This document shows, one piece after another, positions 1-35,910 of a stretch of DNA of 35,910 nt. Numbering within the stretch: position 1 is the stretch's first letter; the number at the start of each line of letters is the position of its first letter. The position numbers and the translations under genes were made by a program. Origin of the DNA: a virus; the IMG/VR virus record IMGVR_UViG_3300046535_001464, positions 1-35,910 of that record; one strand, 5' to 3'. Under the pieces are notes generated by a model. That model was not told where the DNA came from. It made no database searches and saw nothing but the letters and a program-made list of their open reading frames with translations.

Positions 1-91
<91 letters not shown>

Positions 92-166
92 GCGCCGAAC
101 CCGAGCGGCACTTTCATCGCCGGCTGCCCGCAGTGCCAGAAGTTTCACCTGAGACCGGAGCGATAA
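92..166 (+). CDS. 3' end of a truncated gene with a CxxC motif
   Basis: An open frame leaves the homopolymer run and ends in TAA at 164-166, encoding a tail with the motif GCPQCQKFH. CPQC looks like half of a zinc knuckle, in keeping with several other small zinc-ribbon proteins in this window. Its stop overlaps the next start by one base (TAATG), the same coupling seen between many genes here, which argues that it is real. The 5' part is lost or unreadable, so no function can be given. Confidence 0.4.
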   Translation, partial: APNPSGTFIAGCPQCQKFHLRPER

Positions 167-456
167 TGGACGACTTCGACGAATTCGCCGCCAGTGTCCG
201 GGCCGAGCTGATCCCCAAACTCAAGGACAGCAGCGTCTTTCTTTCGATCATCCCTGAAAATGACATCGACGTGAAATTCGCCGTCGAGCTGGGGGTCGCG
301 ATCATGCTCGACAAGCCGATCATTGCCTGTATCCGGCCGGGCACGAAAATTCCCGAGAAGCTCGCCCGCGTAGTGGACCGGTTTGTGGAGATCGACCCGA
401 ACTCCTCCGACTGGCACGACCGCCTCAAGGATGTTCTGACCGAAATGACTTCATGA
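166..456 (+). CDS. Small protein resembling nucleoside deoxyribosyltransferase-like folds
   Basis: A 96-residue protein starting at ATG 166, with GGAG at 157-160 five bases upstream. An in-frame GTG at 133 exists but lies upstream of that ribosome site. The pattern is a short alpha/beta fold: a hydrophobic strand (SVFLSII), then FAVELGVAIMLDKPIIA, a glycine turn and PEKLARVVDRFVEID. The 'ELG-A-hydrophobic-DKPI' signature recalls nucleoside 2-deoxyribosyltransferase or TIR-like small proteins found in phages. No catalytic residue can be assigned, so the function is open. It overlaps the next gene by ATGA. Confidence 0.75.
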   Translation: MDDFDEFAASVRAELIPKLKDSSVFLSIIPENDIDVKFAVELGVAIMLDKPIIACIRPGTKIPEKLARVVDRFVEIDPNSSDWHDRLKDVLTEMTS

Positions 457-1106
457 ACGACGACGTCTTCCTTCGCCAGATCATTGCCAACCCGCGCGAC
501 GACGGGCCGCGCCTGGTGTACGCCGACTACCTAGAGGAGCAGGGCGACGCCGACCGCGCCGAGCTGATCCGCATCCAGATCAGTATTCCGAATCTTGTCA
601 ATGAGAGCCGGAATTTCCATGAAGCCTCTATGCGGCTGATGGAGGCTAATAGACGGTCGAACATTTTGCTCGAGGCCAATCCGCAATGGGCGAGTCCGGT
701 CGCGTCAATCTTTCGACAAGAAGAAATGAGCCTTACTGCCCGACACCAATACGGCTACGGCGGCACCAGTTGGGTGCGGTGGGAATGGGTTCGCGGCTTC
801 ATCAGTAAGATCAGGATGCCGTACATGTATTGGCAACGCAACGGCGTCGCCGTTCTCGCCGTTGCGCCGATCACGGATGTCGCTATTGTGGCAAATGCAA
901 ACGAGGATTTCTGGAATCATCCTGCTGACGCTCTCGAATTTCTTTCTTCCCGCTGGCCAGGGATCAACTTCCACATTCAGAGGCTACACGAGTTCCAGCC
1001 GATCAACACGGCGATTCATTCGATATCGTCTGTTCAGCCGCTTAACACGGTCGTTCATTCTCGATCATCTGTCAGTCTTTCAGGTTCCATCCTGTCCGAA
1101 GAATAA
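453..1106 (+). CDS. TIGR02996 domain protein (paralogue 1)
   Basis: A 217-residue protein. Residues ~1-43 form the TIGR02996 domain, with the core DDGPRLVYADYLEEQGD followed by RAELIRIQ. This domain is known mainly from Gemmata-type planctomycetes and some myxobacteria; its biochemical role is not established. A second block, RGFISKIRMPYMYW, matches RGFVEKVAMPWNYW in the paralogue at 7520-8332. The C-terminus contains a 13-residue imperfect tandem duplication (996-1073). The ATGA overlap with the upstream gene indicates translational coupling. No membrane segment or signal peptide is visible. Confidence 0.85.
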   Translation: MNDDVFLRQIIANPRDDGPRLVYADYLEEQGDADRAELIRIQISIPNLVNESRNFHEASMRLMEANRRSNILLEANPQWASPVASIFRQEEMSLTARHQYGYGGTSWVRWEWVRGFISKIRMPYMYWQRNGVAVLAVAPITDVAIVANANEDFWNHPADALEFLSSRWPGINFHIQRLHEFQPINTAIHSISSVQPLNTVVHSRSSVSLSGSILSEE

Positions 1107-1116
1107 GGAGAACGTC

Positions 1117-1548
1117 TTGGGCCGCAACCGACTCCGTACCGAAGAAAACCAACTCGTCAAATTCACCGTGGAGGGATCGCTCGCCGATTACCTTAACGGA
1201 CTTCAGAATAAGTCCATGTTCATCCGCAACGCGGTGATGACGCATCTCGGCCTCGCCTGTCCGGCGTGCCACACGTCTGGCGTGGTGCCGCGCGGCCTGG
1301 TCCGCCTCTATGGCGACGCCATCGAAGCGATCACGCCGCACTGCGACGGCTGCGACACGCCGCTGCCGCTGCCGCGAAAGGTCCAGGACTACGAGCCGGC
1401 CGACCACGCCCGGATCGAGCAGTTCCTCCTGGGCGGCGAGCTGTTCTGCGCCAAGTGCTACGACGACGTGCCCACCTGCGAAGAGTGTCCGTGGCATGTG
1501 TCCGTCGAAGCGATGGCGGAGCATATCAAAAATGTCCACCGAAAGTGA
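1117..1548 (+). CDS. Putative DNA-binding protein: RHH-like N-terminus with zinc-binding C-terminus
   Basis: A TTG start at 1117 is chosen because GGAG lies at 1107-1110 with six bases between; the protein has 143 residues. The N-terminal part (VKFTVEGSLADYL..., ...SMFIRNAVMTHL) has the strand plus two-helix pattern of ribbon-helix-helix regulators. Cysteine pairs follow: CPAC, CDGC, CAKC and CEEC. The last pair continues as C-x2-C-x11-H-x4-H, close to the C2H2 zinc-finger spacing. That combination suggests a phage transcription regulator. This is inference from motifs. The frame extends upstream inside the previous gene, but that part is not protein-like. Confidence 0.72.
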   Translation: MGRNRLRTEENQLVKFTVEGSLADYLNGLQNKSMFIRNAVMTHLGLACPACHTSGVVPRGLVRLYGDAIEAITPHCDGCDTPLPLPRKVQDYEPADHARIEQFLLGGELFCAKCYDDVPTCEECPWHVSVEAMAEHIKNVHRK

Positions 1549-1636
1549 AATCGCGACGACGTGGACGGTGGTCCCTGAAAAATACACGTCGCCGCCGCGG
1601 ATGGAACTTGTCTTTGTTTCGTCGTTGGAGGTTAGA

Positions 1637-2662
1637 ATGGCGGTGATGCCGGCTGAGCCGTCGATCTGGGACTGGAACGTCGCTCGGCGCGTTCCCGATT
1701 GGCGAACCTCAGTCATGAATCCGTACCATCCGGCGCTGTATTCGAGCTATGAACGGCTTCCGGAAGACCTGACGATCCAAGACCTTGACACCATGAGCGA
1801 GCTTTCCGAACTCCAGCCGGCCTATCAGGAGCTTCACGCTCGTTACATGCACTTATCCCTGTCGTACTCAGACTACGACCCGCGGACGCTCACCATGCTC
1901 GACCACATCCGCGACTTGCTCGATCGCGCTTCGGCCCGGATCGGCCTGCTGACCTCCGAGGAGGCGCAGTGGCGACAGCAACAGCGGCTCAAGCGGGCCG
2001 AAGATGAGCGAAATGCGCAGCTCGAACTCGTCCGTCGCCGGGCCGAGGTCAACCGCCTTCGCGAAGAGCGCGAGCGTGCCCGGCTGGAAGCGGCTCGTGC
2101 CGTGGCCGAGGCTCGCCGCGCCGCCGGTCGCGCTCTTTACCAAGCCCGGACCAAGAACCTGCGTGAGCGGGTCGCCGCCGGCCTGCCGTATTATCAGAAA
2201 ATGGTTTACGAATTAGCGGCCCGGCAGCCGTTCATGAGCGCCATCCTTTCCGATCCCACCAACGACGGCACCCGTCTGGTTTACTGTGACTGGTTGGAAG
2301 ATCAGGGCGACGCCGACGCGGCACTATGGCTGCGGACACACTCGCTCAGTATTCCGATTTACGATGAAGAGATCGGCTTTCCAGATCGCGCCAGAGGTTA
2401 TCTGCGACAGTGGGACCGACGTTGGAGAATTAGGAACTCTAATGATGGACGTACTCTTGGCGAATTGCTCAACTACCGCGTGTTCGACCTTTATCACACG
2501 ATCCCGAACTTCGGCTGGGTCGCCGTGGCCGACGTTCAGGAGACGCTGGAATCCATCGGACTTAGCCTGAAGCCGTGTCTTAACGGTACAATGGATGATA
2601 TAACGCCCGCGTACATTCGACCGATGCTGGCCCGCCTGTACCCGAACGCGAAGGAGACATAA
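1637..2662 (+). CDS. Coiled-coil TIGR02996 domain protein (paralogue 2)
   Basis: ATG 1637 follows a perfect GGAGG (1627-1631) with five bases between. An in-frame ATG at 1533 would overlap the previous gene and has a poorer site. The protein has 341 residues. Residues ~105-185 are a strongly charged Arg/Glu/Ala coiled coil. At ~205-245 comes a TIGR02996 domain with the core DGTRLVYCDWLEDQGDADAA. Here the domain is internal, whereas the other two copies are N-terminal. The stop overlaps the next start as TAATG. Function unknown; the coiled coil suggests an oligomer or scaffold. Confidence 0.8.
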   Translation: MAVMPAEPSIWDWNVARRVPDWRTSVMNPYHPALYSSYERLPEDLTIQDLDTMSELSELQPAYQELHARYMHLSLSYSDYDPRTLTMLDHIRDLLDRASARIGLLTSEEAQWRQQQRLKRAEDERNAQLELVRRRAEVNRLREERERARLEAARAVAEARRAAGRALYQARTKNLRERVAAGLPYYQKMVYELAARQPFMSAILSDPTNDGTRLVYCDWLEDQGDADAALWLRTHSLSIPIYDEEIGFPDRARGYLRQWDRRWRIRNSNDGRTLGELLNYRVFDLYHTIPNFGWVAVADVQETLESIGLSLKPCLNGTMDDITPAYIRPMLARLYPNAKET

Positions 2663-4023
2663 TGGCTGGAGATTTCTACCCGAACCCCGGCTGGTTCTGC
2701 CAGGGCATCGCGTTCCCAGGCACCTATACCGTCAGTCCACCGCCGAACAGCCCGCCGCCGAAGAAGGTCGTGTTCGTCGAGATTCCGGGCTACCCGAGCG
2801 CGGAGGAGGTCGAGCGATATCGCGTCAAACTCAACGAGCGGTTGGAAGGGACCGATACGGTCGCGGTGGTCCTGTGCCACGGGGCAAAAGCCTCGCCCGT
2901 CGAGCCGAAGTACGGGATCGAAGAGACGATGGGCGAGTACCACTACAAAATCTGGGGCGAGACCAAGGACGAGGTCATGGCGATGAAGGCCGAGATGATG
3001 CCGGTCGAAAACACTTCGGCACGCCCATGCGATGAAAACGAATCCAAGGAAGCGGAATCACTGGTCGCACCACCCGAATCTGTCGGAGAGATGCTCGCTG
3101 CCGGCAAGACAATTGACGAGATTCGTGCCAGCCGCGGACTGCCGCCGCTGAAATCGGCTGAAGATTCGGGGCTGAAGCTGTTCGACGCCGCCATCGCCGA
3201 AAAACTCTTCCACGTCGAAAATTCGCTTCCGTCGCCGAATCCGGACCAGACGTGGGGCGAGCTGCGACGCGATCTTCGCGTCGATTTGGGCGACTATGGC
3301 CGAGCATTGGCGTGGCTGGTTCCGAATCAGCAAGGGGTCACGGTCGAAGTCTACCGTCTCCCGGTCGAGAGGGTGGTGCCGATGCCGTACTCCGCCAGTT
3401 TCCCCAAAGGCGCGTGGCGCATTGACGCCGATCCGTCGCTTCCGAATGCGGTTCGGCGAATCGGCGCGGTCATTCCGGCCGGCGAAGTGGTGCAGATCAA
3501 GATGAAGCGGGAGCCGGATCGGATGCGCGAGCTGGTCAACAACCCGCCCGTCACCATCGCCGAACTCGAAAAGCGGATCGTGGACAAGTACGAAAACGGG
3601 AAAGTTCCCAAGAATATCGTCATGCCGCGTGCTGGTGGCAAGACGGAAAACGCGGGCTTAACCTACGACCAGAAATGGGCGTGGGAGCCGCGGCCGGGCG
3701 ACAAGGAAGAGATCGCGGCCGCGCACGCCGACGGTGGCCTGCCGGTGCCGCCTGAACTCGTGCCGGCCATCGAGAAGATGCAGAACGACGGCGTGATCGC
3801 GTGCGGGGCGTCCATCGTCGTTGGCCCGGCCCCATCCGTCTACTCTGGCGAGTCTGGCCGAGAGGCCATCATCGCGCGGGTCGCTGCCGACCGTCGCGAC
3901 GAAGCGGCCGTCATCCTCAATCGCGAACTCAAACTTCGCGGTCTGCGTCCGGATGGCAAACTCGTAGCCCCCGAATCAATCCGATTTGTTCCAGACGGGA
4001 TCGCCTACTCTTTCAAAGGATAA
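2662..4023 (+). CDS. Portal-derived mosaic protein (degenerate portal paralogue)
   Basis: A 453-residue protein. Residues ~193-252 align without gaps to residues ~140-199 of the true portal (8390-13348). By hand I count 23 identities in 60, including WLVPN against WMVPN and YSASFPKGAW against YSQAWPRGAW. Further colinear pieces are AGEVVQIKMKR against VVPNEDILHIKRK, and KYENGKVPKNIVMPRAG against KYSATKNFGKGMILAPG. The portal segment between those two (WDGYSPL and the following helices) is missing. A portal-C-terminus-like motif (TIDEIRASRGLPP, ~150-162) lies before the core instead of after it. It cannot be a normal portal; it may be a diverged accessory copy or a recombination product. Confidence 0.8.
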   Translation: MAGDFYPNPGWFCQGIAFPGTYTVSPPPNSPPPKKVVFVEIPGYPSAEEVERYRVKLNERLEGTDTVAVVLCHGAKASPVEPKYGIEETMGEYHYKIWGETKDEVMAMKAEMMPVENTSARPCDENESKEAESLVAPPESVGEMLAAGKTIDEIRASRGLPPLKSAEDSGLKLFDAAIAEKLFHVENSLPSPNPDQTWGELRRDLRVDLGDYGRALAWLVPNQQGVTVEVYRLPVERVVPMPYSASFPKGAWRIDADPSLPNAVRRIGAVIPAGEVVQIKMKREPDRMRELVNNPPVTIAELEKRIVDKYENGKVPKNIVMPRAGGKTENAGLTYDQKWAWEPRPGDKEEIAAAHADGGLPVPPELVPAIEKMQNDGVIACGASIVVGPAPSVYSGESGREAIIARVAADRRDEAAVILNRELKLRGLRPDGKLVAPESIRFVPDGIAYSFKG

Positions 4024-4026
4024 CCC

Positions 4027-4197
4027 ATGATGCTCACGCCGGGAGAGATGTCCGACGTGGACCAAGCCCATAAAGCCTTCCTGGACGTCATGCCGCCGTT
4101 CTGGAGGGGCATCTACGACTCCCTGATCGAACAGAAGTTCACGGAGTCTCAGGCGTTCGACCTTCTGAAACTCTACATTCAATCATCTTCGTCATAA
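4027..4197 (+). CDS. Small conserved-type phage protein upstream of terminase (56 aa)
   Basis: Frame ATG 4027 to TAA 4195-4197, preceded by AAAGGA (4015-4020) at six bases. The protein is acidic and helical, with a core FWRGIYDSLIEQKF and TESQAFDLLKLYI. Short proteins of this 'large aromatic turn, then E-Q-A-L-L' pattern are common beside phage terminase and portal genes, but no role is known. The spacing of three bases after the preceding stop and one base before the next start fits a coupled operon. Confidence 0.65.
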   Translation: MMLTPGEMSDVDQAHKAFLDVMPPFWRGIYDSLIEQKFTESQAFDLLKLYIQSSSS

Positions 4198-4198
4198 T

Positions 4199-4942
4199 AT
4201 GAACCGGCACTCGCTTGCTGAACGGACGGCTCGCTGGAAGCGGCGTGAGGAAATTGCGCAGCTGGTCATCGAACACGTTCCGCTCTCGGACATCGCCGTC
4301 CGCTACGGCATCTCGGTCGCCACGGTCCGCTATGACATCCAGAAGATGAAGGGCGTCTGGCTGGAGAACATCCGCGACACCCAGGAAGTCAAACAGGCCG
4401 AAGAAGTGGCCCGCTTTCGCGCTCTCCAAATCCAGTACCAGCGGGCCTACGACCGGTCGTGCCAGCCGAAAGAAAAAACCCGTGTCCTGAAGCGGAACCG
4501 GGTGGTCAAAAACCCCCGTTACACGGAGCCGTCGGTCCCACTTGGCACGCTTATCCCCGGCGTCGCCCCCACGCCCGCCATCCCCGAATACATCGTCCTG
4601 GACGACGGTGGCGAAGAGGTGATCGACTACGAGCCGCGGGACGGCGATCCGCGGTTCCTGGACGGCGTCGCCTGGTGCGAGCAGGAGATCGCGAAACTCA
4701 AGGGCGCGTACCCCAAATCCGACGCGCCGTCCCATTCGCCGCCGCAGCTGGTCATCATCGGCGAGACGGTGAACATGGTCGGACCGCCGCCAATCCCACA
4801 ATCTGCTACAATAACGACAGACGTCGCCCGACTCTTGCCATCAAACCTGACGTTTGACGAACCCAATGGAATCGCCGCTCCCCCGCCACAAGCCGAAGAA
4901 CCTCCAGCCGCCGAGGCCGGCCCCGGCGACATCCCCATCTAG
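4199..4942 (+). CDS. Putative terminase small subunit (HTH protein)
   Basis: A 247-residue protein. Residues ~14-50 form a helix-turn-helix (EIAQLVIEHVPLSDIAVRYG, then ISVATVRYDIQKMK). A charged helix (DTQEVKQAEEVARFRALQIQ) follows, suitable for oligomerisation, and a Pro-rich acidic tail closes the protein. An N-terminal HTH with a coiled oligomerisation helix is the layout of phage small terminases, which recognise packaging sites. Its 3' end overlaps the large terminase by 89 bases, which supports the call. Sequence similarity alone would not identify it, because small terminases diverge quickly. Confidence 0.65.
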   Translation: MNRHSLAERTARWKRREEIAQLVIEHVPLSDIAVRYGISVATVRYDIQKMKGVWLENIRDTQEVKQAEEVARFRALQIQYQRAYDRSCQPKEKTRVLKRNRVVKNPRYTEPSVPLGTLIPGVAPTPAIPEYIVLDDGGEEVIDYEPRDGDPRFLDGVAWCEQEIAKLKGAYPKSDAPSHSPPQLVIIGETVNMVGPPPIPQSATITTDVARLLPSNLTFDEPNGIAAPPPQAEEPPAAEAGPGDIPI

Positions 4943-6236
4943 CGCCAAACCGCGTGAAATTCGCATCCGCGGCGGCGGTCTCGAAGCCTTCAACGATACA
5001 ACGTCGCCAGAAATCCTGCTTTCAGGCCCGGCCGGAACTGGCAAGTCCAGCGCCCTGATCCTGCGGCTGCACTATCACTGCCAGCTATACCCAGGCTCGC
5101 GCGTCCTGGTCTGCCGAAAAACTCGCAAAAGCCTCACCGAGTCCGGGCTGGTCACGCTCGAACGCATTCTCGGCGAACAGCGAGTCTATTTCTCACGGCA
5201 AAAGCGGGACCAGCGTCACTCATACGATTATCCCAATGGTTCCAGTATCGTCGTCGGCGGCATGGACGATCCGACCAAGATCATGTCCACCGACTACGAC
5301 ATTATCTACATTCAGGAGGCGATTGAGCTAACGGAAGACGATTGGGAGTCCTTGACCACCCGTCTTCGCAACGCCAAGATGCCGTTCCAGCAGATTATCG
5401 GCGACACGAACCCGTCGTACCCGACCCACTGGCTCAAAGTTCGCTGCAATTCCGGTCGCACCAAACTATACCAGTCTCACCACGAAGACAACCCGTCCCT
5501 CCATGACGGCACCAACTGGACGCCGGGCGGCATCGACTACATCTCCAAACTGGACGCGCTCACGGGCGCACGCAAAGAGCGTCTTCGCTTCGGTCGCTGG
5601 GTGCAGGCGGAGGGCGTGGTCTACGAGAATTGGGACGAGCGGGTCCATCTCATCCCGTGGTTCAATCCGCCGGCCGACTGGCCGCGGTACATCGCCATCG
5701 ACTTTGGCTTCCGCGACCCGATGTCGATGCTCTGGTTCGCCAAGGATGGCGACGGCCGTCTCTACCTGTACCGCGAGGTTTACCAGACCGGTCGGCTGGT
5801 CGAAGATCACGCTCGGTTTATCAAGGCGATCTCGGCCCGCGAGACGCCGCCCTTGGCCATTATCTGCGACCCGGAAGATCGAGAAGGTCGCGAGACCATC
5901 TCTCGTTACACCGGCATGTCCACAACCGCGGCTGACAAGCAGCGGAAACTTCTGATCGGCATCCAGCTGGTCCAGAATCGCCTGTGTGTTCGCGGCGACG
6001 GCAAGCCTGGCCTCTACGTCATGCGCGACGCCCTCGTCTATCGCGACCGCGAGCTGCGGGAAGCCAAGCGGCCAACCTGCCTGGCCGAAGAAATCCAGTC
6101 GTACATCTGGCGCGACGCCGAGTCAAAGGAAGAGCCAGAAGATCGCGATAACCACAGCCTTGACGCGCTGCGCTATCTCGTAACTCATTTAGACCTTCGC
6201 CAGAGCGCCAACCTGGACATCATCTTCATCGGCTGA
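4854..6236 (+). CDS. terL: Phage terminase large subunit (ATPase-nuclease)
   Basis: Powers DNA packaging into the prohead and cuts the concatemer. Walker A is SGPAGTGKSS (~57-66). Walker B is DYDIIYIQEA (~147-156), with Glu155 as the likely catalytic base. The C-terminal RNase-H-like nuclease shows three acidic sites: AIDFGF (D283), IICDPEDREG (D339) and DNHSLDALRYL (D437). A length of 460 residues is normal for the family. The start may be TTG 4854 or ATG 4866; neither has a clear ribosome site, as expected if translation is coupled to the overlapping small-subunit gene. The first ~35 residues are a Pro-rich extension. Confidence 0.97.
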   Translation: MTNPMESPLPRHKPKNLQPPRPAPATSPSSAKPREIRIRGGGLEAFNDTTSPEILLSGPAGTGKSSALILRLHYHCQLYPGSRVLVCRKTRKSLTESGLVTLERILGEQRVYFSRQKRDQRHSYDYPNGSSIVVGGMDDPTKIMSTDYDIIYIQEAIELTEDDWESLTTRLRNAKMPFQQIIGDTNPSYPTHWLKVRCNSGRTKLYQSHHEDNPSLHDGTNWTPGGIDYISKLDALTGARKERLRFGRWVQAEGVVYENWDERVHLIPWFNPPADWPRYIAIDFGFRDPMSMLWFAKDGDGRLYLYREVYQTGRLVEDHARFIKAISARETPPLAIICDPEDREGRETISRYTGMSTTAADKQRKLLIGIQLVQNRLCVRGDGKPGLYVMRDALVYRDRELREAKRPTCLAEEIQSYIWRDAESKEEPEDRDNHSLDALRYLVTHLDLRQSANLDIIFIG

Positions 6237-6238
6237 CC

Positions 6239-6266
6239 TTGACTTTCGCCGCTGGACTCATACACT
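6239..6266 (+). promoter_or_regulatory. Candidate sigma70-type promoter
   Basis: TTGACT at 6239-6244, a 16-base spacer and TACACT at 6261-6266, placed directly after the terminase stop. The expected start point falls at or next to ATG 6273, so the first transcript could be nearly leaderless. Seen as sequence only; host promoter rules are not known. Confidence 0.45.
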
Positions 6267-6272
6267 ATCGGA

Positions 6273-6470
6273 ATGTTCGTCCCGACTTTGACCGACCTTA
6301 ATTCTCCGCTTCCGCCACTTGTTTCTACTGGTCGCCAGTCATTCTGGTGCGCCGGATGCGGTCGCTGGACAAGTACGTCGCCGTACAAGGTCAACACGCC
6401 GATCTGCGGTCGAAAGAAATGCAGCAACTTCGGGATGCCGAAAATTCCCGTCCGCCCGGAGAGAATTTAA
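6273..6470 (+). CDS. Small zinc-ribbon protein (65 aa)
   Basis: Contains FWCAGCGRW and TPICGRKKCSNF, that is CxxC ... CxxxxC, a four-cysteine zinc ribbon. No ribosome site is visible before ATG 6273; the promoter candidate ends six bases upstream, so initiation could be leaderless. The N-terminal 25 residues are Pro/Leu/Ser rich. The stop overlaps the next start as TAATG. Likely a nucleic-acid- or protein-binding accessory factor; no precise role can be given. Confidence 0.65.
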   Translation: MFVPTLTDLNSPLPPLVSTGRQSFWCAGCGRWTSTSPYKVNTPICGRKKCSNFGMPKIPVRPERI

Positions 6471-6670
6471 TGATCGCTCGCGCAGCGGCACTTGTGTTCT
6501 GGCTCGCGAAGATGTTCACGTTGCCGATTTTCTTCGCCCTGCTGGGGCCGGTCCTTTTCGTGGAGATCATCGCTCGTCCGTGGGAGCCGGAAAAGTTCTG
6601 TAGCGTCGTTGACGGTTACGTTATATGGGCTTTCACCCCTCCCGAAGTTCTAATCAGGGAATCACGATGA
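6470..6670 (+). CDS. Small membrane protein, one transmembrane helix (66 aa)
   Basis: Starts at ATG 6470 overlapping the preceding stop, with GGAG at about 6459-6462. Residues ~5-34 are a long hydrophobic stretch (ALVFWLAKMFTLPIFFALLG, then PVLFVEII), giving one membrane helix or a short hairpin; the rest is polar. A holin-like or superinfection role is conceivable, but only the membrane segment is seen and no endolysin gene is nearby. It overlaps the next gene by ATGA. Confidence 0.6.
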   Translation: MIARAAALVFWLAKMFTLPIFFALLGPVLFVEIIARPWEPEKFCSVVDGYVIWAFTPPEVLIRESR

Positions 6671-7023
6671 CTCGCGCCGCCATCGGCTTCAAGGTGCCGT
6701 CCTACGCCCTGTACCGGCCGTATTACATCGCCCGCTGCGGCTGTAACCGGCTGGGCGAGGCGACTTGCCCGTCGTGCGGACTCTCTGGCGAGATAACCTC
6801 TGAGCCTGCGAAGGTCGCTGGCTTCAACGGCACCAAGTACCAGGATTTCGACGTGGTCCCGGTCCCAGGCGGGTTCGTGATCGGCCGCGTAACGAACGAC
6901 TCGCTGCCGCTTATGGTCGAAGAGTTCCTGTTCGTCTACACTCGCGTCCGCGAACGGCTCGAAGCCGGCAACATCTACGATGGGGCCGTGTTTGGGCTGT
7001 TCCTTTCCACGGAGAAGTCGTGA
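6667..7023 (+). CDS. Small cysteine-motif protein of unknown function (118 aa)
   Basis: The N-terminal part holds RCGCNRLGEATCPSCG, a compact set of four or five cysteines likely to bind zinc. The rest is a beta-rich globular stretch (DFDVVPVPGGFVIGRV) ending in FGLFLSTEKS. The start is set by the ATGA overlap with the upstream frame; the stop overlaps the next start as GTGA. It belongs to the run of small zinc proteins between terminase and portal. No family is recognised. Confidence 0.65.
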   Translation: MTRAAIGFKVPSYALYRPYYIARCGCNRLGEATCPSCGLSGEITSEPAKVAGFNGTKYQDFDVVPVPGGFVIGRVTNDSLPLMVEEFLFVYTRVRERLEAGNIYDGAVFGLFLSTEKS

Positions 7024-7340
7024 AATTAACTGCAATTCCATTGGAAGAGGCGTCGCCAGAGCATCTCAAGCAGTTTGCGGAGATGCTGAACCACGACGCC
7101 CGTGAAAACGCCGTTCTGGCGACCGGGCATCGGTGTTGGACGTGGGTTCCGAACCGCGTCGAATACGAGCGGATGGCGAAATACGCCGATAACGACACCT
7201 GTCCGAAGTGCGGCACCGGCCGCGTCGTGCTGGAAATCTTCAAGGGCGGCGGGTTCGGCGATGCGTACTGGATGACGTGCTACTGGTCCAAAACTAAGTG
7301 CGATTTCAAAGAATGCGTGAATGACGAGAGCCGAGACTAG
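7020..7340 (+). CDS. Small zinc-ribbon protein (106 aa)
   Basis: GTG start at 7020 overlaps the preceding stop; GGAG lies at 7011-7014. The C-terminal half has TCPKCGTGR followed by WMTCYWSKTKCDFKEC, a zinc-ribbon arrangement in which the second part is a C-x7-C-x4-C knuckle. The N-terminal half is helical (SPEHLKQFAEMLNHDA). A nucleic-acid-binding or adaptor role is possible; nothing more specific can be read. Confidence 0.65.
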   Translation: MKLTAIPLEEASPEHLKQFAEMLNHDARENAVLATGHRCWTWVPNRVEYERMAKYADNDTCPKCGTGRVVLEIFKGGGFGDAYWMTCYWSKTKCDFKECVNDESRD

Positions 7341-7355
7341 CCTCCGGAGCGAATC

Positions 7356-7523
7356 ATGAAACCGACCCATTCTCTGTCCGAGTGCGTGAAACATCTGGTC
7401 CGCGGCACGTCGGACGCCACACTGAAACAAAACATTCGCACGGAAGTCCACGCCGGAAAGCCACAAAAACAGGCCGTGGCCATCGCGTTCAGCGAGCGCC
7501 GAGCCGCAAAGAAAAAGAAATGA
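7356..7523 (+). CDS. Small basic protein resembling DUF6496 (55 aa)
   Basis: ATG 7356 has GGAG at 7346-7349. The C-terminus carries GKPQKQAVAIAFSERRAAKK, the 'KQA-AIA-SE' pattern of small basic phage and bacterial proteins of the DUF6496 type. The protein is lysine-rich and probably DNA-associated. Its stop overlaps the next start as ATGA. The family resemblance is from memory of the motif; function unknown. Confidence 0.65.
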   Translation: MKPTHSLSECVKHLVRGTSDATLKQNIRTEVHAGKPQKQAVAIAFSERRAAKKKK

Positions 7524-8332
7524 CCGACGACGCCTTCATTCGCACGATCCTTGCCGCCCCGGACGACGACGGGCCACGCCTGGTCTACGCGGACTGGCTC
7601 GAAGACCAGGGACAATCCCCGCGCGCCGAGCTGATCCGGGTCCAGATCGAGATGGCCAACATGTCGCGCTGGGTCTATGCCGAGTGCAAGGTCTGCTCGG
7701 CGACGCCGAACTACGAAGGCGACATCAACCACGGCAAGGGCTGTTACGTTCTCGACTCCGACGGCGGCGGCTCAGAGGGGGCGGAAGAAGAGCCGAGGTG
7801 GGTCGAACTCTACGACCGAACGCGGGCGCTTCTCGCGAACGACAACTGGTATCGCTGGTCGCGCCCGGTCCCGGTCCCATTTTCACAAGAGTCGCCAGAT
7901 CATCTTTCTCTTTTTTATGTGCCGACCTTCGCTCGCGGCTTTGTCGAGAAGGTCGCAATGCCGTGGAATTACTGGTACACCCGCGCCGACGAAATCCTTT
8001 CCCTGCACCCGATCCAAGAAGTGCATCTGACGACCCCGATGGAAATGCAGGCCAACGAGCATCTGAACCAATGGCGTCTGCGCGGATCGTCGCCATTCGA
8101 GGGGCCATTTCGCCAGTGGCGGACTCTTCACATCCCGGCCAGTGATAGCCGTTGGCAGACCGCCGCGGTGCCGCTTCTCAAGGCCGAATGGCCGTCGGTC
8201 AAGGTCTGGCATTGGCCGGAGCCTGCGCCACGGATCGACGAGCTGGACACAGCCATGATTCGCCAGCAGATCATGGGTTCTGGGCCAACATCGTTGCTCG
8301 ACCCCCGCTTCTTAATTCGCGGCCCGACATAA
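7520..8332 (+). CDS. TIGR02996 domain protein (paralogue 3)
   Basis: A 270-residue protein starting at ATG 7520, which overlaps the previous stop. Residues 1-43 are a clear TIGR02996 domain with the core DDGPRLVYADWLEDQGQ, then RAELIRVQIEM. A cysteine pair CKVC and a later GCYVLD follow. The block RGFVEKVAMPWNYW and the strand PIQEVHLTT match the layout of paralogue 1 (453-1106), so these two share more than the domain. It ends 57 bases before the portal start and closes the small-gene operon. Confidence 0.87.
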   Translation: MTDDAFIRTILAAPDDDGPRLVYADWLEDQGQSPRAELIRVQIEMANMSRWVYAECKVCSATPNYEGDINHGKGCYVLDSDGGGSEGAEEEPRWVELYDRTRALLANDNWYRWSRPVPVPFSQESPDHLSLFYVPTFARGFVEKVAMPWNYWYTRADEILSLHPIQEVHLTTPMEMQANEHLNQWRLRGSSPFEGPFRQWRTLHIPASDSRWQTAAVPLLKAEWPSVKVWHWPEPAPRIDELDTAMIRQQIMGSGPTSLLDPRFLIRGPT

Positions 8333-8353
8333 TCTCTCTTGCCAATCTATCTT

Positions 8354-8393
8354 GCACCCGTCTAAGATGATTTCATCTTTCCGAGACGGGTGC
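8354..8393 (+). promoter_or_regulatory. Strong hairpin overlapping the portal start
   Basis: The arms GCACCCGTCT (8354-8363) and AGACGGGTGC (8384-8393) are perfect inverses. Inside them AAGATGA (8364-8370) pairs with TCATCTT (8373-8379), leaving a 4-base bulge (TCCG). The GTG start at 8390 is inside the right arm. No T-run follows, so this looks less like an intrinsic terminator than a structure that hides the start codon or ends the upstream message in another way. A weak promoter-like pair (TTGCCA 8339-8344, TCTAAG 8361-8366) overlaps it. Confidence 0.65.
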
Positions 8394-11300
8394 GTTCCTT
8401 GTTCGACGGATCGTTTTCCCTCGTTGGCGGCACCGGCCTACCCACAATCCAGGCCACCGTAGACGCGCCGCCCGTCTCGACCGCACCAACCGCTGAAAAA
8501 GGGATGCGCGGGGCCGGCGGCTACGGCATCTGGTCCGCCGCCCTGCTCGCCGGCTTGCGGGCCAACGCGCCAGGTGCCTGGTCGGCAAATCGCCTGAACC
8601 AAGCGAACCATTTCATCGGGGTTGCGTTCACAGCGATCTCGGCCATGTGCGACGGCGTCTCGTCGGCCACGCTGGAAGTGACCGATCTGGACGCGGAAGA
8701 AGAAATTCGCTCGCACATTCACGTTCAAAAGTCGATCTCGCACACCAATCGCGAAGGCGTGCGGGTGCCTTTCGACCACGAGCTGGTCCAGTTACTCGAA
8801 GACCCGAATCCGGGCGACACGTTCCAAGACCTACTCTACGAAACAACCCTCCAGCTTTGTCTAACAGGAAACTGTCTGACCTGGATGGTCCCCAATCGCC
8901 TGGGCCTGCCGTCGGAACTCTACGTTATCCCGACCGCACTGGCCCAGCCGGTCCCGTACTCGCAGGCGTGGCCGCGTGGGGCGTGGCGGATCACCCCGCT
9001 CTACCCCTATGGCCCGTTCGCGGTCATTCCGACGCCGGTGGCCACGGCCGGTGCGGTGGTCCCGAACGAAGACATCCTGCACATCAAGCGGAAACACCCG
9101 CTTCTGCGTTGGGACGGCTATTCGCCTCTGACGGCCGGCGCGCGGCAGATGGACATCTTGGACATGATCGACGACGCCCGGTGGGCGGCGTTCGAGTCTG
9201 GCATCAACCCGTCCATCGTGTTCGAGATCGACGCCCAGAAGGCCGGCTCGAACTTCAACCAGGACCAGCTCGACAAGTTCCAGGCCAAACTGAACGAGAA
9301 ATACTCGGCGACCAAGAATTTCGGCAAGGGGATGATCCTGGCCCCAGGCGTTTCCGCCCACCCCTATTCCACGGCCCCGGTTGACATGGCGTTCGACGGC
9401 GGCTGGGAGCAGATGCGGGACTTCGTCCTCTCTCTCTTCGGCGTCCCCAAGGGCCTGGTCGGCATCACCGAGGCGACCTCTTACGCCGCGCTCTACGCCG
9501 CCCTGAAGCAGTTCTATCTCATCAAGCTGAAGCCGGAAGCGGACCGTATCGCCGCGCAGTGGACGAAGTTCCTAGCCCGCCGCTTCAGCCGCTCAATCCG
9601 TATCAGTCTCCCCCTGCCGGCCCTGGATGATCCGAACCTGCTGGAATCCCAGCTCTCGAACGACGACAAGATTGGGATGAGAACGGTGGACGAGCGCCGG
9701 GCGATGCGTGGCCTTCAGCCGTTTGGCGACGAGCGGGGCGAAAAGCTGGTCGGCGGCGGCGAATCGGGCGCGTTCGGCGACGAACCCAACCCGATGGCCG
9801 CGGACCCGGACAACACTGGCGGCACCAACTCGCACCCGAAGACCACGGCGACGCCCGTCACCGACCGCCGCGACGAGGCCGACAACAATCGGCCGGACAA
9901 CGAGGCCGGCCGGCACTCTTTGCCCGGCATGGCCGGCAAGAAGTCGTACCGGAAAGCGTCCACCACTCAATTCAACCTTTGGGGCGACGCGCTCACTCGC
10001 GTCCAGGCCATCGGCAAGCGAATCGACCCGGCCGACCTGATCGAACTCACAAACCTCAGTCACATTACCGTCTGCTACGGCCTCCAGGCCGACGCTGCGG
10101 CTCTGGCCGATGCCGTTCGCGGGTTTGGGCCTGTGACTGTTCGTCTTGGTGCGGTCACGGTATTCGAGAACAACGGCAATCCAACCTCTGTCGCCAGCCC
10201 TGATGCCCCGGTTCAGATTGAGCCGAATCCGTGCGACATTTTGAAGGTCGATGTTCATTCCGACAGCCTGATGGAACTCAATCGCCTGTTGCGAGACAAA
10301 TTCCCATACAACGATCAATATGAATTTAGTCCTCACGTTTCGATAGCCAAAATCATCCCTGGCCTCGGCGAAATCTACGCCGGTTCCATCGAGCTGTCGG
10401 ATATCGAATTGACCTTCACGCACTTCCTTCTGCTCAGTCAGGACGGCCACGCCTCAATCATCCCGCTCGCCGCACCCCGTCTGGCGGTCCAGAAGGCTAT
10501 CGCCCACAAAAACGGCAAGACCAAAACTCTTCTGCCGACCGACGATCTGACGCCGCCGCCCGGCACCCGGCCGCGTCGTCGCAAGATGGACTACCCGCCC
10601 CCTAACGCCAAACCATACCCGCCATCGTCTTCGCCGCTGCCGCCACCGTCCCCAGAAGGCACGGCCCAGGAACTTTCGTCGCCGTTCTGGTCACCGACCG
10701 AATTCGAGTGGAAGCTGTTCCAGCAGTGGGCACTGGCTTTAGACTCGAACCAGTTTCCGTCCGTCCACAACCTAGCCCAACTCGGCTGGGCAAAGAACCC
10801 GGCCCTGGTTTCGGCCGAACTCATGGGCGGCATGGGCGCTCACCACGTCGTTTCGACGGCCCTTGAAGCGGCGATCTACGGCCTCATCGACCTGTGCGAA
10901 GCCAACGGCAACGCTCACTCGGTCTATGTGACGCCCGGCCCCGGTGACAATCCTGGTCCAGCGCTGGTGACGGACCAAAAGGCGTACCGTCCACGTCGCC
11001 GCAAGACCACCAAAGACGATTCGGGTCACGAACACGACACCGGCACCGGCCAGTTCTCAACAACCGATACGTCGCCTTCGCCCGACGGCAGCGAATCTGC
11101 GCCAGCATCGCCGCCGCCATCCGACTCGCCGAAAGACTTGCATCAGTCGAAGTACGCCGCCGCCGAAACGGCGTGGAACGAATGGGAGACCCGCAGCGAA
11201 GATCGGCGCAAAATTCGCGACGAAGTCGAGGAGACCGATCCGTCTTCAGACGGCATTTTGAGCGCAGACGACGCGGACCTGATCGTCGGAGATTTTCAGA

Positions 11301-13348
11301 ATTTTAATTCTGATATCAGGGATTCTCTGTCGTCTGTGGTGGCGGACCCGGTGGAGGCGCAAGCGGATTACGACGAAAAGCTGGCCCATTACCAGCAACA
11401 GCAGGCTCGCGGCGGCGTGTCGCCGAATCAGTTGGCGATGGACGAACACATGATGAATCACGCGAAGATCGTCCTTCGCGAGTCGCTCGATTACGAGTCC
11501 ACGAAAGCCGATTTGAAGTCGCCAAACGACCTCGCCAATTCGCTCGTTGTTCCGGCACGCGAGAAATTTGCGGCGACGGTTGAAAAACTTCGCTCTCTCG
11601 GCGCGAACGATGGCGAGATTGGCAAGGTCCAAGCCGCCGTCCAGAAGTTCGACGAAACTGTCACTCGCGGGTCTGCCGCCTACATTGCGTCTGCGGAAAA
11701 ACTCAAAGCAGCCCGCGACGCTTTCGACGAGGCGTCCAAAGCCTATTCCGACGCGGAAGCCGCCGAGCCGCAGGAGCCTATCGACGCCGGGCCTCCAGAA
11801 GAGCCGGACGACCCGGTTTATCCGCCCGACGTGATCGCTCCGGAGTCGCCGCCAGAGCTAAATTCAAACGACTATGGGACGGCCGAGGAATACGAGCAGG
11901 CCAAGGCGGACCGAGAAGCGAAGATCGAACAAAGCTGGGCCGAACACGACGCCCAGGCGGCAGAATGGGACACGGCCTCCGCCAAAATCGAATCCGATTA
12001 CAAAGAGAAAGTGGCGGCGTGGGAGTCGCAGATAGCTGAAGGAGATACCGCCTTTACGTCCGCGGTCGCAGCATACGAGAAGGATTACGCGAGATGGGAA
12101 AAGAATATTCCCAAACTGGAAGCGGCCAAAAACAAAGCCGAGGACCGCCTCAGTAAAGAAGGCGACCGGTTCGACGACGTGTCTGAGAAGTTTGTGAATG
12201 ACTTTTACAGTCGCCGAGACAAAGTGGAAGACGCCTACAAGTCGTCTCTCGATGCCATTTCGTCTCGTCTCGACGCGGCAGACGAGGCCGATCCGGAGCC
12301 GGACCTTCCAGAAGAGCCAGAACACACCAAGGCCGTCAACCACATCTGGGCCGGCTACAACCCTAGCCGACAGAAGACCGTCAAAGACTCGTCCGGACAC
12401 GAACACGACGAGGGGACGGGCCAGTTTTCGACCACCGACACTGGAAAGCACGGCGAGTCCGATTCTCCAGCCGGCGGCGATAATTCCAAAGGCTCTTCCG
12501 AGTCGTTCAAAGCCGATTCCGCCAAACTCCTGGAACAGCTGAATGAGACGGGCGACCACGAAATGGTCCTGGCCCATCTTGATAACGCCTTCACCGACGC
12601 CACCGACCGCGCCGAGCATCAAGTAGACGGCGTGGAAGATCACTATCTCGACCATTGGGCGCACACTCGCTCGCCGGCCGTGATCGAACGCTCGTCCGAA
12701 CTTCTCGATCAGTTCTACGACAACAACCGGTCGGACCTGGCCGACCTCCAACAACACTATGAAACCTATTATAACGCTGTCGCGGACGCGATTGAATCGC
12801 ATCGGGAACTCGGCGAAGTCGGCGAAGAGGAGCAAGACGCCTTGTCTACTGCGTCCGACAACCTCACGGCCGCGTCCGCAAAACTTCGCGACGAGATGGT
12901 CACGAATGCGCGACGAGTAGAGAAGGAAATGGACGTCACGGAAGCCGAGGTGAAACGCGAGTGGCTGGACACGGCCGCAGCCAACGCGGAAATCCTAAAC
13001 GAAAACTATCCCGACGACCCGCAAGGGGCCGAGGAGGATGCGGCTAGCTATAACACCGAGCTTGAAGAGGCTGGAAACCCGTACCGGCTCACGAAAGACG
13101 AGTCCGGCCAATGGTGGTTTGACGAGATCGAAGACGAGCCGCGGCGAAAATCCCTGCCGCCGAAAAAGCCGTTCCCGGCGACCCGCCTCATGTCCATTTT
13201 GCGGCGCAAGTACAACTTGTCGCCGGCCGTTCGCCGTGCCGCCATTAACCCGAACCTGCTCGCGGGCGGCTTGGGAACGCCCAAACGGATCGAGATCGAC
13301 CGCGGGGCCGACGGTCTCATCAAAGGCTACAATATCTCTGGAACCTAA
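8390..13348 (+). CDS. Giant portal fusion: HK97-type portal + 2H phosphoesterase + coiled coils
   Basis: A 1652-residue uninterrupted frame; portals usually have 400-550 residues. Residues ~60-450 are an HK97-type portal, with YSQAWPRGAWRI, DILHIKRKHPLLRWDGYSPL, GVPKGLVGI and the closing TVDERRAMRGLQPFG. Residues ~530-690 form a LigT/2H phosphoesterase domain with both signatures, HIT (558-560) and HVS (649-651), 91 residues apart. Then come a Pro-rich linker (~720-760), a helical segment, long acidic coiled coils (~910-1320 and ~1370-1580) and a basic C-terminus. The motif GHEHD-GTGQFSTTDT occurs twice (~879, ~1336). GTG 8390 lies in a hairpin; TTG 8399 is an alternative start. It may be processed by the prohead protease. 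Confidence 0.92.
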   Translation: MRSLFDGSFSLVGGTGLPTIQATVDAPPVSTAPTAEKGMRGAGGYGIWSAALLAGLRANAPGAWSANRLNQANHFIGVAFTAISAMCDGVSSATLEVTDLDAEEEIRSHIHVQKSISHTNREGVRVPFDHELVQLLEDPNPGDTFQDLLYETTLQLCLTGNCLTWMVPNRLGLPSELYVIPTALAQPVPYSQAWPRGAWRITPLYPYGPFAVIPTPVATAGAVVPNEDILHIKRKHPLLRWDGYSPLTAGARQMDILDMIDDARWAAFESGINPSIVFEIDAQKAGSNFNQDQLDKFQAKLNEKYSATKNFGKGMILAPGVSAHPYSTAPVDMAFDGGWEQMRDFVLSLFGVPKGLVGITEATSYAALYAALKQFYLIKLKPEADRIAAQWTKFLARRFSRSIRISLPLPALDDPNLLESQLSNDDKIGMRTVDERRAMRGLQPFGDERGEKLVGGGESGAFGDEPNPMAADPDNTGGTNSHPKTTATPVTDRRDEADNNRPDNEAGRHSLPGMAGKKSYRKASTTQFNLWGDALTRVQAIGKRIDPADLIELTNLSHITVCYGLQADAAALADAVRGFGPVTVRLGAVTVFENNGNPTSVASPDAPVQIEPNPCDILKVDVHSDSLMELNRLLRDKFPYNDQYEFSPHVSIAKIIPGLGEIYAGSIELSDIELTFTHFLLLSQDGHASIIPLAAPRLAVQKAIAHKNGKTKTLLPTDDLTPPPGTRPRRRKMDYPPPNAKPYPPSSSPLPPPSPEGTAQELSSPFWSPTEFEWKLFQQWALALDSNQFPSVHNLAQLGWAKNPALVSAELMGGMGAHHVVSTALEAAIYGLIDLCEANGNAHSVYVTPGPGDNPGPALVTDQKAYRPRRRKTTKDDSGHEHDTGTGQFSTTDTSPSPDGSESAPASPPPSDSPKDLHQSKYAAAETAWNEWETRSEDRRKIRDEVEETDPSSDGILSADDADLIVGDFQNFNSDIRDSLSSVVADPVEAQADYDEKLAHYQQQQARGGVSPNQLAMDEHMMNHAKIVLRESLDYESTKADLKSPNDLANSLVVPAREKFAATVEKLRSLGANDGEIGKVQAAVQKFDETVTRGSAAYIASAEKLKAARDAFDEASKAYSDAEAAEPQEPIDAGPPEEPDDPVYPPDVIAPESPPELNSNDYGTAEEYEQAKADREAKIEQSWAEHDAQAAEWDTASAKIESDYKEKVAAWESQIAEGDTAFTSAVAAYEKDYARWEKNIPKLEAAKNKAEDRLSKEGDRFDDVSEKFVNDFYSRRDKVEDAYKSSLDAISSRLDAADEADPEPDLPEEPEHTKAVNHIWAGYNPSRQKTVKDSSGHEHDEGTGQFSTTDTGKHGESDSPAGGDNSKGSSESFKADSAKLLEQLNETGDHEMVLAHLDNAFTDATDRAEHQVDGVEDHYLDHWAHTRSPAVIERSSELLDQFYDNNRSDLADLQQHYETYYNAVADAIESHRELGEVGEEEQDALSTASDNLTAASAKLRDEMVTNARRVEKEMDVTEAEVKREWLDTAAANAEILNENYPDDPQGAEEDAASYNTELEEAGNPYRLTKDESGQWWFDEIEDEPRRKSLPPKKPFPATRLMSILRRKYNLSPAVRRAAINPNLLAGGLGTPKRIEIDRGADGLIKGYNISGT

Positions 13349-13750
13349 ATGGCCGCTGTCATCACTCGTACTGAAATCCTCGCGTACCTGCGGCACACGA
13401 TCCGCGGCCCGCTGGTCCTGCGCCTGTTCGCTAACGACGTCGATCCGCACCGCCGTCAAGCCCTTTCCGACTTTACAGAAGCGTCGTTTCCTGGCTACGC
13501 GCCGGCGACCCTGTCCGACACGGCCTGGGTGGACACGGGTGCGGACCCGATCACGCTCAGCCACCCAAAACAGACGTTCACCCTGACCACGGACCTGGCT
13601 ACGCCGGTCAAAATTTACGGCCACTACCTGACCCGCGGCGAAGTAGTCGTGTGGGCCGAGCGCGGGACGGACGATCACGGCAAGCCACGCCCGCTTTCTA
13701 TCGCCCACAGCCGAATCGAAGTAACTCCGACGTTTATCGAGAGGAGATAA
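13349..13750 (+). CDS. Phage virion protein of unknown function (133 aa)
   Basis: Begins at the base after the portal stop. Pattern: a short helix, LVLRLFANDV, EASFPGYAPATLSDTAW, KQTFTL, a strand VKIYGHYLTRGEVVVWAER and a final IEVTPTF. The 'L-LF-N, F-GY, QTFT, YGYY, WAER, I-VTP' run is a pattern I recognise from small beta-rich structural proteins in phage genomes, but the family has no known role. Likely part of the adsorption apparatus, given the neighbours. Confidence 0.75.
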   Translation: MAAVITRTEILAYLRHTIRGPLVLRLFANDVDPHRRQALSDFTEASFPGYAPATLSDTAWVDTGADPITLSHPKQTFTLTTDLATPVKIYGHYLTRGEVVVWAERGTDDHGKPRPLSIAHSRIEVTPTFIERR

Positions 13751-13751
13751 C

Positions 13752-14018
13752 ATGCAGTCCATCAGCGGCACGTTCACGATCCACTTCGATTCGGCTCTGG
13801 CCATCGACCCGACGCCGCCGCCGAACGGAGTGGTGAACCAGTCCTACACCTACAAGTTCAAGGCCACCGGAGGCGTTGGCCAACTCATCTGGGCCTTCCA
13901 GACTGGCACCACGCCGCCGGCCGGCTTCACCCTCGCAGCTGACGGGACGCTCAGCGGAATCTCGGCGGTGCCTGACATCTCGGTCTCGGTGACGGTCCAC
14001 GACACAGGGACTCCGTGA
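13752..14018 (+). CDS. Small Ig-like domain protein (88 aa)
   Basis: ATG 13752 with GGAG just upstream. After a short N-terminal segment (MQSISGTFTIHF), residues ~17-88 form one putative Ig/cadherin-like domain: a PNGVVNQSYTYKFKATGG strand pair, PAGFTLAADGTLSGI and VSVTVHDTGTP, the typical 'P-GL-L-DG-L-G-P' pattern. Such domains often sit in phage fibres and tail proteins and may bind carbohydrate weakly. The first residues match those of the next gene product. Its stop overlaps the next start as TGATG. Confidence 0.78.
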   Translation: MQSISGTFTIHFDSALAIDPTPPPNGVVNQSYTYKFKATGGVGQLIWAFQTGTTPPAGFTLAADGTLSGISAVPDISVSVTVHDTGTP

Positions 14019-16339
14019 TGCAGTCGAAGAGCGCGACCTTTCCGATCCACTTCGTCAGCGGCACGCCATCGGCCTTCCGGTTGCTGCCGGATTGGGTCGC
14101 TCGCGCTCAGTCTCGTGCCGTCGCGAACGATCCAGCATGGACGGCTCAGCGACCCATGCTGGACCTGAACTTGCCCAAAGTTCTGGACCTGAGTGCGTAC
14201 CAGGGATCGTGGCTGATGTGGGCCGCTGAGTTCGCGATGGGCGCAGCCTGCGCCCAGGCCATCAACGACACGACCCGCTGGGATCAATATTGTCGCAAGG
14301 CGACGGCCATCGCTCTTTCGGCCGTTCGCGATTACCAAAAAGGCGGCGGCAACACTCGCCAGTTCCTCACCCTGGCCGACGGCACGACTGCGGCGTTCAC
14401 CCTGCCGGACGCCGCCGGTTCATTCTTTCCCGCTTCGCTGAACATGTATACGTCTCCGGCGACGTGGATGCCGGTAGTCCGCGGCCCGGCGGTGTCGAAC
14501 GGCGTGGACGTGGTGACGTACTACGTCGCCTACATCGCCGTCGCCGACAACGCCGACGGTTCCAGTCCGTACATCCAGAACGTCGATTGGAAGCGGAGCA
14601 GCCTGCTCGGCGACAATCAGATTCAATGGCTTTCTGGCCGCAGACCGGTCTCCGGCGCGACCTACTATGTTCTAGACGCGGGCAATCTGTTCTCGACCCT
14701 GGCTCAATACACGTTGGTCGGCAATGTTGCCACGCTCAAGACAAAGCCAGCCGCATCGACCGCGATCTTTTGCGAGTACATCCGCACCGATTATTCGCAG
14801 ACCTCCGCTGGCGACGGCGGGTTGGACACAGCATTCGTCGATTCAGGCGGTTACGACGCTCGATACCTCGGCCGGTCCGTCGCTCCGGTACTTGACTGGT
14901 GCGCTGGACATCCGACTCTTGAAGCGGCCCGTTCTGAGTTGTCTTCTATTCTCGTCGCGTGGGCCGACTACCTATCGGTAAACGGTTACAACCATGCTTC
15001 AATCCAGTCCAACTATGGGGCTGGTGAATACTCATCAAAGGCGCTCTCGGCCATTGTTCTCGCCGGCACGCCAAACGGCGACCGGCTGAAATCTGAAGTT
15101 CTCGCTTTCCGCACCGGCACCGTAATTCCGCAACTTTCCACTGGCCTGGTCGGCGGCTTTTGGGCCGAAGGCTGGAACTACGGACCGCTTGCCATTGACG
15201 GCCTGCTCCTCGCCTCTGAAGCGATGAAGCAATCCACTTGGGTTGACGGCCTTGCTGAGCGTGCATTTGTCTCAGACGTATGCGAACATCTCGTTTACGC
15301 CGCAATGGCTCCTGGCCTCGTCACCGATATCGGCGATTTCTATTCGGTCCCGCCTGTGGCCCCGGTTTCGGAGCAGTTGTACTTATGGGCGACCCAGGCC
15401 GACCCGCTCAAGGGCGGTCTGCTTGGTCCGCAAACGCTTCCGACCGGCTGGAAGGCCCTTGCCCTGCCGCCTCTACCCGCTCCGCAGCCGAAGCCGACGC
15501 CGCTCTCGAAGTTTGCGACTGGCACCGGCCTGACCATCGCTCGCACCAGTTGGACTTCGCCGTCCACCTGGGCTGCGATGCTGGCCGGCAACCTGCTTGC
15601 TTGCGACCACCAGCAATTTGCGGCCGGGCACGTCGAGATATGGCGCGGCCCTGACGCTCTATTGCCAGCCTCTACTCTGTATACGGAGATGCAGAACCCT
15701 AATTTTAAGAGCCAGCAGTCGAACGTCCTGGTTGTTGACACCAACGGCGTACCGAACGTGCAGACTTACCCGTTCAACCAGGGCACATGGTACGGTTCGC
15801 CCGGCATCATCACTCTCGCTCAGACCGACGACGGCGATCTTTGCCATACCTCTGCCGACTGCCGGGCCTCTTATTCCTGGAACCAGCATCCCGGAGATGG
15901 CGGGCCGCTGCTGAAGTGGATTCGCCACTTCTTGCTCATCCGCAGCCTGAACACCGTGGTCGTGGTGGACTTCCTGGCTATGAAATCTTCAGCTTACTAC
16001 CGTGAACAGCGTTGGCATACTTCTCCAGGCCCCGTCTCCCTCAGTGGCAACAGCTTTACCATTGACCGCGGCGCATCGCGGCTGACCTGCCAAGTTCTCT
16101 CTGGCCAGCCGATAACATTTACCCAATCGACTTTGACCGGAAACGGCTATACAATCCCTCAAATGCGATTCGCTGGCCCGGCTGTCGCTTCGATGGCGTT
16201 TATCGGCGTGTCCCAGATCGGCCCAAGCGGGTCGTTGTTCGCACCGCCCACCTACTTCACGGACGGGACGAAGGAAGGGTGCGTGACCGGCAACCGGACG
16301 TTCCAGTTTGATGCGGCCGGCGGGCTGGCCGTAGCTTAG
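14018..16339 (+). CDS. Heparinase-II/III-like polysaccharide lyase, probable depolymerase
   Basis: A 773-residue protein. The N-terminal ~450 residues are helix-rich with repeated W/Y/G motifs (AYQGSWLMWAAEFAMGAACA, GFWAEGWNYGPLAIDGLLLA), like an alpha/alpha toroid. After a Pro-rich linker (PPLPAPQPKPTPLSK) a beta-rich part follows. It contains LACDHQQFAAGHVEIWRGP at ~527-545, resembling the metal-binding H-x-HFD-G strand of heparinase II/III and related lyases. Later segments continue as a beta sandwich. In a phage this suggests removal of host surface polysaccharide. The start is placed at ATG 14018 to match the N-terminus of the preceding gene; GTG 14015 is possible. Exact substrate unknown. 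Confidence 0.68.
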   Translation: MQSKSATFPIHFVSGTPSAFRLLPDWVARAQSRAVANDPAWTAQRPMLDLNLPKVLDLSAYQGSWLMWAAEFAMGAACAQAINDTTRWDQYCRKATAIALSAVRDYQKGGGNTRQFLTLADGTTAAFTLPDAAGSFFPASLNMYTSPATWMPVVRGPAVSNGVDVVTYYVAYIAVADNADGSSPYIQNVDWKRSSLLGDNQIQWLSGRRPVSGATYYVLDAGNLFSTLAQYTLVGNVATLKTKPAASTAIFCEYIRTDYSQTSAGDGGLDTAFVDSGGYDARYLGRSVAPVLDWCAGHPTLEAARSELSSILVAWADYLSVNGYNHASIQSNYGAGEYSSKALSAIVLAGTPNGDRLKSEVLAFRTGTVIPQLSTGLVGGFWAEGWNYGPLAIDGLLLASEAMKQSTWVDGLAERAFVSDVCEHLVYAAMAPGLVTDIGDFYSVPPVAPVSEQLYLWATQADPLKGGLLGPQTLPTGWKALALPPLPAPQPKPTPLSKFATGTGLTIARTSWTSPSTWAAMLAGNLLACDHQQFAAGHVEIWRGPDALLPASTLYTEMQNPNFKSQQSNVLVVDTNGVPNVQTYPFNQGTWYGSPGIITLAQTDDGDLCHTSADCRASYSWNQHPGDGGPLLKWIRHFLLIRSLNTVVVVDFLAMKSSAYYREQRWHTSPGPVSLSGNSFTIDRGASRLTCQVLSGQPITFTQSTLTGNGYTIPQMRFAGPAVASMAFIGVSQIGPSGSLFAPPTYFTDGTKEGCVTGNRTFQFDAAGGLAVA

Positions 16340-16346
16340 GAGCAAC

Positions 16347-16916
16347 ATGCCAAACATCACCAATCCTGAAGCCCTGAAGTACCTGAACGAGTCGATCCGC
16401 CCCGGATGCAACCGACTCGGGAAGATGTATTACCTGGTCGATGGAGTTCGTGATCGCTGGGCAGGGCTGGCTGGAACAACAGCTCAGAAGAAGGCGATCA
16501 TGTTTCAGGACATCCACGACGCGGCCGACGCGGCTCGCGATTCGTTTCGTTGGACGTTCGACCGGGAGCAGCTCTGGTTCCTTGGAGTCAACACGATCAT
16601 CACGGACACGGCCGACCTGATCGCCGACGGACGCACTGACGTGATACCAGTGACCGGGGCGCAAGCTAACAGAGGCATCGACCGATTCCGGCAGTTCAAC
16701 AACGAGATGCGAACAGGGGACTTCGACTCGTTCGCGGCCGGCAACTACGCGACGTTCAACCAGGTACTGGTTGTTTGCACCGATGGACCGCTTGCATTCC
16801 TAGACTCTGACGTGGTGAACTTCATCAACCTCTGCTCTACGATTGCGAACCGATACGAAGCAGCCTCTAACTCCGAATTGAACACCATCCTCGCCCTTGC
16901 AACTAACCCGCACTAA
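16347..16916 (+). CDS. Unknown phage protein (189 aa)
   Basis: ATG 16347, with AGGAG just after the previous stop (about 16338-16342). Largely helical: KYLNESIRPGCNRLGKMYYL, then KKAIMFQDIHDAADAARDSF and an N/F-rich part NNEMRTGDFDSFAAGNYATF. No signal peptide, membrane segment or known motif is seen. It lies between the lyase and the beta-helix protein and ends with a one-base overlap (TAATG), so it probably serves the same adsorption structure. It could be a chaperone or adaptor for the fibre proteins; this is a guess from position only. Confidence 0.7.
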   Translation: MPNITNPEALKYLNESIRPGCNRLGKMYYLVDGVRDRWAGLAGTTAQKKAIMFQDIHDAADAARDSFRWTFDREQLWFLGVNTIITDTADLIADGRTDVIPVTGAQANRGIDRFRQFNNEMRTGDFDSFAAGNYATFNQVLVVCTDGPLAFLDSDVVNFINLCSTIANRYEAASNSELNTILALATNPH

Positions 16917-18316
16917 TGGCATACACCGAATTCTATGTCCAAACGACGGCAGACAACCTCAATGCGGGGTCCACGACCGCCGACGGTGCGGTTTACACCG
17001 GCGTCGGCGATTCGGACGGCACTTCAGTCTTCACCCCGAGCGACGGCAGCACTCCGGCCAGCACGGTCAATGCTGGTGACTTCGGCTCAGTTTATGTGAC
17101 CATCGGCGCGACCGTCGCTGTGTTTGTTGGCCGCGTTACAGTGGTTGCGCCAGGCGTCAACGGAGCGATCACGTTCTCGACGACCGCCAAGAGTGGGACG
17201 TTCCCGGCCGCGTCTGCTGGGGCGCACACGATTACTTGCAAGACTGGTGGAGCGTGGAAGGGACCGAACGGGGCGGTGCAGTTCCCGATCAACTTTGTCG
17301 CCGCTGCCATGACGGACGTAGCGGCCGATGTGCCAAGAGTCAACTTCAAGACTGGAGTGACTTACAGCATCACAGCGGCGATGTCCCATATTCCCGCTGG
17401 CCCATGTCGGTTCCAAGGATACACAGCAAGCCCTGGTGACGGCGGCAAAGCAATCATCGACGGCGGCACGTCGGGAACGAGCTACGTCTTATACTCCACC
17501 AGCGGCCTCAACGTGGACTTTGAGGACTTCATCTTTCAGAACAACGGGGCTACAGGAAGTGCCTCCGGTGTAGCGCTAGGCAACCATGAATTCTTCTTCC
17601 GCGGTGTTGTGGTACATGATGTCAGGGGGAACGGGATTGCAATATCTGGAACTGGAGTTTTAGTAGAGGCAGAAATATACAACGCGAATCAGTCCGCCGC
17701 CGGCACTGGCGGATTGAACCAGACTGGCGGTTCGGCTCGGCGTGTAACCATACACGACAACACTGGAACTGGAATCACCATTTCCGGTGGTGCGATTCAC
17801 AAGTGTATCATAGACACCAATACTGGTGTGGGAATTCAGGTTAACAACGTTGGAGTTCAAGAGATTACCGACACGGACGTTTACAACAGCGGCAGCGACG
17901 GGATCAAGCTGTCAGGATCTAATTCAGCAGTATTCATAGAGAACTGCAATCTCGTCAAGAACAACGGCTGGGGCATCAACGGGGCTGGAGTAGGTCACAA
18001 CGGAACGGTCACGAATTGCGGGTTCGGCTCTGGTACTCAAGCGAACGCTTCCGGCGCAACGACGGCGCTCTCTGGGATGCTCGAAACCGGAAGCGTCACT
18101 TACGCCAGCGGAGTCACGCCCTGGGTCGATCCGGCAAACGGCGACTTCAGGATTAGTCTGGCGGCGGCGAAGGGTGCTGGTCGCGGCGTATATACAGAAA
18201 CCGCCGCAAGCTATTCTGGCACGGTTGGCTTCCCGGACATTGGAGCGGCACAGCATCTTGATACTGACGGCGGCGGCGGCAGCGCTCTCATGTTCCTTGC
18301 GGTGAGGCAGTCATGA
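16916..18316 (+). CDS. Right-handed parallel beta-helix protein, probable tail spike or fibre
   Basis: A 466-residue protein. Residues ~185-400 show the repeated G/N/I ladder of a pectate-lyase-like right-handed beta-helix, e.g. RGNGIAISGTGV, DNTGTGITISGGAIHKCIID, NTGVGIQVNNV, SGSDGIKLSGSNSAV and KNNGWGINGAG. The N-terminal ~170 residues form a head domain (FYVQTTADNLNAGSTTADGA). Such proteins trimerise as spikes or depolymerases. I see no clear catalytic Asp/Glu pair, so activity is uncertain. Bases ~17480-18000 are visibly richer in A/T than the flanks, which may mark exchange of the receptor-binding part. Confidence 0.82.
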   Translation: MAYTEFYVQTTADNLNAGSTTADGAVYTGVGDSDGTSVFTPSDGSTPASTVNAGDFGSVYVTIGATVAVFVGRVTVVAPGVNGAITFSTTAKSGTFPAASAGAHTITCKTGGAWKGPNGAVQFPINFVAAAMTDVAADVPRVNFKTGVTYSITAAMSHIPAGPCRFQGYTASPGDGGKAIIDGGTSGTSYVLYSTSGLNVDFEDFIFQNNGATGSASGVALGNHEFFFRGVVVHDVRGNGIAISGTGVLVEAEIYNANQSAAGTGGLNQTGGSARRVTIHDNTGTGITISGGAIHKCIIDTNTGVGIQVNNVGVQEITDTDVYNSGSDGIKLSGSNSAVFIENCNLVKNNGWGINGAGVGHNGTVTNCGFGSGTQANASGATTALSGMLETGSVTYASGVTPWVDPANGDFRISLAAAKGAGRGVYTETAASYSGTVGFPDIGAAQHLDTDGGGGSALMFLAVRQS

Positions 18317-18528
18317 TTTCTCTGTCCACGGCCCCCGATACGCCGCCGAACCACGTCATCGTCCGGTTCGGGTCCGGCATCCCAGCCGATCTTCAATCCA
18401 TTTCCATGCTTAGAATGGAGAAGTTGCTGCGCGAACTCGGCGTCGCCGCAGAAGTCTATAAAGAGACCGCGCCGGACGACAGCCGGCTGCGGCGGAGCAT
18501 GACCAAGGAGCAGCGTGACAAGCTATGA
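18313..18528 (+). CDS. Small hypothetical phage protein (71 aa)
   Basis: ATGA overlaps on both sides. Sequence pattern: NHVIVRFGSGIPADLQSIS, a helix MLRMEKLLRELGV, then a charged C-terminus MTKEQRDKL. Soluble and without cysteines. It sits directly before a radical SAM enzyme, but lacks features of a modified precursor peptide. No function is recognised. Confidence 0.65.
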   Translation: MISLSTAPDTPPNHVIVRFGSGIPADLQSISMLRMEKLLRELGVAAEVYKETAPDDSRLRRSMTKEQRDKL

Positions 18529-19640
18529 GCGACCTGCAAGACTTCACCGACAATCTCATTCTCGACGGCACTAAAGTTGGCTGGCACGGGGACCGCATCG
18601 CCGCGTGGCAGCGGGGCGAACGCATTGCGCCCATCACCATCGACTGCTCGATGACTCGCCAGTGTAACGCCGCCTGCTCGTTTTGCTACGCCTCTCTACA
18701 AGCCTCGGAAGGCGGACAGATTACCAAGGAAAACTTCTTCAACTTTCTTTCCGACGCGGCCGAGATCGGCGTGAAGGGCGTCAGCTTCATTTCCGACGGC
18801 GAATCGACGGTCGTGCCCTGGTACGCGGACGCGGTCGAGTACGGCCACTCGCTCGGTCTCGCTATTGGGGCCGGCTCCAACGGGATCAAGCTCACCAAGC
18901 CCGTTCTGGAACGCATCCTGCCCTGTCTAACTTACCTCCGTTTTAACTTCTCGGCTGGAGATCGCAAGCGGTACGCCGAGATCATGGGCGTACCATCTCA
19001 TTTCTACGACGATGTGATCCAGAACATCACCGACGCGATGGCCATCGTTCGCCGGGACAGTCTTTCGGTCAACGTGAACATGCAGCTGGTCTGCGACCCG
19101 CGCGATGGCGACCAAATCATCCCGTTCGCCGAGCTGGCCTGCTCCCTGCGTCCCCATTACGCCATCATCAAACACTGTGCCGACTCGGTGGACCACGCCC
19201 TCGGCGTGGACTATTCGCGCTACGCGGCCCTCGAAGCCGATTTTCATCGGGCCGAAGAGATCGGCCGGCTCTCTGGCGTCCGAGTGACCGTGAAATGGTC
19301 GCGCTTGGACGGGAAACGCACTTACTCGCGGTGCATGGGTCCGCCGTTCCTGCTGCAAATCTCCGGCAACGGCACCGTAGCCTCGTGCGGGTTTCACTTC
19401 AATGAGAAGTACAAGAAATTCCATCTAGGTTCGATCTGCGAGACCCGCTTCAAGGATATTTGGAATTCCGACTACTATTGGGAGGCGGTCCGCTACCTGA
19501 ACAGCGATGAGTTCGACCCGCGCGAGCGCTGTGGTCCAAATTGTCTTCAACATAATACTAATGACTTCCTGTTCAAATACGTCAACGGCCGGGTCACGCT
19601 GCCAACCACGCCGGCTCCCGCTCACTCGGAGTTCATTTGA
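18525..19640 (+). CDS. Radical SAM enzyme with SPASM-like C-terminus
   Basis: A 371-residue protein. The cluster motif is CNAACSFCYA (C47, C51, C54), binding a 4Fe-4S cluster that cleaves S-adenosylmethionine. FISDGEST and GAGSNGIKL fit the SAM-binding strands of the partial TIM barrel. The C-terminal part has further cysteines (RCMGPPFLL, VASCGFHF, SICETRFKDIW, RCGPNC), with the 'G-C-x(n)-G-I-W' layout of SPASM auxiliary-cluster domains. SPASM enzymes modify peptides or small molecules such as aminoglycosides. Here the next gene encodes a nucleotidyltransferase, suggesting sugar-like chemistry (inference). Coupled by ATGA and TTGA overlaps to its neighbours. Confidence 0.88.
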   Translation: MSDLQDFTDNLILDGTKVGWHGDRIAAWQRGERIAPITIDCSMTRQCNAACSFCYASLQASEGGQITKENFFNFLSDAAEIGVKGVSFISDGESTVVPWYADAVEYGHSLGLAIGAGSNGIKLTKPVLERILPCLTYLRFNFSAGDRKRYAEIMGVPSHFYDDVIQNITDAMAIVRRDSLSVNVNMQLVCDPRDGDQIIPFAELACSLRPHYAIIKHCADSVDHALGVDYSRYAALEADFHRAEEIGRLSGVRVTVKWSRLDGKRTYSRCMGPPFLLQISGNGTVASCGFHFNEKYKKFHLGSICETRFKDIWNSDYYWEAVRYLNSDEFDPRERCGPNCLQHNTNDFLFKYVNGRVTLPTTPAPAHSEFI

Positions 19641-20101
19641 AAATCCACTCGCTGGCTCTTCTCTCTCTGATCTCGTCCGAACTTCGCTCGGACGGCTCGC
19701 GGATCGTGCTGGCCCACGGCTGTTTTGACGTGCCGCATGTCGGCCACGCCCGCCATCTGCAAGCTGCCAAGCGCCTGGGTGATGTCTTGATCGTGACCAT
19801 CACGTCGGACGCGCATGTCGCCAAGGGGCCGGACCGCCCGGCGTTCCCGGCCGTTCTTCGGTGCGAGGCTATCGCCGCCATGTCCTGCGTGGACTACGTC
19901 GCGATTTGCGACTCGCCGACCGCCGCTATCGCCATCCAGGCCATCCGGCCGCACATCTACGTCAAAGGTCCGGAGGCTCTCTCCTCGCCGTCGCCGGGCC
20001 TGCTTGCGGAAATCGCGATGGTGCGAGAAATTGGGAGCGAAATCGCATACACTGACGACGTAGTGTTCTCGTCCACCGAAATTCTGCGTCGGCTGGGGTA
20101 A
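19637..20101 (+). CDS. HxGH nucleotidyltransferase (cytidylyltransferase / RfaE2-like)
   Basis: A 154-residue single-domain enzyme. AHGCFDVPHVGHARHL (~26-41) holds the HxGH motif (H34-H37). Later come PAVLRCEAIAAMSCVDYV, PHIYVKGPE and FSSTEILRRL, as in glycerol-3-phosphate cytidylyltransferase and the nucleotidyltransferase half of heptose-phosphate adenylyltransferase. It would join a nucleotide to a phosphorylated sugar or polyol; CTP or ATP cannot be told apart by eye. TTG 19637 is the start, overlapping the radical SAM stop, so the two are coupled. It probably supplies the activated donor for the glycosyltransferases downstream (inference). Confidence 0.88.
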   Translation: MKIHSLALLSLISSELRSDGSRIVLAHGCFDVPHVGHARHLQAAKRLGDVLIVTITSDAHVAKGPDRPAFPAVLRCEAIAAMSCVDYVAICDSPTAAIAIQAIRPHIYVKGPEALSSPSPGLLAEIAMVREIGSEIAYTDDVVFSSTEILRRLG

Positions 20102-20103
20102 TT

Positions 20104-22977
20104 ATGGCCAACGTCCCCGTAAACCCTACCGCTTCCTACACCGTCGGCGCGGAAGTGATCGGCGGCATCGACTACCAGCTTGTGAAGCTGGTGGGCGGGC
20201 AGGCCGGCTCGACCCAGCCGATCCCTGGCGATTCCACGCTCGGTCTGGGCGTGCAGGTTCTTAACGTCCCGCAAGTCGGCGTGTCGTCCATGCCGGCCGT
20301 TTCCGGCACCGTCACCGTCGCAACCGGAACCGTCACCGTCGCGGGTGGCTCCCTGAACGTTGTTTCGACCGTCGCGGCGATCCTCGGTTCGGTTCTCATC
20401 TCCGGAACCGTGTCCGTTTCCGGCGCGGCCGGCGGCGGCGTGACCACGACCGCTCCGCCGTCGATCTCCGCGGCCGGCCAGGTGATGTGGATCGCGGGCG
20501 GACAATCAACCACCGCCTTTCCCGTGGTCGTCACCGGAACAGTCACCGCTGGCGCTGGGACCACCGTTGTTTCCATCGGCAACGTGGTTCCTGTCACCAC
20601 TGCCGCCTCTGTCTCAGTCACCGGCCTGCCGGTCTGGCTCAATCCGACCCAGCAAGTTGTCGTCTCCGGCCTAGCTGGGCAGTCGGTTTCGGCTGTTGTC
20701 AGCGGCACTGTGTCCGTTCTCAACGTCGTTCCAATCACCACGGCCGCATCAGTCTCGGTCACGGGCCTTCCTGTATGGCTTAATCCCACCCAGCAGGTGG
20801 TCGTTTCCGGTCTAGTTGGTCACTCCATCACCGGCTCGGTCAATATCGTCTCGACCGTGACCGTGACCGGCTCGGTCGGCATCTCGAACATGCCAGCGGT
20901 GTCCATCTCTGGCATCGTGCCGGTGACAACCGCCGCTTCTGTCTCCGTCACTGGCCTTCCCGTCTGGTTGAACCCGACTCAATCGGTCAACATCGGCTCC
21001 ATCGCCTCCACGGTGAACGTCGCCATTGTGGCGGGTGCCGGCGGCGGCGGGTCTGTGACTACAGCCTCTCCCTCAATCTCGGCCACGGGCCAGGTGATGT
21101 GGCTGGCAGGTGGCCAATCGACTACGGCGTCGCCGATCTTCGTGTCGCAGATCAACCCGCCAGCGGGTGGTGGCGGCTCTGTGACCACGGCGGTCCCATC
21201 GGTCTCGGCCACGGGCCAGATCATGTGGATCGTTGGCGGTCAATCGACCACGGCGTTCCCCGTTGTTGTGACCGGGACTGTGACGGCCGGCGCTGGAACC
21301 ACGGTCGTCTCGATCCAGAACATCGTCGCCGTCACCACCGCGGCTTCCGTCAGCGTCTCCGGCCTCCCTGTGTGGCTAAACCCGACCCAGCAGGTAGTGG
21401 TCAGCGGCTTTGCCGGCCAGTCTGTGTCTGCTGTTGTTTCTGGCACAGTGACAGTCAACGGATCGGTATCTCTTTCCGGCACTGGTCTTGTTTCCGTTGT
21501 CCCTGGCCTGTCGGTTTCGGCCGTCGTCTCCGGGACAATCTCGGTTCTAAACGTGGTCCCTGTGACCACGGCTGCATCAGTCAGCGTTACCGCCCTCCCG
21601 GTCTGGCTTAATCCCACTCAACAAGTGGTGGTTTCTGGCTTCGCGGGCCAATCGGTCTCGGCGGTTGTCTCGGGAACGGTAACAGTCAATGGCTCAGTTT
21701 CTCTATCCGGCACTGGCCTTGTCTCTGTTGTGCCCGGCTTGTCGGTCTCGGCAGTTGTTTCCGGCACCGTGACCGTCTCCGGCTACTCCGTCACCACCGC
21801 CGTCCCCTCTGCGTCCGCCACTGGCGGCGTCATGTGGATCGTGGGCGGACAGTCCACAACCGCTTTCCCGGTCGTTGTCACTGGCACCGTGACCGCTGGG
21901 GCCGGCACGACCGTCGTCAGCATCCAAAACATCGTCGCTGTGACGACGGCTGCATCTGTCTCTGTCTCCGGTCTTCCGGTTTGGCTGAATCCGACTCAGA
22001 CTGTCGCTGTTTCCGGCGCGATTGCTGCTGTCACGACGCAGTCGAACGTGACCGGCGCGCCGATCTGGTTGGCTCCGACGCAGACAATGACGGTCACGGT
22101 CGCAAACGCGCTTTACACGTCCACGGCGGTCACGACTGGAACAGCCCAGGCCGTCTGGATCATGAATCCGACGACGGTCACTGTGACCATCGCCGGGACC
22201 ACCACGGGCACGATTTCTCTGCTTTCCATCGTTCCGGTTACGACCCAGACCTCCGTCAGCGTCTCCGGCATCCCCATCTGGTTCAACCCTGGCGCTTTGG
22301 TCGCTATTTCGGGCGTAGTTCCCGTCACCACCGCGGCTTCCGTGTCGGTTTCGGCGGTTCCTGTCTGGCTGAACCCGACTCAGACGGTGGCTATGTCGGG
22401 CATGGTTTTCACTACAGCGCATCCAGACGTGACCGTAACCGTCCCGGTGATTCGGAACATCCCGTATGGGTCGGTTACAGGCACGGCGCTTTATCAGGAA
22501 CTTCAGGTCAATACGACGGGTCAACTGGTCGTAACCGTGACCGGAGCGCCAGCATTTGTCCCGGTCATGATCCAGGTCTCATCGACCGCCATCGCTCAGT
22601 CTGCGGCGTTCTATGCGATGACGATCTGGACTGGCGGCACGGTGGCTGGAGCAGGGACCACTGCATGGCCGGTCCCGGCCGGAAAGCAGTTTCGGCTCCT
22701 TAATATTCAGGCCGTGATGACAACATCGGCGGCAGTCGGCGGCACCGTCCAGTTCGTCGTCGTTGCGGCCACGGCCACGGCATCAATGAACTCTGCATCC
22801 TTCCGAACCCAGGGGTTCCAGGGTCTCATTCAAGGCGTTGTGACGGCTCTGCCAGTAGCCGTTGGTCCGTTGTTCGTGGAGGCAGACACGCCGGCCGCGA
22901 CCACTATCGGCGTGGCCATTGTCGCATCCACTGCGGCTGTTCTTCAAAATGTGATTGTCCAAGGATACTTGTTCTAA
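20104..22977 (+). CDS. 957-aa Ser/Thr/Val-rich repeat protein, probable virion fibre
   Basis: Almost wholly made of beta-type repeats. One unit reads VTTAASVSVTGLPVWLNPTQ with a following VVVSG, seen about seven times. The other reads SATGQVMW-GGQSTTAFPVV, then VTGTVTAGAGTTVVSI. Two consecutive 77-residue units share a 35-residue identical core. The last ~180 residues (from ~IPYGSVTGTALYQELQ) are non-repetitive and look globular. Such Val/Ser/Thr repeats fit a long trimeric fibre. It lies between a nucleotidyltransferase and an OGT-like transferase and is very rich in Ser/Thr, making it a natural candidate for O-glycosylation (inference). The near-identical protein repeats differ strongly at synonymous positions. 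Confidence 0.85.
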   Translation: MANVPVNPTASYTVGAEVIGGIDYQLVKLVGGQAGSTQPIPGDSTLGLGVQVLNVPQVGVSSMPAVSGTVTVATGTVTVAGGSLNVVSTVAAILGSVLISGTVSVSGAAGGGVTTTAPPSISAAGQVMWIAGGQSTTAFPVVVTGTVTAGAGTTVVSIGNVVPVTTAASVSVTGLPVWLNPTQQVVVSGLAGQSVSAVVSGTVSVLNVVPITTAASVSVTGLPVWLNPTQQVVVSGLVGHSITGSVNIVSTVTVTGSVGISNMPAVSISGIVPVTTAASVSVTGLPVWLNPTQSVNIGSIASTVNVAIVAGAGGGGSVTTASPSISATGQVMWLAGGQSTTASPIFVSQINPPAGGGGSVTTAVPSVSATGQIMWIVGGQSTTAFPVVVTGTVTAGAGTTVVSIQNIVAVTTAASVSVSGLPVWLNPTQQVVVSGFAGQSVSAVVSGTVTVNGSVSLSGTGLVSVVPGLSVSAVVSGTISVLNVVPVTTAASVSVTALPVWLNPTQQVVVSGFAGQSVSAVVSGTVTVNGSVSLSGTGLVSVVPGLSVSAVVSGTVTVSGYSVTTAVPSASATGGVMWIVGGQSTTAFPVVVTGTVTAGAGTTVVSIQNIVAVTTAASVSVSGLPVWLNPTQTVAVSGAIAAVTTQSNVTGAPIWLAPTQTMTVTVANALYTSTAVTTGTAQAVWIMNPTTVTVTIAGTTTGTISLLSIVPVTTQTSVSVSGIPIWFNPGALVAISGVVPVTTAASVSVSAVPVWLNPTQTVAMSGMVFTTAHPDVTVTVPVIRNIPYGSVTGTALYQELQVNTTGQLVVTVTGAPAFVPVMIQVSSTAIAQSAAFYAMTIWTGGTVAGAGTTAWPVPAGKQFRLLNIQAVMTTSAAVGGTVQFVVVAATATASMNSASFRTQGFQGLIQGVVTALPVAVGPLFVEADTPAATTIGVAIVASTAAVLQNVIVQGYLF

Positions 22978-22987
22978 CGGAGCATAG

Positions 22988-24706
22988 ATGGCTCAGGCAT
23001 ACGTTATTTGCCCGGCTCAGGGCAGCGATCAGGCGGACGAGTGGGTGCGGCTCGGGGTGGATTCGCAAGTTTCTTCAAACACGTCTCCCGACGTCGCTGC
23101 ACGCAATTCCAAGCTGGCCGAGGCGCAGGCTCGCTATCAGCAAGCCCTTCGCCTGGACCCGCGGCACGCAATTGCGACGATGAATCTCGCCATCGTGTTC
23201 GCGCAGTCGAATCTTCTCAACGAGGCCATGCTCACCATCGAGCGGGCGGAGATGTTCGACGGCGTCCATAGCATCATCCCCATGAACCGGGCGATGATGG
23301 CCTTAGAGTCGGATCGTATCGACGAGGCACTCACCTGCGCCCGTCGCGCCGTCGTTCTGGCTCCGAAAGAGGTGCCGGCCCTGCTCACCCTGGCCCAAGT
23401 TCTGGCCACGGCCGGCCTCGCTCATGAAGCGGTGCCGCTCTACAATCAGATTCTCGACCTGGACCCGAAGCATCCGACCGCAGCGGTGAACGCCTGCTTC
23501 GTCCAAACGCTCACGTCTGCGTCTCCCGCTGCCCTTCTCGCTCAGCGCAAGCGGTGGTACGAGGTCAATCGCCATCCCGTCGCCTTCGCCCCGCACCTGA
23601 ACGACCATTCTCTGGACCGGCCGCTCCGCATTGGCTATGTCGGGGGCGACTTCAAGCAGCACAGCGCGGCCTTCATCTTCTCGCACGTCCTGCTGCACCA
23701 TACGCCGGCCGTTGAGATGTATCTGTACTCGACGCTGCCTTCCGACCCGGTCGCCGACTACAAGACCAAGCGATTCGTGGACCTGGCCGGCCCACGCTGG
23801 CGGGACATCTCGACTCTCACCGACGAAGCCGCCGACGCTCTTATCCGCAAGGACAAGATCGACATCCTGGTGGACCTTGCGGCCCACACGAACGGTGGCC
23901 GACTGGCGCTCTTCACTCGCAAGCCTGCGCCCGTCCAGGTCTCTGCCTGGGGATTCGCCCACGGGACCGGCGTGCCTGAGATCGACTACTTCTTCGCGGA
24001 CCCGATTGCGGTCCCGGAGCAAGACCGCCAGTTCTACGCCGAGAAGGTCGTCGATTTGCCGTGCATTGTGACGATGGAGCCGCCGACCGAGTACAACCAC
24101 AAGCCGTCGTCGCATCCGCCCATCCGCAAGAACGGCTACATCACGTTCGGCTCTTACGCCCGTTATGAGAAGATGTCCGACGAGTGTCTTCGGTCTTTCG
24201 CCGAGATCATGCAGCGTGTCCCCGAATCGCGGATGACTTTTAAGGACAACGCTTATCGGCGACCCTACAGCCTCCGCCGCATCATGTCCCTAATGCCGAA
24301 CATCGCTCCAGAGCGACTGCTCTTCAGTACGGCCACCAACCACCCCGACCACATGTTGGCCTACCAGCAGTGCGACCTGGCCCTGGACCCGTGGCCGCAC
24401 GGCGGCGGGGTGGTCAGCATGGAACAGCTCTACATGGGCGTCCCGCTTCTGACCCTTTACGGCACCCAGCCGGCGGGCCGCTCGGCGGCGTCCATTCTGG
24501 CGGCGATGAACCGGACCGACTGGATCACGGGCACGCCGGAAGCGTACATTGAGAAGGCGGTCGCCCTGGCCGAAAATCCCAAGCCTTTGGGCGACGCCCG
24601 CAAGACTCTGCGCGACGAATTGCTCAAATCGCCCGTGGTCGCCGGCTACGTCGAAGCGGTCGAAGCCAAGTACCGCGAAATCTGGCGGAAGTGGGTGGAA
24701 TCATGA
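22988..24706 (+). CDS. TPR + OGT-like glycosyltransferase (GT41 family)
   Basis: A 572-residue protein. TPR helices occupy ~43-175 (EAQARYQQALRLDPRHAIAT, LLTLAQVLATAGLAHEAVPL). The catalytic part follows: LRIGYVGGDFKQHSAAF (H225, matching the OGT histidine), KIDILVDLAAHTNGGRLALF, then YITFGSYARYEKMSDECLRS (K395 where OGT has its UDP-contacting lysine) and WPHGGGVVSMEQLYMGVPLL. This is the SPINDLY/O-GlcNAc transferase fold, which transfers a sugar from a nucleotide donor to Ser/Thr of proteins bound by the TPR part. In phage it could act on virion or host proteins. Its position right after a Ser/Thr-rich repeat protein suggests that substrate. It ends in an ATGA overlap. Confidence 0.93.
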   Translation: MAQAYVICPAQGSDQADEWVRLGVDSQVSSNTSPDVAARNSKLAEAQARYQQALRLDPRHAIATMNLAIVFAQSNLLNEAMLTIERAEMFDGVHSIIPMNRAMMALESDRIDEALTCARRAVVLAPKEVPALLTLAQVLATAGLAHEAVPLYNQILDLDPKHPTAAVNACFVQTLTSASPAALLAQRKRWYEVNRHPVAFAPHLNDHSLDRPLRIGYVGGDFKQHSAAFIFSHVLLHHTPAVEMYLYSTLPSDPVADYKTKRFVDLAGPRWRDISTLTDEAADALIRKDKIDILVDLAAHTNGGRLALFTRKPAPVQVSAWGFAHGTGVPEIDYFFADPIAVPEQDRQFYAEKVVDLPCIVTMEPPTEYNHKPSSHPPIRKNGYITFGSYARYEKMSDECLRSFAEIMQRVPESRMTFKDNAYRRPYSLRRIMSLMPNIAPERLLFSTATNHPDHMLAYQQCDLALDPWPHGGGVVSMEQLYMGVPLLTLYGTQPAGRSAASILAAMNRTDWITGTPEAYIEKAVALAENPKPLGDARKTLRDELLKSPVVAGYVEAVEAKYREIWRKWVES

Positions 24707-25287
24707 CCCGCGACACTCTGATCGCCTTCTCGGCTCGCGTCCGCACCGCGTTCCTGGCGAAGCAAATCCGCTCGCCAGTCCACCTCTGCTCGGACACGCA
24801 GGCCCAGCCGCTCATTGAAATCTTCAAGTCCATCCGCCCACAGGATTATGTCTTTGCGACGTGGCGAAACATGTTTCACGCCCTTTTGAAAGGGATTCCA
24901 GAGGATGAACTCTTCGCCCAAATCCTCGAAGGCCGGTCGATGTATATTTCATCAAAGGCCCACAATTTCATGTCCGGCTCTATCGTGGGCGGGATGTTGC
25001 CGATTGCGGCCGGCGTGGCGGCAGGGCTGAAACGGAAAGTCTCAGACGCCAGAGTCCATGTGTTTGTCGGCGATATGGCCGCTTCAGCCGGCTTGTTCCA
25101 TGAATTCGAGCAGTATTGCCAGGGTCATCGCCTTCCGGTCCAGGTGATTGTCGAGAGCAACGGCCTCAGCACAGACACGCCCACGGCCGCGGCGTGGGGC
25201 AACAGCATTCGGTCGCTCCGGATCGACTGGTATCACTACGACCGCACGACGCCGCACGTTGGAGTAGGAGAACATGTCTCATTCTGA
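24703..25287 (+). CDS. Thiamine-diphosphate enzyme, E1-alpha-like half
   Basis: A 194-residue protein with the E1-alpha/transketolase-N pattern: KAHNFMSGSIVGGMLPIAAG, then VFVGDMAASAGLFHEFEQYC and LPVQVIVESNGLSTDTP. The ThDP motif GDG-x26-N is read as GDM (123-125) with N153, so the Mg-binding Asp and Asn are kept while the third Gly is Met. Typical E1-alpha has ~330 residues; this version is short and lacks a peripheral part. The beta-like partner starts inside its 3' end. No E2 or E3 gene is present, so a free decarboxylase, ligase or ketolase-type reaction is likelier than a dehydrogenase complex (inference). Confidence 0.82.
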   Translation: MTRDTLIAFSARVRTAFLAKQIRSPVHLCSDTQAQPLIEIFKSIRPQDYVFATWRNMFHALLKGIPEDELFAQILEGRSMYISSKAHNFMSGSIVGGMLPIAAGVAAGLKRKVSDARVHVFVGDMAASAGLFHEFEQYCQGHRLPVQVIVESNGLSTDTPTAAAWGNSIRSLRIDWYHYDRTTPHVGVGEHVSF

Positions 25288-25789
25288 CGAACTACTGAAC
25301 CAGGCCATGCTCATGCTGGCCCTTAATCCAGCCGCCATCTTCGTAGGCCAGGGCGTGGCCTATGGCGGCGTCGCCACCTACAAGCATCTGACCGGAATTC
25401 CTGACTCGCAACGCCTGGAAATGCCGGTGGCTGAAGACTTCCAGCTCGGATTCTGCACGGGCCTCTCTCTCCAAGGCTTCCTGCCGATCTCAATTTTCCC
25501 TCGCATCGACTTCATGCTTCGAGCCGCCGATCAGCTCGTGAACCACCTGGACAAGCTCGAATTCATGTCGCGCGGCGACTTCAAGCCGCGCGTTATCATT
25601 CGCACCCGCGTCGGCTCGCGCACGCCTCTGGACGCTGGTCCGCAGCATTCTCAGGATCACACCGCTGCATTTTCGCTTATGCTGACTAATATGACCGTGT
25701 ACCGGATAGACGATCCGGCGGAAATCCTCCCGGTCTATCGTGCTGCCGTCGCCGATCCAAGGTCATCTTTGGTCATCGAAGCCTTGTGA
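25274..25789 (+). CDS. Thiamine-diphosphate enzyme, E1-beta-like half (Pyr domain)
   Basis: A 171-residue protein matching the pyrimidine-binding domain: AIFVGQGVAYGGVATYKHLT, then RLEMPVAEDFQLGFCTGLSL with Glu54 at the place of the conserved Glu that activates ThDP. ISIFPRIDFMLRAADQLVNH and VIIRTRVGSRTPLDAGPQHS follow, typical of E1-beta. The C-terminal transketolase-C domain is absent. It overlaps the alpha-like gene by 14 bases, so a one-to-one complex is expected. Together the two could form or cleave a carbon-carbon bond on a keto or sugar substrate. The stop overlaps the next start as GTGA. Confidence 0.82.
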   Translation: MSHSDELLNQAMLMLALNPAAIFVGQGVAYGGVATYKHLTGIPDSQRLEMPVAEDFQLGFCTGLSLQGFLPISIFPRIDFMLRAADQLVNHLDKLEFMSRGDFKPRVIIRTRVGSRTPLDAGPQHSQDHTAAFSLMLTNMTVYRIDDPAEILPVYRAAVADPRSSLVIEAL

Positions 25790-26259
25790 GCCTACTTCTA
25801 CTCTTCCGCCCTTACGGTGGCGTCGTTCCGCCGACCCCGCACGGCCACGGCAAGTACGGCTTCGCGCCTGAGTTGGCCGACCTTATCGCGGCCGGCAAGC
25901 GGGTCGGTGAATGGCTGCGCGAGAAGGCCCCTGAGCGGACCGACCCATCGCCACGCCGAACCCGCCGCGTCCCGCGCCGTGGCACTATTCCGTCCCGTGC
26001 CAGCGCCGGCGCGTCGGCGACCGGATTCCTTGCGTTCCACTCGCCGCCGGCCCCATTCGTCTTCCCCGTTACCGTCGCTACCGGCCATACTCCTGCATCT
26101 GCGACCGTATTTCTGGCTCCGGTCCGCCTCTCGCTGCCGGTCCGTGCGGGTGCCTCTGTCGCCTTAAAGACAAAATCCGTCTATATTAATATGAAGCAGA
26201 TCATGGAGGAAGATGAACGGCTTCTGGCGACCCTCTTATCGCGAGAACTTCATGAATAA
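25786..26259 (+). CDS. Arg/Pro/Ala-rich low-complexity protein (157 aa)
   Basis: GTG 25786 overlaps the preceding stop. Residues ~50-70 are basic (RRTRRVPRRGTIPSRAS). Residues ~70-128 are Ala/Pro/Val rich (FHSPPAPFVFPVTVATGHTP). The end is acidic and helical (MKQIMEEDERLLATLLSREL). The last ~25 codons are much richer in A/T than the rest, suggesting a join. Beyond the frame being open and coupled to its neighbours, I recognise nothing; part of the middle could be a shadow of base composition. Confidence 0.5.
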   Translation: MSLLLLFRPYGGVVPPTPHGHGKYGFAPELADLIAAGKRVGEWLREKAPERTDPSPRRTRRVPRRGTIPSRASAGASATGFLAFHSPPAPFVFPVTVATGHTPASATVFLAPVRLSLPVRAGASVALKTKSVYINMKQIMEEDERLLATLLSRELHE

Positions 26260-26425
26260 GCACGAGGTTCGATGCCAGAAATGCCATGCCATTCTCGGTA
26301 TTCGCACCGACCGTGGGTTTGTCCCCTCCGGGTCGGCCATCTGCATCGTCCGGGCGACCCGCGTGGACTGTCTAAAGTGCTTGCGAGAGCAGCGGGTCTA
26401 CGCCGGACCGCTCGTCTCGAAGTAA
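26252..26425 (+). CDS. Com-like zinc-ribbon protein (57 aa)
   Basis: Cysteine pairs in HEVRCQKCHAILGI and ATRVDCLKCLREQRV, that is CxxC-x(27)-CxxC, resembling the phage Mu Com family of small zinc proteins, which act on translation of an adjacent message. ATG 26252 overlaps the previous stop by 8 bases. ATG 26213 is an alternative with GGAGGA at 26205-26210, although only two bases separate that purine run from the start. No Mom-type DNA modification gene follows, so the regulatory target, if any, is unknown. Confidence 0.6.
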   Translation: MNKHEVRCQKCHAILGIRTDRGFVPSGSAICIVRATRVDCLKCLREQRVYAGPLVSK

Positions 26426-26453
26426 ATATTTTCAAAATTCCCGCGTTTTTCTC

Positions 26454-26481
26454 TTGACAGACCGCCGTCACCGTATCTAAA
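26454..26481 (+). promoter_or_regulatory. Candidate strong promoter for the protease-capsid operon
   Basis: A perfect TTGACA (26454-26459), a 16-base spacer and TCTAAA (26476-26481). An A/T-rich stretch directly upstream (26421-26452) could act as an UP element. This is the longest gene-free stretch of the window (26426-26555). The leader before the protease start also has a weak hairpin (CTCGC 26523-26527 with GCGAG 26550-26554). Capsid genes need strong expression, which fits. Confidence 0.6.
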
Positions 26482-26555
26482 CTCTCAATAGTACATTCCT
26501 TCGCCGCGGGTTTTCACCCCACCTCGCAAGCCTTGGGCACCTTGCTCCCGCGAGC

Positions 26556-27833
26556 GTGTCCTTGGCGCACGACCAACCAACCGCGTTCCCTCGAATCCCC
26601 AATTGGATTTATCCGATCAAGGGCGGACTCGCCTTGTCGCCGACCTGCGCCGAAGCGCCGGTTCTCGACCGCGCCACTTGCTCGGTCACGACCATCTGCG
26701 TCACGCCGGCCCTAGACCGTCAAGGCGAAATCCTTGAGCCGATGGGCGGCGTCTACGACGACTATCAGAACGCGCCGGTGGTTTTTTTCGACCACCGCCT
26801 CCAATATCCCACCCCGATTGCCAAGGCCGCGGACGACACGGGACTCACCGTGTTCCCGTCCGAGACCCAGGTCCGCTCCAAGCACTATTTCGTTCAGTAC
26901 GACCCGGTGGCGATGCAGGTATTTCGCCTGATCGACGACGGGTTCATGCCCGGCATCTCGGTCGGGTTCGATCCGGTCCCCGGTCAGTACGAGATCATCG
27001 GCAACCGGCCGGACGGCCGCGGCAAGGCGCTCCGCTATTTCCAGTGGAAGCTCCTGGAAATCTCGCACACACCGCTCGGCGTCAACCCGGAAGCGTTGAC
27101 CATCGCCGTCCAGAAGGGGCGAGTCGGGTCCGACCCGATGCACCCGCTCATCACCAAGTCGCTGTCGTCCCTCATGCTGCCGACGCCGGTTCAAGCAAAC
27201 GGGTTTACTCCCCCGGAGACCAAAGCAATGGCTACTTCCCCTGAAAAGCCGAAGGAAGGGAAACCTGCTGACGAGGAGTCGGCGGATGCCAAGAAGCTCG
27301 GGACCGAAGTCGAAAAACCGGCCGCGAAGCCTGCCCCCGACGAACACAAAGACAAGGGCGAAAAGGCTCCCATGAAGCCGTCGCCGGCCGGGATGCTGCA
27401 TTGCATCCAGGCGCTCCACGACGTCCACGGCCACATGGAAAAGGCGATGGCCAACGCCGAACATCCGGAGTCGCTGGAGGCGGTCGAACACGCCAAGGCG
27501 ATGGTCCAGGAAGCACGCGAACACGTCGAAGGCGCGCTGGCCGAACATCACCCAGAGGTGAAGGCCGAGCCGCCGCCGGACAAGCACGACGAGCCGGAGA
27601 ACAAGGACGCCGACCAGTCCGGCAAGAACGACGACAAGGAAGAAGGCTCCTACGTCGTGAAGTCGCACCGGTTCAAGCCGATGCGGTTCGGGCCGCTGAC
27701 TCAGCCGCTCGTCATCGCCGACACGCCCATGACCGACGCCGAACGGGTCGAAGCCGACCGGCTCTCGAAGCGACTCGCTTACAAACAGGCCCGGCTTGCC
27801 CGGATGGAAGAACAAGCGGCCCGCCGCGCTTAA
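26556..27833 (+). CDS. HK97-family prohead protease with C-terminal scaffold domain
   Basis: A 425-residue protein. Residues ~45-190 carry the U35 protease pattern: TPALDRQGEILEPMG, APVVFFDHRLQYPTPIAKA with His80, LIDDGFMPGISVGF with Ser135, and LLEISHTPLGVNPEAL. The enzyme trims the capsid protein and scaffold during head maturation. From ~225 on the protein is Lys/Glu/Ala/Pro rich and helical, as in scaffolds. GTG 26556 is the start; no good ribosome site is seen. An in-frame internal start at 27228 gives the scaffold part alone. The capsid gene follows after 19 bases. Confidence 0.92.
   Translation: MSLAHDQPTAFPRIPNWIYPIKGGLALSPTCAEAPVLDRATCSVTTICVTPALDRQGEILEPMGGVYDDYQNAPVVFFDHRLQYPTPIAKAADDTGLTVFPSETQVRSKHYFVQYDPVAMQVFRLIDDGFMPGISVGFDPVPGQYEIIGNRPDGRGKALRYFQWKLLEISHTPLGVNPEALTIAVQKGRVGSDPMHPLITKSLSSLMLPTPVQANGFTPPETKAMATSPEKPKEGKPADEESADAKKLGTEVEKPAAKPAPDEHKDKGEKAPMKPSPAGMLHCIQALHDVHGHMEKAMANAEHPESLEAVEHAKAMVQEAREHVEGALAEHHPEVKAEPPPDKHDEPENKDADQSGKNDDKEEGSYVVKSHRFKPMRFGPLTQPLVIADTPMTDAERVEADRLSKRLAYKQARLARMEEQAARRA
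27228..27833 (+). CDS. Nested scaffold protein read from an internal start (201 aa)
   Basis: ATG 27228 is in frame with the protease and has its own CGGAG (27214-27218) at nine bases. The product would be the Lys/Glu-rich helical C-terminal part alone (MATSPEKPKEGKPADEES..., ...MLHCIQALHDVHGHMEKAMA). Nested protease and scaffold genes sharing one C-terminus are known in lambda (C and Nu3). The change of composition exactly at this start supports the idea. Not proven without protein data. Confidence 0.55.
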   Translation: MATSPEKPKEGKPADEESADAKKLGTEVEKPAAKPAPDEHKDKGEKAPMKPSPAGMLHCIQALHDVHGHMEKAMANAEHPESLEAVEHAKAMVQEAREHVEGALAEHHPEVKAEPPPDKHDEPENKDADQSGKNDDKEEGSYVVKSHRFKPMRFGPLTQPLVIADTPMTDAERVEADRLSKRLAYKQARLARMEEQAARRA

Positions 27834-27852
27834 CCCTCAAAAGAGGCTAACA

Positions 27853-29316
27853 ATGTCCACCGCACTGATCCAGCAGCTCCGCGAAGCCAACGACCGCGCC
27901 GACCGCCTGGAGGCGGAACTGAAAAAGCCGGTGTATCCCGGTGCCGCTGGAGCGATGGGTTCCGCCCACGGGCCGGCCCGCGTGCCGCACATCCGCAAGG
28001 GCGAATCGCCCCTGACTTCTCGGCCGTTCCGGCTCTTGAACCTGTTCGGGTTCATGGGTGGCCGGCTGAACGCCGACGAGGCCAAGGTCGAGCTGGAACA
28101 CCTGAAGGCGTTTAATACCGGCCTTCGCGATTACGGCTGGGGACCGGCGATGGGTGGCGTGGCGGTGCCGCTGGGCATGTCGCTGCTCCCCGACCAGTTC
28201 GCCCAGGCCGACAGCAACCGCGTCCTGAAGTCAGTCCTTCAGGAAGGCACGGCCGGCGCGGACCCGGACGAGATGAGCTGGATCGCTCGCAAGGTCTACA
28301 CGCCGCTGGCCAACAAGGGCTACTTCGGTCGCCAAAAGGCCCAGCAGTCGTGGCTGGACGAAACGCTCGGCGGACCGCTGGTGGCACCCCCGGAGTTCGG
28401 CGAGATCATCGAACTCTTGCGTAACCAGGAAGCCCTGGTGAACGCAGGCGCTCGAACGATCCAACTGCCGGCTCAGGGCACAGTAGTTTTCCCGCGAATC
28501 ACGTCGCCGTCCACCGCCGGCACCTACTCGGAAAACGTCAACATCGCGTCTTCGACCGTCGGTACGGGCCACTTGACCCTGTCGGCCAAGAAGATCGCGA
28601 GCATGATCCAGGTGCCGAACGAACTGTTCCGGTTCGCGACGGCGGCGGCGGAATCCATCCTCCGCAACGACATGACCAAGACCCTGGCCCTCCAGGCGGA
28701 CCTGTACTTCCTGGAAGGCAACGGCCAGAACAACGTGCCGAAGGGCCTTATCGGGTACAACGGCACGAACGAGGTCGTGCAGTACCAGTCGTCCACGCCG
28801 GCCCCGAAGGGCATTGGCGTGAACGGCAACACGGTCTTCCCGGAAGACGGCTACCGGATGGCCGCTCAGGTGGAAGAGAACAACGCGATGGTCGAAGGCT
28901 GGGTCATGCGGCCCAGCATGTGGTCGTCCATCGGCGGCTTCCGGGCTGACGCGGTGACGGCCGGCGACGCGGCGGGCGTGTTCGTTCAGTCGCTCTTCCG
29001 GGCGATGGGCGACAACCTGGACCCGGCCTGGTGCGGCTTCCCGATCACCAAGACCAACCAGGTTTCCCGGTCGCAGCAGAAGGGCACAGCCACCAACCTG
29101 ACCTACATCATCGGCGGCATGTGGAGCGACTTCCTGATCGGCCTGTTCGGCGCGATCGAGTTCCTGGCCACCAACACCGGCTCGCTGACCGACGGCGGCA
29201 CCCAGGTCAACGCCTTCAGCCAGGACTTGACGCTGATCCGCGGCATCATGCTTGGCGACTCCGGCCCGCGCCATTCCGGGGCCTTCGTGTACTATCCGCA
29301 GCTGGTCCGCCAGTAA
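27853..29316 (+). CDS. HK97-fold major capsid protein
   Basis: A 487-residue protein. ATG 27853 is preceded by AAGAGG. A helical N-terminal region (~1-110; ALIQQLREANDRADRLEAEL) would be the delta domain removed by the protease. The capsid core begins with GVAVPLGMSLLP. Typical features are LVAPPEFGEIIELLRNQEAL, a TVVFPRITSPSTAGTYSENV stretch, KKIASMIQVPNELFRFA, LALQADLYFLEGNGQNNVPK with GLIGY, and a C-terminal SQDLTLIRGIMLGD. The pattern is that of phage_capsid family HK97-like proteins. The length includes the delta domain. It lies directly after protease/scaffold, the classic order. Confidence 0.95.
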   Translation: MSTALIQQLREANDRADRLEAELKKPVYPGAAGAMGSAHGPARVPHIRKGESPLTSRPFRLLNLFGFMGGRLNADEAKVELEHLKAFNTGLRDYGWGPAMGGVAVPLGMSLLPDQFAQADSNRVLKSVLQEGTAGADPDEMSWIARKVYTPLANKGYFGRQKAQQSWLDETLGGPLVAPPEFGEIIELLRNQEALVNAGARTIQLPAQGTVVFPRITSPSTAGTYSENVNIASSTVGTGHLTLSAKKIASMIQVPNELFRFATAAAESILRNDMTKTLALQADLYFLEGNGQNNVPKGLIGYNGTNEVVQYQSSTPAPKGIGVNGNTVFPEDGYRMAAQVEENNAMVEGWVMRPSMWSSIGGFRADAVTAGDAAGVFVQSLFRAMGDNLDPAWCGFPITKTNQVSRSQQKGTATNLTYIIGGMWSDFLIGLFGAIEFLATNTGSLTDGGTQVNAFSQDLTLIRGIMLGDSGPRHSGAFVYYPQLVRQ

Positions 29317-29356
29317 TCCTTGACGCGGTCCGCCTCCTTACAAGGGACATTCAAAA

Positions 29357-29845
29357 ATGGCCACGAATATCGTCGATCTGGGCAACAACACGTTCGGTGG
29401 GCCGACTGGCGGCGTGTCCATCGTCCCCGTCTCGATTGCGGCGGGCACGACCAACGGCGCGGCCATCGACTGCATCAACGCGGTCCTGCCTCTGAATGGC
29501 CGGCTGCTGACGGGCGTGTTCACGTCGCCCGGAACGCTGATCGTGAAGTTCCAGGAAGCCATCGAAGACCCGGCTTCTCTGGGCAACCCGCTCTCGTCCG
29601 ACTGGTCGGACATCTCGGGCGCGGTCTTTACGACCGTGGCCGTGACCGGCGTGGCTCCCATCGGCGCGCAGACGATCCTCATCAAGAACATGGGGACAAC
29701 CAGCGGCGTGCCGTACAAGCGGTTCATCCGAGCGGTGGCGACGGTGGCCGGCGGCGGCGCGTCGATCATCTGTGCGGTCGAAGTCTTCGCTCAGAAGCGT
29801 GTGACCGGCACTGGCGGCGGCTACTCGGTCAGCCCGGCAGTCTAA
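29357..29845 (+). CDS. Small head-associated protein, possible capsid decoration protein
   Basis: A 162-residue beta-rich protein right after the capsid gene and before a terminator. AAGGGA precedes ATG 29357. The sequence has alternating strands (GVSIVPVSIAAGTTNGAAID, LIVKFQEAIEDP, FTTVAVTGVAPIGAQTILIK) and a 'SSDWSDISGAVFTTV' part like phage beta-sandwich proteins. Position and size suggest a decoration or head-completion protein, but no family is certain. Confidence 0.75.
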   Translation: MATNIVDLGNNTFGGPTGGVSIVPVSIAAGTTNGAAIDCINAVLPLNGRLLTGVFTSPGTLIVKFQEAIEDPASLGNPLSSDWSDISGAVFTTVAVTGVAPIGAQTILIKNMGTTSGVPYKRFIRAVATVAGGGASIICAVEVFAQKRVTGTGGGYSVSPAV

Positions 29846-29854
29846 ACGATCTAA

Positions 29855-29881
29855 CGCCCGCCGCAATCTCTGCGGCGGGCG
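29855..29881 (+). terminator. Hairpin terminator after the capsid operon
   Basis: CGCCCGCCGCA (29855-29865), a five-base loop and the perfect inverse TGCGGCGGGCG (29871-29881): eleven GC-rich pairs. Only a weak T-tract follows (CTAACTTTT). It probably ends or reduces transcription after the capsid and decoration genes. Confidence 0.75.
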
Positions 29882-29905
29882 GCTCTAACTTTTGCGAGGT
29901 TCCCC

Positions 29906-30763
29906 ATGCCCGGAATCGTCGGCTCTCTGACCGCCCCCGGTTCGGTCACGCTCACGACCCACAACGGGTTCGACACGTCCTGCATCGCGGCCGTCAACGG
30001 CGCGTCGTACACGACTCTCCAGTTCGTGTTCGAGGGCACGGTGGACGGCACCAACTGGTTCGCCTTGGCGGCGATGCGGTACGACACCTACGGGGTCGTG
30101 ACCGGCACCATCGCACCGTCGAACGACTCGGAAAACTGCTGGTTCATGCAGGCGTCCGGGTTGACCCAAGTCCGCGCCCGCGCGACCAACATCGCGGCTG
30201 GTACGGCGACCTTCACCCTGATCTCGGGGTCGTTCGTCGGCAACCCGATCAACATCAGCAACAACACGATCACGACTCTCACCGCGACCAGCTTCACCGG
30301 CGACGTGACGCTGTCGGACGTGAACCTGGTCCTGGGCACGGCGACCGGCACCAAGATCGGCACTTCGACCCTTCAGAAGCTCGCCTTCTGGAACTCGACG
30401 CCAATCGTCCAGCCGGTCAACACGACCGACCTCTACACGGTCCTGGTGAACACTGGCCTGATCGCGACTGGCGGCACGCCGCCGTTCTCGCCGCCCGGCA
30501 ACGTGACGATGGCCGACGCGAAGAACGTCATCCTGAACACGACCACGGGCACCAAGATCGGAACGACTACGCTCCAGAAGCTCAGCTTCTTCAACGCGAC
30601 CCCGGTCGTCCAACCGGTGGCGAACACGGACACGACCACGGGTGCGGCCGGAAGCGTGACCAACGTCTTCCTGAACACTACGTTTACAGGCGCAGGAACC
30701 GCGGCTTACACAATCGGTGGAATTTGCGGAGCCTTGAAGCAGCTGGGAATCCTGGCGACGTAA
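29906..30763 (+). CDS. Head-fibre-like structural protein with GTKIGT repeats
   Basis: A 285-residue protein. The N-terminal ~115 residues form a beta domain (TLQFVFEGTVDGTNWFALAA). The C-terminal part contains two copies of TGTKIGT-TLQKL-F-N-TP-VQP (~147 and ~212), each preceded by a triple-helix-like strand (VTLSDVNLVLGTA; VTMADAKNVILNTT). The 'GTKIGT, QKL-F, TPVVQP' signature is familiar from phage fibre proteins and trimerises near the C-terminus. Likely a fibre or spike on the capsid. GAGG precedes ATG 29906, after the terminator. Confidence 0.85.
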   Translation: MPGIVGSLTAPGSVTLTTHNGFDTSCIAAVNGASYTTLQFVFEGTVDGTNWFALAAMRYDTYGVVTGTIAPSNDSENCWFMQASGLTQVRARATNIAAGTATFTLISGSFVGNPINISNNTITTLTATSFTGDVTLSDVNLVLGTATGTKIGTSTLQKLAFWNSTPIVQPVNTTDLYTVLVNTGLIATGGTPPFSPPGNVTMADAKNVILNTTTGTKIGTTTLQKLSFFNATPVVQPVANTDTTTGAAGSVTNVFLNTTFTGAGTAAYTIGGICGALKQLGILAT

Positions 30764-30772
30764 GATAGGGAT

Positions 30773-32053
30773 ATGAGCAACGAATTCGTCTTTCCGAGCG
30801 ATGTCCCTGGCTGGCTTGAGCCAATTGAGGGCCACGCTCTGGCCGAGGTCGCCCGCAACCGGACGGTCCTTGAAATCGGGTCTTATGCTGGACGCTCGAC
30901 CATCTGCATGGCGCAGACGGCTCTCGCGGTCCACGCCGTTGACCACCACCAGGGCGACGCCGGCACCGGGCCGGCCGACACGCTGGCGGCGTTCACCGAG
31001 AACATCAACCGCTACGGCGTAGCCGGAAAAGTATTTCCATACGTCGGCCGTTCGACGGAAGTCCAGTTGAACGGTACGCTCTTTGACATGGCGTTTATCG
31101 ACGGCGCTCACGACGAGCTTTCCGTCCGCACCGATCTGGCGGTCGCGATGAACCGGCTGAAGCCGGGCGGCGTGATCGCGATGCACGATTGGGACTACCC
31201 AGCCGTGCAATCTGCGGCCCGCATGGTTTTTGGCCGCGAGCTGCTTGGCGAGACCGTTGGCCGGACGCGGTTCTTCAAGCCGAGCCAGCCTTACGTCTTC
31301 GTGGCGGTCCCGTCCCGCGGCACCCTCGCCCCTGGCGTGCTGACGGCGACGCACCAGATGGCCCAGCGGACGCCAGTCTTTACGCTGGCGACCCACGGCT
31401 GTTCGCTGCTGACGATGTCGTTCAACCAGATGTGGGCCGATGCCCTAAACGCCCGCGACAAGGGGATCACCCACTTCTTCATGCACCACGACGATTTGTG
31501 GGCGGAAGACAAGTGGTGGCTGGACACGATGTACGACCAGCTGCAAGCATCTGGCGCGGACATTCTGTCGGCGGTGGTGCCGATCAAGGACGAACGCGGT
31601 CTGTCATCGACCGCCCTCTATCATCCGCCGACGAACAAGATCAAGCGCGTCACCATGACCGACGCGATGAATCTGCCGACGACGTTCACAGCGGCCGACT
31701 GCGGCTACCCTGAGTGCGTGCTGCTGCCGAACACGGGGTTCTGGATTTGCGACTTCACGAAGCCTTGGGTGGAGGAGATTTGCTTCACCATCCGCGACCG
31801 TATTTTCAAAGACCCGGTTGATGGACTCTGGAAAGCCCAATGCTTCTCTGAGGATTGGCATTTCGGGATTCAGGCGTTCAAACTCGGACTCCGGGTTTGC
31901 GCGACGACGGCGGTCAAGATTCGGCATCGTGGCGTCTACGACTACACGAACGCCGAGGCATGGGGCACGGTGAAAGACGATGAAGCGGTGGGCGTCTTTG
32001 CTCCCGCGGACGAACACAACTACATGCCGGAACCAGTGCATGATCCTGATTAG
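30773..32053 (+). CDS. SAM methyltransferase fused to a GT2-like glycosyltransferase domain
   Basis: A 426-residue protein. Residues ~1-180 are a class I methyltransferase: VLEIGSYAGRSTICMAQ (motif I), AVHAVDHHQGD, FDMAFIDGAHDELSV and LKPGGVIAMHDWD, as in the Methyltransf_24 family. Residues ~200-426 form a second domain with a nucleotide-sugar-transferase look: FTLATHGCSLLTMSFNQMWA, THFFMHHDDLWAEDKWWLDT (HDD as possible metal site) and ADILSAVVPIKDERG. A single chain could both transfer and methylate a sugar. It is separated from the other enzymes by the capsid genes. The specificity cannot be read. Confidence 0.82.
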   Translation: MSNEFVFPSDVPGWLEPIEGHALAEVARNRTVLEIGSYAGRSTICMAQTALAVHAVDHHQGDAGTGPADTLAAFTENINRYGVAGKVFPYVGRSTEVQLNGTLFDMAFIDGAHDELSVRTDLAVAMNRLKPGGVIAMHDWDYPAVQSAARMVFGRELLGETVGRTRFFKPSQPYVFVAVPSRGTLAPGVLTATHQMAQRTPVFTLATHGCSLLTMSFNQMWADALNARDKGITHFFMHHDDLWAEDKWWLDTMYDQLQASGADILSAVVPIKDERGLSSTALYHPPTNKIKRVTMTDAMNLPTTFTAADCGYPECVLLPNTGFWICDFTKPWVEEICFTIRDRIFKDPVDGLWKAQCFSEDWHFGIQAFKLGLRVCATTAVKIRHRGVYDYTNAEAWGTVKDDEAVGVFAPADEHNYMPEPVHDPD

Positions 32054-32255
32054 CGAGTTGGACGAGCAGATCGCCGCCCTGGAAGTCGAACACGCGAAGG
32101 CCCTGGCGACGGCCAGCGAGATCAGTGGGGCGATCAAGTTCGCCAAAGTTCTCAAGGAAAGGTCGCGGGAAAAGCTGGCTGCGGCCCAGGCCGCGGCGAC
32201 CCGAATCACAGCCGAGGAGACCGGTGTTTCGAGCAGCGCCACGGAATCTGTTTGA
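32040..32255 (+). CDS. Small coiled-coil protein (71 aa)
   Basis: ATG 32040 lies within the end of the previous gene (14-base overlap). The product is an almost continuous Ala/Glu/Lys helix (LISELDEQIAALEVEHAKAL, KFAKVLKERSREKLAAAQAA) with heptad spacing. Its last ~30 bases overlap the next gene. Function unknown; possibly a spacer or assembly helper for the neighbouring virion proteins. Confidence 0.65.
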   Translation: MILISELDEQIAALEVEHAKALATASEISGAIKFAKVLKERSREKLAAAQAAATRITAEETGVSSSATESV

Positions 32256-32832
32256 CGCGACCGCGGCCGGTTCGACCTTGTCGAAGACGCTCTGGCCGGC
32301 GGCTGGCCCTGGCTCGTTCACCTGTTCCCTGCCGAGCATTGCCGACGTGGCCTCGCCTGCCAATATTCTGAGCGGAGCCTCTGTGGTCGGCGGCGTCTTT
32401 GCGGCGTCGAAGCGCGACCAGTCGATCCTGTTGGACTTCTGCTGCGTGGGCGCGGCGGACCTGACGCTGGTGGTCGAGATCGGCAAGCTGCACATGCTCG
32501 GGGCGATTGCGATGCCCCTGGCCTCAGTGTCCATAAAGTCGATGACGAACGCCGGGACCATCGCGAACGTGAATCCGTTCACCGGCTTAGCCGTCGCCGC
32601 GACGACCTTCCGGCTGTTCGACCTGGCAGCGATCACGGCTCTCGGAAAGATCGGCCAAGTGGTCACGGTGGTCGGTGGTGCCGAAGACGACACGCCGGCC
32701 CAGCTGGCTTTGATGGTGGACGACGCCCAATACTACTACGCCATCATCACCAGCATTTCGACGATTACCGAAGTGGTGTGTGTGATGACCCCGTCCGCGA
32801 TCGCGCGGGTGACGACGAAGGCCCTGCCGTAA
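32224..32832 (+). CDS. Beta-rich virion protein (202 aa)
   Basis: GTG 32224 is chosen because GAGGAG (32214-32219) stands four bases upstream; the frame is open further upstream but that part belongs to the previous gene. Sequence: FDATAAGSTLSKTLWPAAGP, DQSILLDFCCVGAADLTLVV, a hydrophobic middle and a final DAQYYYAIITSISTITEVV. Mostly strands and hydrophobic turns. No family recognised; its position between fibre-type genes suggests a head-tail or surface protein. Confidence 0.7.
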   Translation: MFRAAPRNLFDATAAGSTLSKTLWPAAGPGSFTCSLPSIADVASPANILSGASVVGGVFAASKRDQSILLDFCCVGAADLTLVVEIGKLHMLGAIAMPLASVSIKSMTNAGTIANVNPFTGLAVAATTFRLFDLAAITALGKIGQVVTVVGGAEDDTPAQLALMVDDAQYYYAIITSISTITEVVCVMTPSAIARVTTKALP

Positions 32833-32833
32833 C

Positions 32834-33415
32834 ATGCCGAGCAGTGGACCGAACGGCTGTGGGACCGGAGCGCAGGGAAACGTGGGACCGTCCGGGGTTG
32901 CCTGGGCGAACCCGACGCAGATCACCGCGGACGATGGATCGTTTGCGACGACCACCATCGGCACCGGGGCCGGGACGAAGTCGAAGAGTCTGGAGGCGAC
33001 GAACTTCGGGTTTGCGATTCCAGGCGGCTCGGCAATCGTCGGGATCGTGGTCGAGTGGAAATTCAAGCAAAGTCCGCCCATCGGGACTGGCGTGTTCGAC
33101 GACACCGTGCAGCTCATTAAAAGCGGCGCGGTGATCCCGCTGAGCGCCGACAAAGGAACGCATGTGGCGTTCCCGACCATTGTAGGATTTCGGACCTACG
33201 GGTCGTCGAGCGATACCTGGAGTGTGAGCCTGACGGTCTCGGATGTAAACGACGCGACGTTTGGCTCCGCCTTGGCGGCTTCCAACAACGACGGGGACAG
33301 CACGGCCAGCGTAGATTTCTGCCGGATAACGGTCTACTACGGGACGCCGCAAGACAAAACGCCGCCGTCCATCATGGTCAGGCAGGCATTCGATCTGAGG
33401 ATGTTCATTGAATAA
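32834..33415 (+). CDS. Beta-sandwich virion protein (193 aa)
   Basis: ATG 32834 starts one base after the previous stop. The sequence has the run WANPTQITADDGSFATTTI, LEATNFGFAIPGGSAIVGIV, then DTWSVSLTVSDVNDATFGSA and ASVDFCRITVYYG. This 'W-NP-I--DDG--A, L-ATNFGF-IP, I-GI-V, V--VTY' pattern recurs in phage and bacterial surface proteins with a jelly-roll fold. It probably takes part in the virion surface or tail. No enzyme motif is seen. Confidence 0.75.
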   Translation: MPSSGPNGCGTGAQGNVGPSGVAWANPTQITADDGSFATTTIGTGAGTKSKSLEATNFGFAIPGGSAIVGIVVEWKFKQSPPIGTGVFDDTVQLIKSGAVIPLSADKGTHVAFPTIVGFRTYGSSSDTWSVSLTVSDVNDATFGSALAASNNDGDSTASVDFCRITVYYGTPQDKTPPSIMVRQAFDLRMFIE

Positions 33416-33929
33416 CTGGCGCGAAATTCGGGTTCCCTACGACGTGCCGACGGTCGCCGCGGCTCCCGTCGAAGTCATTCCGTCCGCCGCGGACCTGGTT
33501 CGCCGTGCGGAGGCGGTGCGAGCCGAGAACGCGCTCTTGTGTCGGTTTCCCGGAACCGGCTTCCACGAACTTGACCGCAACCCGGCACAGCCGTCCATCC
33601 TCATGGCCCCGCAGCATTACGGCTACCCGCCGATCAGCCAAAACACGGTGCCGTTCTACGGCGAAGACAACATCCGGTTTGTCGGCGTGGACGCGGAAGT
33701 CGCCTTCGACGCCCTCAACACCTGGCACAAGGCCAACTGCTCGCGGGATGTCGCCGAGCTGGCCACGAACGGGACAGAGCTAAAGATGGTGCGGTACATT
33801 CCGCACCTGAGCCTCCAGGACGACAACGGCATTCCCGTTCTCGTTCTTCGCCGTGATCGCTGGAACGACTATCACTACGTTCTCGATAATATGAAGGTCG
33901 GCATGTCCGGCCAGCCACTCAAGGGGTGA
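33408..33929 (+). CDS. Unknown virion-region protein (173 aa)
   Basis: A TTG start at 33408 with GAGG (33397-33400) at seven bases; it overlaps the previous stop by 8 bases. The N-terminal half is Ala/Pro rich (PYDVPTVAAAPVEVIPSAAD). Then come a helix RRAEAVRAENALL, GENIRFVG-like strands (EDNIRFVGVDAEVAFDALNT) and a C-terminal YIPHLSLQDDNGIPVLVLRR. No known domain is recognised. The place in a dense run of structural genes suggests an assembly or tail-connecting part. Confidence 0.68.
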   Translation: MNNWREIRVPYDVPTVAAAPVEVIPSAADLVRRAEAVRAENALLCRFPGTGFHELDRNPAQPSILMAPQHYGYPPISQNTVPFYGEDNIRFVGVDAEVAFDALNTWHKANCSRDVAELATNGTELKMVRYIPHLSLQDDNGIPVLVLRRDRWNDYHYVLDNMKVGMSGQPLKG

Positions 33930-33932
33930 CTC

Positions 33933-34403
33933 ATGGCCCGCAACTTCTTCTCCGTGCCGTCTCCGACCATCGCGCTTGCCGCGGCCGTCGCCAAGTCGGT
34001 TGTCGGCGCGCTGTCATCGACGAACGTCTGCCTGAACCTGACCGGGTTCATCGCGTCGTTCGACGGGGCCACGTCGTCCAACGCTCCGGTCCTGGTCGAG
34101 CTGGGCACCTGCACGTTCGGCACGAACACGCCGGGCACCGGCGGCTCGTCCACGGTGACGCCGGCCAAAAACGACACCGGCCGGGCGGAGACGGTCCAGG
34201 CGACGGCGGCGAAGGGCTGGACCTCGGAGCCGACCGCGATCACGTCGTACAAGGGGATCAACATCGGCCAGTTCAACGGGGCCTACGAGTTCGTGGTCCC
34301 GTTCTCGACGCCGATTGTGTTCATCGGAGCCAAGGGCGGGGTGGTTCGCTGCACCAGCCCGAACATCGTCAACTGTAGCTCGGACTTGTTCCTTGAAGAA
34401 TGA
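33933..34403 (+). CDS. Small beta-rich structural protein (156 aa)
   Basis: ATG 33933 directly after the previous gene. Strand-rich sequence with SSTNVCLNLTGFIASFDGAT, APVLVELGTCTFGTNTPGTG, then ETVQATAAKGWTSEPTAITS and a final FIGAKGGVVRCTSPN. It has several cysteines and many Ser/Thr/Gly. Likely a virion surface or tail protein; the family is not recognised. Its end overlaps the next frame by 11 bases. Confidence 0.72.
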   Translation: MARNFFSVPSPTIALAAAVAKSVVGALSSTNVCLNLTGFIASFDGATSSNAPVLVELGTCTFGTNTPGTGGSSTVTPAKNDTGRAETVQATAAKGWTSEPTAITSYKGINIGQFNGAYEFVVPFSTPIVFIGAKGGVVRCTSPNIVNCSSDLFLEE

Positions 34404-34770
34404 CCACCTGTTCCGTCCTGGTCTCGGCTTGCCGACGAAGACGATTCACGACCATCTGGAATCGCCGTGGGGCTACTACGCTTACATCGTTCGCGAAGAC
34501 GACCTGATTCGGGAATTCTACTTCTTCAACGTGAAGGACGAGCATTCCGTCCACGTTTCGACGCCGGCTCCGGACGGGACGCGCCAGCAGTGGGCGAAGC
34601 GGTGGGACGGCGAGTATCTGGTCATGGCCGCGCCGGACGGCTACAAGGGCGAAATGGAATTGGTCCAAATCCATTTCAAGCCTGAAATCCAACGGTTCAT
34701 TGCGGCCCCGCGTAAAGTCCTTGAACGCTTCGCCCTGGGGAACCGGACCTCCGTAAATTTCGGAGGCTGA
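34393..34770 (+). CDS. Unknown small protein (125 aa)
   Basis: Starts at TTG 34393, overlapping the preceding stop; no clear ribosome site, so coupling is assumed. An aromatic-rich alpha/beta sequence: LESPWGYYAYIVREDDLIRE, FYFFNVKDEHSVHV, RWDGEYLVMAAPDGYKGEM and IHFKPEIQRFIAAPRKVLER. No membrane segment and no known motif. A GGAGG at 34762-34766 near its end serves the next gene. Confidence 0.65.
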   Translation: MKNDHLFRPGLGLPTKTIHDHLESPWGYYAYIVREDDLIREFYFFNVKDEHSVHVSTPAPDGTRQQWAKRWDGEYLVMAAPDGYKGEMELVQIHFKPEIQRFIAAPRKVLERFALGNRTSVNFGG

Positions 34771-34771
34771 C

Positions 34772-35614
34772 ATGCTGATTGCCCAGGCTCGCCGGCCGTT
34801 CATCGCTGCATCCATTCAGCTGCCCTACTTGTCCGGCCGCACCTTTACGGTTTCCCAAACCTACTTCGTTCCGCGGCCTGGATCGGTCTTCACGGCCATC
34901 GGCCACGTTGACACGCCGCCGCCGAACTACCCTCGCCCGCTGTCCATTGTCGAGCCGTATCGCCAGCCGCATCCAGGCTCGTTCTACATCGTCCACGGCG
35001 GGATTATTTCGGCGTCGATCATTCCGCCGCTGCCGCCGCCGCTCATCGTCCGCGACTTCAATCCGCCGCGGCCACACCCCGGCTCGTCCTTCATCGACAT
35101 CGGCTCGGGCGACCTGAACCCAATCGCGCCCGGCCGCATTACGACCAGCGCGCGAGAATCGCTCCGTCCGTTCCTGCGCGGGTCGTCCTATATCACCGCG
35201 CAATACACGAATACGTTGATCCAGCCGCCGCCGATCCTGATCGCCCGGCAATCGTTCACGCCATCCTATCCCGGCTCGGTCTTCTCCATCGACGCGCCTA
35301 TCGACAACGGCCAGCATCGGCTCTTCCCGATCATCGTTCAAGAGTCGTCGCGGCCGTATCCGCTCGGCTCGACCTTTTCCATCCACGGCTCGCCGGACAA
35401 TGGCCTGTCCGTGGTCAAGCCGATCATCGCCCGCATGGCCGACGTGTTCTTCCAGACCGTCGCCGGCACCGGCCGTGTTCTCGGCATTACTGGCTCGCCA
35501 ATGCCGCCGGTGCCGCCGGTGCCGCCCGTTCCGCCGACGCCGCCGGCCCAGATATGCGAGTTCTCGGCGGACCTGACAGACCCGGAAACGTTTACATACG
35601 ATTTTGTTTGCTAG
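34772..35614 (+). CDS. PGS-repeat beta protein with polyproline tail (280 aa)
   Basis: GGAGG with five bases before ATG 34772. The protein is built of about six units of 31-35 residues with the pattern [LI]I[VA]R-x4-P-x-PGS-x-[FY]-x-I. Examples are VPRPGSVFTAIG, RQPHPGSFYIVHG, RPHPGSSFIDIG, FTPSYPGSVFSID and RPYPLGSTFSIHG. A polyproline hinge (MPPVPPVPPVPPTPP) then leads to an acidic end. The repeat suggests an elongated surface or fibre protein. I do not know this repeat from a named family. Confidence 0.75.
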   Translation: MLIAQARRPFIAASIQLPYLSGRTFTVSQTYFVPRPGSVFTAIGHVDTPPPNYPRPLSIVEPYRQPHPGSFYIVHGGIISASIIPPLPPPLIVRDFNPPRPHPGSSFIDIGSGDLNPIAPGRITTSARESLRPFLRGSSYITAQYTNTLIQPPPILIARQSFTPSYPGSVFSIDAPIDNGQHRLFPIIVQESSRPYPLGSTFSIHGSPDNGLSVVKPIIARMADVFFQTVAGTGRVLGITGSPMPPVPPVPPVPPTPPAQICEFSADLTDPETFTYDFVC

Positions 35615-35623
35615 GATTCATAC

Positions 35624-35910
35624 ATGGGCGTCCAGATCGGCGACGAGAAAACGTTCCGCGGAACGCTGACCAAGAACGGGACCGCCTGGTTGGTTCCGGT
35701 CGCTTCTGCGACGTTTCTCTTCGTGCGCCCGGACGGGACGTCGTTCACCGAGAACGCGACCATCGTGGACGCTACGGCCGTCATCGTCTCGTACACGACC
35801 ATCAACGGAACCGACTACCAGATCAATCAGATCGGTCTGTGGCAGATTTTCGTGACAACCATCGACGTGAATGGAAAACAGCTGACGATGGAAAGTCCCC
35901 ATACTTTCGA
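35624..35910 (+). CDS. Partial virion protein, BppU-N-like beta domain
   Basis: ATG 35624; the frame runs out of the window. The pattern GDEKTFRGTLTKNGTAWLV, then ATFLFVRPDGTSF, VSYTTINGTDY and GLWQIFVTTIDVNGK fits the small beta domain at the N-terminus of phage baseplate upper proteins and related structural proteins ('F-VRKPDGT ... V-Y-T ... G-Y-'). The resemblance is by pattern only. C-terminus not in view. Confidence 0.65.
   Translation, partial: MGVQIGDEKTFRGTLTKNGTAWLVPVASATFLFVRPDGTSFTENATIVDATAVIVSYTTINGTDYQINQIGLWQIFVTTIDVNGKQLTMESPHTF

Follow-up and report, generated by a model that had tools for sequence, protein, structure and literature searches.

A GT41 glycosyltransferase and a Ser/Thr-rich repeat protein (STR) were found, by sequence comparison, to have been co-transferred between mostly unrelated phages. 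The cassette in which both are encoded is rather likely to be a phage-encoded protein O-glycosylation module, in which the GT41 would O-glycosylate STR. Gene content, linkage, co-transfer and residue conservation are established. Of the original prediction, an O-glycosylation cassette with its own fibre substrate, the linkage of donor genes and transferase to a Ser/Thr-rich, fibre-like protein stood; the host, the OGT label and the full donor pathway did not.

Gene content of the cassette

The analysed stretch, referred to as the window, is the 35,910-base IMG/VR virus record IMGVR_UViG_3300046535_001464. Virion genes were located at 4.85 kb (terminase), 8.4 kb (portal) and 26.5–29.3 kb (protease/major head protein), the cassette lying between the portal and the protease/major head protein genes. 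Its six ORFs are all intact and on the plus strand, with neighbour spacings of −16 to +10 bases:

18525..19640 (+): radical SAM/SPASM enzyme (rSAM), 371 aa; Pfam Radical_SAM and SPASM, CX3CX2C motif CNAACSFC
19637..20101 (+): HldC/RfaE-II-like nucleotidyltransferase (NT), 154 aa; CTP_transf_like, HVGH and SSTEI motifs; TTG start, 4-nt overlap with the rSAM ORF
20104..22977 (+): S/T/V/G/A repeat protein (STR), 957 aa, proposed to be a fibre of the virion and the acceptor for glycosylation; composition outlier, conserved family, linked to the GT41 clade; 2-nt gap after NT
22510..22977 (+): C-terminal C1q/TNF-like jelly-roll domain of STR, predicted fibre tip; AF2 model and structure comparison
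22988..24706 (+): GT41 glycosyltransferase with N-terminal TPRs, SPINDLY-like, 572 aa; PF13844, solved relatives, residue map; 10-nt gap after STR
24691..25287 (+): PP half of a ThDP enzyme (E1-alpha-like; E1a), 198 aa; E1_dh, N-terminal part of phrog_34187, GDM...N motif; 16-nt overlap with the GT41 ORF
25274..25789 (+): PYR half of a ThDP enzyme (E1-beta/transketolase-like; E1b), 171 aa; Transket_pyr, C-terminal part of phrog_34187, alignment; catalytic Glu present (AE motif); 14-nt overlap with E1a

Matches to Radical_SAM, SPASM, CTP_transf_like, Glyco_transf_41, TPRs, E1_dh and Transket_pyr all exceeded the Pfam gathering scores. The gene set and tight spacing first described from the letters were thereby confirmed, each ORF being intact and in place with its Pfam family and motifs; in the 'split' ThDP enzyme, the PP and PYR halves are separate proteins and the third transketolase domain is missing.

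A right-handed beta-helix protein (16916–18316), a candidate tailspike, is encoded immediately 5′ of the cassette. The portal forms approximately the first 500 aa of a 1652-aa ORF (8390–13348), followed by a weak 2′-5′ RNA ligase-like match and a long tail.

Co-transfer of the transferase and the repeat protein

In a first scan, close relatives of the GT41 were obtained from viral contigs only (16 loci, 43–62% identity), and neither GT41 nor STR relatives were found in the annotated phage genomes searched. Bacterial and archaeal genomes gave distant GT41s only, the best-scoring matches having ≤37% identity and belonging to mixed phyla, so that no link to a host or prophage resulted; the planctomycete host originally assumed was not upheld, since the IMG/VR record names no host and the nearest cellular GT41s are of such mixed origin. 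In a tree of 92 GT41 sequences, that of the window fell into a virus-only clade of 16 (GT41-A; SH-aLRT 100). An STR-like protein was located nearby in 14 of these 16 and at 1 of 48 distant viral GT41 loci, a contrast somewhat inflated by the many short contigs. The two members without STR are L149, with just 1.3 kb of upstream sequence, and L144, an extra GT41 copy in a genome that has STR beside its other one. Apart from these two, the close clade held no loci with GT41 and nucleotidyltransferase but without a Ser/Thr-rich protein, which had been named beforehand as counter-evidence. A homology-free composition test gave STR-like ORFs in 16 of 19 GT41-A contigs (the other 3 being truncated) vs 9 of 95 other contigs.

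For comparison of phage backbones, 17 records carrying GT41-A and/or STR were queried with the terminase (TerL), major head protein (MCP) and portal of the window, which matched 1, 4 (three at 35% identity) and 3 records, respectively. Despite these mostly unrelated backbones, GT41 is 43–65% identical between records. Gene order varies as well, being rSAM-NT-STR-..-GT41-E1a-E1b in the window, L003 and L054, and STR-GT41-NT-PfkB-SIS-E1a-E1b-rSAM in L005. The main reason to regard GT41 and STR as a functional unit is that the pair stays while the backbone changes and the set persists despite reordering; joint travel between unrelated viruses argues that the two work as a pair.

The description of STR as a Ser/Thr-rich repeat protein was borne out by its composition: S+T amounts to 25.8%, against a median of 10.8% among 735 viral ORFs of ≥300 aa, S+T+V+G+A to 69% and D+E+K+R to 1.3%. 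The repeats exist at the protein level, the DNA showing one short tandem repeat only. Relatives of 365–1855 aa share a conserved C-terminal domain of ~150 aa ending in GYLF, and a scan with the single C-terminal sequence of STR returned 5 loci. The AF2 model of this domain resembled TNF/C1q and further domains at VIA Z 8–10.5, values to be read with a model pLDDT of only 66.7 and a best PDB Foldseek E of 0.009. The top structural match was 4-1BBL (Z 10.5), and the short tail fibre of cyanophage A-1(L), the phi812 spike knob and the F-BclA tip matched as well (Z 8.9–9.4). AF2 modelling of the entire protein (pLDDT 33.8) yielded no stalk fold. Taken together, the site among structural genes, the repetitive stalk and the predicted knob are consistent with STR being a fibre or spike of the virion.

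That the cassette decorates something else, such as a surface glycan or proteins of the host or phage DNA, and that STR is no more than a structural gene next door, is unlikely. Such a role would suit the donor module, which occurs without GT41-A in 37 contigs and is also seen with neither GT41 nor STR, the cyanophage relatives described as LPS clusters (PMC3037559) and the second GT41 of L008, which adjoins a GT2; it is at odds with the tracking of STR by the GT41-A clade over unrelated backbones, and those soluble TPR-GT41s whose function is known act on proteins (PMC9715652).

A Methyltransf_24 protein is encoded in the window at 30773–32053; it may modify the glycan, as L008 has relatives of this protein close to its second GT41. 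In a 96-kb record (L015 and L059; contig 3300047471_000616), a cassette of sugar genes adjoins STR and GT41; this record is probably circularly permuted, since each contig end interrupts STR.

Sugar pocket and donor genes

The GT41 domain was recognized by PF13844 (E 6e-33), with several N-terminal TPR models above cut-off. It had been labelled OGT-like; its best solved relatives are SPINDLY (SPY) structures 7y4i and 8dtf, with OGT behind, and the label was changed to SPINDLY-like. SPINDLY aligned end to end (TPR and GT-B domain, 497 bits), and SPY residues were mapped through this alignment, with roles taken from PMC9715652 and PMC10027727. SPY D491, H495, S496, K665, K689 and E752 are all retained. 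The catalytic H495/K665 correspond to H225/K395 (invariant in 17 sequences), and K689/E752, of which the former contacts guanine and the latter binds ribose (PMC9715652, PMC10027727), to K419/E479 (invariant in 14/14 GT41-A sequences). Residues shaping the fucose site (Y744, T747, I592 and V497; PMC9715652, PMC10027727) are exchanged: Y744→H (H471) and T747→G (G474) in 14/14 GT41-A sequences, I592→W (W321) in 13/14, and V497→A, likewise invariant or nearly so. Thus, the window GT41 resembles SPINDLY, a protein O-fucosyltransferase (7y4i, 8dtf–8dti), in its TPR and GT-B architecture and its catalytic and nucleotide residues, and differs from it in being viral, in having fewer TPRs and an altered pocket, and in an acceptor that is probably one dedicated fibre. 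With the nucleotide contacts kept and the fucose site replaced, the donor is probably a purine-nucleotide sugar other than fucose. The same W/H/G pocket is present in some cellular GT41s, and the pocket therefore does not identify the sugar.

It is not likely that GT41 glycosylates the fibre from an ordinary nucleotide sugar of the host, such as GDP-fucose or UDP-GlcNAc, while the sugar genes next to it have some other function. The nearest solved relative is a GDP-fucose enzyme and its purine-reading K689 is retained, which would agree with such a donor, but none of the SPY fucose contacts Y744, T747 and I592 is conserved, the replacements being invariant or nearly invariant across GT41-A, and donor-module genes are also present in the GT41-A records examined.

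A donor other than these common sugars is suggested by the adjoining genes. The best NCBIfam match of NT was TIGR02199 (96 bits, under its cut-off of 181.5), and it is nearest to RfaE/HldE adenylyltransferase domains. The order NT-PfkB-SIS-E1a-E1b-rSAM recurs in many viral contigs, with PfkB in 14 and SIS in 12 of 18 records. Among solved structures, SIS is nearest to the phosphoheptose isomerase GmhA; the kinase of the sister loci belongs to PfkB, the family of HldA, the specific relationship being weak. NT, PfkB and GmhA-like SIS follow the logic of nucleotide-heptose synthesis, which makes a heptose-type sugar the best guess. PfkB and SIS are absent from the subclade of the window (window, G006, G013, G014), and GmhB was found in 0 of 18 records (TIGR00213; controls detected). 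That the window encodes every step of donor synthesis was ruled out, as it has no isomerase (SIS), PfkB kinase or GmhB; host enzymes or a different substrate would be needed, and ADP-heptose as the product is not secured. The donor-making branch of the original prediction thus held as sugar-nucleotide genes linked to GT41 and STR, though not as a whole pathway in the window, and the 'unusual sugar' gained indirect support from the GmhA-like and PfkB genes of sister cassettes and the changed pocket residues. The probable donor is a purine nucleotide carrying a heptose-type sugar rather than fucose, an assignment held less firmly than the action of GT41 on STR.

The 42 viral relatives of rSAM nearly all adjoin sugar genes, mostly without STR. 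As rSAM follows the sugar genes and not STR, it more likely acts on the sugar, and we consider it probably a sugar-modifying enzyme. Modification of the fibre peptide by the rSAM/SPASM enzyme (RiPP-like crosslinks or epimers), which would make the cassette a dual peptide-modification system, is quite improbable: rSAM is weakly similar to peptide maturases such as SkfB and is encoded 5′ of NT and STR in the window, L003, L054, L021 and L283, but in most contigs it comes after sugar genes where STR is absent.

A coincidental neighbourhood inherited in one phage lineage is very improbable, since TerL, MCP and portal are mostly unrelated between records and the pair persists while gene order is reshuffled, even though all examples are metagenomic and the GT41-A members form one clade.

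The split ThDP pair was detected in at least 278 viral stretches. Many pairs without NT, PfkB and SIS (L060–L134) share a contig with an NAD-dependent epimerase and a DegT-like aminotransferase, which suggests a second phage nucleotide-sugar cassette. A full-length acetolactate-synthase-like ThDP enzyme is encoded directly 5′ of STR in L014 (304–2028), and similar proteins were detected in nine contigs, of which eight also carry the cassette.

Proposed mechanism and relation to known systems

From gene content and residue patterns we infer the donor identity, the role of rSAM, the acceptor identity and the virion location of STR. In the proposed mechanism, the split ThDP enzyme would make or supply a ketose phosphate, from which point a GmhA-like isomerase and a PfkB kinase, encoded in most sister phages and presumably host-supplied for the window, would make an aldose phosphate. 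The HldC-like NT would activate the latter as a purine-nucleotide (ADP-type) heptose-like sugar, and rSAM would alter the sugar. GT41 would then thread the flexible STR stalk through its TPRs and place single sugars onto many Ser/Thr residues before virion assembly, turning a hydrophobic stalk into a hydrated, protected fibre bearing the knob.

The proposed logic resembles that of the BAHT heptosyltransferases TibC/AAH with the autotransporters TibA/AIDA-I, in which a dedicated enzyme hyper-O-glycosylates a repetitive surface protein from an ADP-heptose-type donor (PMC4358343); unlike these, the cassette has no autotransporter. No BAHT/TibC sequence match to GT41 was found among the matches listed, and its alignment columns contain no invariant or nearly invariant cysteine, hence no BAHT four-cysteine iron finger, so that a TibC-type enzyme was ruled out.

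Cyanophages S-SM2 and P-TIM68 carry a related ThDP enzyme, with PP and PYR fused into one protein, and share PfkB-type kinase, NTase and SIS genes with the cassette family, while the sugar cluster of SynMITS9220M01 has a radical SAM protein, as does the cassette. These clusters are much larger, with epimerases and other glycosyltransferases, and no GT41 or S/T repeat protein was found in the phage records searched. A 2010 study described such cyanophage sugar genes as LPS clusters of unknown function (PMC3037559). The donor module alone is therefore not new, and since cyanophages carry related donor genes, the cassette would not be a new category of phage virion glycosylation. In mycobacteriophages, virion glycosylation was already reported (Freeman et al. 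2023, as cited in PMC10568470). The cassette would likewise place glycans on phage virions. The mycobacteriophage system is said to use different glycosyltransferase families and host-type sugars. With BclA-type exosporium fibres, STR shares a repetitive stalk and a predicted C-terminal C1q/TNF-like knob (F-BclA, Z 8.9). The stalk of BclA is O-glycosylated; it is collagen-like (GXX), whereas that of STR is an S/T/V/G/A repeat. In the literature searched, no phage system was found in which a SPINDLY-like GT41 has a dedicated, co-inherited S/T-repeat fibre.

More tentatively, the cassette may be a system mobile among phages and built around a GT41 of the SPINDLY clade that exchanged fucose for a heptose-type sugar on a purine nucleotide, made under phage direction and modified by rSAM; with this sugar, the enzyme would hyper-O-glycosylate its own S/T-repeat fibre, the two co-evolving across unrelated phages. 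If so, phage metabolic genes read as LPS genes or 'stuffer DNA' (PMC3037559) would be linked to virion decoration, the SPINDLY-like GT41 family would gain a dedicated enzyme–substrate pair with a new donor, and a nearly uncharged, hydrophobic, S/T-rich fibre would need sugar for solubility or protection. Host range or escape from defence may be affected by the GT41–STR pair, given that it is passed from one phage to another unrelated one.

Two more S/T-rich proteins (777 and 229 aa), possible extra substrates, are encoded between STR and GT41 in L003 (6844–9866).
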